Assembly (NCBI GenBank): GCA_018829205.1
Contig: JAHJUE010000022.1
Location: 248,001-312,000, forward strand
DNA length: 64,000 nt
DNA from: Bacteroidota bacterium
GTDB lineage: Bacteria; Bacteroidota; Ignavibacteria; Ignavibacteriales; Melioribacteraceae
Direction: 5' to 3'
In this document: positions 1 through 64,000 of the stretch, one piece after another
Position numbering within the stretch: the first letter of the stretch is position 1
How the letters are laid out: each line of letters opens with the position of its first letter
Notes under the pieces: model-generated
Database searches by the model: none
What the model was told of the DNA's origin: nothing
Seen by the model: the letters and a program-made list of their open reading frames with translations, nothing else
Position numbers and translations under genes: made by a program

Positions 1-296
1 AAAAATGTCTGAACCAGCAAATAAATTCCCATCATTCCGTAAAGCATAAAAGGTATTTCGGTAAGATTTGACTTATAAATATTCAGAAACTGAATAAACC
101 ATATATAATCGAAATTGAGAGCCAGTTTATCGCTTAACATTGAACGGTTAAGACTATCAAGCAGCACGGCATAAATAGGGATTGAAAGAAGAAATGCCGA
201 AGAGGCGTTTGCACCCCATAAAAGAAAAACAAATTTCTTATTGTAATAAACCGAACGGGTTCCCATTTGCAATGTTTCTTTAATTGTTCTATACAT
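1..296 (-). CDS. integral membrane protein, C-terminus beyond window (partial)
   Basis: An open frame runs from an ATG at 296 down to the window edge with no stop, so only the first 98 or so residues are visible. It begins MYRTIKETLQ and contains a hydrophobic stretch (FVFLLWGANASSAFLLSIP) and another near the edge (EIPFMLYGMMGIYLLVQ), indicating a multi-pass inner-membrane protein. Its ATG overlaps the TAA stop of the upstream M1 peptidase gene by one base (TAATG), so the two are probably translationally coupled and may act together at the membrane. I do not recognise the family, and no function can be given. Confidence 0.75.
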   Translation of the reverse strand, partial: MYRTIKETLQMGTRSVYYNKKFVFLLWGANASSAFLLSIPIYAVLLDSLNRSMLSDKLALNFDYIWFIQFLNIYKSNLTEIPFMLYGMMGIYLLVQTF

Positions 297-2248
297 TAAA
301 TACTTCCCAGCATCATTAATGCATTCTGGACCCAGAAAAACCATCTAACCGCAAGCGAAAGAGATGCCCAATACTTCCCTTCCATTGTATATGAATTATT
401 AGCGTAATTAATATCCATGATATTTTTATATTCATGGTCAATTACCCCCGCATAAACTTTATTCTTTGTTTCGAACTCAACAATCTTCCACTTCTCTTTC
501 CCGTCCCAATGTTTATATAATGTATCCGTTTCTGTAATTAATGCGATTTCATTTTTAAATATCCCGTCGCCAAGTCTCTCTACAAACACTTCATATTTAT
601 TTCCGTTTTTAACAACGCTGCGTACTTTATAATCAAATATTCTGGAATTCTCAAATACATTTTCCCAGAACCAGGATAAATCAATATCGGAATTCTTATT
701 AACAATATTTATAAAATCCGCGCTTTCCGCGTGAGTGAATTTATAAGTGTCAAAATATTCTTTAAATATTTTCATCATTGTACCATGGCCTAAAATTCTT
801 TCAAGCGAAAGAAGCATAAGTTCAGGTTTAAAATTAGCGTGCACGAAGTACGGATAAAAGAAGGGAATTTTGAATGAAGTGTCGGCTATGGCACCTATAG
901 ACATATTCTTATAATAAGCATTTAACGCGTTTGAACCTTCGGGACGGTGGATATTATTAATAGAATATATAATCGGGATTTCTTCAAATGTAAGAAAATT
1001 AAATCCGTATACGGGAATATAATTTGCAAATTTAAAATTCGCCAAAGGTTCGCCGTAATATTCTTTTAATATTTTAGTCGTAAAATAGCTGGTTATGCCT
1101 TCGTCGAGCCATGCTTCGTTTACTTCGTTATTAGCCACAATTCCGTAAAAGTATTGATGTGAAAATTCATGAACGGTTACATTCTCCGGATCTTGAGTTC
1201 CTTTGGGGGAAAATAACGGCGCGCTTACAGTAAAAAACGTAGGATATTCCATACCGCCGGAATTACTTGTACGCGGAACATCAACAAGAGAAATAGTATT
1301 ATAAGGATAGCCGCCAATATTTTTTTCAAAATATTCCAAAGAATTTTTTACGGCGTCAAAATATCTTGGTATAAATTTTTCTTTTTCAGGCTGAACATAT
1401 GTTTTTACAATTAATTGTCCGCCGTCTTTTTTTGTTAATACTTTTTCATTGTATAAAATATTATCAGTTGCCATCCAAACAAAATCATGCACATTTTCCT
1501 GAAAAAATCTTAATGTTTTTTTATCGATATTTCTTTTTTCATTTATTAGATCTCCGGTTGCCGCAACCGTATAATCCATAGGAACGGAAATAGAAACATC
1601 ATATTTACCGAAATCCGAATAAAAATTTGTAAATGGATGAAATTGATTTGTGGTCCATACCCCTTCTTTAAACACACCGGCTTTAGGAAACCATTGTGAG
1701 ATAAAATAGAAATTTCTGCCTTCGGCATAACCAAAACGTAAAAGCGATTTAGGAATTCTGATTTCATATTCAAAATAAATTTGAGCCGAATCTCCGGGCA
1801 ACAAAGCATTATCAATTATTACTTTAGCCACAGTACTGTCGAATTCATTATTAACATCCGGCTGAAAATAAATAAGTTCTTTTTCAACTCCGTTGACCAG
1901 CAATTTACTTATTACAATTTCTGTTTTTCCTTTGTCGTCAACATTAATTCTTTTATTAAGAAGAGTTTTATTGTTTTTAAATCCGTTTGCATACAAATGA
2001 AATTGGATTTCATTGGTTGAAAAATCTGTTAAATTCCGCCAGATAAGATTTTCTTGTACCTTAAGTAGTTTTGAATCGGTATTTAATTCGGCATAAATTT
2101 GATATTCGGTTTTATATTTTTTTGAATTGTCCGGATTTATTTCAATAAAAGAGTTACTATTTCCGGAATTGCCGCTTAAATTTAATTCGCTTACGTAAGC
2201 GAATCCCGCAAATAGTATTAAAAGAAATAAAATGTAAAGTTTATTCAT
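296..2248 (-). CDS. M1 family zinc metallopeptidase, exported
   Basis: A gluzincin of the M1 aminopeptidase family that should cleave residues from peptide N-termini. Numbered from the chosen ATG, the zinc site is HEFSH at about 360-364, with the third ligand Glu about 383 in NEAWLDEG, giving the exact HExxH-18-E spacing. A GGMEYP segment at about 331-336 corresponds to the M1 exopeptidase GAMEN loop. The N-terminus (MNKLYILFLLILFAGFAYVS) is a signal peptide or anchor, so the enzyme works outside the cytoplasm. I chose the ATG at 2248 because an earlier in-frame start at 2284 adds 12 residues ahead of the signal sequence. The C-terminus is hydrophobic (WFFWVQNALMML), and there is no T9SS sorting domain. 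It is coupled by TAATG to the following membrane-protein gene. Confidence 0.9.
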   Translation of the reverse strand: MNKLYILFLLILFAGFAYVSELNLSGNSGNSNSFIEINPDNSKKYKTEYQIYAELNTDSKLLKVQENLIWRNLTDFSTNEIQFHLYANGFKNNKTLLNKRINVDDKGKTEIVISKLLVNGVEKELIYFQPDVNNEFDSTVAKVIIDNALLPGDSAQIYFEYEIRIPKSLLRFGYAEGRNFYFISQWFPKAGVFKEGVWTTNQFHPFTNFYSDFGKYDVSISVPMDYTVAATGDLINEKRNIDKKTLRFFQENVHDFVWMATDNILYNEKVLTKKDGGQLIVKTYVQPEKEKFIPRYFDAVKNSLEYFEKNIGGYPYNTISLVDVPRTSNSGGMEYPTFFTVSAPLFSPKGTQDPENVTVHEFSHQYFYGIVANNEVNEAWLDEGITSYFTTKILKEYYGEPLANFKFANYIPVYGFNFLTFEEIPIIYSINNIHRPEGSNALNAYYKNMSIGAIADTSFKIPFFYPYFVHANFKPELMLLSLERILGHGTMMKIFKEYFDTYKFTHAESADFINIVNKNSDIDLSWFWENVFENSRIFDYKVRSVVKNGNKYEVFVERLGDGIFKNEIALITETDTLYKHWDGKEKWKIVEFETKNKVYAGVIDHEYKNIMDINYANNSYTMEGKYWASLSLAVRWFFWVQNALMMLGSI

Positions 2249-2314
2249 GATGTCAAAATTAAAGATATAGCTTGTTATTAGCAATTAACCGGCAGTATAA
2301 AATCTCACCTTAAT

Positions 2315-2332
2315 ATAACCCAAATAGGTTAT
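2315..2332. promoter_or_regulatory. short inverted repeat between divergent genes
   Basis: ATAACC-CAAATA-GGTTAT is a perfect 6-bp inverted repeat with a 6-base spacer. It lies in the 140-base divergent region between the M1 peptidase and the TonB receptor operon. The position fits an operator, but arms this short occur often by chance in AT-rich DNA. Confidence 0.25.
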
Positions 2333-2391
2333 TGTAATAATATCCTGGTAAAGCTATTATTATTATGAAATTAAAACAATACGAGGCGTAA

Positions 2392-4722
2392 TTGAACTTC
2401 CCCGCATTTAAGCATCTGATCATTATTATATTTGTTTTGTTATGCTTTAATTACATAAACGCTCAAACTAATGATGTTACTATTTCAGGTTTTGTAACCG
2501 ACGCATCAACCGGCGAAGCTTTAATTGGAGCTAACATACTTTTATACTCAGATACCGTTAATGTTAACAATCGCCCTTTAAGAGGAACCAGCACAAACAG
2601 ATACGGATTTTACGCTTTGCCTAAAATAACCTCCGGCAAGTATTTTGTAATTTATAGGAGTCTGGGTTATAAAACGGTAGTAAATGAATTTAACGTAACT
2701 TTAACATCCGGGATCGTAAAGAATAATGTTGAAATGATCGGAGAAGAAGTTCAGATTGACGAAGTATTGGTAAAAGCTCAAAAAGAAAAAGATATTCTAA
2801 TAAGCAAAATCGATATACCGGAAGCAATATTAAAACAACTCCCTTCATTAAGCGGCGAAATAGAAATATTTAAGTCGCTTGCCATGCTTCCCGGAGTGCA
2901 GACTGCTTCAGAAATATCAAGCGGATTATATATCAGAGGAGGATCTCCAGATCAGACTCTTACATTGGTTGACGGAATGGTTTTATATAATCCTTCGCAT
3001 CTCGGTAATTTCACAAGCACATTTAACTCCAACGCGCTTCAGGATTTAAGATTAATTAAAGGCGCATTCCCGGCAGAATACGGAGGCAGATTATCAAGTG
3101 TTCTTGATATTACTTTAAGAAGCGGAAGCAAGGAAAAAGATAAAGGCACAATCGGATTGGGGGCAATTAATTCTTTTATAACTATGGAAGGTCCGCTTAC
3201 GGATAATTCTACATATATGATTGCCGGTCGAGGCATGTATTACGATGCATTTCAAAAAACATTTAATAATGAAAGTTCTGTCCCCCGTTACAATTTTTAC
3301 GATATAAACTCCAAGTTCACATATTCAATTTCCGAAAACGATGTTGTTTCATTATCCGCTTTTTTCAGCCGCGATCATTTATACAGTCCGGGAAACGCAA
3401 GCAGGTTAATTTATGATATATCATGGCAGAACGGTGCGTTTAATATTAACTGGCTTCAGAATACATCAAAATCAGTTTTAACGAACACAACGGTAAGTTA
3501 TATCAATTATGAGTTTAAATCGATTCTTGACGACGACCCGGCCGCGGTTTCGGCATCTGATTATTTCTCAAAATCAATTCTTAATGATTTTTTGATCAGG
3601 AAAAGTTTTGATTTCTACTGGCACGAAGACCATACAATCAAAACCGGGATCGATTTCTCAATTCATAATTATGATATAGTTTCAAGTAATTTTTATGATG
3701 TGAACTTTGAAACCAACGAATTGTTAAGGGAACAGCATAGCGCCAAAGAGGCTTCGTTTTATCTTCAGAACGAATCTCATTTCTCGTCCTTATTCAGCAC
3801 CAATATCGGTTTACGATTATATTATTTTAGTGAAAGTAAATTTTTTGATTTTGAGCCGAGAATTTCTCTTTCATTTTCTTTAACACAGGACTTATCAATT
3901 AAAGCCGCATATGCCACCGCTCATCAGTTTCTGCATCTGCTTACAAGAAATGATAAATCGCTGCCAACAGATTTATGGCTACCTTCATCAAAAAATATAG
4001 ATCCCAGCCGCTCAACACAATATGTAGCCGGAATTGAGCAGCTATTCGATAATCAGAAATATTTAGTAAGTATTGAAGCATATTACCGCGATATGAAAAA
4101 CTTATACGAGTTTAAGGAATCATCTGACTTTAATTATGCCGAACCGATTTATACACAGTTAACCAAGGGAGAAGGCGAAGCATACGGATTGGAATTCTTT
4201 TTGAATAAAAGAAGCGGAGATTTTACCGGCTGGATTGGTTATTCAATGGCATGGACAAGAAGGTTGTTTCCGGATTTAAATGCGGGTAAAATATTTTACC
4301 CGAGATACGACAGGCGGCATGACGTATCGGTAGTTTTAGCGTATGCCGTTACTGAAAACTTCAGCGTAAGCCTTACATGGTTGTATGCAACGGGACAGGG
4401 TTTTACTCTCCCATTCGGTCAATACCAGTTTGAAGATATACTGCCCAATCCCAACAGTGAAATTAAACTTGATTATTCCGAAAGGAACGGCTATAAACTT
4501 CCCGATTATCATAAGCTGGATATTAATTTCTCATATAAATTCAACTTCATGAAATTACCTTTTGAAATTTACTGCAATCTTTTAAATGTTTACAACAGAC
4601 AGAATGCTTTCGCGCATTATGTAACAATTGAAGACAGCGGCGGCGGAAAAAACGTTCCCGTGCAAAAACAAATTACTTTGTTCCCTTTTATACCAACAGT
4701 CGGTCTTAAAGTAGATTTTTAA
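2392..4722 (+). CDS. TonB-dependent outer-membrane receptor with carboxypeptidase-regulatory-like N-domain
   Basis: Outer-membrane active transporter or receptor energised by TonB. The layout is: signal peptide about 1-24 (cut after YINA); a CarboxypepD-regulatory-like beta-sandwich about 27-110 (SGFVTDASTGEALIGANILL); a plug domain about 145-245 containing GLYIRGGSPDQTLTLVDG and YGGRLSSVLDITLRSG; then a beta-barrel to the end, closing with aromatic Phe776 (VGLKVDF). At 776 residues it is in the shorter half of the family. Translation appears to start at TTG. A DUF4249 lipoprotein follows after 10 bases, a pairing common in Bacteroidota, and then the rhodanese-like lipoprotein array, which suggests a shared ligand. 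The substrate cannot be read from the sequence. Confidence 0.93.
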   Translation: MNFPAFKHLIIIIFVLLCFNYINAQTNDVTISGFVTDASTGEALIGANILLYSDTVNVNNRPLRGTSTNRYGFYALPKITSGKYFVIYRSLGYKTVVNEFNVTLTSGIVKNNVEMIGEEVQIDEVLVKAQKEKDILISKIDIPEAILKQLPSLSGEIEIFKSLAMLPGVQTASEISSGLYIRGGSPDQTLTLVDGMVLYNPSHLGNFTSTFNSNALQDLRLIKGAFPAEYGGRLSSVLDITLRSGSKEKDKGTIGLGAINSFITMEGPLTDNSTYMIAGRGMYYDAFQKTFNNESSVPRYNFYDINSKFTYSISENDVVSLSAFFSRDHLYSPGNASRLIYDISWQNGAFNINWLQNTSKSVLTNTTVSYINYEFKSILDDDPAAVSASDYFSKSILNDFLIRKSFDFYWHEDHTIKTGIDFSIHNYDIVSSNFYDVNFETNELLREQHSAKEASFYLQNESHFSSLFSTNIGLRLYYFSESKFFDFEPRISLSFSLTQDLSIKAAYATAHQFLHLLTRNDKSLPTDLWLPSSKNIDPSRSTQYVAGIEQLFDNQKYLVSIEAYYRDMKNLYEFKESSDFNYAEPIYTQLTKGEGEAYGLEFFLNKRSGDFTGWIGYSMAWTRRLFPDLNAGKIFYPRYDRRHDVSVVLAYAVTENFSVSLTWLYATGQGFTLPFGQYQFEDILPNPNSEIKLDYSERNGYKLPDYHKLDINFSYKFNFMKLPFEIYCNLLNVYNRQNAFAHYVTIEDSGGGKNVPVQKQITLFPFIPTVGLKVDF

Positions 4723-4732
4723 CGGTGAGAAA

Positions 4733-5527
4733 ATGAAAAAAAATATAACATTTATAATAATTTTATCCGCAATAATATTTACAAACTGCGAAAATGAACA
4801 GGTTGTTGAAATTTCCGATTCCTACATTGAGAAAGTTGTTGTAAGGGCGGAACTAGTTAAAGACAGTCTTTTCCAGGGTGTTTCAATAACAAGAACTCTT
4901 CCGCTTAACCAGCCCTATGATTTTAATTACGCGGAGTTTGAAAGTTTTACCGGATACCTAAGAATAAATGATACCGTTATTGTTCCCCTGCATTACACGG
5001 AAAACGGAATATATAAACCTCTGCATAGTTTGAGAATTAAAGGAAATAAAAAATATGAATTAATTGCGAATGCCGGAGGAACACAAATATATGCCGAAAC
5101 ATTTATACCTGATACAACCGTAATTATAAAGTCATATTTTAAGGATAATATATTCCTGGAAGCCCGTATAATTCCCAATTCGCATTATTCTTACGGGGCG
5201 GTTTGGGCAATTCAATCTTCTGTTAACCCGGTATTCGCCGATGATTTTTTCAGTATTGTAGAGCCATTGAGCAACTCAGGAACAATTAATGTGCAGACAA
5301 AAGAATTCTCTCTAAATTATTTGAATAACCCGGGATTAAGAATTCAAGTTTATGCCTTTGATAAAAACTTCACTCCATATTTTAAAACTAAAAAATACTC
5401 TCAATCCATTACAAATACATTCGGTCAAGGCGGAGGTTCTGTTACTTGGAATGTAAAAGGAGAAAATGTAATAGGAATTTTTATTGGTTATGCCCGTTCG
5501 CAGCTTATTAAACCTGACAGAGATTAG
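4733..5527 (+). CDS. DUF4249-type lipoprotein, partner of the TonB receptor
   Basis: A 264-residue lipoprotein with a type II signal (hydrophobic IIILSAIIFTNC, lipobox Cys about 19). The mature region resembles DUF4249: a beta-rich start reading VVVRAELVKDSLFQGVSITRT, then a domain with YELIANAGGTQIYAETFIPDT. DUF4249 proteins are typically encoded next to TonB receptors with CarboxypepD-like N-domains and are presumed to be surface subunits of those receptors; their biochemistry is not established. Here the gene starts 10 bases after the receptor and ends 17 bases before the first rhodanese-like lipoprotein, so it is very probably cotranscribed with both. The residues after the lipobox Cys (CENE) are acidic, as in lipoproteins exported to the cell surface in this phylum. 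Confidence 0.8.
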   Translation: MKKNITFIIILSAIIFTNCENEQVVEISDSYIEKVVVRAELVKDSLFQGVSITRTLPLNQPYDFNYAEFESFTGYLRINDTVIVPLHYTENGIYKPLHSLRIKGNKKYELIANAGGTQIYAETFIPDTTVIIKSYFKDNIFLEARIIPNSHYSYGAVWAIQSSVNPVFADDFFSIVEPLSNSGTINVQTKEFSLNYLNNPGLRIQVYAFDKNFTPYFKTKKYSQSITNTFGQGGGSVTWNVKGENVIGIFIGYARSQLIKPDRD

Positions 5528-5544
5528 AACAAGGAAATACTTTG

Positions 5545-6666
5545 ATGCGCCAAATATATTTTATATTCATAATTTCAATAATTGTAATCGCAAATTTAAG
5601 ATGTATTGAAGAAAACATTGCGGTCAATTCAACAGAAGAGCTTGATAATTCGGCATTGCTTCTTCGAGAATTTGAAGAACGGGGCGACTTCATAAATTCG
5701 GATGAATTCCCGGCTTTAATTAGTGCCGATTCGGTATTTACGGAATTAGATAACTTTACGGTTATTGATGTAAGAAACTTATCTGATTTTTTACAGGGCC
5801 ATATAACAAATTCGGTAAATGTAACGAAAGAAAATTTGTATGATTATGTTGCAGGTCTTGAGAATAATAAAAATAAGATACTTCTTGTAAGCAATACAGG
5901 TCAGGCCGCAGCTTATTATTTAACGTTGTTAAGATATGCAGGATTTAAAAATGTTTATTCACTAAAATTTGGGATTGCAGTTTGGAACGATAATTTCGCT
6001 CATTTATGGAAAAATAATTTTAATAATTTTATCAACGATTCCAGTTCACCTTTTAATCCCCAATATGATTTCAATCATATCGCGCAATATTATAAAGCAT
6101 CGTCAAACAGACTGCCTGAATTACAATTAAGCAAGGAAAATCTAACGGTAACTGAAATAGCCGAAGAAAGAATTAGAGCTGCAATAAATCTAGGGTTTGA
6201 TGAAAAATCATCGGGCGAAATAATAACGGAAAACACCGTAGGTATTGAATACATAACATGGAAAAATTATAAAAACACAAATGAGTTTTTTATTATCTGT
6301 TTCGCTAACACGGCGCTTTATTTCAGACCGAATACATCCCGCGGCTGTCTTTTACAGTGTTCTGGCCATCCTTGGGGAACTTATTTATATAATGCATTTC
6401 CTCCCTACGGCGATTTAAGAAGCACTGCAGATTTGCAGTCGTTGCCTAACAATAAACCAATTATTATTTACAGTTTCACAGGTGAAAGAAGCGCAATGGC
6501 TGTAGCTTATTTAAAAATGCTCGGTTATGATGCGCGATCTGTTGTTTTCGGAGGACATTACATGTTCCGCTCCAGGTTTATAACAACTAATTTTTATTCA
6601 TCGGAACTGCTTGCAAGTTTCGGAATACAGGAAAGTAGTTTTAAAAATTACCCTTATTCAAATTAG
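5545..6666 (+). CDS. double rhodanese-like lipoprotein, Cys-less (paralog 1 of 5)
   Basis: A 373-residue lipoprotein. The signal ends in ANLRC (Cys20), followed by acidic IEEN. After a family-wide segment (NSALLLREFEERGDF) comes a rhodanese-like domain, about 56-155: VIDVR, GHI, then the active-site loop VSNTGQAA, where Ser116 occupies the position of the sulfur-carrying Cys. A second rhodanese-like half, about 265-340, has GHPWGTYLY (matching GHIPGA) and the loop YSFTGERSA with Ser310 in place of Cys and Arg kept. Neither half can form a normal persulfide, so a binding or structural role is more likely than sulfurtransfer. A separate conserved Cys sits in IICFANTALY (about 252), and a CLLQC pair follows. 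I chose ATG 5545 over TTG 5542; AAGGAAA upstream is a plausible ribosome site. Confidence 0.82.
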   Translation: MRQIYFIFIISIIVIANLRCIEENIAVNSTEELDNSALLLREFEERGDFINSDEFPALISADSVFTELDNFTVIDVRNLSDFLQGHITNSVNVTKENLYDYVAGLENNKNKILLVSNTGQAAAYYLTLLRYAGFKNVYSLKFGIAVWNDNFAHLWKNNFNNFINDSSSPFNPQYDFNHIAQYYKASSNRLPELQLSKENLTVTEIAEERIRAAINLGFDEKSSGEIITENTVGIEYITWKNYKNTNEFFIICFANTALYFRPNTSRGCLLQCSGHPWGTYLYNAFPPYGDLRSTADLQSLPNNKPIIIYSFTGERSAMAVAYLKMLGYDARSVVFGGHYMFRSRFITTNFYSSELLASFGIQESSFKNYPYSN

Positions 6667-6698
6667 AACAATTTATTTAAAACGGGACTTTAATTATA

Positions 6699-7826
6699 AT
6701 GTTAAGACTAATAAATAGTATAATAATAACTTTGATGTTAATTATTATTTCTGGTTGTCTTGAAGAAAACATTTCAGTAACAGCAACAGAGGATTTTAAT
6801 AATTCAGCGCTGCTTTTACGAGAACTTGAAGAACGCGGCGACTTTATTAATTCACCGGAATTCCCTGCCTTGGTTAGCGCCGAATCGGTATATAATGCAT
6901 TTAACAGCTATATAATAATTGATATAAGACCAAAAATAGAATATGATAACGGACATATAATAAACTCAATAAACGTAAACAGCGATGAATTATACGAATA
7001 CGCAACTAAAATTGATGCCGGGACTAAAAGTATTCTGCTTGTCAGCAGAACCGGCCAAGCAGCGGCATATTATTTAACACTTTTAAGATATGCGGGAATA
7101 AAAAATATATATTCTCTTAAGTTCGGAATAGCGGTTTGGAATAATTACTTTGCTCATCTATGGACAAATAATTTTAATAATTTTATTGACGACAGAGCCG
7201 ATTCGGAATTAGCAAACGGACAATATGATTTTAACAATATTGCTCAATATTTCAAACCGGCTTCCAACAAATTGCCGAATATAAACCTTAGCAAACCAAA
7301 TTTATCTCAGAAAGAAATTACCGATGAAAGAATCAAGGAAGTAATTGCTTTAGGATTTGACGAAGCAAGCTATGGAAATATTATTACAGAAAATACTGTA
7401 GGCATCGAATATGTCGCATGGAAAGACTACAAAACTAGCGAAGAGTTTTTTATAGTTTGTTATGCAAACTCTGAATTATATTTTAGACCGCAGGAAACAA
7501 GGGGTTGTCTTCTTGAATGTTCTTCGCACCCGTGGGGCACACATTTATACAATGCCTTCTACCCTTACAATGATTTTAGAAGTTCGGCAGAACTACAGAG
7601 TCTTCCGAATAACAAACCGATTATTATTTACAGTTTTACCGGTGAAAGAAGCGCGATGGCCGTCGCATTTCTTAAATTGTTCGGATATAACGCAAAGTCA
7701 GTTATATTCGGAGGCCAATATATGTTCCATTCAAGATTTGTAACAACAAATTATAATTCATCCGAATCTTTATCGAAATTTGGAATTACAGAAAAAAGTT
7801 TTAAGAATTACCCATACTCTAATTAA
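6699..7826 (+). CDS. double rhodanese-like lipoprotein, Cys-less (paralog 2 of 5)
   Basis: Closest relative of the preceding gene; the two share long identical stretches (NNKPIIIYSFTGERSAMAV; the ending KNYPYSN). Lipobox ISGC followed by LEEN. The first rhodanese-like domain has IDIRP, GHI and the loop VSRTGQAAAYY with Ser for the catalytic Cys. The second has SHPWGTHLY and YSFTGERSA, again Ser for Cys with Arg retained. The CLLEC pair and the IVCYANSELY cysteine are conserved with paralog 1. It lies 32 bases after paralog 1 and looks like a recent tandem duplication of it. The 147-base gap after this gene divides the array into a similar pair and a more diverged trio. Confidence 0.82.
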   Translation: MLRLINSIIITLMLIIISGCLEENISVTATEDFNNSALLLRELEERGDFINSPEFPALVSAESVYNAFNSYIIIDIRPKIEYDNGHIINSINVNSDELYEYATKIDAGTKSILLVSRTGQAAAYYLTLLRYAGIKNIYSLKFGIAVWNNYFAHLWTNNFNNFIDDRADSELANGQYDFNNIAQYFKPASNKLPNINLSKPNLSQKEITDERIKEVIALGFDEASYGNIITENTVGIEYVAWKDYKTSEEFFIVCYANSELYFRPQETRGCLLECSSHPWGTHLYNAFYPYNDFRSSAELQSLPNNKPIIIYSFTGERSAMAVAFLKLFGYNAKSVIFGGQYMFHSRFVTTNYNSSESLSKFGITEKSFKNYPYSN

Positions 7827-7985
7827 GTATAATGTACAGTTAGTTAACGATTGGCTTTTTATAGATTTTATAACATAAACTTTTTGTTATAAGCAATTTT
7901 ACTATTTCCGATAATAATACAGTTCGTTTGTATAATATTAATCGGACTAAAATAACTAACTCTAATTACAGTTATGGATGAGCTA
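7827..7985 (+). promoter_or_regulatory. longest gap in the rhodanese array, with hairpin and possible internal promoter
   Basis: The other joints in this array are 32 bases or less, so this gap stands out. It holds a perfect 8-bp inverted repeat TTATAACA (7868-7875) / TGTTATAA (7885-7892) with a 9-base spacer, and a TATAAT sequence at 7931-7936 that could serve as a -10 element. A fainter pair, AGTTAGTTA (7838-7846) and TAACTAACT (7953-7961), brackets the whole gap. A terminator or attenuator followed by a secondary promoter for paralogs 3-5 would explain it, but AT-rich sequence makes each element weak alone. Confidence 0.35.
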
Positions 7986-9038
7986 ATGAATTATTCCACA
8001 TTAATATTATTTTTTTTAATATTATTAACCGCATGTATTGATAATAATGATTTACTATTGAATTCAACAGTACCGTTAGAACAAAATGCCTTAATTTTAA
8101 GAGAAGCCGAAAGCAGAGGATATTTTTTAAACACGCCTGAATTCCCGGCATTGTTAAATTCCGAGGATATATATAATGAAATCGAAAATTATAATATAAT
8201 AGATGTCCGTCCTGCTGATCATTATAATTCGGGATATATAAATAACTCAATTAATATTAATCATAAAGATTTGTATGATTATGTAAGTAATTTGGAGTCA
8301 GACAAACCTATATTATTGGTAAGCATTAATGGACAGGCTTCAGCTTACTACACTTCCCTTTTCAGATCGTATGGAATAAAAAATATTTACTCATTAAAAT
8401 TTGGAATAGCCGGGTGGAATAAATTATTTGAATATGAAATGATGGATTACATAGGAAATAAATCTTTAGGACATTCGATATTTCATTCCACTAATGGAAA
8501 ACATTATAATCTGCCCGAAATTATTGAAGATACTGCTTCAGAAAATATCAAAGAGATATTTGATCAAAGAATAAAAAATCTTTTTCAGGAAGGATTTAAT
8601 GAAATATTATCCAATAAGCAGATAGAAGATTCGCAAAATGATATCAGTTCATGCAGCTTCGGATATCTATATTCCAATATTAATCAAAATGAAATATTTG
8701 TCATGGCCAGCACAACAACTGATATTAAATATAATTTTCCAAAACCAGCAGGCACCATAATTTTTCACCCGTTTAACGGTATAAATGATTTTTATTCAAC
8801 GGAAAAATTACAGACAATTCCTTCCGATAAAATAATAACATGTTTTAGTTATTCGGGTCAGATTAGCGCAGCTACAGTAGCATATTTAAGACTATTAGGA
8901 TATAACGCCAAGTCGCTTTTATTCGGCGTACAATATTACGGGTACGATGCTATTAAAAACACTATAAGTACAGGAAGATTATATATTTACAATTCATCTA
9001 ATGATTTCCCGATTATAAAAATAAATAATGTGCAGTAA
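7986..9038 (+). CDS. double rhodanese-like lipoprotein, Cys-less (paralog 3 of 5)
   Basis: A 350-residue member of the array. I chose the second ATG (7986) because the signal MNYSTLILFFLILLTAC then starts without acidic residues; the ATG at 7974 would add MDEL. Lipobox LTAC followed by IDNND. The first rhodanese-like domain has IDVRP, GYI and the loop VSINGQASAYY (Ser for Cys). The second ends in the loop FSYSGQISAAT, where both the catalytic Cys and the Arg of the motif are lost. This is the most diverged member: it lacks the CLLxC pair and the otherwise conserved Cys before the ALY/DLY motif. A Cys at TCFSYSG lies two residues ahead of the catalytic position and is not equivalent to it. Confidence 0.8.
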   Translation: MNYSTLILFFLILLTACIDNNDLLLNSTVPLEQNALILREAESRGYFLNTPEFPALLNSEDIYNEIENYNIIDVRPADHYNSGYINNSININHKDLYDYVSNLESDKPILLVSINGQASAYYTSLFRSYGIKNIYSLKFGIAGWNKLFEYEMMDYIGNKSLGHSIFHSTNGKHYNLPEIIEDTASENIKEIFDQRIKNLFQEGFNEILSNKQIEDSQNDISSCSFGYLYSNINQNEIFVMASTTTDIKYNFPKPAGTIIFHPFNGINDFYSTEKLQTIPSDKIITCFSYSGQISAATVAYLRLLGYNAKSLLFGVQYYGYDAIKNTISTGRLYIYNSSNDFPIIKINNVQ

Positions 9039-9062
9039 AGGAATAGAATAAAGATACTAATT

Positions 9063-10127
9063 ATGAAAAAATCAGTACCAATTATTTTTATAATATTTAT
9101 TTTAATTGCTCAAGGCTGCATTGAAGAAATCACCGATTCCGCAGCCGGATTCAATTTTAATAACTCCGCATTAATTCTGCGTGAAATTGAATCGAGAGGA
9201 GATTATATTAATTCACCTAACTTCCCCGCTTCAATTACGGCCGAAGAATTAAATTCAAACTTAGCAAATTATATAGTTTTGGATGTTAGAAAAGCCGAAG
9301 ATTTCAGCAACGGACATATTAAAGATGCCGTTAACATAACAAGCGGATCGTTACTTGACTATATTATTAATTCTAATAATTTGAATAAAGATTTTGTAAT
9401 AATCAGTAATACAGGCCAGGCATCTTCTTATTATACCGCGTTATTGAGGTTATACGGATTAAGGAATGTATATTCACTTAAATTCGGAATGGCTTCCTGG
9501 CATAAAGATTTCTCTCACTATTTTACGGATAACATAGCTGAATTGACGAATATGGAAAATTACCATAATGTTGATAATCCCAAACCAAATTTTTCTGAAC
9601 TACCTTTATTGGAAAAAGGAAATAATCTTACTGCCGGTGAATTATTAAACAAGCGAATTATAGATTTTCTAATTGAAGGTTTTAATGAAAATGCCTTGCC
9701 GTATTCAATCACGGTAAATACTATTGACAAAGATTATTTTGCAAGCATGATAAATTTGAATAGTTCTGAATATTTTATAATATGTTCCGGTAAATCAGAT
9801 TTATATTTTGTGGGACAGCTCGGCGTATTTGAAAATCCAGGTCACCCAAAAGGAGCTGTGCTTTATAAAACGTTTTATCCGGTTTCAGAATTAAGTAGTG
9901 TAAATTATCTGCAGACAATACCGGTTTCAAAAAAAATAATTTTGTACAGCTACGCAGGAGAACTAAGTGCAATAATAACAGCTCATTTAAGACTTTTAGG
10001 ATATGACGCCAAATCACTTTTATTCGGCGCACATGCCCTTTTCTATCAAAGGTTAGCTTCATCAGAAGCTTTTATAAATTATACATATCATATAAACTTA
10101 GTGAAAGATTTCCCTTATGTTAAGTAA
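9063..10127 (+). CDS. double rhodanese-like lipoprotein, Cys-less (paralog 4 of 5)
   Basis: A 354-residue lipoprotein with signal MKKSVPIIFIIFILIAQGC and acidic IEE after the Cys. The first rhodanese-like domain has LDVRK, GHI and the loop ISNTGQASSYY (Ser for Cys). The second has GHPKGAVLY, matching the GHIPGA segment of true rhodaneses, and the loop YSYAGELSA (Ser for Cys, Leu for Arg). The conserved free Cys is kept in IICSGKSDLY. The gene begins 24 bases after paralog 3, and its last 11 bases overlap the start of paralog 5, so those two are translationally coupled. Confidence 0.82.
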   Translation: MKKSVPIIFIIFILIAQGCIEEITDSAAGFNFNNSALILREIESRGDYINSPNFPASITAEELNSNLANYIVLDVRKAEDFSNGHIKDAVNITSGSLLDYIINSNNLNKDFVIISNTGQASSYYTALLRLYGLRNVYSLKFGMASWHKDFSHYFTDNIAELTNMENYHNVDNPKPNFSELPLLEKGNNLTAGELLNKRIIDFLIEGFNENALPYSITVNTIDKDYFASMINLNSSEYFIICSGKSDLYFVGQLGVFENPGHPKGAVLYKTFYPVSELSSVNYLQTIPVSKKIILYSYAGELSAIITAHLRLLGYDAKSLLFGAHALFYQRLASSEAFINYTYHINLVKDFPYVK

Positions 10128-11157
10128 ATACATTCTGATTTTTGCAGTTATAATCACCGGCTGTATTGAAGAAATCGACACTGCAAATATTCCATTAGAA
10201 GAATTCACAACAAGCTCGTTATTGCTGCGAGAGATAGAAGAAAGAGGCGATTACATAAACACAAGCGCATCATCTCTTTTTTCATCCTTTGTTACGGCAG
10301 ATTCGCTTTACAGAAATAAGGATAAGTTTGATATTATTGATATAAGATCTACTGATAAGTACCAAGCGGGACATATTGAAGGTTCAGTAAATATTTCAAC
10401 TAATAATTTATTCGAATATTTTAAAAACAACTCAATTAAAAATTCAGTAATTGTAAGCAGCAGCGGACAATCGGCGGCATATTATACGTACCTTTTCAGA
10501 ATATACGGTTATTCAAATGTTTACTCGTTATTATTCGGAATCGCTGCGTGGAATAAATTATTTGAAAATGAAGTTCTAAATAACGTAAGCAATATGGGAA
10601 TAGGAACAGATATAACATTACATTATCCTTCAAAATATTATTCTTTACCTGCGGTCCCTAATGTTGAGAATAAAAATATAAAAGATTTATTTGAAGAACG
10701 TATAATAAATTTATTTCTTGAAGGTTTTCAAGAAGAAATACCTATAGGAGTCGATACTTACCAATCAATTAATACAATTAATTTCGCGCAGCTTAAATCA
10801 AACTTATCCGATTATTACACTGCCTGTTACGGAACCTCGGATTTGTATAGTGATCCTAAAGGCGGAATTGGCCACCTGCCGGGTACGGTTTTATATTATC
10901 CATATTATCCAAATTCTGATTTAAGCAGTGTATCGTTTCTGCAAACCTTTCCGGACGATAGAAAGATAGCAATTTACAGCTATTCGGGACATTTAAGCGC
11001 AATGTTAACTGCACATCTAAGATTATTAGGTTATGATGCAAGGTCGGTATTATTCGGCGGACTTGACGGTAATTATAACTATTTAAAAGATTTAATAAGC
11101 GCGGGAAGGTTCTATTATTATACCGGCGCAAAAGATTTTCCGTTAATTATTAATTAA
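10117..11157 (+). CDS. double rhodanese-like lipoprotein, Cys-less (paralog 5 of 5)
   Basis: Last member of the array, 346 residues. Short signal MLSKYILIFAVIITGC, then IEEID. The first rhodanese-like domain has IDIRS, GHI and the loop VSSSGQSAAYY (Ser for Cys). The second has GHLPGTVLY and YSYSGHLSA (Ser for Cys, Leu for Arg), then LGYDARSVLFGG. The conserved Cys is in TACYGTSDLY. The start codon lies inside the end of paralog 4 (11-base overlap). A strong hairpin terminator follows directly after the stop, marking the end of the seven-gene transcription unit that begins with the TonB receptor. Confidence 0.82.
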   Translation: MLSKYILIFAVIITGCIEEIDTANIPLEEFTTSSLLLREIEERGDYINTSASSLFSSFVTADSLYRNKDKFDIIDIRSTDKYQAGHIEGSVNISTNNLFEYFKNNSIKNSVIVSSSGQSAAYYTYLFRIYGYSNVYSLLFGIAAWNKLFENEVLNNVSNMGIGTDITLHYPSKYYSLPAVPNVENKNIKDLFEERIINLFLEGFQEEIPIGVDTYQSINTINFAQLKSNLSDYYTACYGTSDLYSDPKGGIGHLPGTVLYYPYYPNSDLSSVSFLQTFPDDRKIAIYSYSGHLSAMLTAHLRLLGYDARSVLFGGLDGNYNYLKDLISAGRFYYYTGAKDFPLIIN

Positions 11158-11158
11158 T

Positions 11159-11188
11159 AAAAAAAACCCGCATAACTGCGGGTTTTTA
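11159..11188. terminator. bidirectional rho-independent terminator
   Basis: CCCGCA (11167-11172), loop TAAC, TGCGGG (11177-11182), with an A-run before and a T-run after the stem. It can therefore end both the plus-strand rhodanese operon and the minus-strand hsp20/dnaK cluster that converge here. Confidence 0.9.
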
Positions 11189-11205
11189 ATAACTGAAAAG
11201 CGGCT

Positions 11206-11616
11206 CTATTTGATTTCAATATTTTTGGGTTTTATTCTTTCATGTTTGGGAAGCTGAACAGTCAATATTCCGTTTTCGAAAGTCGCGTTAATTTTATTAT
11301 TGTCAACGCTGTCGGATATTTTGAATTTTCTATAATAATTTCCAGTTTCTGTTTCTTTAAGAACATACTTCCTATTAAACATTTGAGAATAATTAATTCT
11401 TCCCATCAGAATAAGATTGCCTTCTTCCATTTTAATTTTTACATCTCTTTTTTCAACACCGGGCATAACCGCGGTTAAGAAAAAATCGTCTTCTGTTTCA
11501 TATATGTCAACTAAAGGAGCAACCCAGGATTCATTTTCCAAAGCTTGTTCCCAGCTTTTTTCTTCTGTAACATTTACCCCGTTTTCGGGAGTTACAACTT
11601 CTTTATTTGCAGTCAT
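11206..11616 (-). CDS. small heat-shock protein, Hsp20/alpha-crystallin family
   Basis: ATP-independent holdase that binds unfolding proteins and passes them to DnaK. The alpha-crystallin domain spans about 33-136, starting at PLVDIYETEDDFFLTAVMPGV, with the family's A-x-x-x-n-G-v-L signature as ATFENGILTV and a C-terminal IEIK tail. Translation is assigned to the ATG at 11616, which has a perfect GGAGG (11622-11626) five bases upstream. The gene follows dnaK after 38 bases and ends the chaperone cluster. It differs clearly in sequence from the second Hsp20 gene upstream of dnaK, so the pair is not a recent duplication. Confidence 0.92.
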   Translation of the reverse strand: MTANKEVVTPENGVNVTEEKSWEQALENESWVAPLVDIYETEDDFFLTAVMPGVEKRDVKIKMEEGNLILMGRINYSQMFNRKYVLKETETGNYYRKFKISDSVDNNKINATFENGILTVQLPKHERIKPKNIEIK

Positions 11617-11654
11617 AACAACCTCCAATTTATTTTATTATTGATATAAGTTTA

Positions 11655-13598
11655 TTATTTGTCTTTGTCATCATCAACAACTTCATAAGAAGCATCTTCT
11701 ACATTATTTTCCTTGCCTTCTTTTTTCGGTTCCGCCGAAGCATCTTTATTAGCTTCGCTTTGAGCTGAACCGTTATCGCCCGGCTGTGCCTGCTGTCCGG
11801 CCTGCTGATAAATCTTTTGAGAAATATCGCCCCATACTTTTGTAAGGCTTTCCGTTGCAGCTTTTATTTTATCAGAATCATTTGATGCCAATGCTTCTTC
11901 GGTTTTTTTGATTTCACTTTCCAAAACACTCTTATCCTGACTTTCGAGCTTATCCTTTAATTCTTCCATTTGTTTTTTTGTCTGGAAAACAAGGTTATCA
12001 GCTTGGTTTCTAATTTCCACGGATTCTTTTTTCTTTTTATCTTCGGCAGCGTGTTCTTTAGCTGCGTTTTTCATCTTTTCAATTTCATCTTTATTTAATC
12101 CGCTAGAGGATGTAATGCTGATGCTCTGTTGTTTATTAGTCGCTTTGTCCTTTGCCGATACATTAAGGATACCGTTAGCGTCAATATCAAATGTTACTTC
12201 AACCTGAGGTACGCCTCTGGGTGCCGGCGGAATTCCGTCAAGATGAAATCTTCCCAATGTTCTGTTATCCGAGGCCATAGGTCTTTCACCTTGAAGTACA
12301 TGTATTTCAACTGAAGGCTGATTGTCTGCCGCGGTTGAAAACACCTCGCTTTTCTTTGTCGGAATAGTTGTGTTCGCTTCAATCAATCTAGTCATAACAC
12401 CGCCTAGAGTTTCAATTCCTAATGAAAGCGGAGTAACGTCGAGAAGGAGAACATCTTTTACGTCTCCGGCTAAAACGCCGCCTTGAATTGAAGCGCCTAT
12501 TGCAACAACTTCATCTGGATTCACGCCTCTATGAGGTTCTTTTTCAAAAATTCTTTTTACAAGTTCCTGTACTTTAGGAATTCTAGTTGACCCGCCGACC
12601 AGAATCACTTCATCAATTTGAGAAGCGGTTAAACCTGCGTCTTTAATCGCGTTTTGGCAGGGTCCAACAGTTCTTTCAATTAATTTATCAACAAGCTGTT
12701 CAAATTTCGCTCTGCTTAAATTTATATTTAAATGTTTAGGTCCGTCCTGAGTAGCAGTAATAAAAGGTAAATTAACATCCGTCTGCATAGAAGAAGACAG
12801 TTCAATTTTAGCTTTTTCAGCGGCTTCTTTTAATCTTTGCAAAGCCATTGGATCTTTGCGAAGATCTATTCCTTCTTGTTTCTGAAATTCATCCGCAAGA
12901 AAATCGATTAATACCTGGTCAAAATCATCTCCGCCCAAATGAGTATCGCCGTTTGTGGATTTAACTTCAAATACACCGTCGCCTAATTGAAGCACAGAAA
13001 TATCAAAAGTACCGCCGCCTAAATCGTATACCGCAACAATTTGTTCTTTATTTTTTTTGTCTAAACCGTATGCCAATGCGGCAGCAGTTGGTTCGTTTAT
13101 AATTCTTCTAACCGTTAAGCCTGCAATTTCGCCTGCGTCTTTTGTTGCTTGTCTTTGCGCATCATTAAAATAAGCCGGGACGGTAATAACTGCTTCGGTT
13201 ACTTCCTGACCTAAATATTCTTCAGCAGTTTTTTTCATTTTTTGAAGAATCATAGCGCTAACTTCGGGAGGAGAGTAAAGTCTTTCGTCAATTTTTACTC
13301 TTGCCGTTCCGTTATCCCCTTCAACAACACTATAAGGGACTTCATGAATTTCATGTTTAACTTCCTCAATTCTTCTTCCCATAAATCTTTTTATTGAAAA
13401 GATAGTATTGTGAGGATTAGTAACTGCCTGGCGTTTAGCCGGCTGGCCTATTAATCTTTCGCCGCTTTTAGTAAAAGCAACAACTGATGGTGTTGTTCTG
13501 CCGCCTTCGGAATTTGGTATTACAACCGGTTCATTACCTTCCATCACCGCAACGCAAGAGTTTGTTGTTCCTAAATCAATTCCTATTATTTTTCCCAT
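11655..13598 (-). CDS. dnaK: chaperone protein DnaK (Hsp70)
   Basis: ATP-driven Hsp70 chaperone of 647 residues, the normal length. The N-terminal nucleotide-binding domain opens [15 protein letters not shown] and contains [13 protein letters not shown] and [13 protein letters not shown]; the substrate-binding domain contains the linker [20 protein letters not shown] Gln- and Gly-rich segment precedes the acidic end [15 protein letters not shown]. The start at 13598 has GGAG at 13607-13610; an upstream in-frame start is inside that ribosome site and was rejected. The gene is flanked by two hsp20 genes, and neither dnaJ nor grpE is beside it in this window, so the co-chaperones are encoded elsewhere. 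A GC-rich hairpin lies just before its ribosome site. Confidence 0.98.
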
Positions 13599-13623
13599 TA
13601 TAATCACTCCTTATAATTTTAAG

Positions 13624-13644
13624 GCGGCAGAGAAACTCTGCCGC
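13624..13644 (-). promoter_or_regulatory. intercistronic hairpin between hsp20 and dnaK
   Basis: GCGGCAGAG / CTCTGCCGC is a perfect 9-bp stem with a three-base loop, strikingly GC-rich for this DNA. On the minus strand it lies 13 bases before the dnaK ribosome site. It lacks the T-run of an intrinsic terminator, so it is more likely an mRNA processing or stability element, or a partial terminator that sets the hsp20:dnaK ratio. Confidence 0.6.
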
Positions 13645-13653
13645 AGATTTTGT

Positions 13654-14088
13654 TTATTTCAATTCAATAAGTTTTTCTTTTGTCTTTTTGCTTTCAATTT
13701 TCTTCAAAACAATATTAAGCATACCGTCGTTAAATTTAGCGTCTACTTTATCGGTGTTAACTTCGGCAGGCAATGTAAAACTTCTGCTGAAAGAGCCGTA
13801 AGTTCTTTCGCATCTGTAATAATTTTTATCCTTGCTCTCTTCTTCTTTTTTCTTTTCACCTTTGATGGTCAAAATATTATCTTGTAAGGTGATTTTTAGA
13901 TCTTCTTTTTTTACACCCGGTATTTCGGCTTCAACTAAAAGCGTATCTTCTTTTTCCGAAATATCAATTCTTGGTGAAAAAGAATTATCTACATTAAGTC
14001 CAAAAGAAGGAAAATCATCAAAATATTTTTTAATTTGATTTTGAAAAGATTCGAACTCTTTTAAGGGTTCAAATTTAATAAGTGTCAT
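13654..14088 (-). CDS. small heat-shock protein, Hsp20/alpha-crystallin family
   Basis: A 144-residue small heat-shock protein and first gene of the chaperone cluster. The N-arm MTLIKFEPLKEFESFQNQI resembles classical bacterial class A Hsp20s. The alpha-crystallin domain runs about 40-137 (PRIDISEKEDTLLVEAEIPGV; KFNDGMLNIVL), and the end is KEKLIELK. A strong AGGAGG (14095-14100) sits six bases before the ATG. Such strong ribosome sites are rare in this window and also mark dnaK and the other hsp20, which fits high induced expression. The intergenic region upstream carries two perfect palindromes that may be operators. Confidence 0.93.
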   Translation of the reverse strand: MTLIKFEPLKEFESFQNQIKKYFDDFPSFGLNVDNSFSPRIDISEKEDTLLVEAEIPGVKKEDLKITLQDNILTIKGEKKKEEESKDKNYYRCERTYGSFSRSFTLPAEVNTDKVDAKFNDGMLNIVLKKIESKKTKEKLIELK

Positions 14089-14159
14089 GGTTGACCTCCT
14101 TTTTTGTTAATTATACGTGAATAAATAGACAAGTAACGTGCCATCTCAGAATAGACGCT

Positions 14160-14184
14160 TAAGTTGTTTTATTCCAACAACTTA
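14160..14184. promoter_or_regulatory. palindrome upstream of the hsp20-dnaK cluster (candidate heat-shock operator)
   Basis: TAAGTTGTT (14160-14168), spacer of 7 bases, AACAACTTA (14176-14184): a perfect 9-bp inverted repeat, 72 bases upstream of the first hsp20 start. Its architecture is like CIRCE, the HrcA operator, but the sequence differs from CIRCE (TTAGCACTC-N9-GAGTGCTAA). A regulator-binding site is the best guess; a weak plus-strand hairpin is the alternative. Confidence 0.5.
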
Positions 14185-14228
14185 TGAGTTTTTGGACGAT
14201 TTTTAATTATACGGCATAATTGACACAT

Positions 14229-14252
14229 GATATAGCATTTTGTCGCTATATC
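14229..14252. promoter_or_regulatory. second palindrome in the hsp20/birA divergent region
   Basis: GATATAGC (14229-14236), spacer ATTTTGTC, GCTATATC (14245-14252): a perfect 8-bp inverted repeat. It lies about 56 bases upstream of birA and follows a TTGACA hexamer at 14220-14225. It could be an operator for birA and the desulfurase gene, or a second site for the divergent chaperone promoter. Confidence 0.4.
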
Positions 14253-14307
14253 TATATATATGACACTTAATATGACTATATTACATAAACTTTAACTGGA
14301 GTATGCC

Positions 14308-15078
14308 TTGTTTAATATTGAAAAATTTGACATTAAGTTAAGTACCGAAACGATTGGAAGAAATTTCATTTATTGTGAAGATATTGATTCAACAAACAGT
14401 TTTTTATTAAAATCGAAAGAATATAATAAACATGGATTGGTATTTTTTGCCGAATATCAAAGTGCGGGACGCGGAAGAAGAAACAGAACCTGGCTGAGCA
14501 CTAAGGAACAAAACCTTACTTTTTCTATCATGCTTAAAGATGGAATATCGGCCGATAATATAAATATTTTGATATTGGGTGCGTCGGTAGCTGTTGCTCA
14601 AGCTCTTGAAAATCTTTATCAGTTTAAGGTAAATTTAAAATGGCCTAATGATGTTTTGATTAATAATAAAAAAATATCGGGTATTCTTGTAGAGTCGACA
14701 TCAAAAGGAAGTAAAATTGAGAAAGCTGTTATCGGCATTGCCGTAAATGTGAATCAAGCGGGTTTTACAGGTCAATTTAATATTCAGCCCACTTCTGTAA
14801 GAAAAGAATTCAGAAAGGAAGTAAGCCGTGAAAAATTATTAAGTGAAATATTAAACTGCTTTGAGGAGATTTTTAATCTAAGTATCAACAATAAAGAAAA
14901 AGTATTAAATGATTGGAGAATGCGCTGTAATTTAATCGGTGAAAAAATTAAAATTGAGGACGGGGATAAAACCATACACGGTATTTTTGAAGACATTGAT
15001 GAGAACGGGTATCTCCAGTTAAAAACAAATAATGAAATAACTTCGATTCATTTCGGAGAGATAAGTCTGCCCCAATGA
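14308..15078 (+). CDS. birA: biotin--[acetyl-CoA-carboxylase] ligase (group I BirA, no DNA-binding domain)
   Basis: Joins biotin to the biotin carboxyl carrier protein of acetyl-CoA carboxylase through biotinyl-AMP. The catalytic glycine-rich motif GRGRR is at 54-58, KWPND at 111-115, and the catalytic lysine at about 122 in KKISGILVE. At 256 residues it starts directly with the catalytic domain and has no N-terminal winged helix, so unlike E. coli BirA it should not act as a repressor. The start is TTG at 14308 with TGGAG six bases upstream. Its last four bases overlap the cysteine desulfurase start (ATGA). The accD gene, a subunit of its substrate complex, lies close by on the other strand. 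Confidence 0.93.
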   Translation: MFNIEKFDIKLSTETIGRNFIYCEDIDSTNSFLLKSKEYNKHGLVFFAEYQSAGRGRRNRTWLSTKEQNLTFSIMLKDGISADNINILILGASVAVAQALENLYQFKVNLKWPNDVLINNKKISGILVESTSKGSKIEKAVIGIAVNVNQAGFTGQFNIQPTSVRKEFRKEVSREKLLSEILNCFEEIFNLSINNKEKVLNDWRMRCNLIGEKIKIEDGDKTIHGIFEDIDENGYLQLKTNNEITSIHFGEISLPQ

Positions 15079-16232
15079 GAAAAGTTTATTTTGATAATGC
15101 AGCTACAACAAAACTTCACCCCCGAGTATTTGAAAAAATGCTCCCATATCTAAAAGAAGATTTCGGGAATCCTTCGTCAATTCATTCCTACGGAAGAAAG
15201 GTAAGAGTGGCTATTGAAGAATCGAGGGAATTTATAGCCGATTTTATTAATGCCGATCCGGCGGAAGTTTATTTTTTAAGCAGCGGAACGGAAGCTAATA
15301 ATTTTTCTTTATTCGGAATTGCAAAAACGGAATATTATGATTCAGGGAAAAATTCAATAATTACTACAAAAGCCGAACATCATTGTATTATTGACGCTTG
15401 CAGAGAATTAAGTCGGCTTGGGTTTGATATAATTATTACTGATGTTCAGCATGATACTTCTGCCTGCGTTGATGTAATTGAAAAATCAATTACATCAAAT
15501 ACCTCGCTGGTTTCTGTCATATTTATAAATAATGAGACCGGTGTCATTAACGAAATTGAGAAAATCGCAGAAACCTGCAGAAAACACGGAGTATATTTTC
15601 ACAGCGATGCAGTTCAAAGTTTCGGAAAAGTAAAAATTGACGTGAAAGAAATAGGAGTAGATTCTATTTCCGCATCGGCACATAAAATCAACGGGCCAAA
15701 AGGTATCGGAATGGTTTACGCCAAAAGCGGTACTCCCCTTTCACCTATGATTTTCGGGGGTTCGCAGGAAAGAAGCCGCAGGGCCGGGACAGAAAACGCG
15801 GCGGGAATTATTGGTTTTGCTGAAGCAGTTAAAATTGCAAGTGAAAATATGTTTGAGAACCATAATATAACTTTAAAAATTAAGGATAGGTTTATAGCTG
15901 GAATAAAAGAGATAGATAATAAATTTATTGAATTTAACGGCGGCAAAAATGCATCGCCTTACATTTTAAGTTTAACATTCAACAGCAATCATTACAATAA
16001 TGACGCAGAGTCAATGCTGATGTTTCTTGATATAAACGGAATAGCCGCTTCAAACGGCGCGGCCTGCACATCCGGAACATTAAAACCATCTCATGTAATT
16101 TTAAGCAGTGGAAAAAGCGCGGCAGACGCCAACGGATCAATACGTTTTTCATTCAGTTATGAAAATACGATTGAAGAGGTTGATTATGTTTTGGAAATTT
16201 TGAATAAAATGGCAGATAAATTCCGGAAATAA
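15075..16232 (+). CDS. cysteine desulfurase, NifS/IscS type
   Basis: PLP enzyme that takes sulfur from L-cysteine as an enzyme persulfide for Fe-S clusters or tRNA thiolation. It starts MRKVYFDNAATTKLHP, as is typical. The PLP-binding lysine is Lys204 in SASAHKINGPKG, and the persulfide-forming residue is Cys331 in NGAACTSGTLKPSH; that loop is of the longer group I form. At 385 residues it is full length. Its ATG overlaps the birA stop (ATGA). No iscU, nfu or mnmA lies beside it, so the acceptor cannot be told from context. Whether it is the housekeeping IscS or a secondary NifS-like enzyme is open. Confidence 0.95.
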   Translation: MRKVYFDNAATTKLHPRVFEKMLPYLKEDFGNPSSIHSYGRKVRVAIEESREFIADFINADPAEVYFLSSGTEANNFSLFGIAKTEYYDSGKNSIITTKAEHHCIIDACRELSRLGFDIIITDVQHDTSACVDVIEKSITSNTSLVSVIFINNETGVINEIEKIAETCRKHGVYFHSDAVQSFGKVKIDVKEIGVDSISASAHKINGPKGIGMVYAKSGTPLSPMIFGGSQERSRRAGTENAAGIIGFAEAVKIASENMFENHNITLKIKDRFIAGIKEIDNKFIEFNGGKNASPYILSLTFNSNHYNNDAESMLMFLDINGIAASNGAACTSGTLKPSHVILSSGKSAADANGSIRFSFSYENTIEEVDYVLEILNKMADKFRK

Positions 16233-16244
16233 ATTCCGGAATTT
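16218..16244. terminator. hairpin between convergent desulfurase and accD genes
   Basis: AAATTCCGGAA (16218-16228), loop ATAAA, TTCCGGAATTT (16234-16244): a perfect 11-bp inverted repeat overlapping the last codons and stop of the desulfurase gene, followed by a short T-rich stretch. It ends five bases before the accD stop codon, so it can serve both convergent genes. Confidence 0.7.
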
Positions 16245-16248
16245 ATTG

Positions 16249-17088
16249 TTATGACAAATAATTTATTGTAAGAAGTAACTTTTCCCTGAGGTTTTTACGG
16301 TTAACAATAAAATCAACAAATCCGTGGTCCTCTAAAAATTCGGATCTTTGGAATCCTTTCGGCAAATCTCTTCCGATAGTTTGTTTAATAACTCTCGGAC
16401 CGGCAAAACCAATTAATGCATTTGGTTCCGCAATATTAATGTCTCCCAACATAGCGTAGCTGGCAGTAGTTCCGCCTGTAGTCGGGTCGGTTAAAATTGA
16501 GATATATGGAATTTTCGCTTCCGCAAGTCTTGCAAGTCTTGAACTTGTTTTAGCCATCTGCATTAATGAAAATGCGCCTTCCATCATTCTTGCTCCTCCG
16601 CTCTGTGAAATAATTACAAGCGGAATTTTCTGCTGATAAGCTTTATCAATAGCCCGAGCCAATTTTTCACCAACTACTGAGCCCATGCTTCCGCCAATGA
16701 ATTTAAAATCCATACAACCGAAAGCTATTTTCTTGCCTTCAATTTTTCCGATACCTGTTCGAACGGCATCATATAAACCGCTTTTTTTAATTGTAGCGGG
16801 AATTCTTTCCGAATATTTTTTAGTATCAACAAATTCAAGAGGATCGCCTGAACGCATTTTTTTATCAAGTTCCTTAAATGATCCTTTGTCGAAAAGAATA
16901 TTTATATACTCAAGGCTGCCTATTCTGAAATGGTAATTACATTTTCCGCAGACCCACAAATTTTCTTCCATCTGTTTTATATGAATAATTTCTCCGCAGT
17001 CCTCGCATTTAATCCATTGTCCGTCTGGAATATCGCTTTTAACGCTGTCGGGAGAAATGTTCTGTTTCGATCTTTTAAACCATGCCAT
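16249..17088 (-). CDS. accD: acetyl-CoA carboxylase carboxyltransferase subunit beta
   Basis: Beta subunit of the carboxyltransferase that makes malonyl-CoA for fatty-acid synthesis. The N-terminal four-cysteine zinc finger is intact (Cys28, Cys31, Cys47, Cys50: CEDC and CGKC). The crotonase-fold carboxyltransferase domain follows, with [20 protein letters not shown] and [17 protein letters not shown]. At 279 residues the length is normal. The ATG overlaps the stop of the preceding DUF1573 gene by one base (TAATG), placing it last in the porX-tsaE-tsaB-DUF1573-accD unit. accA is not in the window. Confidence 0.97.
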
Positions 17089-17816
17089 TATGAATTTCGC
17101 TCTAAAATATTTACAAATAATGTGATTGTTTGTTCAGGATCTTTTGGGTCATTTGAAAACAGCGTTATGGTTCTAGCCATTTTACCCTGTCTATCCGAGG
17201 TATCAAATTCTATATCTAATTTCCCGTTTTGTCCCGGGATTAACTTTTTAGAACTTAAGGATGCAACAGTACAACCGCAAGAAGTTTTGACATCTTTAAT
17301 TTCTAGTACATCTTTTCCGGTATTTTTAAAACTTAAAGAAAGTTTTAATTTTTCGCCTTCAAATGCTTTCCCGAAATCATAACTATTACGTTCCAATTTT
17401 AATTGCGGTTTGTTTAATAAAATTGATTCATCTTTGTTATCGCTTACTATATCTGCGTAAAAAGTAAATCTGAATTCACCGAAAAGAGGATCATTTGAAA
17501 ATACATAAATATGTTTTTTCTGTTTACCGGATCTATTTGCCGAGTTAAATGAAACCTTTAAAGTGGTTTTTTCACCTGGAAGCAAAATGTCTTTATCCGG
17601 TCTTGCCGCTGTGCAACCGCAGGATGCTCTTACCCTATCAATTATTAATGTATCGTTGCCGGCGTTTTTTATTTCAAAATCTTTGGTTACTACAGTACCT
17701 TCCACAATTTTGCCGAAATCAAATTCACCGGGTGATACTACAATTTTAGAGGCTTTTTTATTTTGAGCAAATAGAAGTGTCCCCGCTAAAAGTACAAACA
17801 AAAATAATTTTTTCAT
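17088..17816 (-). CDS. exported protein with two DUF1573 repeats
   Basis: A 242-residue protein with signal peptide [18 protein letters not shown]. Two immunoglobulin-like DUF1573 (ASPM/HYDIN-like) repeats cover about 28-125 and 135-240. Each opens with a [12 protein letters not shown]- or [10 protein letters not shown]-type strand and carries a conserved SCGCT motif ([11 protein letters not shown] and [11 protein letters not shown]). DUF1573 proteins are abundant in Bacteroidota envelopes; no activity is established, though the SCGC cysteines suggest a disulfide or metal site. It overlaps tsaB by four bases and accD by one, an unusual place for an envelope protein. Confidence 0.88.
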
Positions 17817-18472
17817 TTATTCACCTTTGCTGCAAATTTTTTAAAATAATTCGGTTCCAGGTAATCGAAGTTGTAAGTTAATAATTCCTGACCAAATAAA
17901 TAAGCCCATTCTGCAATATTTATTGCGGTAGGAAATGTCGATTTATTAAAAACTTTTTTGTGTGAAAAGTTTCCAAATACTGAGTCCAAATTTTTTGTAG
18001 AAATTTCAAACTCGTCTTTTTTAATTAATGATAATTCTTTTAATAATTCCAGATTCTGATCATTCACCTTTTTATAAGCTGAAAAGTAAAGTTCTTCGGT
18101 GTTAACATTACTTACAACTCCAAAATTTGTGTCGTTATTTACGGACAATGAAATTTTATACGCAAGCGCATCAAATGTTGGTACGGGTATAACAGGAATA
18201 TCAACTCCGAAAGCAATTCCTTTTACAGCCGAAAGTCCGATTCTTAAACCCGTAAAAGAACCGGGTCCGTTTGAAAAAGCAATTTGCGCTATATCGTTAA
18301 CTGACAAATCCACAGAGCCGAGCACTTGTTTTATCATTAATAATAATTTCTCGGAATGAATATGTTTTTTAAGAATATTAATTTCCGAGAATGATTTTTC
18401 ATCCATCATTACGGCGGCGCTGCAAAGGTCGCCCGAAGTTTCCACTGCTAATATTGGGAAGGGCTTATTCAT
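17813..18472 (-). CDS. tsaB: tRNA threonylcarbamoyladenosine biosynthesis protein TsaB
   Basis: Partner of TsaD and TsaE in making the universal t6A37 modification of ANN-decoding tRNAs. It is an ASKHA-fold protein without its own catalysis. The sequence opens ILAVETSGDLCSAAVM and has the signature IAFSNGPGSFTGLRIGLSAVKG. At 219 residues it is full length. It overlaps tsaE by eight bases upstream and the DUF1573 gene by four bases downstream. Having tsaB and tsaE together matches many Bacteroidota; tsaD is not in the window. Confidence 0.95.
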   Translation of the reverse strand: MNKPFPILAVETSGDLCSAAVMMDEKSFSEINILKKHIHSEKLLLMIKQVLGSVDLSVNDIAQIAFSNGPGSFTGLRIGLSAVKGIAFGVDIPVIPVPTFDALAYKISLSVNNDTNFGVVSNVNTEELYFSAYKKVNDQNLELLKELSLIKKDEFEISTKNLDSVFGNFSHKKVFNKSTFPTAINIAEWAYLFGQELLTYNFDYLEPNYFKKFAAKVNK

Positions 18473-18893
18473 GTTTAGTAATTTCTATTTCTCTTTTATT
18501 ATTTTCCAATAAATTAATTTTTATTAAATAATATTTCTTCGGTAAAATTTCAATCATTAATTCAGCCCATTCAATAAATACTATAGCTTCATCATCATTA
18601 AAATACTCTTCAATTCCAATATCGTATAATTCTTCTATTTTTTTTATTCTGTAAAAATCAAAATGATAAATTTTTCTATCACCCTTATATTCATAAACAA
18701 TAGCAAAAGTCGGGCTGTTAACATTAGTAATATTAAATTGTTTTGCGACTCCTTTAACAAAAAAAGTTTTGCCGGTACCAAGATTGCCGTTTAACGCTAC
18801 TATGTCCCCGTTTTTTAACACCTTAGAAAATTCTTCAGCTGTTTTTAGAGTATCTATTTCAGAATTAAGAATAATTTTATAAGGAAATAACAT
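18465..18893 (-). CDS. tsaE: tRNA threonylcarbamoyladenosine biosynthesis ATPase TsaE
   Basis: Small P-loop ATPase that drives turnover of the TsaB-TsaD complex in t6A synthesis. The Walker A motif is GNLGTGKT at 36-43. A typical INSPTFAIVYEY-like strand follows as VNSPTFAIVYEY, then HFDFYRI and IEWAE. At 142 residues it is full length. The ATG shares one base with the porX stop (TGATG) and the end overlaps tsaB by eight bases, so porX, tsaE and tsaB should be translated in a coupled fashion. Confidence 0.95.
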   Translation of the reverse strand: MLFPYKIILNSEIDTLKTAEEFSKVLKNGDIVALNGNLGTGKTFFVKGVAKQFNITNVNSPTFAIVYEYKGDRKIYHFDFYRIKKIEELYDIGIEEYFNDDEAIVFIEWAELMIEILPKKYYLIKINLLENNKREIEITKHE

Positions 18894-20464
18894 CAGGCCT
18901 TACTCTCCATTGTAACAATAGGCAGAATCATCTCTTCCATAGATATTCCGCCGTGCTGGAATGTATCTTTATAATGACTTAAATACTTATGATAATCCGT
19001 CGGGTAAACGAAATAATAATCTTCTTTCGCTATTATGTAACTTATTGTAAGTCCGTGCCTGGGGAGTTTATATTCAGTAGGGTTCTTAATAAAGATTGCG
19101 TGTTTGTCGTCGACCTTTAAATTTTTCCCGAATTTAAATCTTAAATTGGTTGACGCTTCCCTGTCACCAAGAACCTTTGCGCCTCTCATTGAGCGGATAC
19201 TGCCGTGGTCGGTCGTTAAAATAATTTTTGCGTTAGGCATTTTTGCTATTGCCCTGAAGGTACCAAATAAGGAAGAGTGGCGGAACCAGCTGTCGGTTAA
19301 TGACCTGTAAGCCGCCTCATCAGGCGCGATCTCTTTTAATATATCAGAATCGGATCTGCCGTGAGCAATCATATCAAGAAAATTTACCACAACGGCCATT
19401 AGATGTGTTTTTTTATGAGAAACAACGTTCTGTTCAAAAGAACGGCCGACTTCAGGATCAATGATTTTCATATATTTTAAATCATTTTTTAATTCAATCC
19501 TATTTTTATCAACCTGACTCTGCAGAAATTCCTTTTCATATTTATTCAAACTCCTTTCATCTTCAGCGCCTTGAGTATAAAGATCAGGATATATATTCTC
19601 AATTTCGGACGGAAATAATCCGCTGAACAATGAATTTCTTGCATAAGGCGTAGCTGTAGGCAATATTGAATAATAATATTCCTTTTCAATATTAAACAAA
19701 TCGATCAATTGTTTTTCCATAACCAGCCACTGATCAATTCTTAAACAATCCAATACAAAAAAGAATACAGGTCCTTCTGATTTTTTAACTTTTTCGAATA
19801 CATATTTTTTTACTATTTCCGGAGTTAAAGTCGGGGATGTATCTTCACCTAAACTATTAATCCACTTTAAATAATTGCGTTCAACATATTTGGAAAATTC
19901 CTGATTGCATTCTTTTCTTTGGTCTATTAACGTCTGCCTTAAACCTATTTCCGGGTGTTTATCTATTTCCAGGTCCCAGTTAACTAATTTTAGATATATT
20001 TCAATCCAATCATTAAAATCGGGATCCATTAAAAGCATTTTTGAAATTTCGCTGAAGTCCTGCAGATAATCTTTTGCAATATATTCACCCGAGATTTTTT
20101 TGCTTTCGAGAAGTTTTTTACATACCAGAAGAACCTGCGAAGGGAGTATCGGTTTAATTAAATAATCGCTAATCTTGCCGCCAATTGCGTCATTCATAAG
20201 GGATTCTGCTTCACTTTTTGTAACCATTACAACAGGAATATTCGGTTTAATATCCTTAATGCGGGATAGGGTTTCAAGTCCGCCGATACCCGGCATCATT
20301 TCATCCAAAAAGATTAGATCGAACTGCTGCTCGCTTACTTTTGAAACGGCATCTTCGCCGTTGGTAACCGTTTGAACATCATATCCTTTTTCCGATAAAA
20401 ATATTACATGCGATCTTAAAAGATCAATTTCATCATCAACCCATAAAATTTTTTTACTTTTCAT
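18893..20464 (-). CDS. porX: T9SS response regulator PorX (receiver plus PglZ domain)
   Basis: Two-component response regulator controlling the type IX secretion system. The receiver domain (about 5-118) has the acidic pair at 10-11, phospho-acceptor Asp54 in IFLDEMMPG, Thr82 and Lys104. After a helical linker, the PglZ/alkaline-phosphatase-like domain (about 230-520) has FFVLDCLRIDQW, the putative nucleophile threonine in ILPTATPYARNS, TTDHGSIR and a final HGGISMEEM, consistent with a metal-dependent phosphodiesterase. The family signals through an ECF sigma factor and has no DNA-binding domain. It lies 29 bases after sprA, the T9SS translocon gene, and 1-base overlaps tsaE. The partner kinase PorY is not here. 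Confidence 0.95.
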   Translation of the reverse strand: MKSKKILWVDDEIDLLRSHVIFLSEKGYDVQTVTNGEDAVSKVSEQQFDLIFLDEMMPGIGGLETLSRIKDIKPNIPVVMVTKSEAESLMNDAIGGKISDYLIKPILPSQVLLVCKKLLESKKISGEYIAKDYLQDFSEISKMLLMDPDFNDWIEIYLKLVNWDLEIDKHPEIGLRQTLIDQRKECNQEFSKYVERNYLKWINSLGEDTSPTLTPEIVKKYVFEKVKKSEGPVFFFVLDCLRIDQWLVMEKQLIDLFNIEKEYYYSILPTATPYARNSLFSGLFPSEIENIYPDLYTQGAEDERSLNKYEKEFLQSQVDKNRIELKNDLKYMKIIDPEVGRSFEQNVVSHKKTHLMAVVVNFLDMIAHGRSDSDILKEIAPDEAAYRSLTDSWFRHSSLFGTFRAIAKMPNAKIILTTDHGSIRSMRGAKVLGDREASTNLRFKFGKNLKVDDKHAIFIKNPTEYKLPRHGLTISYIIAKEDYYFVYPTDYHKYLSHYKDTFQHGGISMEEMILPIVTMESKA

Positions 20465-20493
20465 GATTTCCTAATTTTGAAAAACTAATAATA

Positions 20494-23400
20494 CTAATTT
20501 ATTGAAATGTGAACGTCCAGTCCGGCTTCGTTAGTTGTCGTAGGTGGTATTTTTGAAACGCCTTCAATTTCAACCTGACTCCGCTTATAGAATAAAGATA
20601 GAGTAACCCTGGAGCTCATAATATACTTAATTCGCGGTTCAATTGTAGTTCTTATTGTACCGTCCTGCGGAGTGCCTTCATCTCTAAATTTATCCATTTC
20701 AAAAATAACAATGGAGTTTTGAGAAGAGGTATAAGAAAGTGAAACTTCAATATCATTCTTTAATGAAAGCCCGAACATTGGCAATTCAAATCCGGATTTT
20801 GAAAAACTGGTGGTAAAGCTTATTTCTTTGGAATAGTTTTCTGTTATATTTCTTGTTGAAGAACCAAGACTATAACTTGTTCTTGTCGAAAATTTTAATG
20901 AAGAAGTAAGGTTACCGTCAAAAATTTTATTAAAAGTTAAGTTAAGTCCAATTAACGGATTAAACCCGTACATTATTCTTTGAGTTTGGATTTCCTGAAC
21001 TCCGGATTCCGGGATAATTTTCCATCCTTCGGAATAAGTTGAAGAATAACCGTGCGAAATTGATGCTCTGCTTACAACATCTTTAAAGAATCCCATTTTT
21101 TCCAGTCCGCTCCAATTAATTTGCCAATTTGGTCTAGGAATATATTTGGCCACATCGGCAAGAATTGGAATCTTTTCAAGAAGGGGCAAAGTTTCAAAAC
21201 CTTCAATAAATGCATCAGATAAACTTTGAGAAGGATTTGAAGATTCGGAGTCATACAATTCATTAACTTTTTTGATTCCGTTTCCGAACATAGAAAAAAC
21301 TAGAGTATTAGGGAGTGATAAAAATGATCTGTCAATAGTTCCCGTGGAATTTATATTGTTGATTGTAATATTGCCTAATGAATCCGTTGTAAGAGTTGTT
21401 GATTTATTCATTCCCCATCCCAAATTCCAGCTTAAATCAATAGTCGCGCCTTCCCATAACGGTTTTTGAGTTTTAAAGTCCAGATTATTTTTTTGAGAAA
21501 AATTATCAGACAAGGTACCGTTAGGCGCACGCGGTCCGGCGTTATTTGACAAGCCGAGCATAAATAATCTGTTTGGACCGTTTTCTTCTCTTTGGTTAAT
21601 ACCCCAAAAATTTGTAAGTCCGGTACCAAGTCCTTTTAACCCGCTGCTTGCGAATGAATTGTTCTGGCTGAAATTAAATGAGATTTGTTCATAATCAAAA
21701 AATATAATATTGGCGATAGTTTTAAGAAGACCCATAGTGGCGTCAAAAGTTGAAATTCCTTCATCTAAAGAATCTGCGGCAAATTCAAGCGAATCCGCTG
21801 CGCCTTCTTCAATTTGCGGATTTTGACCTCTTCTTGCTCCCCTGCCCATATTTGGAGTTTTAGCTGCTGCAGTTGCTTCAAGGTCTTCGAACCAAGGTCT
21901 GAAAAGAGATTTTAACCTGAAGTTTAGTCCGGCGTTAAATCTGTTCGAATAACCAGCGCCTCTTCCCAAATCTTCCTGTTGAAAATTATTTTTCCAGTTA
22001 TATGTTACACTGTAACCGGCAGTTACTCTTACGTATTTATTAATATCCCAAATTGAAGGAAGAATAGGACTGGTTTTAATATCAAATGACTGCGCGAAAT
22101 CAAATGGTTTACCGAAACCAGCCGAACTGAATATGTCATTCCAAATTTCTCCTTCGGGCCTGTCAAAATCAAAATTAGCATCCGGATTTTCAATTGTTAA
22201 TAAATAAGCCAATGAAGAAGTTATTGAGGTGCTGTAGCCGATTGCCCAGTTAAAAATACCCCCTTCGGTTAACTGCCAGCTGAAACCAGCGTTTCTAACT
22301 GTAGTAAAATCTCTTTGAATACTCGGAACATCGGTTGTTCTTGTTAGAGAATAGTTCCAATTCCTTTTAGCCGAAACCGAAGCAGTAAAAGTCTGCGGCA
22401 GATAATTTATACGTAACCCTTTATAATCGGAAAATATTTCCAGCGCGTCTCCCAAATACGGAATATCAATTGGCCTAAAATAGTTTTCCCTTCCCAAATT
22501 TAGATTATAATTTACGCTTGCATTCCATATCCAGCCGTTCTGAAGCGAGGTAGTCGGGTTTCTTCCGTATTTTTTATTATAGTTGAATCCGAATGTAAGG
22601 TTGTTAATAGTCTCATTTATATACCATGCGTCTGTGGGAATTCTAATTTTAACATTCGAAGCTGCCCAGGTTTCGCTTGTTGATAAAGTATAACTGTCCT
22701 GAATAAGTTTATTAGCTTCATATGATGCTTCTTCGGGAGAAAGGCCTTCATCTATTAATTTTGCTTCTTCCTGTTTTGCCGCGGCGTCAATTCTAACGTC
22801 GGTACCAGGCTGATAAATCGGTTTAGAAATTGACTCCGTTCTTTGATAAGAAATGTTAAGATTACTTCCCGATAAATTTAGAGGAATAAGTTTCAGAATA
22901 TTAAAATCAACATTCATCCCCCAGTTTTTAGCATCGACCCTGGTTCCGAATCTTTCATTTAATTTGTGGAAGTTTGGATCGCGCTGGCTGATGTTAAAAC
23001 CGACGGATAATAAGTCAGCAAGTTTGATAGAAGTATTCGCGCTGTAAGCCCATCCCTTTGCATTATCGGCACCTAATACACGCAGTTCGTTAGCCCATAT
23101 TTCACCGGAAATTGAACCGCTTGAATCGGCAGGATTTTCAATACCAATTAAAAAGAAAGAGACTCTAGTTAATGTAGGATTTCCTTTTACACCGTAAAAA
23201 TGTCCTTCTCTTCCGCTTACAGGGAAATATTTTGATGAATCACTAGCTAATTGTTTAAAGGCAGTAAGCTCTTCAAAAATTACGCTTAGATTTTCCCATC
23301 CGGGTTCTATCGGTCTTCTATATTCATAATAGTTTGTTGTATCGGAACCGAAACGTAAATATACTTCGCCTCCTTTAGGAACACCGTCTTCCTGATATGA

Positions 23401-26400
23401 AACCGAACCCGGAGATGTATCTTTATCGCCGTGAAGATACATTTTTAATTCTCTGTAATTAAATAAATCCAGCGGACGAATTAAAAATTTAACCGCTTCT
23501 CTTCTATCTCCTTCCTGAAGATCATTTATAATAAGCTGTAAAGATTGTTCATTTTCAAAAACTTCTTCATCCGGTTTTGATCTGTCTCTTTCTCTAATTA
23601 CATCGGCCGGTTTTTCATAATCCGGATTATCTTCATAATTAATTGTGGATAAGATAAGAGTCGTATCATCTTCGGTTACGGTTTTAGTTAATACTTTCTG
23701 CCATTGATTGCCGACAAGATTAAACTCGGCGATTCTTAAATGAATTTCTTCAGCGCTTCCGGTAACCCATAACCTAAGGGCTTCAATAACCGAGAAACTG
23801 GGATTGCCGTGCGTGCCAATAAAATCCTTTAACGGAATTCTATATAAATGCCATGTAGGATCGTCACCGGCGCCGCCCCCTTTAACAAATTCGTTTGTTA
23901 ATTTATTAGTATCGAGCGGTATTTCATATCTGAAATAACTGTTAATAACATCAAGCGAGAAATTTCTATTTAAATCCTCCGAATCGGGTCCGCGTCCTGC
24001 TTCAGTTAACACAGCGTTGCCTTCTGTTCCGTTTGCTTTAATGTAAGAATCAGCATCTAAACTTCCGGGAAGCAGGTTAAAATTATCACCGCTCGGATCT
24101 TCTTCTGTACTTTGAAATTGTATTCTTTCTTCTTCGTCGGTTAATCCGTCAATACCGGTATCTTCGCCCTGGTCAATTCTATCGTTTGAGTTTGCGTCTT
24201 CGGTATCAAGTCTGTTATTTGGAATTATATCTTCGCTTATCTGACCAAGATCAATAAAGATTTTAGCATCATCGGGCCCGTCAATGATAGAAGCCCAGAA
24301 TTCAATAAATTCAATATTCTCTTCAATTAAATTATTAGCCGAAGCCGAAAGAAGCTTCATCATGCCGCCCCAGTTGTTTCTTATATCCCCCACATTTGGG
24401 TTGTAATTATAAGAACCTTTCTGATCCGGACGAAATACAAAATCAATAGCCGTAATCTGCTGGGCGTCTTTAGCAGCTTGTTTTCTGTTGCCGTAAATAT
24501 TCTGTACACGTATATCCGAAGGGGTAATATTGTACCAAAAAGTTTTAGCTTTATAACTCATTAAACTTTGTTTGTTGAATATTGCTTCAAGTCCGGGAAT
24601 ACTATCCGGAACGCTGATATCGCTCCAGGATGTATATGAAACTCCAATTGGAATTGTTTTTTTAGCGCCTTCAAAATCATCAATATAAGCAATGCTCTGT
24701 CCGTTATCGGAAGCGATAGGACTTTTCTTTGTATTCGGGTCAGGATTTATATACGCATATTCACCTGCAAGTGAAAAAGAGGACATTGCGCTTGTTGATA
24801 TTAAATTATCTAATCCCTTAGTAATAAATGGAAGTTCAATCATTGTTTTAAAATCCGCGCCCATAATCGAGTTATTTAAAGGTTCTTCACCGATTCTAAC
24901 CTTATCGCTTAAAGTCTGCTGATTCAAATTTAAGTATGAAAATCCGAGTTTGGTATTTTTGTCATAATCATAAATACCTCTAAAACCCAATAGTGTTTTA
25001 GACGCAAGAGAGAAAAGATCATTTTTTTCATATGTAATTTTTAAATCAGCTCCGGGCACAAGAGCTTCATTTTTACGAATTTGTATTTGACCGATATTAT
25101 AATCGACAGAATAATCCGAACCTGCGGCTAATTCTCTACCGCCCAATGTTACTCTTACCGAGTTTTCAACAACGTTAAAACCAATATTATATACTGAAGT
25201 AACCGATGCCGAATATTCGCCTGAAATTAAAAAACGGTCCTTTGTATTATCTCTTCTTGCAAATGTTTTTGTGGTATCATAAACCGATTGATAAGCAATT
25301 GAATCCGGAAGTCCGGCCGCATCTAAAAATTGAGCGCCGAAAGGCTGCAGAACAGGGAATATAATTTCTCCTGTAGCAGGAATTATTTTTATTCCGGGTT
25401 CGTAGTCAAATGCGCCGTCGGGATTAGGGTTGCCCGATTGATCAACGACATCGAGTTTAAAAGCCTGAAGCAATTTTGTTCCCTGGAAATCATTTCTCGG
25501 TTCCTGACCGGGCAACTGATAGTTTATATCAAGAGTGAAACCCTCTTTTTTAACATCGCGTCCGCCGATTGGATAAATATTTTTAAGCTGTAGTCTCCAG
25601 GCCTGGCTGAATTGCGGCTGAAGATTTTTCGGTTTAATTAATTTAAGAACTATTACAGAAGCGGTATCAGCGGCAACATCATTTAAAAATTCGCCGAAAG
25701 TCTCACCCTGTCTTTTATAAGCAACAGCAATAGCGTCATTAGGATTGATTTGAGTTTTAAAAGTAATAAAACCGGTATACTTATTTGCTTCGTCAAAAAT
25801 GTAATCAATACCTTCTTCCAGTTTTACAAACCTGCCGTTTATTTCATTTTCGCCTTGAACGGAAGGGATTGTTATGCTTTTAAAAGTATCATATGAAAAA
25901 TTTTCCTGCGCCGGTAAATTAATAAAAGCGCTTCCCTGTCTTTCTCTTCCCTGATCAATATTACCTGTTGTTGTTTTCCATACTTCAAGATCAGTTATAT
26001 ATTTATCCTGTCTAACATCAGGAGTCGGTCTTCCAAAAAACCTGTTGAATAAATTTAAATTCGGATCTGTTGTATTAGCGTATTCAATATCAAGGAAATA
26101 ATGATTTTCGGAATAATCATAAGCATGAATTTCAAACGGCTGTTTAGTAGATCCGCCGCTAACCGAAACTTCTTCGGTTTCCCCTTTTTTCTGGGATGCA
26201 ATTGCCGTCAACTTAAATGGTCCGAGCTGAAAATCTGCTTTCACGCCGAAAAGCGCTTCGCTACCACCTACAAGAGGTGAAGTCTGAAGCGAAACGTTTC
26301 CCGCTTCAATATTCTGAATAATTTCGTCTTCGTATCCTGTATATTTTAATTTAAGCTGGTTTTCATATTCAAATGTTCTTTCAGTATTCCAATCGGCGGA

Positions 26401-27582
26401 AATTGATAATTTATCACCGACGGTTCCGCTTACGTTTATCTGCACCTGCTGTTTAAAGTCGGGTTCGTTTTTTGTATTTCCCAAAAGTGAAGCTGTAACA
26501 CCTTCTGTAGTTTCGTTTCGCCATGCGCCGTGAATATCAACTGAACCATTAATTCTTAAATTAATCCTGTTCGGCCCGAAAATACTAAAGATGGAAGAAC
26601 TTGGCAGCGGGATTTCTATATTCGTAATATCGGTTATTAATTTTCCAAAATCGTCCTGTCCTTCTTTTTTCTCATATTTATACGCCATTTGTTCCCAATT
26701 ATCCCTATCCCTTGCTTCCAGGCGCATATTAATAAACTCATCGAGCGGAATAGTTAAATAATTTTTTTGGGGTACTCCGGCTACAATTTCTCTAATTTCA
26801 ACAAAATTACCGGTTGAATCCAACTTAACAACTCTTTGTGAAATTCTATCCGTTTTGGCGAAAAATGGCGAAGGTTTCTTTTGTCTAAATTCAACGTAGT
26901 TTTTATCTTCCCTTTGATACCTGAAATACTCAAGTCTAGCTGTAGAATCCAGAAGCATTGGATCAATTTTAACAGTATCTGCCGCCAAAGAATCGTCACC
27001 AAAAAACAAACTATCAGATTGAATATCCGTCGTATCAAACGGGAAAAGATTAAAAACATTTTTGGCAGCTGAACTATTAGGATTCTCACTATTATTTTCA
27101 ATAAAATTTTCTTTGTCCGAAGTTAAAGTATCTCCACCTAATTCAATACTATCAGATTGAAATTTGTTTGAATCGGGTTTCGGAGCATCTAATACGTTTA
27201 TGTCATCCTGTATATTTATGTATTTTTTTTCATCGTCAATAAAATTTATTGAATCTGTATTTAGAGAATCTTTCTGTAATGATAAACTATCGGTTGGAAA
27301 TTCTGCCGAATCGGGAGGGAAAAAATTTGCCGTATATTTTTCACCTGTTATATTTTCATTAATATTTTTATCGGTAATTAATGAATAATCTTCCGAATGG
27401 TTATTTAATTTATTTTGATCTATTGAGCTGCTATTGTAAAAATAATTGAAACAAGCGTCAAATAATAATAGATCTAAATTTTCATCCTTTTCGAGGTATG
27501 TAAAACCAAAGGAAGAAATAGTTATAAAAACAAAAATAGGGATCGCAGAAAGCTGGATTCCTAAACGCAAAAGATATTTCAT
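20494..27582 (-). CDS. sprA: T9SS outer-membrane translocon SprA (Sov)
   Basis: Giant outer-membrane beta-barrel forming the protein-conducting pore of the type IX secretion system; also needed for gliding in motile relatives. At 2362 residues it has the size typical of SprA. A signal peptide (MKYLLRLGIQLSAIPIFVFI) is followed by an Asp/Ser-rich low-complexity stretch to about 230 with repeated FPxD(S/T)xxxxSDSL-like segments. The rest is beta-rich, with conserved SprA elements such as AYIDDFEGAKK, a calcium-like DxNxDxxxDxGED segment near 1140, and many alternating barrel strands to the end. porX follows after 29 bases. The N-terminal repetitive acidic tract is longer than I would expect and may be lineage-specific. 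Confidence 0.96.
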   Translation of the reverse strand: MKYLLRLGIQLSAIPIFVFITISSFGFTYLEKDENLDLLLFDACFNYFYNSSSIDQNKLNNHSEDYSLITDKNINENITGEKYTANFFPPDSAEFPTDSLSLQKDSLNTDSINFIDDEKKYINIQDDINVLDAPKPDSNKFQSDSIELGGDTLTSDKENFIENNSENPNSSAAKNVFNLFPFDTTDIQSDSLFFGDDSLAADTVKIDPMLLDSTARLEYFRYQREDKNYVEFRQKKPSPFFAKTDRISQRVVKLDSTGNFVEIREIVAGVPQKNYLTIPLDEFINMRLEARDRDNWEQMAYKYEKKEGQDDFGKLITDITNIEIPLPSSSIFSIFGPNRINLRINGSVDIHGAWRNETTEGVTASLLGNTKNEPDFKQQVQINVSGTVGDKLSISADWNTERTFEYENQLKLKYTGYEDEIIQNIEAGNVSLQTSPLVGGSEALFGVKADFQLGPFKLTAIASQKKGETEEVSVSGGSTKQPFEIHAYDYSENHYFLDIEYANTTDPNLNLFNRFFGRPTPDVRQDKYITDLEVWKTTTGNIDQGRERQGSAFINLPAQENFSYDTFKSITIPSVQGENEINGRFVKLEEGIDYIFDEANKYTGFITFKTQINPNDAIAVAYKRQGETFGEFLNDVAADTASVIVLKLIKPKNLQPQFSQAWRLQLKNIYPIGGRDVKKEGFTLDINYQLPGQEPRNDFQGTKLLQAFKLDVVDQSGNPNPDGAFDYEPGIKIIPATGEIIFPVLQPFGAQFLDAAGLPDSIAYQSVYDTTKTFARRDNTKDRFLISGEYSASVTSVYNIGFNVVENSVRVTLGGRELAAGSDYSVDYNIGQIQIRKNEALVPGADLKITYEKNDLFSLASKTLLGFRGIYDYDKNTKLGFSYLNLNQQTLSDKVRIGEEPLNNSIMGADFKTMIELPFITKGLDNLISTSAMSSFSLAGEYAYINPDPNTKKSPIASDNGQSIAYIDDFEGAKKTIPIGVSYTSWSDISVPDSIPGLEAIFNKQSLMSYKAKTFWYNITPSDIRVQNIYGNRKQAAKDAQQITAIDFVFRPDQKGSYNYNPNVGDIRNNWGGMMKLLSASANNLIEENIEFIEFWASIIDGPDDAKIFIDLGQISEDIIPNNRLDTEDANSNDRIDQGEDTGIDGLTDEEERIQFQSTEEDPSGDNFNLLPGSLDADSYIKANGTEGNAVLTEAGRGPDSEDLNRNFSLDVINSYFRYEIPLDTNKLTNEFVKGGGAGDDPTWHLYRIPLKDFIGTHGNPSFSVIEALRLWVTGSAEEIHLRIAEFNLVGNQWQKVLTKTVTEDDTTLILSTINYEDNPDYEKPADVIRERDRSKPDEEVFENEQSLQLIINDLQEGDRREAVKFLIRPLDLFNYRELKMYLHGDKDTSPGSVSYQEDGVPKGGEVYLRFGSDTTNYYEYRRPIEPGWENLSVIFEELTAFKQLASDSSKYFPVSGREGHFYGVKGNPTLTRVSFFLIGIENPADSSGSISGEIWANELRVLGADNAKGWAYSANTSIKLADLLSVGFNISQRDPNFHKLNERFGTRVDAKNWGMNVDFNILKLIPLNLSGSNLNISYQRTESISKPIYQPGTDVRIDAAAKQEEAKLIDEGLSPEEASYEANKLIQDSYTLSTSETWAASNVKIRIPTDAWYINETINNLTFGFNYNKKYGRNPTTSLQNGWIWNASVNYNLNLGRENYFRPIDIPYLGDALEIFSDYKGLRINYLPQTFTASVSAKRNWNYSLTRTTDVPSIQRDFTTVRNAGFSWQLTEGGIFNWAIGYSTSITSSLAYLLTIENPDANFDFDRPEGEIWNDIFSSAGFGKPFDFAQSFDIKTSPILPSIWDINKYVRVTAGYSVTYNWKNNFQQEDLGRGAGYSNRFNAGLNFRLKSLFRPWFEDLEATAAAKTPNMGRGARRGQNPQIEEGAADSLEFAADSLDEGISTFDATMGLLKTIANIIFFDYEQISFNFSQNNSFASSGLKGLGTGLTNFWGINQREENGPNRLFMLGLSNNAGPRAPNGTLSDNFSQKNNLDFKTQKPLWEGATIDLSWNLGWGMNKSTTLTTDSLGNITINNINSTGTIDRSFLSLPNTLVFSMFGNGIKKVNELYDSESSNPSQSLSDAFIEGFETLPLLEKIPILADVAKYIPRPNWQINWSGLEKMGFFKDVVSRASISHGYSSTYSEGWKIIPESGVQEIQTQRIMYGFNPLIGLNLTFNKIFDGNLTSSLKFSTRTSYSLGSSTRNITENYSKEISFTTSFSKSGFELPMFGLSLKNDIEVSLSYTSSQNSIVIFEMDKFRDEGTPQDGTIRTTIEPRIKYIMSSRVTLSLFYKRSQVEIEGVSKIPPTTTNEAGLDVHISIN

Positions 27583-27738
27583 ATTATTATGAATGAGAGA
27601 GTTCCTGAATAGTTTAACTTTTCAACAGTAGAAATTATCGATATGCCTTTCCTTATTACTTTTGTGTTTTGGAATGCAAAAATTATCTAATTAAAGTTAG
27701 AAATTCAATAAAAATATAGATAGGAATTTATTTATGCC
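27583..27738 (-). promoter_or_regulatory. sprA leader and intergenic region
   Basis: A 156-base AT-rich stretch upstream of sprA and after the phosphatase gene. It must hold any dedicated sprA promoter, but no clear promoter hexamers, palindrome or RNA structure was recognised. Confidence 0.3.
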
Positions 27739-28431
27739 CTATAAAATAATATCGTTCAAATGCGTTTTTTCTTCAATAGTGTCAACAATTTCATTCTTGT
27801 GTACTATTGCCGCGCTTAATTTGTTTCCAACGCAAGCTCCGGTATCAATATACAAGGCTTGGGAGTCTTCATCAAGGGTAATATCTTTATGTTTTGTGTG
27901 CCCGACAATTTGAAGTTTACCGAGATTAAGAAGATTATCTCTGGTCCACAAAACCCCTCTGTCTGTCTTAGCGTCGTTATAAATGTGATCGTGAAGAATT
28001 GACAAATCATTATTAAAATTTTCAGGAAGAATACTTTTGTATTTAATAGAAATTCCCGCGTGCGAGATAAAACAATCATCCAAATTAAAATACAACGGTG
28101 AATTTTTTATAGCATCTATATGAGGGAAAATAGCATTTTCATATTGCTCATAAGATTCAAGCGTAGATTCATTCCCGTTAAATACCCATGACCGCGCGAA
28201 AATACTTTGGGGATCTTTAAAGAAGTGATAAAACATATAGTCATGATTTCCCGGCGTGAAAAAGATATTGTTTTCCAGAATGAAATTTATTGTTTCATAG
28301 CTATAATTACCTCTGTCAACAAGATCGCCGATAGCATAAATCTGGATATCCTGATATTTATCCTTGATTTTGTTTACCAAATCTCGGAGAGTATGGAAGC
28401 AACCGTGTATATCACCAACAATAGCAATCAT
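27739..28431 (-). CDS. PPP-family serine/threonine phosphatase or ApaH-like metallophosphoesterase
   Basis: A 230-residue calcineurin-like phosphoesterase with the PPP signature motifs GDIHGC near the start, GDLVDRG at about 40 and GNHDYM at about 67, plus HAGI and the later VGHTKHKDITL. These bind a dinuclear metal centre. Substrates may be phosphoproteins or dinucleoside polyphosphates; sequence alone does not decide. The start at 28431 (MIAIVGDIHGC) fits the family, whereas the upstream start at 28503 would overlap the CoA-transferase gene by 68 bases. It lies four bases after that gene and is probably cotranscribed. Confidence 0.88.
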   Translation of the reverse strand: MIAIVGDIHGCFHTLRDLVNKIKDKYQDIQIYAIGDLVDRGNYSYETINFILENNIFFTPGNHDYMFYHFFKDPQSIFARSWVFNGNESTLESYEQYENAIFPHIDAIKNSPLYFNLDDCFISHAGISIKYKSILPENFNNDLSILHDHIYNDAKTDRGVLWTRDNLLNLGKLQIVGHTKHKDITLDEDSQALYIDTGACVGNKLSAAIVHKNEIVDTIEEKTHLNDIIL

Positions 28432-28435
28432 AAAA

Positions 28436-29785
28436 TTAAATATGATAATGTTCTTTTGCAAAAACAGTGAGCTCATCCTTAAACGAAGGGTGGGCAATTT
28501 CAATTAACATTCTTGCTCTTTCCTGAACAGTTTTTCCATATAAATTCGCAACGCCGAATTCCGTAACAACATAATGAACATCACCTCTTGAAGTTACAAC
28601 ACCGGCTCCTTGTTTAAGTGTAGGAACAATTCTGGATATTTTCAAATCCTTGGTTGCCGAAGGGAGTGCGATAATTGGTTTTCCGCCTTCCGAACGCGCG
28701 GTGCCTCTAATAAAATCAACCTGTCCGCCTATACCGCTGTAAAATTTAGTTCCAATTGAATCCGAGCAGACTTGCCCGGTTAAATCAATTTCAATTGCGG
28801 AATTAATTGCGACCATTTTATTATTCTGTGCTATAATAAATGGATCATTTACATATTCCTGCGGGTGAAATTCGAATATCGGATTATTGTCAATAAAATT
28901 GTAAGATTTTTTTGTCCCGAGCACAAATCCGGCTATAATTTTACCGGGGTGCAATGTTTTCTTTTCACCGTTAACTATGCCTTCCAAAACCAATTCTATT
29001 AAACCGTCGGAAAACATTTCCGTATGTATACCAAGATCATTTTTATTATGCAGGTATTTTAAAACAGAATCGGGAATCGCTCCTATTCCCATTTGAAGAG
29101 TCGAGCCGTCTTCAATCATTTCGGCAATATGTTTTCCTATACTGTCGTAAACTTCCAATATTTCTTTTGAAGCGTTTGGGTCAACCTGCGGAAGCTCCAT
29201 TAACGGTTCGTCATGTTCAACTATATAATTAATTTTGTTAATATGTATAAAGCTGTTTCCTAATCCACGCGGCATTTTAGGATTTACCTGAGCAATAACC
29301 ACCTTAGCTTTTTCTGCCGGAGTTTTTATATTTCCGACATCAATTCCATAACTGCAGAATCCATGTTCATCGGGAGGAGAAACATGAATTAAAGCAACAT
29401 CAGCTTGAATAAGTCCTTTTTTAAAAAGCATTGTTACTTCCGATAAAAATATCGGTATAAATTCTGCGCGTCCGTCATTTATTGCTTTTCTTGTATTGCC
29501 TCCCATAAAAAAGGCTTTATGCTTAAAATGTTTTTCCATTCCCGGTTCAACATACGGCAGTTTACCTACTACAAGAATATGATATATTTCCACGTCTTCA
29601 AGTTCATCTTTTCTATCAACCATTGCTCTAATAAGTTCGAGAGGCGCAGCGCATCCCGGCTGGATGACAATCTTATCCCCTGATTTAACCACCTTAACAG
29701 ATTCTTCGGCCGAAATAATTTTTGATTTATATTTGGATACCCAGGCCGCATTAACAGGTTTTCCAATTGTCGCTTCCGATGTCAT
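28436..29785 (-). CDS. acetyl-CoA hydrolase/transferase family CoA-transferase (4-hydroxybutyrate CoA-transferase-like)
   Basis: A 449-residue class I CoA-transferase of the acetyl-CoA hydrolase/4-hydroxybutyrate CoA-transferase family, moving CoA between acetyl-CoA and a carboxylate. The catalytic glutamate is Glu256 in GIHTEMFSDG, and the CoA-site region DFIRGTARSEGGKPIIALPS is present. It may release acetate with energy conservation or activate a carboxylic acid. Sequence does not separate acetate:succinate, butyrate and 4-hydroxybutyrate specificity. It follows alanine dehydrogenase after 15 bases, so amino-acid or fermentation-acid metabolism is plausible. Confidence 0.88.
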   Translation of the reverse strand: MTSEATIGKPVNAAWVSKYKSKIISAEESVKVVKSGDKIVIQPGCAAPLELIRAMVDRKDELEDVEIYHILVVGKLPYVEPGMEKHFKHKAFFMGGNTRKAINDGRAEFIPIFLSEVTMLFKKGLIQADVALIHVSPPDEHGFCSYGIDVGNIKTPAEKAKVVIAQVNPKMPRGLGNSFIHINKINYIVEHDEPLMELPQVDPNASKEILEVYDSIGKHIAEMIEDGSTLQMGIGAIPDSVLKYLHNKNDLGIHTEMFSDGLIELVLEGIVNGEKKTLHPGKIIAGFVLGTKKSYNFIDNNPIFEFHPQEYVNDPFIIAQNNKMVAINSAIEIDLTGQVCSDSIGTKFYSGIGGQVDFIRGTARSEGGKPIIALPSATKDLKISRIVPTLKQGAGVVTSRGDVHYVVTEFGVANLYGKTVQERARMLIEIAHPSFKDELTVFAKEHYHI

Positions 29786-29800
29786 AATAAAACTCTAATA

Positions 29801-30922
29801 TTAATTAGTTGAAAAAATATGCAGTCTTCTAAATTCCAAATCAAAAGTTTCTGCCAAGGTTTCGTTAGAACAAAAACCGTTAAACGTACATACTCCCTTT
29901 GCCAATCCAGCGTCACCCATTAAGGAGTGCGACAATCCATTATCGGCTATATCTAGTATATATTCCATTGACGCATTTGTAAGCCCGAAACTTGCTGTTC
30001 TTGAAACAAGAGCCGGCATATTGGGCACACAATAATGGATTACATCATTGTGGACAAATATAGGCTGTGAAATAGATGTCGGTCTGCTTGTTTCTATGCA
30101 TCCCCCTTGGTCAATTGAAGCGTCAACAATTACCGAACCTTTCTTCATTGTTTTTACCATTGCTTCAGTAACAATATGCGGCGACTGTTCACCTTTGATC
30201 TGAATTGCGCCAATAAGCAAATCCGCGAATTTAACTCCGCGCGCAATAGTATATGGATTCGCCACAACAGTCGTAACGCTTTTGGATAAAAGGTTTTCAA
30301 TTCTTCTTAATCTTCTTAAGTCTTTATCAAGAACAATAACTTGAGCTCCCCTTGCTAATCCGGCACGCGCTGCGTTAAAACCTACAACGCCTGCGCCTAA
30401 AATTACTATTGCCGCCGGAGCAACCCCGGTTATACCGCCCATTAAAATCCCGCGTCCGGCTTCATGATCACTTTTAAAATAATGTTCTCCTACCTCAACA
30501 GCTAATTGCCCGGCAATTTCACTCATAGATTGAAGAACAGGTAATTGATCATTTTTTTCAATAAGTTCATAACTAATGGCTGTTATTTTCTTTTTTAATA
30601 AGTTTTCGATTATATTTTTTTTCCCGATTCTTAAATGCAGAAAGGAGAATATTATTTGTTCTTCCTGAAGCATTTCTGCTTCTTCGTCTTTTAACGGCGC
30701 TACTTTCGCGATTAATTCCGCACGTTGAAATACTTCTTCGGCGGTATATACCACATTAGCTCCTGCATTTCGGTATTCGTCATCGGGGAAATGACTTTCT
30801 AATCCCGCTCCTGTTTCAATAAAAACATTGTGACCGGATTTTACTAATGCGTCGACACCGGCCGGAGCCAGAGCGACTCTTTTTTCTTCGAGTAATGTTT
30901 CTTTTGGTATTCCTATTCTCAT
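29801..30922 (-). CDS. ald: alanine dehydrogenase
   Basis: NAD-dependent oxidative deamination of L-alanine to pyruvate and ammonia, or the reverse. The N-terminal AlaDH/PNT domain opens MRIGIPKETLLEEKRVALAP. The Rossmann domain has VILGAGVVGFNAARAG at about 176-191 and the substrate or product loop DASIDQGGCIETSRPTS near 268. At 373 residues it matches Ald rather than the transhydrogenase alpha subunit, which is encoded separately in this window. It sits between a 2-hydroxyacid dehydrogenase (64 bases upstream) and a CoA-transferase (15 bases downstream), a set that could convert alanine or pyruvate to acids. Confidence 0.93.
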   Translation of the reverse strand: MRIGIPKETLLEEKRVALAPAGVDALVKSGHNVFIETGAGLESHFPDDEYRNAGANVVYTAEEVFQRAELIAKVAPLKDEEAEMLQEEQIIFSFLHLRIGKKNIIENLLKKKITAISYELIEKNDQLPVLQSMSEIAGQLAVEVGEHYFKSDHEAGRGILMGGITGVAPAAIVILGAGVVGFNAARAGLARGAQVIVLDKDLRRLRRIENLLSKSVTTVVANPYTIARGVKFADLLIGAIQIKGEQSPHIVTEAMVKTMKKGSVIVDASIDQGGCIETSRPTSISQPIFVHNDVIHYCVPNMPALVSRTASFGLTNASMEYILDIADNGLSHSLMGDAGLAKGVCTFNGFCSNETLAETFDLEFRRLHIFSTN

Positions 30923-30986
30923 ATATTTTTATTTATTTTAATAAAGTTAAAAATACTCAGTAATCCTATTAGTTCAAACAATAAAA

Positions 30987-31937
30987 TTAAACAGGAGTTA
31001 CTCCTTTTTTATGTTTTAATACACTTATAACGTTATCGGCCACAAGTTTTGCCATTGCATTTCTAGCTTCAATAGTCGCGCTGCCTATATGAGGCAAGAC
31101 TAGAACATTTTTTAATTTTAATAATTCTTTATTGATTGCCGGTTCATTTTCATATACATCAAAACCAGCCGCATAAATTTTATTAGTCTTTAATAATTTA
31201 ATCAGTTCATTTTCATCTACAACTTCACCGCGCGCTGTATTAATAATAATTGCATTCTTTTTAAGAAGTTTTAGATTTTCTTTATTAAGCAGATGAAATG
31301 TCTGAGGAGTTAACGGAAGGTGAACGGAAATAAAATCACTAGTCTTTAATAATTGGTTTAATGAAACTTTTTTAGCGTTTTGTTCTTTTTCAAAATTCTC
31401 TTTTTGCGATCTGTTGTAATAAATTATTTTCATACCGAATGCTTTAGCGCGCACGGCAGTTGCTTGTCCAATTCTCCCTGCGCCAATAATACCGAATGTT
31501 TTATTTCTGAATTCATACCCTAATAATAAATTAGGTTTCCATCCGTCAAATTTTCCGGCACGAACGTAGGTTTCACCTTCAATAATTCTTCGGGAACAGG
31601 TTAACAGAATTGCCATAGCAAGATCGGCGGTTGAATCGGTTAATATATCCGGGGTATTTGTTACAACAATATTTTTAGATTTCGCGTATACTGTATCTAT
31701 ATTATTGTACCCTACCGCGTAATTTGCGATAACTTTACATTTAGGAAGATTGTCAATTATTTCTTTATCAATTTTATCCGAAAGTAAAGTAATTAAAGCG
31801 TCGGCATCTTTCGCATTTTTAATCAATTCTTTTTTAGAAATTGCCCGGTCATATTTAAATGAGCTAACATCAAGTTTGTTTGCCTTTAAATGCTTTTCTG
31901 CAATTTCCGGCAGTTTTCTGGTAATATATACTTTCAC
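30987..31937 (-). CDS. D-isomer 2-hydroxyacid dehydrogenase (glyoxylate/hydroxypyruvate reductase-like)
   Basis: A 316-residue NAD(P)-dependent dehydrogenase. The dinucleotide-binding loop is GIIGAGRIGQATAVRAKAFG, the catalytic Arg is in NTARGEVVDENEL, the Glu in FDVYENEP, and the His in LPHIGSAT, so the catalytic triad is intact. The overall pattern, including KVIANYAVGYNNID, fits glyoxylate or hydroxypyruvate reductase (D-glycerate dehydrogenase) better than D-lactate dehydrogenase or SerA, since there is no ACT domain. It begins three bases after the SpmA/SpmB-type gene. Confidence 0.9.
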   Translation of the reverse strand: MKVYITRKLPEIAEKHLKANKLDVSSFKYDRAISKKELIKNAKDADALITLLSDKIDKEIIDNLPKCKVIANYAVGYNNIDTVYAKSKNIVVTNTPDILTDSTADLAMAILLTCSRRIIEGETYVRAGKFDGWKPNLLLGYEFRNKTFGIIGAGRIGQATAVRAKAFGMKIIYYNRSQKENFEKEQNAKKVSLNQLLKTSDFISVHLPLTPQTFHLLNKENLKLLKKNAIIINTARGEVVDENELIKLLKTNKIYAAGFDVYENEPAINKELLKLKNVLVLPHIGSATIEARNAMAKLVADNVISVLKHKKGVTPV

Positions 31938-31940
31938 AAT

Positions 31941-33572
31941 TTATCCAAATAATAGTTTAACAATAAAAAGCGCGGCTAAAATACCTGCAACATCAGCTAA
32001 TAATCCTGCCGCAAGCGCGTGCCGGGTTTTTCTGATATTTACGGCTCCAAAATAAACAGCTAGAACATAGAATGTAGTTTCGGTACTTCCAAAAAATGTT
32101 GAGACGAGTATACCTAAATAAGAATCAGGTCCGTGCGTTGAAATAATTTCTGTCATAATTCCAAGTGAGCCGCTTCCTGACAGAGGACGCATTAACGCCA
32201 TTGGCATTGCTTCTGCCGGCATGCCGATAAAATCGGTAACCGGTGATAAAATAATCTGAAGAAATTCCATCGCTCCCCCTGCTCTGAATATTCCAATGCC
32301 TACAAGCATTGCAACAAGATAAGGGATAATTTTCACTGCAACATCAAAGCCTTCCTTGGCCCCTTCAACAAACACTTCATAAACTTTAACTTTTTTATAT
32401 GCACCGTATCCTATAAAAACAAGAATAAAAAGTGGGATTGCCAGAATTGAAATAATCTGAATAACGGAACGGAACAGATCGGGATTCAGAAAATTAAAAA
32501 GTGAAATTATTGATGAAACCGCGCCGGTAACAATTAATACAGCTAGAGCGAATAAAATAATTAATGACGTTATAAATATTTTCGAATTACTTTTTACCCA
32601 TTCCAAAAACTTGTAATTCTTTAACGGAAATTTTTCGAGAATTTTAGCTGAAGTTATTCCAACCAAGGTAGCGCATGAAGCGCCGAAAATTGAGGTTCCA
32701 ATAATGATTGCCGGATCGCTGCTTCCAGCAGCGGCGCGCACGGCAATAGCAGTTGCAGGTATTAATGTTAATCCCGCGGTATTCATTGTAAGAAACGTAC
32801 ACATCGCATTTGTCGCAGTCCCTTTTTCCGGATTAAGTTTGTCCAATTCTTCCATCGCTTTTAATCCGAATGGTGTGGCCGCGTTTCCTAAGCCCAGCAT
32901 ATTCGCCGAAATATTCATTATCATAGCTCCCATAGCGGGATGGTCCTGAGGCACTTCGGGGAATAAAAATTTTGTAATTGGTCGAACCGATTTCGCTATA
33001 ATACTTATTAAACCGGCTTCCTGCGCGACCTTCATAACACCGAGCCAAAGAGCCATAATTCCGATCAAACCAAGAGCGATATTAACTGCGATGCCGGCAT
33101 AATCGAGCGCAGAGTTGGTAACATCTTTCATTTTGCCGAAAGAAATTTCCTCAAATAATATATTTGCCGCGGCGGTTGAATCATTTATTATTACAATATC
33201 ATTAATAGTGCCCGAGAGATCATCCTCATTCCCGTTTACCTTTGCCATATCTTTCCAAATTGCGGGGGATGATTTATCTACTTTTAAAAATAGAGATGTT
33301 TTTTTTGAAGCGGGATTTATGGTTATTGTTGCATTGTGCTTAATATCTTCTGCAATATCAGTCTTATAAAAAACATTAAATTTTTCTGCTGGTATTATAA
33401 TTTCCGCATCATATTTTTTTAATTCGTTTTTGTTAAATTTCTCGCCAAACGAAACTTGCACGTTAAATTCCGCGCCGTTCTTATATTTATCATTCACGTT
33501 ATCAAAAATATCAGAGGTAAGAGCAGTTCCGATACCTAAAAACAAAAGAGCTATCCAGACATAATTCAGCAT
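31941..33572 (-). CDS. fused SpmA/SpmB-type nucleoside-recognition (Gate) membrane protein
   Basis: A 543-residue polytopic protein fusing the two spore-maturation-type Gate domains. The SpmA-like half contains NISANMLGLGNAATPFGLKA and NTAGLTLIPATAIAVRAAAG; the SpmB-like half contains VGIGIFRAGGAMEFL, PMALMRPLSGSGSLGIM and STETTFYVLAVYFGAV. Homologues occur widely in non-sporulating bacteria, and their transported substrate is unknown. Between TM1 (about 4-20) and the first Gate helices is an insert of some 130 residues (about 21-155), charged and probably extracytoplasmic, which ordinary SpmA lacks. It leads a run of metabolic genes on this strand. Confidence 0.85.
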   Translation of the reverse strand: MLNYVWIALLFLGIGTALTSDIFDNVNDKYKNGAEFNVQVSFGEKFNKNELKKYDAEIIIPAEKFNVFYKTDIAEDIKHNATITINPASKKTSLFLKVDKSSPAIWKDMAKVNGNEDDLSGTINDIVIINDSTAAANILFEEISFGKMKDVTNSALDYAGIAVNIALGLIGIMALWLGVMKVAQEAGLISIIAKSVRPITKFLFPEVPQDHPAMGAMIMNISANMLGLGNAATPFGLKAMEELDKLNPEKGTATNAMCTFLTMNTAGLTLIPATAIAVRAAAGSSDPAIIIGTSIFGASCATLVGITSAKILEKFPLKNYKFLEWVKSNSKIFITSLIILFALAVLIVTGAVSSIISLFNFLNPDLFRSVIQIISILAIPLFILVFIGYGAYKKVKVYEVFVEGAKEGFDVAVKIIPYLVAMLVGIGIFRAGGAMEFLQIILSPVTDFIGMPAEAMPMALMRPLSGSGSLGIMTEIISTHGPDSYLGILVSTFFGSTETTFYVLAVYFGAVNIRKTRHALAAGLLADVAGILAALFIVKLLFG

Positions 33573-33694
33573 ACGATACCTTTTGGTTTTTCAGAAATAC
33601 ATTTTTTTTAGAACTAGGTTACAAATTAAAAATTCTTTGACAAAAGTACATTTTCTTTTTTGTAAATTGGAAATTAAAAACGGATGTAATTAAA

Positions 33695-34456
33695 ATGAAA
33701 CTTGCATTAATTCAATATGCCCCTGAATGGGAAAACCCGCACGACAGTATTATCAAATTAAATTTAATGCTGGAAAATCAAATTAGCGATGAGGATTTAT
33801 TAATTTTTCCTGAGATGACATTAACAGGTTTTACCATGCAGTCTAAAAAGTACGCCGAAGAAATTGACGGACTGGGCATGCGTTTTTTTATAAATTTTGC
33901 TCAAAGATATAAAAAGAATGTAATAGCAGGAATTATTGAATATGATGAAGGCAGAATATATAATTCTTCTTTTCACTTCGATTCCAACGGAATAATAATG
34001 GCGCGCTACAGAAAAATACACCCGTTCAGTCTGGCAAAAGAAAACGAGAATTATACGGCGGGACACGAACCATTAATTTCGCATATTGATAAAACTAAAA
34101 TTGGTTTAGCTGTATGTTACGATTTAAGATTTCCTGAGCTTTACAGATATTACGGAAAAGAGAATGCTGATATTATGGTAACAATCGCCAATTGGCCTGT
34201 ACCCCGCATAGAACATTGGAAAACATTATTAAAGGCAAGAGCAATTGAAAATCTTTGTTATTCGGTCGGGGTTAATAGAGTAGGCAGCGATCCTAAAAAT
34301 AAATATAACGGATGCAGCGTTATATACGATCCGACGGGACAAGAATTAGTTTTAGTTGAAAATGAAGAAAAGATAATTTCCGTTGAAATAGAAGTTGAAA
34401 AAGTAAATGAAACAAGAGAGAAGTTCCCTTTTCTTAATGATTTAAAACTTATTTAG
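33695..34456 (+). CDS. carbon-nitrogen hydrolase, omega-amidase-like
   Basis: A 253-residue nitrilase-superfamily amidase with the complete Glu-Lys-Cys triad: Glu40 in IFPEMTLTG, Lys107 in RYRKIHPF, and Cys141 in AVCYDLRFPE. This set of flanking residues matches the omega-amidase group (YafV/Nit2), which hydrolyses alpha-ketoglutaramate or alpha-ketosuccinamate formed by glutamine or asparagine transaminases and by metabolite damage. The gene stands alone on the plus strand between two minus-strand transcription units, with a weak hairpin after it. Confidence 0.88.
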   Translation: MKLALIQYAPEWENPHDSIIKLNLMLENQISDEDLLIFPEMTLTGFTMQSKKYAEEIDGLGMRFFINFAQRYKKNVIAGIIEYDEGRIYNSSFHFDSNGIIMARYRKIHPFSLAKENENYTAGHEPLISHIDKTKIGLAVCYDLRFPELYRYYGKENADIMVTIANWPVPRIEHWKTLLKARAIENLCYSVGVNRVGSDPKNKYNGCSVIYDPTGQELVLVENEEKIISVEIEVEKVNETREKFPFLNDLKLI

Positions 34457-34467
34457 AGACAGCATAC

Positions 34468-34497
34468 CTAATTCGGATTTTTAAGAATTAGAATTTT
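34468..34497 (+). terminator. AT-rich hairpin terminator after the omega-amidase gene
   Basis: CTAATTC (34468-34474), 10-base loop, GAATTAG (34485-34491), then AATTTTT. It lies between the convergent amidase and NDH-2 genes. The stem is short and AT-rich, so termination strength is doubtful. Confidence 0.45.
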
Positions 34498-34526
34498 TCA
34501 AATTTGTAAAATGCATAAAAACATGA

Positions 34527-35774
34527 TTAATTATTTTGTTTGTTAGTAATTAATCTTATTCCGTTTTTCATATTAATATAATGCCATACCCACTCTGACA
34601 TAACCATATAACGGTTTCGGAAACCAATTAAATACATTATATGAACAAACACCCATGTAAGCCATGCAAAAAATCCGCTTGCTTTAAATTTGCCAATCTG
34701 AAGTACAGCCTTAGCCCTGCCTATTGTGGCCATAGTTCCTTTGTCGAAATATTTAAACGGTTTCCTGTCTTCTTTGTTAATATTTTTATTAATAATATCG
34801 GCCACATATTTTCCCTGCTGTATGGCGACCGGGGCAATTCCCGGCAAGGTTTTGCCGCCGCCGTTTTTAAAGTTTGCCGCATCTCCAATTATAAAAATAT
34901 TTGCATCATCTTTTATTGAACAGTCGTTATCAACTATTATTCTTCCTGCCCTATCTTGTTCAGTGTTTAATGATTTTAATAACGGGGAAGCCTGATTGCC
35001 AGCCGCCCAAAATACATTTGTTGCATTAATAAACTCATCGCCAATTTGTACGCCTTCGGAATTAATTTCAGTTACCTTCCGGTTTAAGAGAACATTTACA
35101 CCCATTTGTTTTAATGATTCTTCGGCCGCTTTGCTGAGCGAATTATCATATGTAGTCAATATTCTGTTTTCGCCTTCAACCAGAATAATTTTTGTTTTTG
35201 ACGGATCAATTCTCCGGAAATCTTTACGCATTGTTTTTTTAGAGATTTCGGCAATCGCACCAGCCAATTCAACACCCGTTGGTCCTCCGCCGACAATAAC
35301 AAAAGTAAGATACTTATCAATTTCGGCATCGGTTTTCGCGACTTCAGCTTTTTCAAAAGCGTATAACATTTTTTCTCGAATTTTTAATGCGTCGGAAATA
35401 GTTTTTAATCCGGGCGCAAAATTTTCCCATTGATCATTTCCGAAATATGAATGTCTTGATCCTACAGCAACTATTAAATAATCGAATTCAATCTCATCAT
35501 CCTTAAGAATTACTTTTTTATTTTTTCGATCAATAGAAATAACTTTTTCCATTATTACTTTAATATTTTTTCTTTTTCTCAAGACTCCTCGGATCGGAGT
35601 TGCAATATCGCCGGGAGAAAGAGCCGCTGCAGCCACCTGATACAATAAAGGCTGGAAAAGGTGATGATTAGTTTTATCTATTAATGTTATTTCGGCACCA
35701 GTTTTTTTTAATGACTTAGCTGCATTTAATCCTCCGAATCCGCCTCCGATAATAACAATCTTTTCTTTTTTCAT
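34527..35774 (-). CDS. ndh: type II NADH:quinone oxidoreductase (NDH-2)
   Basis: Single-subunit flavoprotein that oxidises NADH and reduces membrane quinone without pumping protons. The FAD-binding loop is IVIIGGGFGGLNAAKSL at about 6-22, the NAD-binding loop FVIVGGGPTGVELAGAIAE is near 160, and the FAD-contact segment IFIIGDAANF is near 298. HHLFQPLLYQVAAA is the conserved quinone-site region. The C-terminal region after about 360 is hydrophobic and amphipathic (WLTWVFVHIMYLIGF) and should anchor it to the inner face of the membrane. At 415 residues it is normal length. It appears monocistronic. Confidence 0.95.
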   Translation of the reverse strand: MKKEKIVIIGGGFGGLNAAKSLKKTGAEITLIDKTNHHLFQPLLYQVAAAALSPGDIATPIRGVLRKRKNIKVIMEKVISIDRKNKKVILKDDEIEFDYLIVAVGSRHSYFGNDQWENFAPGLKTISDALKIREKMLYAFEKAEVAKTDAEIDKYLTFVIVGGGPTGVELAGAIAEISKKTMRKDFRRIDPSKTKIILVEGENRILTTYDNSLSKAAEESLKQMGVNVLLNRKVTEINSEGVQIGDEFINATNVFWAAGNQASPLLKSLNTEQDRAGRIIVDNDCSIKDDANIFIIGDAANFKNGGGKTLPGIAPVAIQQGKYVADIINKNINKEDRKPFKYFDKGTMATIGRAKAVLQIGKFKASGFFAWLTWVFVHIMYLIGFRNRYMVMSEWVWHYINMKNGIRLITNKQNN

Positions 35775-35868
35775 ACATCTTGTCCTAATTATTAATTTTT
35801 ACGTATATAACTTAAACAAAATTATACAAAGTGTGAATTTTGATATCAAATTAAGATTAGAAAAAAGA

Positions 35869-38433
35869 TTAGCGTCGGCCGGTATACAATCCTTCTGATT
35901 TTGTAACCTTGATATCCTGAAGTTCGGGAGCTTTTAAGCGAATCGTAAAATTATAACCGCGGTATCTGCCTAAAGGATTCCATGTAAAATTCATTTCCCA
36001 ACAGCCTAAATCGCGGTATACCGTTGCCGCGGGAGCAGCTACTTCATCATTAACAAGATCATAGCTTCCGCGGACAGTAAATTTCCAATTTTTTGTAAGA
36101 TTAAATCCGAGATTTAATCCTACGGTAGATGACTTTATTGGCTTATTTGGATCGGTTTTGTTCAAATTATAGTTGTAATCCAGGCTCAAATTCCATGGAA
36201 TTGAGAAATCCTTATCTTGTTCGTCATACAATGATTTTGCTGAATTTGTATTCTGCGGAATTATATCGTTATCATCGGGGTTAAATTTGTTTTGGTCCTT
36301 TCCAGTTCTTTTTTCATCGGTAAGTTTATCGCCCGATAATCTTGTAGAAATTGAAAAACCCAAATTTTTAAGTCTGAATAATCCTCTTCCCTCTGAAATT
36401 AAAAATTTATTTATCGCGGTACTGCCGTTATGAGCATAGAACGTATAGGTTGAATTACCCGAAAAACTTAAGAGTTCGCCAATTTGTGTACGGTAACTTA
36501 AACTTAGATCAGAAAATTTAACGCTATCGGCGGCGAAATTGTAACTTGTTCTTAAATCAAAATTAAGCAGCTGTATTTTCTGTGATTGCGAAGTTGTATC
36601 CGTAGGGTCTTTTATTGTTTTGATTTCAAAAATATTGCCCAGTGAAAAACTTATATTTTGTCTTTCACTTCCGCTTGCGCCTCCGAATAATTCATTCCCG
36701 AATTTATCGTATCTGACTACATTTCCCTTATCATCAATATATTCATCATAGTATCCCCAAGTATCTGAAGTAAAATCGGGATTTATATTATAACTAACCG
36801 AAGGAATTAATGTATGCCTAAATGCTTCAATGCCGAAAGCGTTCGGCTGCATTACCCCGTATAATTTGGTAGATGCGGAAATGCTAAAGTCGAAAGTCCT
36901 AACAGAATTCAATTCATTTACATCCGTATCAACTATTTTTCTTTCGCTGACGATTCCTGTGTCCGTCATAGTTTCAACGGTTTTATACTCTTTATGAATT
37001 CTTTTATTATACCATTTCTCCTGGTAAGAAAATCTAGGTGAAATATTAAAATACCCGATTTTAGGAGAAGCGCTGGCTTGAATATCATGCTGTATACCGC
37101 CTCTTATATTTAGGTTGCCGTCGGTCTTCTTTCTTCTGTTGCTGAATTTACCGGAATATGAATATCCGAAATACTCATACCATGCCTGGTCTTTTGAAGA
37201 GCCGGATCCCCCGCTTTGCTTAAAAGGATAAACCAATTTTTTATTAAAATTAATATTCGGTAGAAATTCAGTAATGTCGCCTGATTGCAAATTCTGAGTT
37301 CTTTGATAATTGACAACCATACTGTTGCCTGATTCTTCCCAGTTTTTTCTGAATGTAGCATTAGACGTAATATTCTGCGTCAGAAGTTCATTATAATTAA
37401 TACTGTTCTGGGAAAAATACTCGCCCGATTGGAACTGCATATTTACGTCAAGTGAAGTTGTAGGATTAAAACTCTGTCTATGAAAAACCGAAAATTTCCA
37501 CTGGGTATTTTCCGTTCTATCAGGATCACCGGGTTCATTTCTTTTTTGATAAGAATAATCAGCATTTATTGAGCCGTCGAATGAATACCTCTTTTTATAA
37601 CGTGAACTGCCGTGGATACCGAAACCGCCTTTTGTATAATAATCGCCGGTAAGTTTAAAATCATAATAATCACTTAGCGCGAAAAAATATCCGAAATTTC
37701 TGAAATACTGTCCTTCTGTTGTTGTACTCCCGTAGGTAGGAATAATTATGCCAGATCTTCTTCCCGACTCTGAAGGAAAAACCGCAAACGGCAGAGGGAT
37801 TGGGATCGGTACTCCAACAACATACATAAAAACCCATTTGGCAATAACTTTATCTTTCTGTATAACCTTCATCTGACTTGCCTGAAAATGGGTTTGCGGC
37901 GGATCGCCGGCGCATGTAGTATAAATTCCGTCCTCAATAAAATAAGTATTACGGTCAACTTTTTTAACTTTATCGCCTTGGTAGCGTGCTTCTCCTTTTA
38001 CATTTTTAGCAACTGAAATAAATCCCTTCTGAGTTTTAAAATTATATTTTATGGATGATCCTTCATAAGTTTCTCCCCCTTCGGTTAGAACGGGGCTCTG
38101 TTTTAGAGTATCGGCTTCAACTATGCCTTTTGCATTTAAATCATTCGTCTCAAAGTCTAAGTCAATCTCTCCGCTTTGAAGCTCTGTTTGTTTATGTTTA
38201 AGTTTTCCGTTTCCATATAAAAACATTTTTTTGCTTTTTAAATCAAAGATTAATGAATCACTTGCGCTGGCTTCAACAACTGCGTCAATATCGAAAGATT
38301 TTTTTGAAGTTGTATCGGCAAGAGTTGTATCTGTATCTATAACCTGCAAAGCTTCCGTTTGGGGTAAAGGATTTTCCTGCGCATGCACAAAAGAAAATAA
38401 AAGCATTAATATGATGAAATATTTTTTTATCAC
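35869..38433 (-). CDS. lptD: LPS-assembly protein LptD-like outer-membrane barrel
   Basis: Outer-membrane protein expected to insert lipopolysaccharide into the outer leaflet. It has a signal peptide (MIKKYFIILMLLFSFVHA), a Thr/Asp-rich stretch, and an OstA-like beta-jellyroll at about 50-190 (KMFLYGNGKLKHKQTELQSGEIDLDF). The LptD barrel starts near 195 and includes PIPLPFAVFPSESGRRSGIIIPTYG, the conserved LptD entry motif with its prolines. At 854 residues the length fits. The last residues are RR rather than an aromatic. LptE and other lpt genes are absent here. The next genes downstream on the strand are not obviously linked; a 176-base gap separates it from the LEA-like lipoprotein gene. 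Confidence 0.88.
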   Translation of the reverse strand: MIKKYFIILMLLFSFVHAQENPLPQTEALQVIDTDTTLADTTSKKSFDIDAVVEASASDSLIFDLKSKKMFLYGNGKLKHKQTELQSGEIDLDFETNDLNAKGIVEADTLKQSPVLTEGGETYEGSSIKYNFKTQKGFISVAKNVKGEARYQGDKVKKVDRNTYFIEDGIYTTCAGDPPQTHFQASQMKVIQKDKVIAKWVFMYVVGVPIPIPLPFAVFPSESGRRSGIIIPTYGSTTTEGQYFRNFGYFFALSDYYDFKLTGDYYTKGGFGIHGSSRYKKRYSFDGSINADYSYQKRNEPGDPDRTENTQWKFSVFHRQSFNPTTSLDVNMQFQSGEYFSQNSINYNELLTQNITSNATFRKNWEESGNSMVVNYQRTQNLQSGDITEFLPNINFNKKLVYPFKQSGGSGSSKDQAWYEYFGYSYSGKFSNRRKKTDGNLNIRGGIQHDIQASASPKIGYFNISPRFSYQEKWYNKRIHKEYKTVETMTDTGIVSERKIVDTDVNELNSVRTFDFSISASTKLYGVMQPNAFGIEAFRHTLIPSVSYNINPDFTSDTWGYYDEYIDDKGNVVRYDKFGNELFGGASGSERQNISFSLGNIFEIKTIKDPTDTTSQSQKIQLLNFDLRTSYNFAADSVKFSDLSLSYRTQIGELLSFSGNSTYTFYAHNGSTAINKFLISEGRGLFRLKNLGFSISTRLSGDKLTDEKRTGKDQNKFNPDDNDIIPQNTNSAKSLYDEQDKDFSIPWNLSLDYNYNLNKTDPNKPIKSSTVGLNLGFNLTKNWKFTVRGSYDLVNDEVAAPAATVYRDLGCWEMNFTWNPLGRYRGYNFTIRLKAPELQDIKVTKSEGLYTGRR

Positions 38434-38609
38434 GTAAAATTTGAGCCGGATTTCTTTTGTTATAAATAAATGTTATTTGTAAAAGACTTATTGCGCAATG
38501 TTTATAAGTATATCAACTACTATCTCAATTCTTTACTTACGTGAAATAGTTATTATCAAATTATAGCTGATAAAGATTAAAATAAAGAACAAGATAAAGA
38601 TCGAGATTA

Positions 38610-39212
38610 TTAGTTAAACTGATAATCAACAATTGTAATTTCATCAGGATATTTATACTCACCGGCCGGAGTTTCAATTACAGGTTTTGCAATTAATTTT
38701 ATATGAGAAGTAATACCTTTGATTCCGCCGTATTTTAATATTGGTTCTACAGAATTGTTGAAATTATTTCCTTTATAAAACTCCCATAAATCGACTGATA
38801 TATTTAGCAATATTTCTATTTGTTTTTCCGATGCCGGAACAATTACAGGCTCGGAAATATTTCCTGTAAAGGTTTCTTTTTCATCAATATATAATTTATA
38901 AGAGAATGATTTTATAATTATATCAGCCGGGGGAATATTATTTTTTCCGTCATTCGGATTTACGGCTGTAACATATAGAGTAAAAGATAGCGGTATTTTT
39001 TCGTCATAAACAATTTTATACAATTTTTCTATTTCGGATGCCGACAAATCCTCAAAGCTGGATTTATTATTTATATCAATACCGCCGAGTTTTATATTAT
39101 CTGCCGAACTTAATCTAAACTTAATTTTCGAAAAATCTCCCAAAGTATTCAGAAGACTGCATGATGCGATAACAAAAATAAAAAGTGTAATTAGAATAGT
39201 TTTTATTTTCAA
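38610..39212 (-). CDS. LEA14-like (water-stress/hypersensitive-response) lipoprotein
   Basis: A 200-residue lipoprotein: signal MKIKTILITLFIFVIASC with the lipobox Cys at about 18. The mature part resembles the LEA-2/WHy beta-sandwich: LSFTLYVTAVNPNDGKNNIPPADIIIKSFSYKLYIDE, with a second, shorter strand pattern after it. In bacteria these are small periplasmic or outer-membrane lipoproteins of unknown role. Its start overlaps the Gfo/Idh/MocA stop by four bases, so it is cotranscribed with that gene and the T9SS plug gene. Confidence 0.65.
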   Translation of the reverse strand: MKIKTILITLFIFVIASCSLLNTLGDFSKIKFRLSSADNIKLGGIDINNKSSFEDLSASEIEKLYKIVYDEKIPLSFTLYVTAVNPNDGKNNIPPADIIIKSFSYKLYIDEKETFTGNISEPVIVPASEKQIEILLNISVDLWEFYKGNNFNNSVEPILKYGGIKGITSHIKLIAKPVIETPAGEYKYPDEITIVDYQFN

Positions 39213-40198
39213 TTTAACTTGGACTCCTCAATTTTTTGGATTATTATTTGAGCAACTTTTAATGCTTTTAGACCGCTTTCGCCGTTCACAATAGGTTCTT
39301 CGTCATTATTTACAGCTTTTACAAATAATTGAAGTTCATGTTTAAGAGCGTTAATTTCCGGAACAATCGGCTGTTCATAAACAACGGATTTCTTTTTATC
39401 GCCAACTCCGATTTCACCGTATGAAATAAAATGATTAGCCGACATATCCTCAGGAGCAACAAGTCTAAATACTTCCGATACGCCGGATGTAAAATCTAAT
39501 GATATATAAGCGTCTTTCTGGAACATGCGCATTTTCCTCATTTTCTTCTGAGAAATTCTGCTTGCGGTAACATTAGCTACCGCACCGTTTTCAAATTCAA
39601 TTCTTGTATTTGCTATATCAATACTATCTGAAACCACAGCCACGCCGCTGGCGCTTATATTTTTAACTTCACTTTTAACAAGACTTAAAATTATATCAAT
39701 ATCGTGAATCATTAAATCCAGGATTACGGCCACATCCGTTCCGCGCGGATTAAATTGAGATAGTCTATCGGTTTGAATGAATTTAGGGTCAAGTTCATAT
39801 TTATCTAAAGAAACAAGTGCGGGATTAAATCTTTCAATATGTCCTACCTGCAGTTTTAATTTTTTTTCTTTTGAAATTTTTACAATTTCTTCCGCCTGGT
39901 CAATTCCGGAAGTTATTGGTTTTTCAACAAACACATGTTTGTTCTTGGCGAACGCAGCTTTTACAAGTTCATAATGCGCGCTTGTAGTAGCTACAATGGA
40001 AACCGCGTCAACATTATCCAATAAATCATCCATATTTTCAAAAACTTTAACTTTGAATTCTTCTCCAACTGCTTTTGATTTTTCAATATCTCTGTCATAA
40101 ATACCGATAAACTCGCAATCTTCAACTTCTCTAAATAATTTTGTGTGTAATTTACCGAGATGACCTGTACCAATTACACCGATTTTTAATTTTTTCAT
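39209..40198 (-). CDS. Gfo/Idh/MocA family NAD(P)-dependent oxidoreductase
   Basis: A 329-residue sugar-type dehydrogenase. The Rossmann loop is IGVIGTGHLGKLH at about 6-18, the conserved Lys is in VFVEKPITS at about 93, and GHIERFNPAL near 120 marks a subgroup often encoded among Bacteroidota lipid A or envelope genes (UDP-N-acetylglucosamine 3-dehydrogenase, GnnA-like, is one possibility). A role in nucleotide-sugar or lipid A precursor modification would suit the nearby lptD, but specificity is not proven. It overlaps its neighbours on both sides by four bases. Confidence 0.85.
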   Translation of the reverse strand: MKKLKIGVIGTGHLGKLHTKLFREVEDCEFIGIYDRDIEKSKAVGEEFKVKVFENMDDLLDNVDAVSIVATTSAHYELVKAAFAKNKHVFVEKPITSGIDQAEEIVKISKEKKLKLQVGHIERFNPALVSLDKYELDPKFIQTDRLSQFNPRGTDVAVILDLMIHDIDIILSLVKSEVKNISASGVAVVSDSIDIANTRIEFENGAVANVTASRISQKKMRKMRMFQKDAYISLDFTSGVSEVFRLVAPEDMSANHFISYGEIGVGDKKKSVVYEQPIVPEINALKHELQLFVKAVNNDEEPIVNGESGLKALKVAQIIIQKIEESKLN

Positions 40199-41409
40199 AA
40201 TCCACCGCTTAAAATTTTAACATAACCAAGTAATCTATCGTAGTTTCCCCTTTCAGGTTCTTTATAATAAAGCAAAACATGATATTCGTTATTTGTTTCC
40301 CAATTGTTTCCTTCCAATTCAATCCAGCTTAAATTTGTAATTGACCCGTTTATTTCTTCAGCTGAAACATATTGATAATCATATATACCGCGCTTTAATT
40401 CGGCTGTTAGTTCGTATAGTCCGCCGTTATTCTGCATTTCGTAATCAAACCAAATATCCCACTCGTTAAAACTTCCTATCAAAAATATTTTTTTCTTAAA
40501 ATTTGACGGCATTCGCAATTTAAATGTTACATCAAGATAATCGGCGTATTCACTTTTATAATTTGTTAAAATTGAACCCCCGTTAAAATCGCGGTAATAC
40601 CGGCTATTTGTTTGAGCGGTTTCAATAACATCTCTATGCGCGTTAACTTTTTTCGAATTAAAAATATTATAATCTCTTAAATCCACCTGTCTGTATTCAT
40701 TGCCCGGGAAAATATCTTTTGCCACAAATGAAAATCTATTCGCGCCGTCCCAATTATAGTACCTGTAATTATTATAAGGATCTCTTGTAATAATTATAGG
40801 GTCATAAAATTTTTGGTTTTCTATTATTTCAATCTCATCAACATATGATGTATTTAATGAGTCAGGGAGAATAAAATCCGCACTTAATGTAAAGGTTCTT
40901 GTCGAAGAATTTGCGTTTTCGCCTTCAAGCCTTGATTTTTGCATACTCGCATTTATTTTAATACCCGGATAAACTACAAGAAATTTTCCGGAAGCATAAA
41001 TAATACTTTCGTCGTGATTATCTGTTATATAATAAATCCATTTACCGGAGAACGGGAACCACACATCTTGAGAAGGGAAATTTTTCTTGAAATGATAACT
41101 GGCTCCTCTAATATTATTCGGGAGTTTATCAAACCAAAGATTTCTTTCAACATTATGCCCTTGATTTACAAGAAATATATTATCATAAGGCTGCCAGTTT
41201 TTGTCGCAAAATTTAAATACAATGTTTAAAAAAGGCTGATAATCTGCTGCGATATCAAACTCAATTGTTATTTTGGGTGATTTTTCACTGTTATAATCAA
41301 TAACCGGGAATGAAATTTCATCTCCCGATTTATAAGTTTTTAGACTTTTTATTTCAAAGTCCTGACCAATAATATTAATTGACAAAAGAAGAAATAATAT
41401 TTTTATCAT
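40195..41409 (-). CDS. T9SS plug protein (DUF5103 family)
   Basis: A 404-residue secreted protein with a short signal peptide (MIKILFLLLSINIIGQ). It fits the DUF5103 family, now described as the type IX secretion plug that closes the periplasmic side of the SprA pore: N-terminal beta domain with ITIEFDIAADYQPFLNIVFKFCDKNWQ, and a C-terminal FLIGSFNEWDI segment like carbohydrate-binding-module-48 folds. With porX and sprA elsewhere in this window it makes three T9SS components. It overlaps the Gfo/Idh/MocA start by four bases, and a small unrecognised gene lies 12 bases upstream. Confidence 0.82.
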   Translation of the reverse strand: MIKILFLLLSINIIGQDFEIKSLKTYKSGDEISFPVIDYNSEKSPKITIEFDIAADYQPFLNIVFKFCDKNWQPYDNIFLVNQGHNVERNLWFDKLPNNIRGASYHFKKNFPSQDVWFPFSGKWIYYITDNHDESIIYASGKFLVVYPGIKINASMQKSRLEGENANSSTRTFTLSADFILPDSLNTSYVDEIEIIENQKFYDPIIITRDPYNNYRYYNWDGANRFSFVAKDIFPGNEYRQVDLRDYNIFNSKKVNAHRDVIETAQTNSRYYRDFNGGSILTNYKSEYADYLDVTFKLRMPSNFKKKIFLIGSFNEWDIWFDYEMQNNGGLYELTAELKRGIYDYQYVSAEEINGSITNLSWIELEGNNWETNNEYHVLLYYKEPERGNYDRLLGYVKILSGGL

Positions 41410-41421
41410 TTTACCTGCCGG

Positions 41422-41664
41422 TTAAAATATCTCAACACATTTAATAGAATTATAGGGCACAAATATTTTAAGCAGTCTTCCTTCTCTAACGGCTTCTAAT
41501 AAAAGTCCTTCTTCAAATGACCCAATAAGTTTTCCGGTTTTAAATACTATTTCATAAAATGTTGCCTGGTCCCCTTTACGTTCGTCGCCGTAAACTACTC
41601 CGTAGTTTTCATTCATAGTTATATTTAATGTATGATCTAAAAACTGATTCCAGTCTATTTTCAT
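41422..41664 (-). CDS. small conserved-looking protein, function unknown
   Basis: An 80-residue protein beginning MKIDWNQFLDHTLNITMN, with no signal peptide or membrane segment. The composition is mixed alpha/beta and ends in a hydrophobic strand (LLKIFVPYNSIKCVEIF). It reads like a small Sm/Hfq-like or PilZ-unrelated beta barrel, but I cannot assign a family. The 12-base spacing to the plug gene and the normal codon use support a real gene at the head of the plug/Gfo/LEA operon. Confidence 0.6.
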   Translation of the reverse strand: MKIDWNQFLDHTLNITMNENYGVVYGDERKGDQATFYEIVFKTGKLIGSFEEGLLLEAVREGRLLKIFVPYNSIKCVEIF

Positions 41665-41946
41665 AAATACCTCATTTAAATATGCTTGATCCGCATAAAT
41701 TTACTATAAAAAAAAATTAAACTTGAAGTCAAATTATGCAAATTCACAATCTTTTCCAAGGTACTTAAATTGATATAATGATTGGGGAAGGAATATTAAG
41801 GTATTCAATTCTGATTAGAATAATTGGATATAAATGCATTAGTGATATAATTTCTTATTATTTCGTTAAAAAAAAATTAAAAGTGCCGGCGATCCGTGAT
41901 AAATTCATAGAATAATTTGGACCTTCGGCACCTTTAAAGATTAGCC
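41665..41946. other. intergenic region without a gene
   Basis: This 282-base stretch lies between two minus-strand genes and holds the terminator of the DUF4097 gene near its right end. Elsewhere it is AT-rich with no ORF, tRNA or recognisable RNA. It must contain the promoter for the small protein/plug operon, though no hexamers are convincing. Confidence 0.5.
41867..41935 (-). terminator. terminator of the DUF4097 gene
   Basis: On the minus strand the transcript reads AAAGGTGCCG (41926-41935) and, after a long AT-rich loop, CCGGCACTTTT (41879-41889), followed by a run of nine T's (41867-41875). GGTCC and GGATC extend the stem with one G-U pair. The long loop makes it slightly unusual, but the T-run is good. 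Confidence 0.65.
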
Positions 41947-42840
41947 CTATCTTTCTTTAACAACAATATCGCCGCCGGAAGTTGTACATTTTAATCTGTT
42001 TCCTCCGCCGTTAAATGTGCCTTCGTATCTGCTTGATTTAACTTTTTCCGATCTTTGATTGTCGAAATAAACATCAACGTCGCCGCCGCTGGTTTTACAA
42101 TAAACATCCGCTTTAAAGTCCGAAGGAAGATAAACATGAATATCCCCGCCGGAAGTGTGCAAATCGACGCCTTCATTATTTCCAATATAATCTAATGAAA
42201 TGTCGCCACCTGAAGTAGCCGCTTCAATTATTCCGTTTGCTGATTTTAGTCTAATTTCACCTCCGGAAGTAGCAACATCGAGATTCCCTCCCGAGTTTTC
42301 AATTTCTATATCACCGCCTGAAGTATTGATATTTGCGTCGCCTTTATAATTGAGCAAAACGATATCGCCGCCTGAAGTTTTAAGTTCCGCTTCGCCGCTT
42401 AAATCGCGCACATAAATATCACCGCCCGAAGTTTTTGTTTTTATAACAAATTTCTTAGGCAAGTTGATTTCAAATTTTAAGTCTTGACCGCCGCCGAACC
42501 AGCTGAAATTAAACCAGTTATTGCTTCCTTCTTTTTTTGCTTCAATTCTTACGCCGTAATTTGTTTCTTCAAAAATGAATTCAAAATTCCTTTCAACCTT
42601 ACTTGAGCCAATTACCTTAACATAAAGTTCGTCTTTATCCCATGTATCAATTTTTACATCCCCCATTGAAGCGAATAATTCAAGTCTTTGGCCATCTTTC
42701 ACCTTAAATGTTTTTTCATGAAGAACGCCAAGATTGCCTGTATCGGCACTGATAATATTTGAATAAAATAAAAGGCTTAAAATTGCCAGTAGAATTATCC
42801 AAATAAATTTTTTGTTATTAGTTTCCAATACCCTCTCCAT
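41947..42840 (-). CDS. DUF4097-type envelope protein with TSGGDI repeats
   Basis: A 297-residue protein with an N-terminal signal or anchor segment (about 13-32: WIILLAILSLLFYSNII). From about 50 onward it has a DUF4097-like beta architecture. Eight copies of a TSGG(D/E)(I/V) turn recur from about 133 to the C-terminus, at spacings of roughly 15-30 residues, each followed by a short beta-strand; this suggests a right-handed solenoid of stacked short turns. DUF4097 proteins are putative adhesins or envelope-stress proteins of unknown mechanism. A GGAGG precedes the ATG by ten bases. It appears to be monocistronic with its own terminator. Confidence 0.8.
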   Translation of the reverse strand: MERVLETNNKKFIWIILLAILSLLFYSNIISADTGNLGVLHEKTFKVKDGQRLELFASMGDVKIDTWDKDELYVKVIGSSKVERNFEFIFEETNYGVRIEAKKEGSNNWFNFSWFGGGQDLKFEINLPKKFVIKTKTSGGDIYVRDLSGEAELKTSGGDIVLLNYKGDANINTSGGDIEIENSGGNLDVATSGGEIRLKSANGIIEAATSGGDISLDYIGNNEGVDLHTSGGDIHVYLPSDFKADVYCKTSGGDVDVYFDNQRSEKVKSSRYEGTFNGGGNRLKCTTSGGDIVVKER

Positions 42841-43015
42841 TTTTAAAATCCTCCGTTTGCTAGATTAGACTGAAATGTTAAATTAAATGTTACAATAATT
42901 ATTTTATTTGACGAATGATTTACGAAAATAGTTGTATGAAAAGTAAAATAATTAAAAAGAAGTTTTATATTTTTAGACTTATATTAAACATTAAATCCTG
43001 GATACGGCATTAGTG

Positions 43016-43381
43016 ATGAAATTATTAATAGTTGCAATCGGCTCCGGTGCCGGAGGCGCATTACGGTTTTGGATATCTTCCATGACTCAGAAATTCCTTC
43101 CCGCTTATTTCCCTTTCGGTACATTGACTGTAAATCTGCTTGGGAGTTTAATTCTAGGTATTTTAATATTCGCATTTGATGATAAGGAATTACTGAGTTC
43201 AAGTATGAAACTATTGCTTGCTGTCGGTTTCTGCGGAGGGTTTACTACATTTTCTACATTTTCGTTTGAAACGTTTAATTTAATAAAAGACACAGAATTT
43301 TTATTGGCGGGATTAAATGTTTTATTAAACGTAATTTTAACATTAGCCGGTATTTATATAGGCTATTTAATAACAAGGTAG
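43016..43381 (+). CDS. crcB: fluoride ion exporter CrcB (Fluc)
   Basis: A small dual-topology fluoride channel, working as a dimer to expel F-. The 121-residue protein has four membrane helices and the signature segments GSGAGGALRFWIS, FGTLTVNLLGSLILGI and GFCGGFTTFSTFSFE, including the Asn and the Phe-box/TTFST residues of the pore. A GTG three bases earlier (43013) is an alternative start. Two single-copy Fluc genes are sometimes paired; only one is seen here. No fluoride riboswitch is evident in the 172 bases upstream. DUF190 follows after three bases. Confidence 0.95.
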   Translation: MKLLIVAIGSGAGGALRFWISSMTQKFLPAYFPFGTLTVNLLGSLILGILIFAFDDKELLSSSMKLLLAVGFCGGFTTFSTFSFETFNLIKDTEFLLAGLNVLLNVILTLAGIYIGYLITR

Positions 43382-43384
43382 ATT

Positions 43385-43735
43385 ATGAAAATTGAAGGTG
43401 AAGCAAAACTGCTCAGAATTTTTATCGGAGAGACTGATAAAATTGGGCATATCCCCGTCTATGAAAAAATTGTTTCAGAAGCCAGGAAGCTTAATCTGGC
43501 AGGAGCTACGGTATACAAAGGAATAATGGGATATGGCGGAAACAGTGTTATTCATTCAGCCAAGATATTAACAATTTCAGAAGATCTGCCTCTTGTTATT
43601 GAAATAGTTGATGAATTAAAAAAAATTGAAGATTTTATTCCTTCGGTAGAAAAGATATTTGAAGATAGCAATTGCGGAGGATTAATAACTATGGAAAAAG
43701 CGGAAATAATAATTTTCAGAACAACAAAAAAATAA
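43385..43735 (+). CDS. DUF190 family (PII-like) protein
   Basis: A 116-residue protein of the DUF190 family, with a PII-like alpha/beta fold: KLLRIFIGETDKIGHIPVYEKIV, GATVYKGIMGYGGNSVIHSAKILTIS, and LPLVIEIVDELKKIEDFIP. It is often encoded next to crcB, as here (three-base gap), so a regulatory link to fluoride export or a small-ligand sensor role is proposed for the family but not established. It is cytoplasmic with no membrane segment. Confidence 0.88.
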   Translation: MKIEGEAKLLRIFIGETDKIGHIPVYEKIVSEARKLNLAGATVYKGIMGYGGNSVIHSAKILTISEDLPLVIEIVDELKKIEDFIPSVEKIFEDSNCGGLITMEKAEIIIFRTTKK

Positions 43736-43744
43736 TTCTTTTTA

Positions 43745-44554
43745 ATGAAAACCTACATTTCTAAATTTCACTTTTTTTATCTGCTTATATTTATTTTCAC
43801 TTTAAATATTTTTAAAACGCAACTGCTCGCACAAAATCATTATAACTTCAAACAATTTATTACTGAAGGCGGAGATTTAATTAAGCGTCCGGTAAAATGG
43901 AATTTGGGCGATTGGCTTACATTGGGCGGACTTGCGGCAGGCTCTTACGCAATAATGCATTTTGATGAAAACGTAAGGTCGGAAATGCTGAAAAATAGAA
44001 GTTTTAATGAAAGTGCTGTTATTGAATTTGGCAGAATGTACGGCGAACCTTATACCTCAAGCGGACTCGGGCTGTTTTTTTTAATTCAAGGAGTTTCAAG
44101 CAATAATAAAGCAAATGAAAAACTTGGGTTTGAAATTCTTCAGTCATTCGTTTATACTGGAATTATTACACAAATTGCTAAAGTTACTTTCGGAAGAACC
44201 CGTCCCTATATTGCAGACAACGCATTTGAGTTTAATCCTTTCCAAACTTTGAATGATAATTTCTTTTCTTTTTTTTCAGGGCATACAAGCATTGCTTTTT
44301 CACTTTCAACAATTGTTTCGGGAAACGTTGAAGGGACAGGATGGAAAATTTTAAGTTACGCTCCTGCTTTGCTCACCGGTTTTTCAAGAATATATCAGAA
44401 TAAACATTGGACATCGGATGTGTTTATGGGGGCGGCGGTAGGATATTTGGTGGGAAGATTTGTTATTAATACACATAAAGAAAAAGAAAATTACCGTGAC
44501 GTTAATTTTATACCGCCCCAGCCATTTATTAGTTTTTCATTCCCAATAAAATAA
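43745..44554 (+). CDS. PAP2-superfamily phosphatase, exported or membrane-associated
   Basis: A 269-residue protein with an N-terminal signal (about 10-27: FYLLIFIFTLNIFKTQLLA) and an acid-phosphatase PAP2 domain with all three motifs: KVTFGRTRP, FFSGHTSIAF, and RIYQNKHWTSD. These residues form the vanadate-type active site that removes phosphate from lipids or polyprenyl pyrophosphates. Substrates could be undecaprenyl or phosphatidyl-glycerol phosphates, or lipid A phosphate. It begins nine bases after DUF190 and is probably cotranscribed with crcB. Confidence 0.9.
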   Translation: MKTYISKFHFFYLLIFIFTLNIFKTQLLAQNHYNFKQFITEGGDLIKRPVKWNLGDWLTLGGLAAGSYAIMHFDENVRSEMLKNRSFNESAVIEFGRMYGEPYTSSGLGLFFLIQGVSSNNKANEKLGFEILQSFVYTGIITQIAKVTFGRTRPYIADNAFEFNPFQTLNDNFFSFFSGHTSIAFSLSTIVSGNVEGTGWKILSYAPALLTGFSRIYQNKHWTSDVFMGAAVGYLVGRFVINTHKEKENYRDVNFIPPQPFISFSFPIK

Positions 44555-44577
44555 TCAGCAATGTAAAATCATCCGGT

Positions 44578-45243
44578 TTATTTTGCCGCATTCACGATAT
44601 CTTTACACTCAAGAATATTGTTGTTATAATCTTTCAATGAAACATTAATCATAGCAATCCCGATTTCCTCAAGTGTTGTAACATATGTAGGTAATATTTT
44701 TCTTAACAAGGGATAAAAAGGAGTAAAGTATTTATATGATTTATAAGCGTTTTTTAATCCGGGAGTAGGTTTTATAAATCCCGGTCTAAAATTATAAACC
44801 TTTCTAAAAGGAAGTTTCATTAAATCATTTTCAGTTTTTCCTTTTACTCGCGCCCACATACTTCTTCCTTTTTCGCTGCTGTCTGTTCCAACTCCGGACA
44901 CGTAACAGAATGTCATTTCATTATTATATTTTAGCAATGTACTGGCAACATGCATTGTTAAATCATATGTAATTCTTGTATAATCTTTTTCATTCATTCC
45001 TATTGAAGAAACACCCATACAGAAATAACATGCGTTATAGCCGGATAGATGATTTTCAATTCGGGAAAAATCCAAAAAATCTTTGTGGATTATTTCTTTT
45101 AACTTTTTGTGTTTAACTCCGCATGGCTTTCTATTAATTACAAGAACAGATTCAACTTCAGGATGTTTTAAACATTCATGCAGCACTCCTTCTCCGACCA
45201 TCCCGGTGGCGCCCAAAACAATTGCTTTTATTTTATTTTTCAT
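44578..45243 (-). CDS. NAD(P)-binding short-chain oxidoreductase-like protein (HTATIP2/YbjT-type)
   Basis: A 221-residue extended SDR-like protein. The nucleotide loop is KAIVLGATGMVGEGVLHECL near the start; downstream are CMGVSSIG and YVSGVGTDSS, with a putative Tyr-Lys absent from the usual YxxxK position, so the catalysis is uncertain. The group resembles HTATIP2-type and NmrA-like proteins. I set the start at ATG 45243, preceded by a GGAG ten bases before; an earlier start at 45267 would include extra residues MAATENCK. It lies beside a tandem repeat (45273-45312). Confidence 0.75.
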   Translation of the reverse strand: MKNKIKAIVLGATGMVGEGVLHECLKHPEVESVLVINRKPCGVKHKKLKEIIHKDFLDFSRIENHLSGYNACYFCMGVSSIGMNEKDYTRITYDLTMHVASTLLKYNNEMTFCYVSGVGTDSSEKGRSMWARVKGKTENDLMKLPFRKVYNFRPGFIKPTPGLKNAYKSYKYFTPFYPLLRKILPTYVTTLEEIGIAMINVSLKDYNNNILECKDIVNAAK

Positions 45244-45272
45244 TTTACAATTCTCCGTTGCCGCCATTTAAC

Positions 45273-45312
45273 ATTCAACATTAAGCATTCAACATTAAGC
45301 ATTCAACATTAA
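45273..45312. repeat. tandem ATTCAACATTAAGC repeat
   Basis: Two exact 14-base copies of ATTCAACATTAAGC (45273-45286, 45287-45300) and a 12-base partial third copy (45301-45312), immediately abutting the ABC exporter stop codon at 45313. It fills the 69-base gap between two minus-strand genes. It is too short and regular for a CRISPR, and it resembles the short direct repeats often found flanking four-helix-bundle elements. Confidence 0.85.
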
Positions 45313-47064
45313 TTAAATCCTTGCCTGGTATGTATACAAATCATAATATCTGCCTTTTTTAGATATAAGCGCATCGTGCGTTCCCTGTTCGGCGATTCTT
45401 CCGTTTTCGATAACAAGAATTTGGTCGGCCTGCCGTATTGTACTAAGCCTGTGAGCAATTACAAAGGTTGTCCTGCCTTTCATTAATTCGTTCAAACTTT
45501 TCTGAATCAACAATTCGCTTTCGGTATCAAGATTTGAAGTTGCTTCATCTAGAACAATAATTTTCGGATTTGCCAATATAGCTCTCGCTATTGTTATTCT
45601 CTGTTTTTGTCCGCCAGAAAGTTTTACTCCTCTTTCACCAATTAAAGTATCAAGCCCGTTTTCAAATCTGTCGGTAAATTCATTCACATATGCTGCATTT
45701 ACGGCTTCCAGCAATTGTTCTTCAGTTGCGTCGGGACGCGGGAATAAGATATTCTCTTTAATTGTTCCTTCAAACAAAAAATCATCCTGCAATACTACGC
45801 CGAGATTTTTTCTATAACTCTGAAGATTAACTTCAGACAAATCGATTCCGTCAATTGTTACTTTACCCGAATCAGGAGTAATAAAAGAAGCGGCAAGGCT
45901 TGCGATAGTTGTTTTCCCAGATCCTGAAGTACCAACAAGAGCGGTAACGCTCCCTACATCAGCAACCAGAGAAATATTTTTTACGACTTCTTTCCCTTCT
46001 TCATAAGCGAATGAAACATCCTCAAATTTAATATCACCTTTAATATTATTTAAAACAATTGTTCTAATTTCGGGATCGTCTTCGGGCTGCATATTCATTA
46101 CTTCTTCTGTTCTATCGAGTCCGGCCAATGATTCAGTAAGCTGGCTTCCTATATTTCCCATTTGCACCAGGGGAGCAACCATAAAGCCCAAGTAAAGCGT
46201 AAAAGATAAAAACTCACCGAAGGTTAGATCTCCTTCCATAATCATCCATCCCCCAATTCCCATTATACCTGTCGTAGCAAGTCCTAATAAAAAAGTAGAA
46301 GTGCTTGTCATAATGGCTGTCGCGGTTAAACTTTTTTTTACGTTTTCAAAAAGTCTTTCAACCCCTTTTTCAAAAGTTTTATTTTCCTGATCTTCGGCGT
46401 TAAATCCTTTAATTACTCTAACACCGCTTAAGGTTTCGGTTAACCTGCCTGTTACATCGGCGTTAATCTCGCCTCTTTTTCTGAAAATAGGTCTTATATA
46501 TCCGAACGCTTTTAACGCTACGTAACCGAAAATTCCAACAGGAAGAAGCACATATAAGGTCATCATAGGACTTATACTAATTAAAAGGACTAAAGAAATT
46601 ACAGCTGTTAGTACTCCGCCGAACATTTGAGCGAGCCCTGTTCCAATTAAATTCCGGACTCCTTCAACATCAGTCATTATTCTGGATACAAGCGCTCCGG
46701 ATTTATTATTATCAAAAAATCTTATCGGCAGTGAAAGTATTTTCTTTTGAACTTTAGCGCGAAGTTTGGATATCAGATATTGAGCTTCAACACTTAATAC
46801 AATGGTAAGTAGATACGAAGTTACGGATTGAACTAGTATTGATAATCCGACAACCCAAAGAAGGACTGTAAGTTTATCGAAATCCTTATTAACTATTACA
46901 TCATCTATTAAATATTTACTTGCGCCCGGCAAAACTAAACTTGATAATCTGCTTATAATTATAAGTACAATGCCTAAGATTACTTTATTTTTTCTCGGCC
47001 AGACAAACTCTTTGAAAGCCTGACCAATTGTGACTCTGGGTTTTTCTTTCGATTTATTTTTCAA
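45313..47064 (-). CDS. ABC exporter, fused permease and ATPase (MsbA/MDR-type)
   Basis: A 583-residue half-transporter. Six membrane helices occupy about 25-310, and the nucleotide-binding domain runs from about 345 with Walker A GTSGSGKTT at 378-386, a Q-loop LGVVLQDDFLFEGTI, the signature LSGGQKQRI, Walker B IIVLDEATSNLD and the H-loop IAHRLSTI. It should work as a homodimer exporting a lipid or drug; being next to an envelope region, a lipid A flippase (MsbA) is possible. The stop codon directly meets the tandem repeat. Confidence 0.95.
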   Translation of the reverse strand: MKNKSKEKPRVTIGQAFKEFVWPRKNKVILGIVLIIISRLSSLVLPGASKYLIDDVIVNKDFDKLTVLLWVVGLSILVQSVTSYLLTIVLSVEAQYLISKLRAKVQKKILSLPIRFFDNNKSGALVSRIMTDVEGVRNLIGTGLAQMFGGVLTAVISLVLLISISPMMTLYVLLPVGIFGYVALKAFGYIRPIFRKRGEINADVTGRLTETLSGVRVIKGFNAEDQENKTFEKGVERLFENVKKSLTATAIMTSTSTFLLGLATTGIMGIGGWMIMEGDLTFGEFLSFTLYLGFMVAPLVQMGNIGSQLTESLAGLDRTEEVMNMQPEDDPEIRTIVLNNIKGDIKFEDVSFAYEEGKEVVKNISLVADVGSVTALVGTSGSGKTTIASLAASFITPDSGKVTIDGIDLSEVNLQSYRKNLGVVLQDDFLFEGTIKENILFPRPDATEEQLLEAVNAAYVNEFTDRFENGLDTLIGERGVKLSGGQKQRITIARAILANPKIIVLDEATSNLDTESELLIQKSLNELMKGRTTFVIAHRLSTIRQADQILVIENGRIAEQGTHDALISKKGRYYDLYTYQARI

Positions 47065-47170
47065 TTCTGAAGTTCCTTTATTTGAATATCGTTAAACTTT
47101 TTTAAATCTATTTAATTTAATCACGGCAAACATTAAGACGTAATATTTTGGTATTTATTTCATGATATTA

Positions 47171-47206
47171 AATAAAACAAAAGAGGTTATGCAGGCACAA
47201 CCTCTT
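47171..47206 (-). terminator. terminator of the TIGR03545/03546 operon
   Basis: On the minus strand: AAGAGGTT (47199-47206), loop, AACCTCTT (47181-47188), then TTGTTTTATTT. It is an 8-bp stem followed by a T-rich tail, 38 bases after the 618-residue gene stop. Confidence 0.75.
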
Positions 47207-47243
47207 AAAATAACAAATGCATCTATTTTAGGATATTAAATTA

Positions 47244-49100
47244 TTACTTAAAAATAGATTTAATTTTATCTTCTAGAAATCCTTTCTTCGCCTTTTCCAA
47301 TTGGGCCAAAAGCTCTTCTTCTTTGTTATCGATTATATTTATTTTGTCGCTTAATAAAATATTATATGCCCCGAGCTGATTTTGAATAGCGCTAATTTTA
47401 GATTTATACATTTCGTTGAATTTATTCAGTTCAGCGTTGATGTAGGAATCAAATTTTCTTTTTAATTCGGATTGAAGTTTGTTTATTTCTTCTCCGACAA
47501 CTGATGATATTTTGTTCATTAGTTTCTCATCCAGATCGGTTGCAAGCGCAAGATCCAAATTTCCGCCGGTATTCCATAACCGGAGACTCACTTTAAAATC
47601 CTTAACATTAATCAGAACCTCTCTTACTAATCTTTCAACAATATTTTTAGGTTCAGCCTCAAACAGGAGATTTAAGTTTGTTAAATAGAAATCGGAATTA
47701 ACATCAATTTTATTTCCTATTAAAGATATCTGAAATCCGGTCGTCATTACCGCATCGGTGATTTTAGCCGGGAGAAAATTTGAATTGCCTAGATTAAACT
47801 CTCCAACAGGGACTCCCGAAAGATTTGCAGATATTTCATCATAAGGGATATTCTTTCTTCTATCAAAAAGTCCGCTCAATTTTATTGTACGCCTTTCATT
47901 CTCACTTCCCTCTAATGAAAATGTAAGCGGCATCCCGGTTAAAAGTTGATTATCTGAAATGTTACCTGCGGTACCTTTAGCTTGAATAAATGTTTCTCCC
48001 TCTTGTTTTATATTACCGCCCGAAATTTTTACATTTTTTATCCAGAACTTAGGCAATTTTTTTTCTGCCGGGAATTCTATATCCTGCCCTTGCATTCTCG
48101 GAGGGTATTCATACTCCGGTTCAGGAGAATATTTTTCAATATTAGTCCTGGCGGCATCTGCCCAGTATAAATAATTTTTAATCCTTTTATACATTTCGCT
48201 TCCGACTAACAGCTGCGCCATTCCGCCTGCCTTAAAACTTGGCAGTCTTGCCATATTTTTTAATTTTTCAAAATCATCTTTTATAAAATTATCAATATTT
48301 CCAATTGATGCTGTTAAGTTTTGCAAATTAGTTTGAACAGTTCCACTTTTTTCATTTATAAAAGTACTTATTTCACTAACCGTTTTCTGCGCATTATCAA
48401 CGGCAGTGATTGCTTCAGATATTTTCTGCACATCTTTTAACTGCGCAGGATTAATAGAAGATATTTGTTGTTCAACTTCAATAACTTTTTGCTTACGAAT
48501 TTCAAAATCATTTTTAATTGTCGCCCAGTCGTCGGTCAAATTTTGAATATCTTTTTCTAACGAATCAATATTTTTTAAAGAACTCATATCAAGGGCTTTT
48601 AATAGGCTGTCGGCATTAAACCCATTTTTTAATTTAACTAAATCAAATAGAGGCGGTGTTTCAATAGTCTTCTTAAATGCTTTATCCGCCAGTTCGGAAA
48701 ATGTTCCTTCATTGCCGGCTAATACGGCTCTTTTATTTCTTTCTCTATTAATTGCGCCGTCTGTTTTTCTTTTTGACCCGATTATAAATTCATTTACTTC
48801 AATTTGCTCAATAATATATTTGCCTCTTAACAACTGCCCAAAATCCATTGAGAATTTAACAATCCCGGTCTCAAATAAATTTTCCCATGTATTACGCGGA
48901 TTTGCTACTTGAATTTTTTCCCATTCAATACCAATAGGCGATAAACCTATGCGGAGATTGTTAATCTCAACTTCTGCACCAACAACTTCTTCGGCGGCAT
49001 ATTCAATACCGGATTCGATCCAGCTGTTTATAAATAAGTAAACAACCGTTACAAAAATTATCAAAGGTATAAGAACAACAAGCCAGAATCTTTTTCTCAT
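47244..49100 (-). CDS. TIGR03545 family membrane-anchored protein with coiled coils
   Basis: A 618-residue protein with one N-terminal membrane segment (about 5-26: FWLVVLIPLIIFVTVVYLFI), then an AsmA-like start (EINNLRIGLSPIGIEWEKIQVANP) and long alpha-helical or coiled-coil stretches at about 180-290 and 520-610. It matches TIGR03545, a family normally found with TIGR03546 as here. AsmA-like architecture suggests a lipid-transport or envelope role, but no activity is known. Its start overlaps the TIGR03546 stop by four bases. Confidence 0.8.
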   Translation of the reverse strand: MRKRFWLVVLIPLIIFVTVVYLFINSWIESGIEYAAEEVVGAEVEINNLRIGLSPIGIEWEKIQVANPRNTWENLFETGIVKFSMDFGQLLRGKYIIEQIEVNEFIIGSKRKTDGAINRERNKRAVLAGNEGTFSELADKAFKKTIETPPLFDLVKLKNGFNADSLLKALDMSSLKNIDSLEKDIQNLTDDWATIKNDFEIRKQKVIEVEQQISSINPAQLKDVQKISEAITAVDNAQKTVSEISTFINEKSGTVQTNLQNLTASIGNIDNFIKDDFEKLKNMARLPSFKAGGMAQLLVGSEMYKRIKNYLYWADAARTNIEKYSPEPEYEYPPRMQGQDIEFPAEKKLPKFWIKNVKISGGNIKQEGETFIQAKGTAGNISDNQLLTGMPLTFSLEGSENERRTIKLSGLFDRRKNIPYDEISANLSGVPVGEFNLGNSNFLPAKITDAVMTTGFQISLIGNKIDVNSDFYLTNLNLLFEAEPKNIVERLVREVLINVKDFKVSLRLWNTGGNLDLALATDLDEKLMNKISSVVGEEINKLQSELKRKFDSYINAELNKFNEMYKSKISAIQNQLGAYNILLSDKINIIDNKEEELLAQLEKAKKGFLEDKIKSIFK

Positions 49101-49624
49101 CTTAAACCTCCGAGACTCTTAACCTTTTCATAATATCTAAACATGCTGCTTTGTTTTATTATTTTATAGATTTTCCATTTTATAATTTTTTCGTGAAGTT
49201 TTTCCCTGTATTTTATAACGAAAAATTTCATACTGAAATAGACAGGAATAAATAAAATAACTGCCGATATAAAACTTCCCATTACAAGAGTATTATTAAA
49301 TCGTGTTAAAGGGGCAACCGGAACGTTATACAGCGTTGTGAAAAAATCCTTAAAAGGTTCCAACGTTAAAATAAAAAACCCGAATGCATGAAAAGCAGGA
49401 TCAAAAATAAAAGCAATAATTTTAAAAAGAGTTACTGCTACAATAGCGGCGGATATATTAACATCAAGTATTAAAATAATAATCCAAATCAATAATCCCT
49501 GCAAGGTAAGCATCGGAGATAATCCGATTAATGAACCCAAAGCGAAGCCTAAGGCAATTTGTTTTGGAGTTTGACCTTCAGCCAATATTTTAAGAAATTT
49601 TCTAATAAAACTAAGCCAGAACAT
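49097..49624 (-). CDS. TIGR03546 family small membrane protein
   Basis: A 175-residue polytopic protein with a DUF2062-like beginning (ILAEGQTPKQIALGFALGSLIGLSPMLT) and three or four hydrophobic helices (about 26-75, 85-110, 115-140). TIGR03546 genes are almost always next to TIGR03545, and their four-base overlap here supports joint action. A role in envelope lipid handling is conjecture. Confidence 0.8.
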   Translation of the reverse strand: MFWLSFIRKFLKILAEGQTPKQIALGFALGSLIGLSPMLTLQGLLIWIIILILDVNISAAIVAVTLFKIIAFIFDPAFHAFGFFILTLEPFKDFFTTLYNVPVAPLTRFNNTLVMGSFISAVILFIPVYFSMKFFVIKYREKLHEKIIKWKIYKIIKQSSMFRYYEKVKSLGGLR

Positions 49625-49700
49625 TTTAATACTCGTTGATATAGTTTATAAATTTTGTTTAAAATAACTGATTGGAATTTGAGTATCAACATACCTTCTT

Positions 49701-49733
49701 ATTAAAAAGAAAGGCCACCTTTCGATAGCCTTT
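49701..49733 (-). terminator. terminator of the pnt operon
   Basis: Minus-strand reading: AAAGGCTA (49726-49733), loop TCGAAAGG, TGGCCTTT (49710-49717) with one G-U pair, then CTTTTTAAT. The stem of eight pairs followed by a T-run sits 34 bases after the pntB stop. Confidence 0.75.
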
Positions 49734-49766
49734 AGAAATAAATGCATTATTAAATTATTAGGTTGT

Positions 49767-51158
49767 CTACAATTGTTTAATCTCATTCACTAATTTAGTA
49801 ATAGCATCTTTCGCGTCCCCGAAATACATTAATGCATTAGGATAAAAGAACAGTTCATTATCAATACCTGCATAACCTGCATTCATTGAACGTTTATTAA
49901 TAATAACTGTTTTAGAATAATCGGCGTTTAATATCGGCATACCGTAAATGGGGCTTGACTGATCATGACGGGCAGCAGGGTTAACAACATCATTAGCGCC
50001 GACAATAAAAGCAATGTCGACATTATTAAAATCATCGTTTATGTCTTCAAGCGCAAAAAGTTTATCGTACGATACCTGCGCTTCAGCTAAAAGCACATTC
50101 ATATGACCTGGCATTCTTCCGGCAACTGGATGAATAGCGAAACGCACATTAATGCCTTTTTTCTCCAGAACATTTGTTAAATCGCGTACTGCATGCTGCG
50201 CTTGAGCAACAGCCATTCCGTAACCTGGAATAATAACAACATTTTGAGCTGAGTCGAACATCATTGCGGCTTCTTCGGCGTCAACCGATTTAACATCGCC
50301 TTTAGGCGAAGTTCCCGCTCCTGCACCTGCAGTTGAACCGGCCGAATCCCATCCTCCAAGAAGTACATTCATTAAAGAACGGTTCATTCCGCGGCACATA
50401 ATAAGTGTTAATATAATTCCGGAAGCACCTACGAGCGCTCCGGCAATAATAAGCATATTATTAGAAAGCACAAAACCGGTTGCCGACGCGGCGATACCTG
50501 AATAAGAATTAAGCAATGAAACTGCGACCGGCATATCCGCGCCGCCGATAGGCAAAACAAGAAGAACTCCCATAACTAATGATACTGCAGTTACGGCAAG
50601 CAGCAGTTCTGTATTGTACGGATTCATTACAATATAAATTCCGGCGGCAATTACGGCTAAAATTAGGATCACATTTATGGCATTCTGGCCGGGATATTTA
50701 ACAACTTTTCCGGTTACAATTCCCTGAAGTTTTCCAAACGCGATTAATGAACCTGTAAATGTAATAGAACCTATTAATATCGAGAGGATAATTGTAATAA
50801 TGGTAGACATTTCAAATGTTAGACCGTGTGTCAATTCTTTATAATATTCCGCGAGCGCTACCAAGGTAGAAGCTCCGCCTCCGAAACCATTCAACAAGCC
50901 CACCATCTGCGGCATTCCGGTCATTTGAACCTTGACCGCCATAACAGCGCCAATTGCACTGCCGACAATCAATCCCAAAATAATATATTCATATGTTAAT
51001 ACTCTGTGGTCAAGCAATGTAACAACAACAGCTAAAAACATACCTAAAGAAGCGAGCATGTTTCCCTGTCTTGCTGTTTTTGGCGAGCCTAATTTCTTTA
51101 TTCCAAAAATGAATAAGACTGATGAAACGAGGTAAATCAAATAAGAGATAATTTCCAT
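49767..51158 (-). CDS. pntB: NAD(P) transhydrogenase subunit beta
   Basis: Membrane and NADP(H)-binding subunit of the proton-translocating transhydrogenase (NADH + NADP+ to NAD+ + NADPH, driven by proton flow). About nine helices occupy residues 1-265, then domain III from about 295 with the NADP(H) loop VIIPGYGMAVAQAQHAV near 310-326, HPVAGRMPGHMNVLLAEA and VGANDVVNPAARHD. At 463 residues it is full length. It follows pntAB after seven bases. With NfnAB, also in this window, the cell has two ways to exchange NADH and NADPH. Confidence 0.96.
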   Translation of the reverse strand: MEIISYLIYLVSSVLFIFGIKKLGSPKTARQGNMLASLGMFLAVVVTLLDHRVLTYEYIILGLIVGSAIGAVMAVKVQMTGMPQMVGLLNGFGGGASTLVALAEYYKELTHGLTFEMSTIITIILSILIGSITFTGSLIAFGKLQGIVTGKVVKYPGQNAINVILILAVIAAGIYIVMNPYNTELLLAVTAVSLVMGVLLVLPIGGADMPVAVSLLNSYSGIAASATGFVLSNNMLIIAGALVGASGIILTLIMCRGMNRSLMNVLLGGWDSAGSTAGAGAGTSPKGDVKSVDAEEAAMMFDSAQNVVIIPGYGMAVAQAQHAVRDLTNVLEKKGINVRFAIHPVAGRMPGHMNVLLAEAQVSYDKLFALEDINDDFNNVDIAFIVGANDVVNPAARHDQSSPIYGMPILNADYSKTVIINKRSMNAGYAGIDNELFFYPNALMYFGDAKDAITKLVNEIKQL

Positions 51159-51165
51159 TTTTCAC

Positions 51166-51450
51166 TCACTTCTTTTTAAACATTTTTAACATTCTGTCCG
51201 TTACTAAAAAGCCGCCGATTACATTTATAGTAGCAAATATAATAGCGATTAAACCAAGTATAGTGCTTACCGAAAATTCTTCAAGTCCAGCAGAAAGCAG
51301 CGCGCCGACTATTGTAATTCCTGATATCGCATTTGAGCCCGACATTAAAGGTGTGTGTAATGTAGGCGGGACCTTGGTTATTAATTCAAATCCTACGAAT
51401 ATCGCAAGCACGAAAACGTATATTTGCATTAGCAGATCAAAGTTTTCCAT
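51166..51450 (-). CDS. pntAB: NAD(P) transhydrogenase subunit alpha, part 2 (membrane)
   Basis: A 94-residue membrane subunit with three helices (about 9-29, 38-62, 67-90) and the motif KVPPTLHTPLMSGSNAISGI of the domain II part of the alpha subunit. In many bacteria this segment is a separate polypeptide, as here. It should be encoded directly after pntAA, but a 444-base repeat-flanked element carrying a four-helix-bundle gene lies between them. Confidence 0.94.
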   Translation of the reverse strand: MENFDLLMQIYVFVLAIFVGFELITKVPPTLHTPLMSGSNAISGITIVGALLSAGLEEFSVSTILGLIAIIFATINVIGGFLVTDRMLKMFKKK

Positions 51451-51489
51451 TTTTTGATACCTATTTTAGTATTACAAATATTTTTAAAA

Positions 51490-51932
51490 GAATTCAGAAT
51501 TCAGAATCCAGTAGTCAGTTAAAATAAAATTCAGCTTCTTAAAGCTTTACAATAGCTACTTAATAATTTGCTGACTTCTTCTAAAAGTGAAATTAATTTT
51601 TCTGAATTTCCATATCCTAAATCTTTTGATAAAATTAAATAATATCTTACTTCTTCTAACGAACCTTGGGAAATATTAAAAAATCTTAATTTATCAGGTT
51701 TGCCAGTTTTCTTAAATCCTTCTGCGATATTTGCGGCAATTGAAACAGCCGCTCTTCTAAATTGAGAAGTCAATCCATAAATTTCAGATTTAGGAAAATT
51801 TTCAGTAAACTTATAAACACCAAGAACAAATTTATGAGCTTTCTGCCAAACTATTAAATCTTCAAATGTTTTTGCAGTTCTCACTCTACACTCTATTAAA
51901 TTTTCTGAATTCTGAATTCTGGATTCTGTCTA
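51490..51932. mobile_element. four-helix-bundle insertion element with inverted-repeat ends in the pnt operon
   Basis: The element consists of a four-helix-bundle gene bracketed by inverted repeats. The left end GAATTCAGAATTCAGAA (51490-51506) is the exact reverse complement of TTCTGAATTCTGAATTC (51903-51919) at the right end; both ends are tandem copies of an 8-base TCTGAATT unit and continue into further related sequence (GGATTCTG near 51921). The right end reaches the pntAA stop codon. No transposase is present. Removing it would leave pntAA and pntAB about 40 bases apart, so the insertion is nearly neutral to the operon. Confidence 0.65.
51531..51884 (-). CDS. four-helix-bundle protein (23S rRNA intervening-sequence/S23 family)
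   Basis: A 117-residue helical protein of the family first seen encoded in 23S rRNA intervening sequences: DLIVWQKAHKFVLGVYKFTENFP, SQFRRAAVSIAANIAEGF and LRFFNISQGSLEEVRYYLILSKDLGY are the hallmark segments. Members form pentamers related to the accessory variability determinant (Avd) of diversity-generating retroelements and occur alone at scattered sites, often flanked by short repeats, with no known enzymatic activity. The start appears to be GTG at 51884, preceded by GAGTGTAGA. Here it splits the transhydrogenase operon, which argues for recent acquisition. Confidence 0.92.
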   Translation of the reverse strand: MRTAKTFEDLIVWQKAHKFVLGVYKFTENFPKSEIYGLTSQFRRAAVSIAANIAEGFKKTGKPDKLRFFNISQGSLEEVRYYLILSKDLGYGNSEKLISLLEEVSKLLSSYCKALRS

Positions 51933-53075
51933 CTTAAGAAGCGCTGCCGTTCTTTCATTAACGACTTCTTTATTATAAACAATCAACGAACCTTTAACAA
52001 TTTCATCATCAAGATTAAGTTCGACTTTTCCTTCTTTACTTATATGTTCAAGAAGAGCAAGCAAATTTTTAGAATAAACCTCACTTGTGTTTTTAGGAAC
52101 AAGACTTGGAATATTCGGTTCGCCAATAATTGTAACTCCGTGCTTTACAATCGTTTTTCCTTTTTCGGAAACTTCGCAATTACCTCCGAATTCAACTGCC
52201 ATATCAAGCACAACGGAACCGGGTTTCATATTTTTAACCATTTCTTCGGTAACAAGAACTGGAGCTTTTCTACCGGGAACAAGAGCAGTAGTAATTACTA
52301 TGTCAGCATCGCTTACATGTTTGAAGATTAACTCTTTCTGTTTGTTCAGAAATTCTTCGGATGCTTCTTTTGCATAACCGCCGGCGTCCTGCATGTTCTC
52401 ATCCGTATCAACTTCTATAAATCGTCCGCCAAGACTTTGCACCTCTTCTTTTACACTTGGACGAATATCGGATACTTCAACAATAGCACCCAAACGTTTT
52501 GCCGTGCCAAGAGCTTGAAGTCCCGCAACACCCGCGCCCATAATTACAACTCGAGCAGGCTGAATTGTACCGGCGGCTGTCATCATCAGTGGAAATATTT
52601 TCGGAAGATGATTTGCGGTCATTAATACACTTTTATAGCCTGCGACATTTGCCTGTGAACTAAGTGCGTCCATTTTCTGAGCAAGTGTTGTTCTCGGAAT
52701 AGCTTCCATAGCAATTACATTAATACCTTTATCCGCACATAGTTTAGCGGTTTCAGGATAATGAAGCGAATACATAAAAGTAATTAACAAAGTACCTTCC
52801 TTCATTAAATCAAGTTCATGTTTTCCTTCTTGCGGATGTTCAACCGGACGCTGAACTTTTAATACAATATCAGCCGAGGAATATAATTCTGAAACGTTGT
52901 CTAAAAGCTTCGCACCTGATGATTCATATTGATCATCCGTAAATCCGGCATTTATTCCGGCACCTTTTTCAACATTAATCTGAAATCCTTTTTTGATCAA
53001 TTTAGAGGCTGTATCAGGTACGAGGGCCACCCGGTTTTCACCGGGGAAGATTTCTTTAGGAACTGCTATAACCAC
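51930..53075 (-). CDS. pntAA: NAD(P) transhydrogenase subunit alpha, part 1 (NAD-binding)
   Basis: The soluble NAD(H)-binding domain I of the proton-translocating transhydrogenase. The AlaDH/PNT fold begins MVIAVPKEIFPGENRVALVPD; the NAD loop is VVIMGAGVAGLQALGTAKRLGA at about 172-193, the RQD-type loop reads QANVAGYKSVL near 140, and DMAVEFGGNCEVSEKG lies near 292. At 381 residues it is full length for the split-alpha form. The TAG stop (51930-51932) touches the right repeat of the inserted four-helix-bundle element. No promoter was recognised in the 188 bases upstream. Confidence 0.95.
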   Translation of the reverse strand: MVIAVPKEIFPGENRVALVPDTASKLIKKGFQINVEKGAGINAGFTDDQYESSGAKLLDNVSELYSSADIVLKVQRPVEHPQEGKHELDLMKEGTLLITFMYSLHYPETAKLCADKGINVIAMEAIPRTTLAQKMDALSSQANVAGYKSVLMTANHLPKIFPLMMTAAGTIQPARVVIMGAGVAGLQALGTAKRLGAIVEVSDIRPSVKEEVQSLGGRFIEVDTDENMQDAGGYAKEASEEFLNKQKELIFKHVSDADIVITTALVPGRKAPVLVTEEMVKNMKPGSVVLDMAVEFGGNCEVSEKGKTIVKHGVTIIGEPNIPSLVPKNTSEVYSKNLLALLEHISKEGKVELNLDDEIVKGSLIVYNKEVVNERTAALLK

Positions 53076-53263
53076 TATTTGTCTCCTATTGAATTTATTA
53101 TTTACCCCAACAATTAAATTTAGATTTGAAGTCTTAATACTAATGAGATTATGTTTAAAAGTAAAGTTTGCGTAATGAATTGTTTTAAAATAAGGTTTTT
53201 AGATAAACGGATATAATAAAAATAAATAATACGAATATCACTTTTTTTGTTTTGATTCATATA

Positions 53264-53743
53264 TTATTTAGTGAAATCAATTGTTGTTGTAATATCAGTC
53301 GATGTACTAAATATCAGTCCAACAATTGAACCAACAGCAATTAGGCCGGCAATAACAAGGAGAGTTCCTGGTCCTTCACCATTTTGGGGTATTAACAAAA
53401 CTGAAATACCTGCCCCAGCCAAAGCGCCAAATAAAAATCCTTCAAAACCCTCTGTTCCGGTTCCATCAAATTTGATTTGAACAATATCCCTGGTATTTAT
53501 TTTTTTTAGAGTGTTTGATGATAGATTAATAAAAGTTGTATAATCGTCACTAATTTTTATTTCCTTCCCTTTATATTCTTCATTTTCATAAACTTTAATA
53601 ATTAGTTCGTCTTTGTCTTCGCATATTTTGTTAATTTTTTGATAGTACTTTTCTCTTATCTCATAATCGTTTCTTGTAATAATTCTTGAACAGCCGCTAA
53701 GTGCAAATGAAAATATTAGAATTGATATTATTATTTTTTTCAT
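53264..53743 (-). CDS. hypothetical lipoprotein with a C-terminal glycine-rich membrane pair
   Basis: A 159-residue protein; I prefer the ATG at 53743 over the TTG at 53752. Signal MKKIIISILIFSFALSGC gives a lipobox Cys at about 18. The middle is a charged beta-type region (DELIIKVYENEEYKGKEIK), and about 100-145 form two hydrophobic glycine-rich segments (GFLFGALAGAGISVLLIP; LLVIAGLIAVGSIVGLIF) resembling the glycine-zipper hairpins of outer-membrane lipoproteins. I do not recognise the family. It appears to stand alone with 188 bases of upstream sequence separating it from pntAA. Confidence 0.6.
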   Translation of the reverse strand: MKKIIISILIFSFALSGCSRIITRNDYEIREKYYQKINKICEDKDELIIKVYENEEYKGKEIKISDDYTTFINLSSNTLKKINTRDIVQIKFDGTGTEGFEGFLFGALAGAGISVLLIPQNGEGPGTLLVIAGLIAVGSIVGLIFSTSTDITTTIDFTK

Positions 53744-53762
53744 TTTATTCAACCAGAATATT

Positions 53763-54503
53763 CTACTTAAACCTAGAAGATACTTTATTCCACGATTCTG
53801 TAATTAAAAAACTTTCATCCATATTGTTTACGATTTCTATAAATCTTTTAAAAGGTATTGTAAAAGTTAATTCGTTTGAAGGTAAAGAAGGTCGGGCGGA
53901 AACGTCAAACATTCCAAGAACACATCTTGGCATTTCTTTTTCCGCTTCCATTAAAGGAAGACTAATTATTGAAGCGCATCCTGAACTGAAAGGCGCCGTT
54001 ACTCCGTCGGGACCCGGATAATCGAAATTTGCAAGTGTAAACAATCCTGCTAGTACATCACCCCAGGCAAAAAATATAACTGCCTCGGGAATATGATCAC
54101 CAAGTTTATCGATTCTTTTAAATATTAAAAACTCTGCAGGGGCTTTTATCGGCGATAGATCTTTCATATATGTTTTCACCAGATCAGTATTCTTTTTATA
54201 TCTTTCCCCTTCAACCTTTCCTGGAATACCGCATGATAAAAACTCCTCGAAATTATTTCTGAGTTTATCCGTAAAGCCGCTGTATCTTTTACCGCCGGGG
54301 CAGCCGGGTGTTTTGAGATTGAAAACATATGTTTTCCCTTTTCTAACCTGGTCCAAATTTCCAATCAGACATCTGTCGGTATTTTCAGAATTTAGTATTT
54401 CGTTTTCATTAACTTCATCTGAATAGTAAAAAGTAATAGGCAGTTCAATAGCTTTAAAGTATTTTGTCCATTTTGAAATGAATAAGTTTATTTCATTTTT
54501 CAT
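53763..54503 (-). CDS. DUF169 family protein
   Basis: A 246-residue cytoplasmic protein of the DUF169 family. The family features seen here are ITFYYSDEV in the N-terminus, CPGGKRYSGF at about 70-80, a mid-protein helical region and FSSGCASIISLPLMEA near 170, with several conserved Cys residues (Cys69, Cys93 and Cys176 approximately). DUF169 members are found in anaerobes, and some have been proposed to bind metal or flavin; the function is not known. It sits 19 bases ahead of the small lipoprotein gene and 26 bases after the VF530 gene. Confidence 0.8.
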   Translation of the reverse strand: MKNEINLFISKWTKYFKAIELPITFYYSDEVNENEILNSENTDRCLIGNLDQVRKGKTYVFNLKTPGCPGGKRYSGFTDKLRNNFEEFLSCGIPGKVEGERYKKNTDLVKTYMKDLSPIKAPAEFLIFKRIDKLGDHIPEAVIFFAWGDVLAGLFTLANFDYPGPDGVTAPFSSGCASIISLPLMEAEKEMPRCVLGMFDVSARPSLPSNELTFTIPFKRFIEIVNNMDESFLITESWNKVSSRFK

Positions 54504-54529
54504 TACACCATCTCGAAAAATTATATAAT

Positions 54530-54760
54530 TTATTCCATCGCACTGTGTCTTAAATATCTTAAATAAAGTCTTTCAACTTTTTTTCTAGCCCATTCGGTTT
54601 TTCTGAGGAATTTTAGACTTGAATTTATACTAGGGTCGCTGATAAAACAATTAATTTTTATACGGGTACCTAAATCCTCCCATCCGTAATACTCAACAAG
54701 TTTGATGAGCATCATTTCTAAAGTTACTCCATGAAGAGGATCTTTCGAATTTTCAGTCAT
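54530..54760 (-). CDS. VF530 family (DUF2132) small DNA-binding-type protein
   Basis: A 76-residue protein with the complete VF530 motif [21 protein letters not shown] followed by [31 protein letters not shown]. The family fold is a small helical bundle similar to DNA-binding proteins; a direct role is not established. It is a typical length. A GC-rich terminator follows the POT gene and precedes this gene; DUF169 comes 26 bases after it. Confidence 0.92.
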
Positions 54761-54789
54761 AATTTTTTTTCTGTTTTAACAAAATTAAA

Positions 54790-54824
54790 TTTTCAGCCTC
54801 CGAGATTTATAAAACTTCGGAGGC
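54790..54824 (-). terminator. terminator of the POT transporter gene
   Basis: On the minus strand TCGGAGGC... pairs with its complement: GCCTCCGA (rc of 54817-54824), loop of 13 bases, TCGGAGGC (rc of 54796-54803), then TGAAAATTTAATTTT. The eight-pair GC-rich stem ends 15 bases after the POT stop. Confidence 0.8.
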
Positions 54825-54839
54825 GGAGTGAAATAGAAA

Positions 54840-56150
54840 TTAAGCGCTAACTTCTTCTGCGCCGTGAGTAAGTTCTTTAAGTTTTTTAAAGAACAGCAAT
54901 AATAATAATCCAAACAACAGGCAGAAAATAAATATTCCGGTAAATACTTCAAATTCGCCCGCGCTTTGTGCGAATTCACCCACAAGTCCGGCAAGTTTAT
55001 TCCCTAATCCGGTAGCTGCAAAATAAATGCCCATCATAATAGACGCGTATTTTACCGGGGCTAATTTTGTAATAAATGAAAGAGCTACAGGAGAAAGCGA
55101 CAATTCACCTATTACCTGAAGCAGATAAGATAGAATTAGCCATATCAGCATTGCTTTTCCGCCGTCAGCTGCTTCTAAAGTAGCTCCTGACATCATCAAA
55201 AATCCTGTCCCCATCACCATAATACCAATAGCCATTTTAAATAGCGATGAAGTTTCTTTACCTAATTTGTTTCTTTTCAGCCAAAAGCTTGCAACAGCAG
55301 TTCCGAAAATTATTACAAAGAATGCCGGTACTGATTGAAATAAACTGGCCGGGATTTCAAATCCGAACACCATTCTATTAATTTTTTCTTTTGTGTAAAT
55401 ATTCATAAGTCCGCCGGCCTGCTCATAAGCTCCCCAAAAAACAATCACAATAACAAAAGAAATAAGTAAAACAATAACCCTGTCTTTTTCAATTTTAGTT
55501 AAAGGTTTATTAGTTTTACTCCCTTCAACTTTTTCCATCGGAATAAAATTCCCTACTTCTTTCAAAAATTTCTGTCCCCATAGATATACACCCTGACCAA
55601 GAAGCATTCCAATGCCGGCTAAACCGAAACCATAATGCCATCCGTAAACCTCACCGATATATCCGACAATTAGAGGAGCGGCGGCGGCGCCAATATTTAT
55701 CCCTATATAAAAAATAGTAAAACCGGCATCTCTTCTGGGATCGCCCGCTTTATAAAGTCCGCCGACCATGGTAGAAATATTCGGTTTTAAGCAACCGACA
55801 CCTGAAATTATCAGCATAAGGCCGGTATAAAAAGTAGCCAAGCTGTCGACTACCAATGTTAACTGTCCGGCGGCAATCAATAATCCGCCTAAAAACACAG
55901 TTTTCTTTTGACCAAGCCACCTGTCGGCAATAATTCCGCCGGGTATTGAAAATACATAAACTAGCATTGTATACCATCCGTAAAGGACTAACGCATCTGT
56001 ATTTGACCATCCCATGCCCGGGTTTTCACCCATTGTTTCTTTTGTTAAATAGAGTACAAGAATTGCTCTCATTCCGTAAAAACTAAATCTTTCCCACATT
56101 TCAGTAAAAAATAAAATAGGTAATCCTTTTGGATGCTTCTGATTCATCAT
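54840..56150 (-). CDS. POT/PTR family proton-dependent oligopeptide transporter
   Basis: Major-facilitator peptide importer: 436 residues, about twelve membrane helices. The N-terminal signature FFTEMWERFSFYGMRAILVLYL contains the ExxERFxYYG proton-coupling motif, and GGLYKAGDPRRDAGFTIFYIGINIGA matches the PTR2 signature. Substrates are di- and tripeptides coupled to protons. An M1 peptidase elsewhere in the window may supply peptides, but they are not linked. The gene starts 253 bases from the divergent metallophosphoesterase gene. Confidence 0.95.
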   Translation of the reverse strand: MMNQKHPKGLPILFFTEMWERFSFYGMRAILVLYLTKETMGENPGMGWSNTDALVLYGWYTMLVYVFSIPGGIIADRWLGQKKTVFLGGLLIAAGQLTLVVDSLATFYTGLMLIISGVGCLKPNISTMVGGLYKAGDPRRDAGFTIFYIGINIGAAAAPLIVGYIGEVYGWHYGFGLAGIGMLLGQGVYLWGQKFLKEVGNFIPMEKVEGSKTNKPLTKIEKDRVIVLLISFVIVIVFWGAYEQAGGLMNIYTKEKINRMVFGFEIPASLFQSVPAFFVIIFGTAVASFWLKRNKLGKETSSLFKMAIGIMVMGTGFLMMSGATLEAADGGKAMLIWLILSYLLQVIGELSLSPVALSFITKLAPVKYASIMMGIYFAATGLGNKLAGLVGEFAQSAGEFEVFTGIFIFCLLFGLLLLLFFKKLKELTHGAEEVSA

Positions 56151-56403
56151 TCCTCCGAATTTTCAAAAATATATTCCGCAGCTAAGCGGATCAAAAATAT
56201 AAACTATTGAGCTTAAATGCACCGTTAATTATTCTAATGGAGAATTTTCGAATGCTGACATATTCAACTAAAATGACGTAATTAATTTAATAAGGAATTT
56301 TATTAATAATTTTAATGTTAATTAAGAAACTTTATTGCCAATAACTGTGTCTTACTGGAATAAATTCCAAAATTGTTCGTCATATAATGAAAAAGATAAT
56401 TGA
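56151..56403. other. divergent intergenic region, no gene
   Basis: This 253-base AT-rich gap lies between the POT gene (minus) and the metallophosphoesterase gene (plus) and must contain both promoters. I see no tRNA, riboswitch or convincing palindrome in it. Confidence 0.4.
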
Positions 56404-57669
56404 ATGAGAAATAACCCTTTTGTATTTGTTGCAATTATAAGCGTAATAATATTATTAATAGATATATATTCTTACCGCGGCATCAAAAAATTAGTTAATC
56501 ATAAATCAAAACTTTTTCAAAGTTTTATATTTTATCTGTATTGGCTGGTACCGGTATTCTTAATTTCCGGACTTTTTTTAATAATAAATTCAAGGAATGA
56601 AATTCCGCAGGCGAATTCATTTAATTATTTTCATGCATTAAGCGGTTCCTTCTTTTTATTTTACCTTCCCAAATTGGTATTTATAATATTTAATTTGTTT
56701 GATGATTTCGTACTTCTTTTTAAAAGAATATTTCCAGGTAAGAAAAAATTCGAAAATAATGAAACAAATGTAATAAACAGAAGGCAATTTATAACTCAAA
56801 CTGGCATTATAGCCGCCGGACTTCCTTTCCTTTCGATTGCATACGGCATTAAATGGGGACGATTCGATTTTACAATTAGGAATAAAGAATTATTTTTTGC
56901 TAATCTTCCCTCTTCTTTTAATGGATTTAGGATACTGCAAATATCGGATTTTCATTTAGGAAGTTTTATTGGAAGTGAAGAAAAAATTAAAGACGCGGTA
57001 AATATTATAAATGAACAGAAAGCGGATATAATATTATTTACAGGTGATCTTGTAAATAATATTTCCGAAGAAATTATCCCGTTCCTTAATACACTTAAAA
57101 AACTTAAAGCCAGGTACGGCAAATATTCCGTTTTAGGAAATCATGATTACGGAGAATATGTAAAATGGGATTCCGACGATGATAAAAAAGCAAATCTTGA
57201 AAGTATAATAACGCTTCAAAAGGAAATGGGATTCGACCTTTTAATGAATGAATCAAGATCAATTAATATTAAGAATGATGAAATTAATTTTTTGGGCGTT
57301 GAAAACTGGGGTTTAAAACCTTTTCCGCAATATGGAGATTTATCAAAAGCATTAAATACGGTCTCAGAAGATTCATTCAAAATTCTTTTAAGCCACGACC
57401 CTACTCATTGGGATGAACAGGTGCTAAAACATACAAACATTGATCTTACTTTTTCCGGACATACACACGGCGCGCAGTTTGGAATTGAAATCCCAGGCTG
57501 GAGATGGAGCCCGGTAAAATTGCGTTATAAAAGATGGGGCGGTTTATATAAAGAAAATAATCAGTATTTGTATGTTAATACCGGAATTGGGTTTATCGGA
57601 TTCCCGGGCAGGGTTGGAATGCCTCCCGAAATTACAGTTGTTGAATTAAGAAATTCACCAATCACCTAA
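56404..57669 (+). CDS. membrane-anchored metallophosphoesterase (YkuE-like) with internal twin-arginine segment
   Basis: A 421-residue protein. Three hydrophobic helices fill about 5-125. After a charged loop a twin-arginine-like stretch NRRQFITQTGIIAAGLPFLS starts near 125, then comes a calcineurin-type domain: ISDFHLGSFIG near 180, GDLVNN near 218, GNHDYG near 247, LLSHDP near 330 and FSGHTHGAQF near 350. These form a dinuclear metal site like that in YkuE and UDP-2,3-diacylglucosamine or cell-envelope phosphoesterases. The internal RR motif suggests Tat-assisted placement of the catalytic domain outside the membrane. The gene is monocistronic. Confidence 0.88.
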   Translation: MRNNPFVFVAIISVIILLIDIYSYRGIKKLVNHKSKLFQSFIFYLYWLVPVFLISGLFLIINSRNEIPQANSFNYFHALSGSFFLFYLPKLVFIIFNLFDDFVLLFKRIFPGKKKFENNETNVINRRQFITQTGIIAAGLPFLSIAYGIKWGRFDFTIRNKELFFANLPSSFNGFRILQISDFHLGSFIGSEEKIKDAVNIINEQKADIILFTGDLVNNISEEIIPFLNTLKKLKARYGKYSVLGNHDYGEYVKWDSDDDKKANLESIITLQKEMGFDLLMNESRSINIKNDEINFLGVENWGLKPFPQYGDLSKALNTVSEDSFKILLSHDPTHWDEQVLKHTNIDLTFSGHTHGAQFGIEIPGWRWSPVKLRYKRWGGLYKENNQYLYVNTGIGFIGFPGRVGMPPEITVVELRNSPIT

Positions 57670-57830
57670 AATTTTCATAAAACTCCGCATTTTTATTTAT
57701 AATTTAAATGAAACTATTTGGTCATCTTAATCTTATTTATTAATTTAGGATGTTAAGCTCTTTATTATCTCTTTAAAATGCCGATAATGAAGAATCTATA
57801 AATAATTTTAATTATACCGGGATATAACTC

Positions 57831-58688
57831 ATGAGCAAAATACTTCACAAAAAGCAGTTATCACAAGATGTATTCCTTATGCGGTTGGAAGCTCCGCTGA
57901 TAGCAGAAGAAAGAAAAGCGGGCCAATTTATTATACTTCAAACAGACGAAGATTTAGGTGAAAGAATTCCACTTACAATCGCCGACGCAGATGTAAATGA
58001 AGGTTCTATTACGATTATATTTCAAGTCGTTGGAAAAAGCACCAAGGATTTATCTCAATTTAACGAAGGAGATAATCTTCCCGTACTTGTAGGACCGCTT
58101 GGAACGCCAACACATATTGAAAATTTCGGGACAGTTGTTTGTGTCGGGGGCGGAATCGGTGTTGCTCCTCTTCACCCTATTGCGCAATCGTTAAAAGCCG
58201 CGGGTAACAATGTTATTATAATCATAGGCGCACGCAATAAAGAATTAATAATTCTGGAAGAAGAAATGAAATCCATTGCCGATGAATTTATTGTTTGTAC
58301 CGACGATGGTTCTTACGGGAGAAAAGGCCTGGTTACAGAACCGCTTAAAGAAATTTGCGAAAGAGAAAACAAACCCGAAATGGCAATTGCAATTGGACCG
58401 CCGATAATGATGAAATTCTGCTCCGAAACTACCAGACCATATAAGGTTTTTACACAGGTTTCATTAAATACTATAATGGTCGACGGTACCGGTATGTGCG
58501 GAGGCTGCAGAGTAAACGTAGGCGGTGAAGTAAAATTTGTATGTGTAGACGGACCCGAATTCGACGGACATAAAGTTGATTTCGATAATATGATGTCCCG
58601 GTTAAAATCATACAAGGAATTTGAAAAGAAAAAAGATCACGCATGTAATATGGAAGCGGAAATCGCGAAAAAGGAGGCGGTGAAATGA
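57831..58688 (+). CDS. nfnA: NADH-dependent ferredoxin:NADP+ oxidoreductase, small (FNR-type) subunit
   Basis: A 285-residue ferredoxin-NADP reductase-type subunit, also annotated as sulfide/dihydroorotate dehydrogenase-like. FAD-binding RxxxxxTI-type strand ERIPLTIADAD near 48, NAD(P) loop VCVGGGIGVAPLHPIAQSL near 105, and the 2Fe-2S Cys cluster GMCGGCRVNVGGEVKFVC near 220. With the following gene it forms NfnAB, which couples ferredoxin, NADH and NADPH by electron bifurcation. The stop overlaps the next gene start (ATGA, four bases). Confidence 0.9.
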   Translation: MSKILHKKQLSQDVFLMRLEAPLIAEERKAGQFIILQTDEDLGERIPLTIADADVNEGSITIIFQVVGKSTKDLSQFNEGDNLPVLVGPLGTPTHIENFGTVVCVGGGIGVAPLHPIAQSLKAAGNNVIIIIGARNKELIILEEEMKSIADEFIVCTDDGSYGRKGLVTEPLKEICERENKPEMAIAIGPPIMMKFCSETTRPYKVFTQVSLNTIMVDGTGMCGGCRVNVGGEVKFVCVDGPEFDGHKVDFDNMMSRLKSYKEFEKKKDHACNMEAEIAKKEAVK

Positions 58689-60199
58689 GTCATAAATTAC
58701 CCGAAGAAATTGCCGAACAAGCAAGAGAATATCTTGCTAAGTATGTTGTAAGAAAAGATGAATTAAAACCTAAAGAAAGAATAAATATTCCTTCGCAGGA
58801 AATGCCTGCTCAGGATCCTATTGAGAGAGGGAAAAACTTAAAAGAAGTTACTCTCGGCTTTACCGCCGAACAAGCACGATTAGAGGCTATGAGATGTCTG
58901 CAGTGCGTTAAAAATACATGTGTCGCGGACTGTCCGGTGGGTATCGATATTCCAGGATTTATAAAACAAATTGCCGACGGAGATTTTCAGGGAGCGGTTG
59001 ATATAATTAAACAGACTAGTTTACTCCCTTCTATTTGCGGAAGAGTATGTCCCCAAGAATCTCAATGCCAGGAACATTGTAAGGTAGGCGCAGCATTAAA
59101 GGATGTTGACAAAGGTGTTGCAATAGGCAGACTAGAAAGATTTGTAGCCGATTGGGAAAGAGCTTCGGGAAATGTAAAGGTTCCGAATGTAAAACCATCA
59201 ACCGGTAAAAAAGTCGCTGTTGTAGGAAGCGGTCCAGCCGGATTAGTTGTTGCCGCTGATGTACGACGCGAAGGTCATAATGTAACAATTTTTGAAGCTT
59301 TCCATAAAATGGGCGGAGTAATGCGTTATGGCATCCCGGAATTCCGTTTGCCGAACGATATAATTGATCAGGAAATTGATACCCTGCGTAAAATGGGAGT
59401 TGAATTTCAAACTAACTTTGTGGTCGGCAGAACTAGAAAACTTACCGATTTAATAAATAAAGACGGATTCGATGCTGTATTTGTAGGCACCGGAGCCGGT
59501 CTTCCCTATTTTATGGGAATAGAAGGAGAAAATCTGGTTGGTGTTTTTTCGGCAAATGAATATTTAACCCGCGCTAATTTAATGCGCGCGTTTGATAAAG
59601 ATAACTCAAACACTCCTATTTATTCTTCACGTAATGTTGCAGTACTTGGCGGCGGAAACGTAGCTATGGACGCGGCAAGAATGGCTTTAAGATTAGGTGC
59701 CGAAAAAGTCTATGTTATTTACAGAAGGACCGAAAACGAAATGCCTGCCAGAAAAGAAGAAATTGAACATGCAAAAGAAGAAGGAATTGAATTTCACTTT
59801 CTGCAGAACGCTAAAAGAATTATAGGCGATGAAGACGGCCGTGTTATTGCAATGGAATGTTTAAGATATGAATTAGGTGAACCCGACTCCTCAGGAAGAA
59901 GAAGACCTGTAGAAGTTCCTAACAGCGAATTTAAAATTATTGTTGATACAGTTCTTGTTTCTATAGGCAACGGAAGCAATCCGCTTATAAGTCAAACTAC
60001 CCCCGAAATGGTTGTAAATAAATGGGGAAATATTATTGTTGACGAAACACAAAAATCATCCGTTGAAAAAATTTATGCCGGCGGTGATATTGTGCTTGGT
60101 GCCGCAACCGTAATTCTTGCAATGGGAGAAGGAAGACGCGCCGCAGCCGCAATAAATGAACAGCTGGAAAAAGAATTAAATAAAAACGCAGATTTATAA
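58685..60199 (+). CDS. nfnB: NADH-dependent ferredoxin:NADP+ oxidoreductase, large subunit (GltA-like)
   Basis: A 504-residue flavoprotein related to the small subunit of glutamate synthase. The N-terminal region has two Cys sets for 4Fe-4S clusters (CLQCVKNTCVADCPVG near 73 and CGRVCPQESQCQEHCKVG near 117). FAD-binding loop VAVVGSGPAGLVVAADV is near 178, and the second dinucleotide loop VAVLGGGNVAMDAARMALRLGA near 320 binds NADP(H). Alone it could be called NADPH-dependent glutamate synthase; the adjacent FNR-type subunit makes NfnAB the better reading. A perfect 12-bp terminator overlaps its stop. Confidence 0.92.
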   Translation: MSHKLPEEIAEQAREYLAKYVVRKDELKPKERINIPSQEMPAQDPIERGKNLKEVTLGFTAEQARLEAMRCLQCVKNTCVADCPVGIDIPGFIKQIADGDFQGAVDIIKQTSLLPSICGRVCPQESQCQEHCKVGAALKDVDKGVAIGRLERFVADWERASGNVKVPNVKPSTGKKVAVVGSGPAGLVVAADVRREGHNVTIFEAFHKMGGVMRYGIPEFRLPNDIIDQEIDTLRKMGVEFQTNFVVGRTRKLTDLINKDGFDAVFVGTGAGLPYFMGIEGENLVGVFSANEYLTRANLMRAFDKDNSNTPIYSSRNVAVLGGGNVAMDAARMALRLGAEKVYVIYRRTENEMPARKEEIEHAKEEGIEFHFLQNAKRIIGDEDGRVIAMECLRYELGEPDSSGRRRPVEVPNSEFKIIVDTVLVSIGNGSNPLISQTTPEMVVNKWGNIIVDETQKSSVEKIYAGGDIVLGAATVILAMGEGRRAAAAINEQLEKELNKNADL

Positions 60200-60210
60200 T
60201 CTGCGTTTTT
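60182..60210 (+). terminator. strong rho-independent terminator after nfnB
   Basis: AAAAACGCAGAT (60182-60193), loop TTATA, ATCTGCGTTTTT (60199-60210): a perfect 12-bp stem ending in a T-run, overlapping the nfnB stop codon. Confidence 0.92.
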
Positions 60211-60348
60211 AAAAAATTACTTCTAATATATACCGCATATATTTAAATTTTATTAATCGCTTAAATTAATATTGATTCCAACCCTCTTATTTAATATTAT
60301 TTACCGGATTAATCTTCCCTCTTATATGAAATAAATTACGGCAGAAAA

Positions 60349-61578
60349 ATGAAAGCTAAAACAGCGATTCTATTCCTGCTTTTTACTCAATTTATTTTTG
60401 CGCAGCAGGGATCTAATTTATTTAATTTTATTACATCCGATATCAACATCCAAAGAAATTCAGTATTCCGGGACCTACAACTAAAATTAGAGAATCAAAA
60501 TACAGGCGAATTAGGCGGAATTGATACAAAATTTATTGATGTAATAATCCAAAAAATAAAAGATTCGGCTTCAAACTATTTGAATAATCCGTTTATAATC
60601 CAAGCTGTTCAAATAGGTGATAAGAATAAATATATTCTTAAAATTAATAATGAAATTTGCAATCTTGAAGAACTTCCCGCTGAAAATATTTACCAACTTC
60701 TTAACGAATATAAAACAATAACTAACAGAGAAATATTAAAACTATTAAACCGGTTTTCAGATGATGTGATTAAGAATAATTTTGTGTCCAATATCGTGTA
60801 TTTTATTACTTATACTATTTTAACAAACGGCCGACTTGAATCAATATCATATTCACCATCAATTCCTTATGATTCGGCAATCGCTAATTTTTTATCCGAT
60901 AAAATTTATGATAGTATATATAACGAATTATTACAGCACGCGTCAAAAAATATTTTGGACAAAAATGTTCAGGAATACTCGGAAGTTTTAGTCGGTAATT
61001 TGAACGGCTCATTAAATAATATTTTTCAGAAATTGAATGATGAAATTATCGGTCTGTTAAATAATGTACAGACTAAAATAAAAGCCGATATCAAAAATTG
61101 GAATGATCTTTATCTTAAAGGGAATATATCATTAGCTGCTACAAGCGGTACCGGGATTTTTTCAGGAGGCACAATGATTACATACAAACAGCAAAATACA
61201 AGTCTTTCGTTGTATACAAATATTAATTTTAATTCCGAACCAGATACCTCATATTTTCATTTATACGGTATACGTGTTTCGTTATTCGGCGACAACTATG
61301 AATTTGACTTTTTAGGATCGGTTTATTTCGGTAAAGAAATTAGAGGTTTAAAAACAGTTGAAACGGGAATGGGAATTACATATAGATTTAATTCCGGTAT
61401 AACGGCGGGATTAGCCGGGTTCTTTGTAAACAACGATGAGTTCCCTGAAAAAGACAGTTACTCATTTGGTATTATGCTGCATTTGTCTGAGAATTTGCCT
61501 TCTGTAACTTTCGGATTTACCGCAGAAAATAATTCGGGTGAAAAAAAGCCATTAATTCAAATTAATTATGTGTTATAA
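60349..61578 (+). CDS. secreted or outer-membrane protein, unrecognised
   Basis: A 409-residue protein with a clear signal peptide (MKAKTAILFLLFTQFIFAQQ). The first two-thirds are alpha-helical with long Leu/Ile/Asn-rich segments (about 55-280). From about 255 onward come strands with alternating hydrophobics (NISLAATSGTGIFSGGTMITYK; FGDNYEFDFLGSVYFGK; GITAGLAGFFVNND), ending in an aliphatic VL, which looks like a small beta-barrel. I do not recognise a family. It is followed 16 bases later by another unrecognised exported protein, so the two are likely cotranscribed and may form a pair. Confidence 0.65.
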   Translation: MKAKTAILFLLFTQFIFAQQGSNLFNFITSDINIQRNSVFRDLQLKLENQNTGELGGIDTKFIDVIIQKIKDSASNYLNNPFIIQAVQIGDKNKYILKINNEICNLEELPAENIYQLLNEYKTITNREILKLLNRFSDDVIKNNFVSNIVYFITYTILTNGRLESISYSPSIPYDSAIANFLSDKIYDSIYNELLQHASKNILDKNVQEYSEVLVGNLNGSLNNIFQKLNDEIIGLLNNVQTKIKADIKNWNDLYLKGNISLAATSGTGIFSGGTMITYKQQNTSLSLYTNINFNSEPDTSYFHLYGIRVSLFGDNYEFDFLGSVYFGKEIRGLKTVETGMGITYRFNSGITAGLAGFFVNNDEFPEKDSYSFGIMLHLSENLPSVTFGFTAENNSGEKKPLIQINYVL

Positions 61579-61594
61579 TATTTTCGGAAAGCTG

Positions 61595-62953
61595 ATGAAA
61601 CTCAGATTATTATTTGTGATAATGTTTGTGATAATATTTATAAATGTATGCAATAATCATTCTATGCAGGCACAGGATAACAAAAATGTACTCAGCTATT
61701 ATGCTTCTGATAATAGTATTGATGGTCAGCCCAGAATTGATATGATAAATTTGCTGAGGTTTTTTCCTGTATTTGTTTTTAGAGAAGATATAACAGATGT
61801 AAATGTAAGCGTTTTTTACAGCGGGAAAATAATTACACAGAAAACCGATAGAATGAGCGGAGGACATTATTGGCAAACAATTTTGCCTGAGTTTAAACTG
61901 GGCGATGCGATTCAGCGTATTGAAGTAGAGATGATTTTTAAACTGAGGGAACAGTATATCAGATCATTAATAAATTATGATTCGGCAATCTCTCAAGCAA
62001 AAAATAATATTAAAGACGTACGCGGACAAATAGCTGCTTCAAATCGTTATATAATAAAACAAGCATCTAATTTGGACTTAGGATTTACCGGATCAACTTT
62101 ATTAAAAATATATAATGAATTTCTAAAATTAGATTTACCTAAATATGGTATTACAAAACAAGATTCAATTGAATTCATCGCTAATATTATAGGAGATATT
62201 AATAAATATAAAAACAAATCAAATCAGGTAATTGATTCCTTATCATTAGTATTTTTTAATATAATTTCTGATCAGGCAAAAGTTTCTAAACTTAAATATT
62301 ATTTACACAAAAAAAATACGAATACGGAAAATTTTCTTGATCAAAACAGAGAAATAGAAACCCTTAACCTGGAAAAAGAAAAAATTATAGATGATATATA
62401 TAAAAATATAAATACCAGTTTTACTGATACAATGTTTTCAGGTCCGGCTGTTCGAAAATCCGATTTGATTATATCCGGCGATTATAAAACTGCTAAACTT
62501 CTTTACCGATATTACAAAAATAATTTGCGATATAGAAAAGCTCTTGATCCGGCCGAAAATCTCGGAATTTTCCGCGTCAGGTATATCCCTTTTCCTATAA
62601 CAAGAAAGCCTGGTGGAAGTAAGGTAGAAATGTATGTGCCGGCGCAGAAAAATTCAAACGCCATATTCGAAATTGGCTTGTCTTTTGGAGATAATGTTGT
62701 ATCTGGGGATAATACCTTTAACCCCGGCTTATCTTTAAGCAGACTGGGAGTTGCAATTGTTATTTCGGAAAAACTTTTTGGAGAATCCGCCGAAATACTT
62801 GGACTTGCACTTACATATGATTTTAACTCATATGCAAGTATTGGACTCGGCAGAAATTTAGCGCAGGGAGAAAGTTATCCTTATTACAGCTTCGGAATTA
62901 ATAAGAAAGCATTTGAAGAATTAATTAAAGGCATTGCCGGTATTTTTAAATAA
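61595..62953 (+). CDS. exported protein with C-terminal barrel-like region, unrecognised
   Basis: A 452-residue protein; the start at 61595 places MKLRLLFVIMFVIIFINV as a signal peptide, and an upstream start at 61568 would add nine residues and overlap the previous gene. The middle (about 120-300) is helical and charged, possibly coiled coil (SQAKNNIKDVRGQIAASNRY). From about 365 there are strands such as NAIFEIGLSFGDNVVSG, GLSLSRLGVAIVIS and LGLALTYDFNSYASIGLG, similar in feel to those of the preceding gene. No family is recognised; the pair may make a two-part outer-membrane assembly. Confidence 0.65.
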   Translation: MKLRLLFVIMFVIIFINVCNNHSMQAQDNKNVLSYYASDNSIDGQPRIDMINLLRFFPVFVFREDITDVNVSVFYSGKIITQKTDRMSGGHYWQTILPEFKLGDAIQRIEVEMIFKLREQYIRSLINYDSAISQAKNNIKDVRGQIAASNRYIIKQASNLDLGFTGSTLLKIYNEFLKLDLPKYGITKQDSIEFIANIIGDINKYKNKSNQVIDSLSLVFFNIISDQAKVSKLKYYLHKKNTNTENFLDQNREIETLNLEKEKIIDDIYKNINTSFTDTMFSGPAVRKSDLIISGDYKTAKLLYRYYKNNLRYRKALDPAENLGIFRVRYIPFPITRKPGGSKVEMYVPAQKNSNAIFEIGLSFGDNVVSGDNTFNPGLSLSRLGVAIVISEKLFGESAEILGLALTYDFNSYASIGLGRNLAQGESYPYYSFGINKKAFEELIKGIAGIFK

Positions 62954-63037
62954 ATCCAAAAAATTTAGCTAAATAAATAATCACTTTAAAAAACTCTGCA
63001 TAATTTTTTTTATAAGTTTCAGTTATCATATTAAAAA

Positions 63038-63676
63038 CTAAGGTGCCAGTCTATTTATTATCCATTTACCTTCTTCATCTTTAATATATTGGAACCGATC
63101 GTGCAGACGGTTAGGTCTTCCCTGCCAAAACTCAAATGTTTTCGGTACTATCCTGTAACCTCCCCAGAAACCGGGCAGAGGAATTTCTTTGTCTAAGAAT
63201 TTTCTTTTAATTTCATCCAGTTTCATTTCGAGCAATTTGCGTGAGGTAATCACTGAACTTTGCTGTGAAATCCAAGCTCCCAATTGACTTCCGCGCGGCC
63301 TTGTCGAAAAATATTTCAAAGATTCGGCGGTTGAAACCTTTGATGCGGTACCTGTTATTATCACCTGTCTTTCCAAAACGAGCCATGGAAAAACTACAGC
63401 CACATTTTTTGTTTCGTTTATTTGTTTAGCCTTTACGCTTTCATAATTTGTAAAAAAGACAAATCCTTTTTCGTCAAATAATTTTAGCAATACTGTTCTT
63501 ATTGTTACATTATAATCTATAGAAACAGTTGCTAAGCTCATGGCGTTTGGTTCTTCAATCTGCGAACTGCATGCCTGATCGAACCATAACTCAAATTGTT
63601 TGTATGGATTACTGTTAAGATTTTCTTCGTTTAGTTCCGCTTTGGTATAATTCTTCCTTAGTTCGCCGATATCCAC
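63038..63676 (-). CDS. pdxH: pyridoxine/pyridoxamine 5'-phosphate oxidase
   Basis: FMN-dependent oxidase that makes pyridoxal 5'-phosphate from PNP or PMP, in the salvage and late biosynthesis steps. The 212-residue protein has EPNAMSLATVSIDYNVTIRTVLLK with the FMN-phosphate contacts, GFVFFTNYESVKAKQI, WLVLERQVIITGTASKVS and the C-terminal signature FWQGRPNRLHDRFQY. Full length. It supplies the cofactor needed by the cysteine desulfurase and other PLP enzymes, though it is not near them. Confidence 0.96.
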   Translation of the reverse strand: MDIGELRKNYTKAELNEENLNSNPYKQFELWFDQACSSQIEEPNAMSLATVSIDYNVTIRTVLLKLFDEKGFVFFTNYESVKAKQINETKNVAVVFPWLVLERQVIITGTASKVSTAESLKYFSTRPRGSQLGAWISQQSSVITSRKLLEMKLDEIKRKFLDKEIPLPGFWGGYRIVPKTFEFWQGRPNRLHDRFQYIKDEEGKWIINRLAP

Positions 63677-64000
63677 TTTTCCCTCATTTATCAGATTTTA
63701 AACAACATTAAAACAATAAAATTATACATTAGATTACTAAGTATGAAAGCTAAATATATTTATTAAATTAACAAAACAATGAAAGCTGATTAATAATAAT
63801 CACAAATAAATTTTTTTGAACTGTTAGGCGGCGATTAAGTTATTTTAAAAATAGAGATATAAAATTTTTAATTTTCGTTTAGCATTATATTTTGAAATAA
63901 TTTTATAATTTAAATTTGATTTACGTTACGGCCGGAAGTATATTAAGCTCTATTTTTTACAAACAATCCTTCAGATGATAAACAAAGCAAACAGTATACT
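63677..64000. other. intergenic region to the window end
   Basis: A 324-base AT-rich stretch upstream of pdxH that must hold its promoter. No ORF of credible coding character, RNA or repeat was seen. An ATG at 63975 (MINKANSI...) opens a plus-strand frame that runs off the window; it is too short to judge. Confidence 0.4.

Follow-up and report, generated by a model that had tools for sequence, protein, structure and literature searches.

Results

Genes and features at the locus

The window, i.e., the analysed DNA stretch of 64,000 nucleotides, carries the genes of a TonB-dependent receptor, a DUF4249-type lipoprotein and five rhodanese-like lipoproteins on the same strand (Table 1). The open reading frames are present where a preceding interpretation from the letters alone (in the following, the sequence-only reading) had placed them, and the terminator it saw at the operon end is found as a hairpin that was called on the minus strand and whose plus-strand stem also ends in T. 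Lipoproteins 1 and 2 show 65% identity, and the genes of lipoproteins 4 and 5 overlap by 11 bp. That all genes form one transcription unit, as had been assumed, is unproven because of a 159-bp gap before lipoprotein 3. Promoter-like matches occur at chance level (53 seen vs. 45.7 in shuffles, sd 6.9).

Table 1. Coordinates within the window of genes, relocated-cysteine codons and terminator.
Feature	Position	Strand	Support or remark
TonB-dependent receptor, 776 aa; CarboxypepD_reg-like N-terminal domain and plug	2392..4722	+	PF13715, PF13620, PF07715 above cut-off
DUF4249-type lipoprotein, 264 aa; putative receptor partner, perhaps lid	4733..5527	+	PF14054 at 17.8 bits (cut-off 28.5)
Rhodanese-like lipoprotein 1; loops S116, S310; relocated C252	5545..6666	+	PF00581 3.1e-20
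Rhodanese-like lipoprotein 2; loops S116, S312; relocated C254	6699..7826	+	PF00581 7.8e-20
Rhodanese-like lipoprotein 3; loops S113, S288; relocated-Cys site occupied by Ala	7986..9038	+	PF00581 1.1e-15
Rhodanese-like lipoprotein 4; loops S115, S296; relocated C241	9063..10127	+	PF00581 4.9e-19
Rhodanese-like lipoprotein 5; loops S114, S288; relocated C237	10117..11157	+	PF00581 6.2e-19
Codon TGT, relocated Cys252, lipoprotein 1	6298..6300	+	
Codon TGT, relocated Cys254, lipoprotein 2	7458..7460	+	
Codon TGT, relocated Cys241, lipoprotein 4	9783..9785	+	
Codon TGT, relocated Cys237, lipoprotein 5	10825..10827	+	
Terminator hairpin, 11 pairs	11162..11187	.	Separates operon from converging small heat-shock-like gene

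The plug domain of the receptor (PF07715) scores 37.5 bits at a cut-off of 23.9. The DUF4249 label given to its neighbour is tentative: with 17.8 bits the protein stays below the Pfam cut-off of PF14054 (28.5 bits), which is passed by 0/8 rhodanese-linked DUF4249 proteins tested (the window one and 7 others), but homologues adjoin TonB genes in relatives, and 3/4 sister DUF4249 proteins without a rhodanese-like neighbour pass (55.4, 49.8 and 43.1 bits). A sequence search of the protein against the PDB returned nothing better than E 0.85. In the literature searched, i.e., published work apart from bioRxiv preprints, DUF4249 comes up in a single paper.

Rhodanese domains and fold

The first rhodanese-like domain described for all five lipoproteins is confirmed by the Pfam profile search, i.e., PF00581 matches half 1 in 5/5 cases (E 1.1e-15 to 3.1e-20), and the whole lipoproteins reach 58.3 to 72.9 bits at a curated cut-off of 22.2, placing them in the family. 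The second half is less clear. Searched alone, it matches PF00581 in four of five proteins (E 8.8e-5, 1.6e-4, 0.024 and 0.0052), where only the first two pass the Pfam cut-off, and half 2 of lipoprotein 3 gives no PF00581 match.

We predicted the structure of lipoprotein 4 (mean pLDDT 89.0, pTM 0.88); an earlier model based on five sequences was set aside for its low confidence (mean pLDDT 59.7). The model has a rhodanese fold: half 1 superimposes on 3gk5 with Z 15.8 and rmsd 1.9 over 99 residues, and both halves together align with the tandem rhodaneses 3aax_A (196 residues) and 1uar (200 residues, span 56-329, Z 10.7, rmsd 10.6). The rmsd above 10 in both tandem comparisons results from a different arrangement of the halves; whole-chain rmsd values from Foldseek are large, and the structural comparison values are those of the VIA rows. 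The absence of a rhodanese fold, named beforehand as an outcome that would have spoken against the sequence-only reading, is thus not what the model gives, and the lipoproteins of the window are predicted, from the model of lipoprotein 4, to have this fold.

Gene order in relatives

Within 164 genomes of the order, the TonB-DUF4249-rhodanese order recurs in 30. That is, a rhodanese-like gene lies directly behind the DUF4249 gene in 30 of the 49 genomes with a DUF4249 hit, a count that takes in the three L040/L050 proteins introduced below. Among the remaining 19 genomes, 15 have no such gene (including one whose contig stops before the TonB gene), in 3 the contig stops before the respective place and 1 shows a fragment only. 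The same order is found in 5 genomes from two other families of the class. The gene order that was to be looked for in relatives is thus conserved, and the arrangement is not a local oddity. A search of the phylum (395 genomes) yielded matches at 1e-25 in 30 genomes; those outside the class are two genomes of one family, for which no TonB or DUF4249 homologue is located near the matches (stretches of 15.9 and 9.5 kb, the second limited by the contig end). No constant further neighbour accompanies the cassette among 10 flanking proteins, nine of which are of unrelated families and one unmatched.

The homologue set comprises the proteins at the retrieved loci and is a subset of all genome-search matches; it grew from 65 in a first listing to 106 (>200 aa) after a wider search. 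Two L040 proteins and the L050 protein, whose contigs start past the TonB gene, are counted as TonB-type by the tree, L050 also through its DUF4249 neighbour, which changes the TonB-type group from 43 to 46 and the cytochrome-side group from 63 to 60 members. For the relocated-cysteine and tree analyses, seven proteins were added (L238-L243, L245), while L225-L237, whose contigs match genomes already counted in length exactly or nearly, and the partial L244_16 were left out.

A single split among the homologues

TonB-type and all other rhodanese-like proteins are separated by one branch (SH-aLRT 99) in a tree from which the loop and new-cysteine columns had been removed, and the first 64 proteins show the same split with loop columns removed; all trees are quick searches with SH-aLRT as their sole support. 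The receptors with rhodanese-like neighbours also group apart from the DUF4249-paired receptors without them, i.e., the 15 receptors of the latter kind make up one separate clade (SH-aLRT 99), and three receptors on contigs that stop before the rhodanese place fall among the rhodanese-linked ones.

On the other side of the branch, the sister lipoproteins have Cys in both loops in 57/60 cases and adjoin multiheme cytochromes at 54/60 loci. A CxxCH-bearing neighbour within 3.5 kb was found for 0/43 TonB-linked cases. This Cys/Cys group does not appear in the sequence-only reading. In the tree, the change is a single switch that separates Cys/Cys loops in cytochrome context from Ser loops, with a new Cys, in TonB-DUF4249 context. 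Since the loss of the loop Cys and the gain of the new one fall on one branch, their link amounts to a single event with later conservation.

Active-site loops

All ten loop positions of the five window proteins are Ser, exactly as had been read, and the catalytic loop Cys of an active sulfurtransferase is absent. Two of the motifs reported along with this need adjustment: the half-1 loop VSxxGQ(A/S) starts with IS rather than VS in lipoprotein 4, and the shared segment N-S-A-L-x-L-R-E-x-E-x-R-G is exact in 3/5, with lipoproteins 3 and 5 differing at its start.

Of the 46 TonB-type proteins, 43 have Ser as the loop 1 residue, 2 have Cys and 1 has Gly; loop 2 begins with Ser in 28, Asp in 11 and other residues in 6 (one cut off). 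The loop 1 pattern Ser-x-x-Gly-Gln is kept across relatives (Ser 40, Gly 43 and Gln 40, n=43). Homologues with the same neighbours and a loop Cys, likewise named beforehand as speaking against the sequence-only reading, give a mixed picture: they do exist, namely four TonB-linked proteins with a single one (both copies of L058 in loop 1, L039 and L042 in loop 2), but Cys in both loops occurs in 0/46.

A relocated cysteine in half 2

The picture of Cys-less domains has to be given up, since half 2 of four of the five window proteins contains a conserved Cys outside the loop. It takes the Asp position of the half-2 D-x-R motif and is found in 42/45 TonB-type proteins covering the site, compared with 0/67 others; it is absent from lipoprotein 3 and from both L122 copies. 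In lipoproteins 4 and 5 it is the sole Cys apart from the lipidated one. Half of the TonB-type proteins (23/46) have exactly one Cys past residue 40, which sits at the relocated site in 22/23.

In the model of lipoprotein 4, C241 is part of strand 237-242 and S296 directly follows strand 291-295; D74 and S115 of half 1 are placed alike. Judged by this strand order, the relocated Cys probably faces the same pocket as the loop. Alternatively, it could be buried and structural. We found no conserved Cys in the TonB receptors (31 rhodanese-linked, 18 without) and none beyond the lipidated one in the DUF4249 proteins (36 rhodanese-linked, 17 without). A conserved disulfide to a partner is therefore disfavoured, and an intermolecular bond of the rhodanese-like lipoprotein to either protein was dropped as a candidate.

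With tandem-domain sulfurtransferases (1uar, 3aax), the window proteins share two rhodanese domains in series, of which about 200 residues are structurally matched. They differ in that both loops lack Cys, in being lipoproteins with a TonB neighbour and, for 4/5, in the Cys at the half-2 D-x-R Asp position.

Lipidation and surface location

The lipobox attributed to all five proteins is borne out, its Cys being invariant, and a simple rule detects a lipobox in 42/43 TonB-linked homologues. Following the lipidated Cys (n=42), position +3 is K, E or D in 37 and position +4 is D or E in 35. The latter is reminiscent of the acidic surface-export signals which the excerpt of PMC5080379 describes for Bacteroidetes other than this class. 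TonB-linked rhodanese-like lipoproteins are probably surface-exposed. The stretch from +2 to +6 contains two acidic residues in only 24/42 of them, compared with 42/52 in the sister group, such that surface export is not certain.

Selection, regulation and literature

Copies 1 and 2 differ with pN 0.22 vs. pS 0.76, and two other copy pairs with pN 0.38 vs. pS 0.70 and 0.74; in each of the three pairs pS is saturated or close to it. Together with the kept Ser-x-x-Gly-Gln of loop 1, the values for copies 1 and 2 support the earlier view that selection rather than decay shaped these proteins.

Hints on the ligand were sought in regulatory elements. Neither a riboswitch nor any other Rfam element is found in the window, and the loci of 8 relatives show tRNAs only, which removes Rfam elements as a clue. 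Searching 30 upstream regions for a common motif or a Fur-like box gave nothing better than shuffled sequence did. In literature searches with bioRxiv preprints outside their scope, we did not find rhodanese, TonB-dependent receptor, lipoprotein and Bacteroidetes together, nor a tandem rhodanese with lipoprotein and cytochrome, nor a rhodanese with Cys247 and Asp180.

Interpretation

We propose that the locus encodes a three-component outer-membrane importer, in which the TonB-dependent receptor and the DUF4249-type lipoprotein (probably a lid) would be joined by a rhodanese-derived surface lipoprotein in five divergent copies. The latter would bind the ligand at the cell surface and pass it to the receptor, its thiol having moved from the loop to the neighbouring strand. 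We give this reading about an even chance. The ancestor may have been a two-domain rhodanese, whose Cys/Cys state the sister group beside multiheme cytochromes would have retained. When the protein became associated with the TonB-DUF4249 pair, the thiols of the loops would have given way to Ser in half 1 and to Ser, Asp, Gly or other residues in half 2, and one Cys would have been set where the first strand of half 2 ends, i.e., at the D-x-R Asp position. Without a thiol, the loops could accommodate an anion or a polar group while being unable to form a persulfide, and the Cys would probably face the same pocket and make it selective for soft metals, chalcogens or thiols as ligands.

Of this, the analysis shows the gene order, the loss of the loop Cys, the conserved new Cys, the single tree split and the fold prediction; that the lipoproteins sit at the surface and pass the ligand on, that the Cys lies in the pocket and which class the ligand belongs to is inferred. 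A binding or recognition role beside the TonB receptor, which the sequence-only reading had favoured, is the likeliest reading, and loss and new Cys suggest an unrecognised way to catch a nutrient at the surface. A narrower version, which we put forward tentatively and regard as rather doubtful, makes the relocated-Cys rhodanese a dedicated surface capture module whose loop keeps an anion cradle and whose D-x-R thiol captures a nutrient that is a soft metal, a chalcogen or a thiol compound. Under this version, the module would be a third component of a kind new to TonB importers, and its tandem copies would be tuned to different ligands.

The rhodanese halves might instead be a scaffold free of chemistry that holds TonB receptor and DUF4249 protein together, with the Cys as a buried core residue replacing Asp/Asn. 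Inactive rhodanese domains do act as binding platforms, e.g., in TBC1D23 (excerpt of PMC7274447), and the variable first residue of loop 2 would fit. A plain scaffold needs no conserved Ser-x-x-Gly-Gln, however, which loop 1 keeps in nearly all proteins, and the new position shows Cys in 42/45 rather than any hydrophobic residue, such that we rate this as rather unlikely. The proteins may also still be enzymes, i.e., the relocated Cys would perform sulfur/selenium transfer or thiol-disulfide exchange at the surface and thereby free or modify a nutrient before import. Its conservation, its place in 22/23 single-Cys proteins and its status as sole non-lipidated Cys in 2/5 window proteins suit such a role; one window copy and both L122 copies do without it, the first residue of the adjoining loop 2 is not conserved, and we know of no rhodanese with its nucleophile at the D-x-R position. 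We thus consider a remaining enzyme clearly unlikely.

Common descent with the Cys/Cys group raises the question whether its possible role in extracellular electron transfer was retained. The excerpts of PMC6148476 and PMC5877670 describe ExtH, from the extHIJKL cytochrome cluster of Geobacter sulfurreducens, as an extracellular rhodanese-family lipoprotein, and by this description ExtH resembles the sister group at its multiheme cytochrome loci. The window proteins differ from the cluster, for which these excerpts mention no TonB or DUF4249, in their TonB-DUF4249 context and their loops without Cys. Given that none of the 43 TonB-linked cases has a CxxCH neighbour within 3.5 kb or Cys in both loops, electron transfer is very improbable. 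Neutral decay of redundant paralogues could be read from five tandem copies, one without the new Cys, but pN is below pS in three copy pairs (with pS near saturation), reading frames are intact and single copies are retained in distant genomes; we deem it the most far-fetched explanation.

If the importer reading is true, the fold of a sulfurtransferase has been put to use as a third component that recurs beside a TonB importer. This bears on how pseudo-enzymes come to act in transport on the cell surface of anaerobes that are uncultured. The conserved new Cys and the Ser loop are point-mutation targets for a direct test of the transporter substrate.

SusCD-type importers combine a TonB receptor with a lipoprotein. 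Measured against this general description, the locus differs in a DUF4249-type instead of a SusD lipoprotein, a 776-aa receptor and a rhodanese-derived third component. A preprint by Price et al., which is said to be behind a proposal on BT2172/BT2173, reportedly gives DUF4249 as a barrel lid in its title. According to the excerpt of PMC11003636, BT2172/BT2173 from Bacteroides are a TonB transporter and a DUF4249 protein in a conserved operon with a proposed joint function. The sequence-only reading did not draw on this proposal. The window locus is alike in having the receptor gene beside that of a DUF4249 lipoprotein; unlike BT2172/BT2173, as far as the excerpt describes them, the pair in the window is followed by a third, rhodanese-derived lipoprotein.

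Layout of the putative operon and loop residues

In the window, the genes of the TonB receptor, the DUF4249-type lipoprotein and the five two-half rhodanese-like lipoproteins (RHO; copies 1-5) follow one another with gaps of 10, 17, 32, 159 and 24 bp, and those of copies 4 and 5 overlap by 11 bp. All 10/10 active-site loop positions of the five proteins (loop 1 in half 1, loop 2 in half 2) hold Ser, encoded by AGC or AGT. Copies 1 and 2 show pN 0.22 and pS 0.76, and two other copy pairs pN 0.38/pS 0.70 and pN 0.38/pS 0.74, with pS at or near saturation for all three pairs. These values suggest purifying selection on the RHO genes.

Features of the window and of loci (L numbers) fetched from relatives
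Feature	Locus	Position	Strand	Remarks
M1 family peptidase gene	window	296-2284		divergent from operon
TonB-dependent receptor	window	in 2392-11157	+	776 aa; first gene of region
DUF4249-type lipoprotein	window	in 2392-11157	+	264 aa
RHO copies 1-5	window	5545-6666, 6699-7826, 7986-9038, 9063-10127, 10117-11157	+	346-375 aa each; in 2392-11157
Hairpin	window	11162-11187		11 pairs; end of putative transcription unit
ORF behind cassette	L126	3696-6944
ORF behind cassette	L123	9923-13159
ORF behind cassette	L047	5745-9050
Cys/Cys rhodanese lipoprotein	L065	7541-9969 (with cytochrome)		example; further loci exist
Cys/Cys rhodanese lipoprotein	L240	920-3339 (with cytochrome)		example
Three-stretch rhodanese	L242	7827-9665		612 aa

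Rhodanese identity and fold

The Pfam Rhodanese domain is found in 5/5 lipoproteins (58.3-72.9 bits, cut-off 22.2), and among PDB profiles 6mxv matches best (E 3.6e-12). Searched alone against the same family, half 2 passes for 2/5 proteins, matches weakly for 2/5 and gives no match for 1/5. The predicted structure of protein 4 (pLDDT 89.0, pTM 0.88, alignment of 23 sequences) aligns in half 1 with 3gk5 (Z 15.8) and with tandem rhodaneses over 191-200 residues across both halves, the latter with a large rmsd because the halves are differently arranged. Of the 50 structural alignments listed, nearly all are to half 1, and most run up to the C-terminal tail, with model ranges ending at 349-354. 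This suggests packing of the tail (residues 350-354) against domain 1.

A relocated cysteine in half 2

Apart from the loop positions and the lipidated residue, a single alignment column stands out for Cys, which is present there in 39/43 TonB-linked proteins, or in 42/45 when L040 and L050 (contigs beginning after the TonB gene) are added and the cut-off L114 is dropped. The other 67 proteins hold Asn (63), Ser (2), Ala (1) or Asp (1) in this column. The single Asp is that of L245, whose half 2 reads D-V-R at that place; judged from the alignment, the column therefore corresponds to the first residue of the D-x-R motif. The half-1 Asp of this motif is present in 43/43 TonB-linked proteins. 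Where TonB-type proteins have a single Cys beyond residue 40, it is at the relocated site in 22/23 cases (exception L122_4).

In the window, the relocated Cys is C252, C254, C241 and C237 in copies 1, 2, 4 and 5, respectively; copies 4 and 5 contain no further Cys besides it and the lipidated one. The protein 4 model places C241 within strand 237-242, with loop 2 beginning directly after strand 291-295; the corresponding places in half 1 are held by D74 and S115. Rhodanese folds have both of these strand ends on one side of the sheet; the relocated Cys thus probably faces the loop-2 pocket. TonB receptor and DUF4249 homologues show no matching conserved Cys.

Copy 3 is the odd one, with the 159-bp gap upstream, Ala at the relocated-Cys position and C286 two residues ahead of the loop-2 Ser. 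Copies 1 and 2 have an extra C-x-x-x-C pair (C268/C272 and C270/C274; 6346-6360 and 7506-7520) in an insert preceding the G/S-H-P segment.

TonB-linked and cytochrome-linked homologues

We compared 106 homologues longer than 200 aa plus 7 from named records. The group linked to TonB and DUF4249 (TDR) comprises 46 proteins, with Ser (43), Cys (2) or Gly (1) in loop 1 and Ser (28), Asp (11), Cys (2), Gly (2), Glu (1) or Thr (1) in loop 2, one being cut off. Exceptions to a strict loop rule are L058 (loop-1 Cys in both copies) as well as L039 and L042 (loop-2 Cys). Among the 106, non-TDR proteins have Cys in both loops in 57/60 cases, and 54/60 have a neighbour with at least 10 CxxCH within 3.5 kb, compared to 0/43 TonB-linked proteins; in L065 this neighbour matches cytochrome c7/c3 models. 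A single branch (SH-aLRT 99) separates both groups in a quick-search tree omitting the loop and new-Cys columns; an earlier quick search with the first 64 proteins, omitting the loops, gave the same split. Since 15 TonB receptors without RHO form a clade of their own (99), the TonB-DUF4249-RHO cassette seems, given these trees, to have been assembled once.

Cys/Cys two-domain rhodanese lipoproteins beside a cytochrome of about 10 hemes are widespread in the class and also occur in Bacteroidales-labelled MAGs; their half 2 reads N-Y-W where D-x-R is expected. ExtH of Geobacter is a rhodanese-family lipoprotein in a cytochrome cluster (PMC6148476, PMC5877670). The Cys/Cys group resembles it in setting and may, like ExtH, be a surface component of an electron conduit. 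The three-stretch rhodanese of L242 lies among multiheme cytochromes, and L241 encodes a similar 620-aa protein.

Cellular location and proposed mechanism

By a simple rule, 42/43 TonB-linked proteins have a lipobox. Counted from the lipidated Cys, position +3 is K/E/D in 37 and position +4 is D/E in 35 of these 42, but two acids at +2 to +6 occur in only 24/42 vs. 42/52 in the sister group. This is similar, albeit not an exact match, to the K-(D/E)2 and SDDDD-type surface-export signals of other Bacteroidetes (PMC5080379). A surface location of the RHO lipoproteins is likely on the basis of these residues.

We propose that the rhodanese lipoprotein would act as third component beside the TonB receptor and the DUF4249 protein. 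Its ligand would be bound by the cradle of loop 1, which lacks a thiol, and by the relocated half-2 thiol, and would then be passed on to the receptor. The multiple tandem copies suggest different ligands or multimers. Concerning ligand clues, no riboswitch was found in the window or in the loci of 8 relatives, no shared motif in 30 upstream regions, and no constant neighbour among 10 flanking proteins. A DUF4249 protein has been put forward as a functional partner of the TonB transporter BT2172 (PMC11003636); the preprint cited there is, going by its title, concerned with lids.

Spread among relatives

The window's own genome holds no additional full-length RHO copy. Matches at 1e-5 occur in 42/58 genomes of relatives (own genome included), a number of which match ordinary rhodaneses only; class-wide, 144/391 genomes match at 1e-12, many likewise to ordinary rhodaneses. 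Within the order, 49/164 genomes match the DUF4249 protein. Based on fetched and mapped loci, an RHO gene follows DUF4249 in 30/49 (G024 and G054 included) and is absent in 15/49, for one of which the contig stops before the TonB gene; in 3/49 the contig stops short of the RHO place, and 1/49 has only a fragment. The cassette is also found in five genomes from two other families of the class. Identical gene order, with the relocated Cys in 14/14 RHO, is seen in 13 named-record loci (Ignavibacteriaceae, Ignavibacteriales, related MAGs), which are probably duplicates of counted loci and were not added.

Beside the five tandem copies of the window, L058, L117, L122 and L179 have two each, and genome G024 has at least three RHO genes or gene parts. 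L205 and L206, from a distant family of the phylum, hold two RHO homologues side by side (one with Glu in loop 2), with neither TonB nor cytochrome nearby within the fetched stretch. Three genomes belonging to one genus have an unannotated ORF of about 1,080-1,100 aa directly following the cassette; the two of these ORFs that were tested gave no Pfam match. Genome G120 carries two cassettes (L122, L123); in one of the two, RHO is present in two copies, both lacking the relocated Cys.
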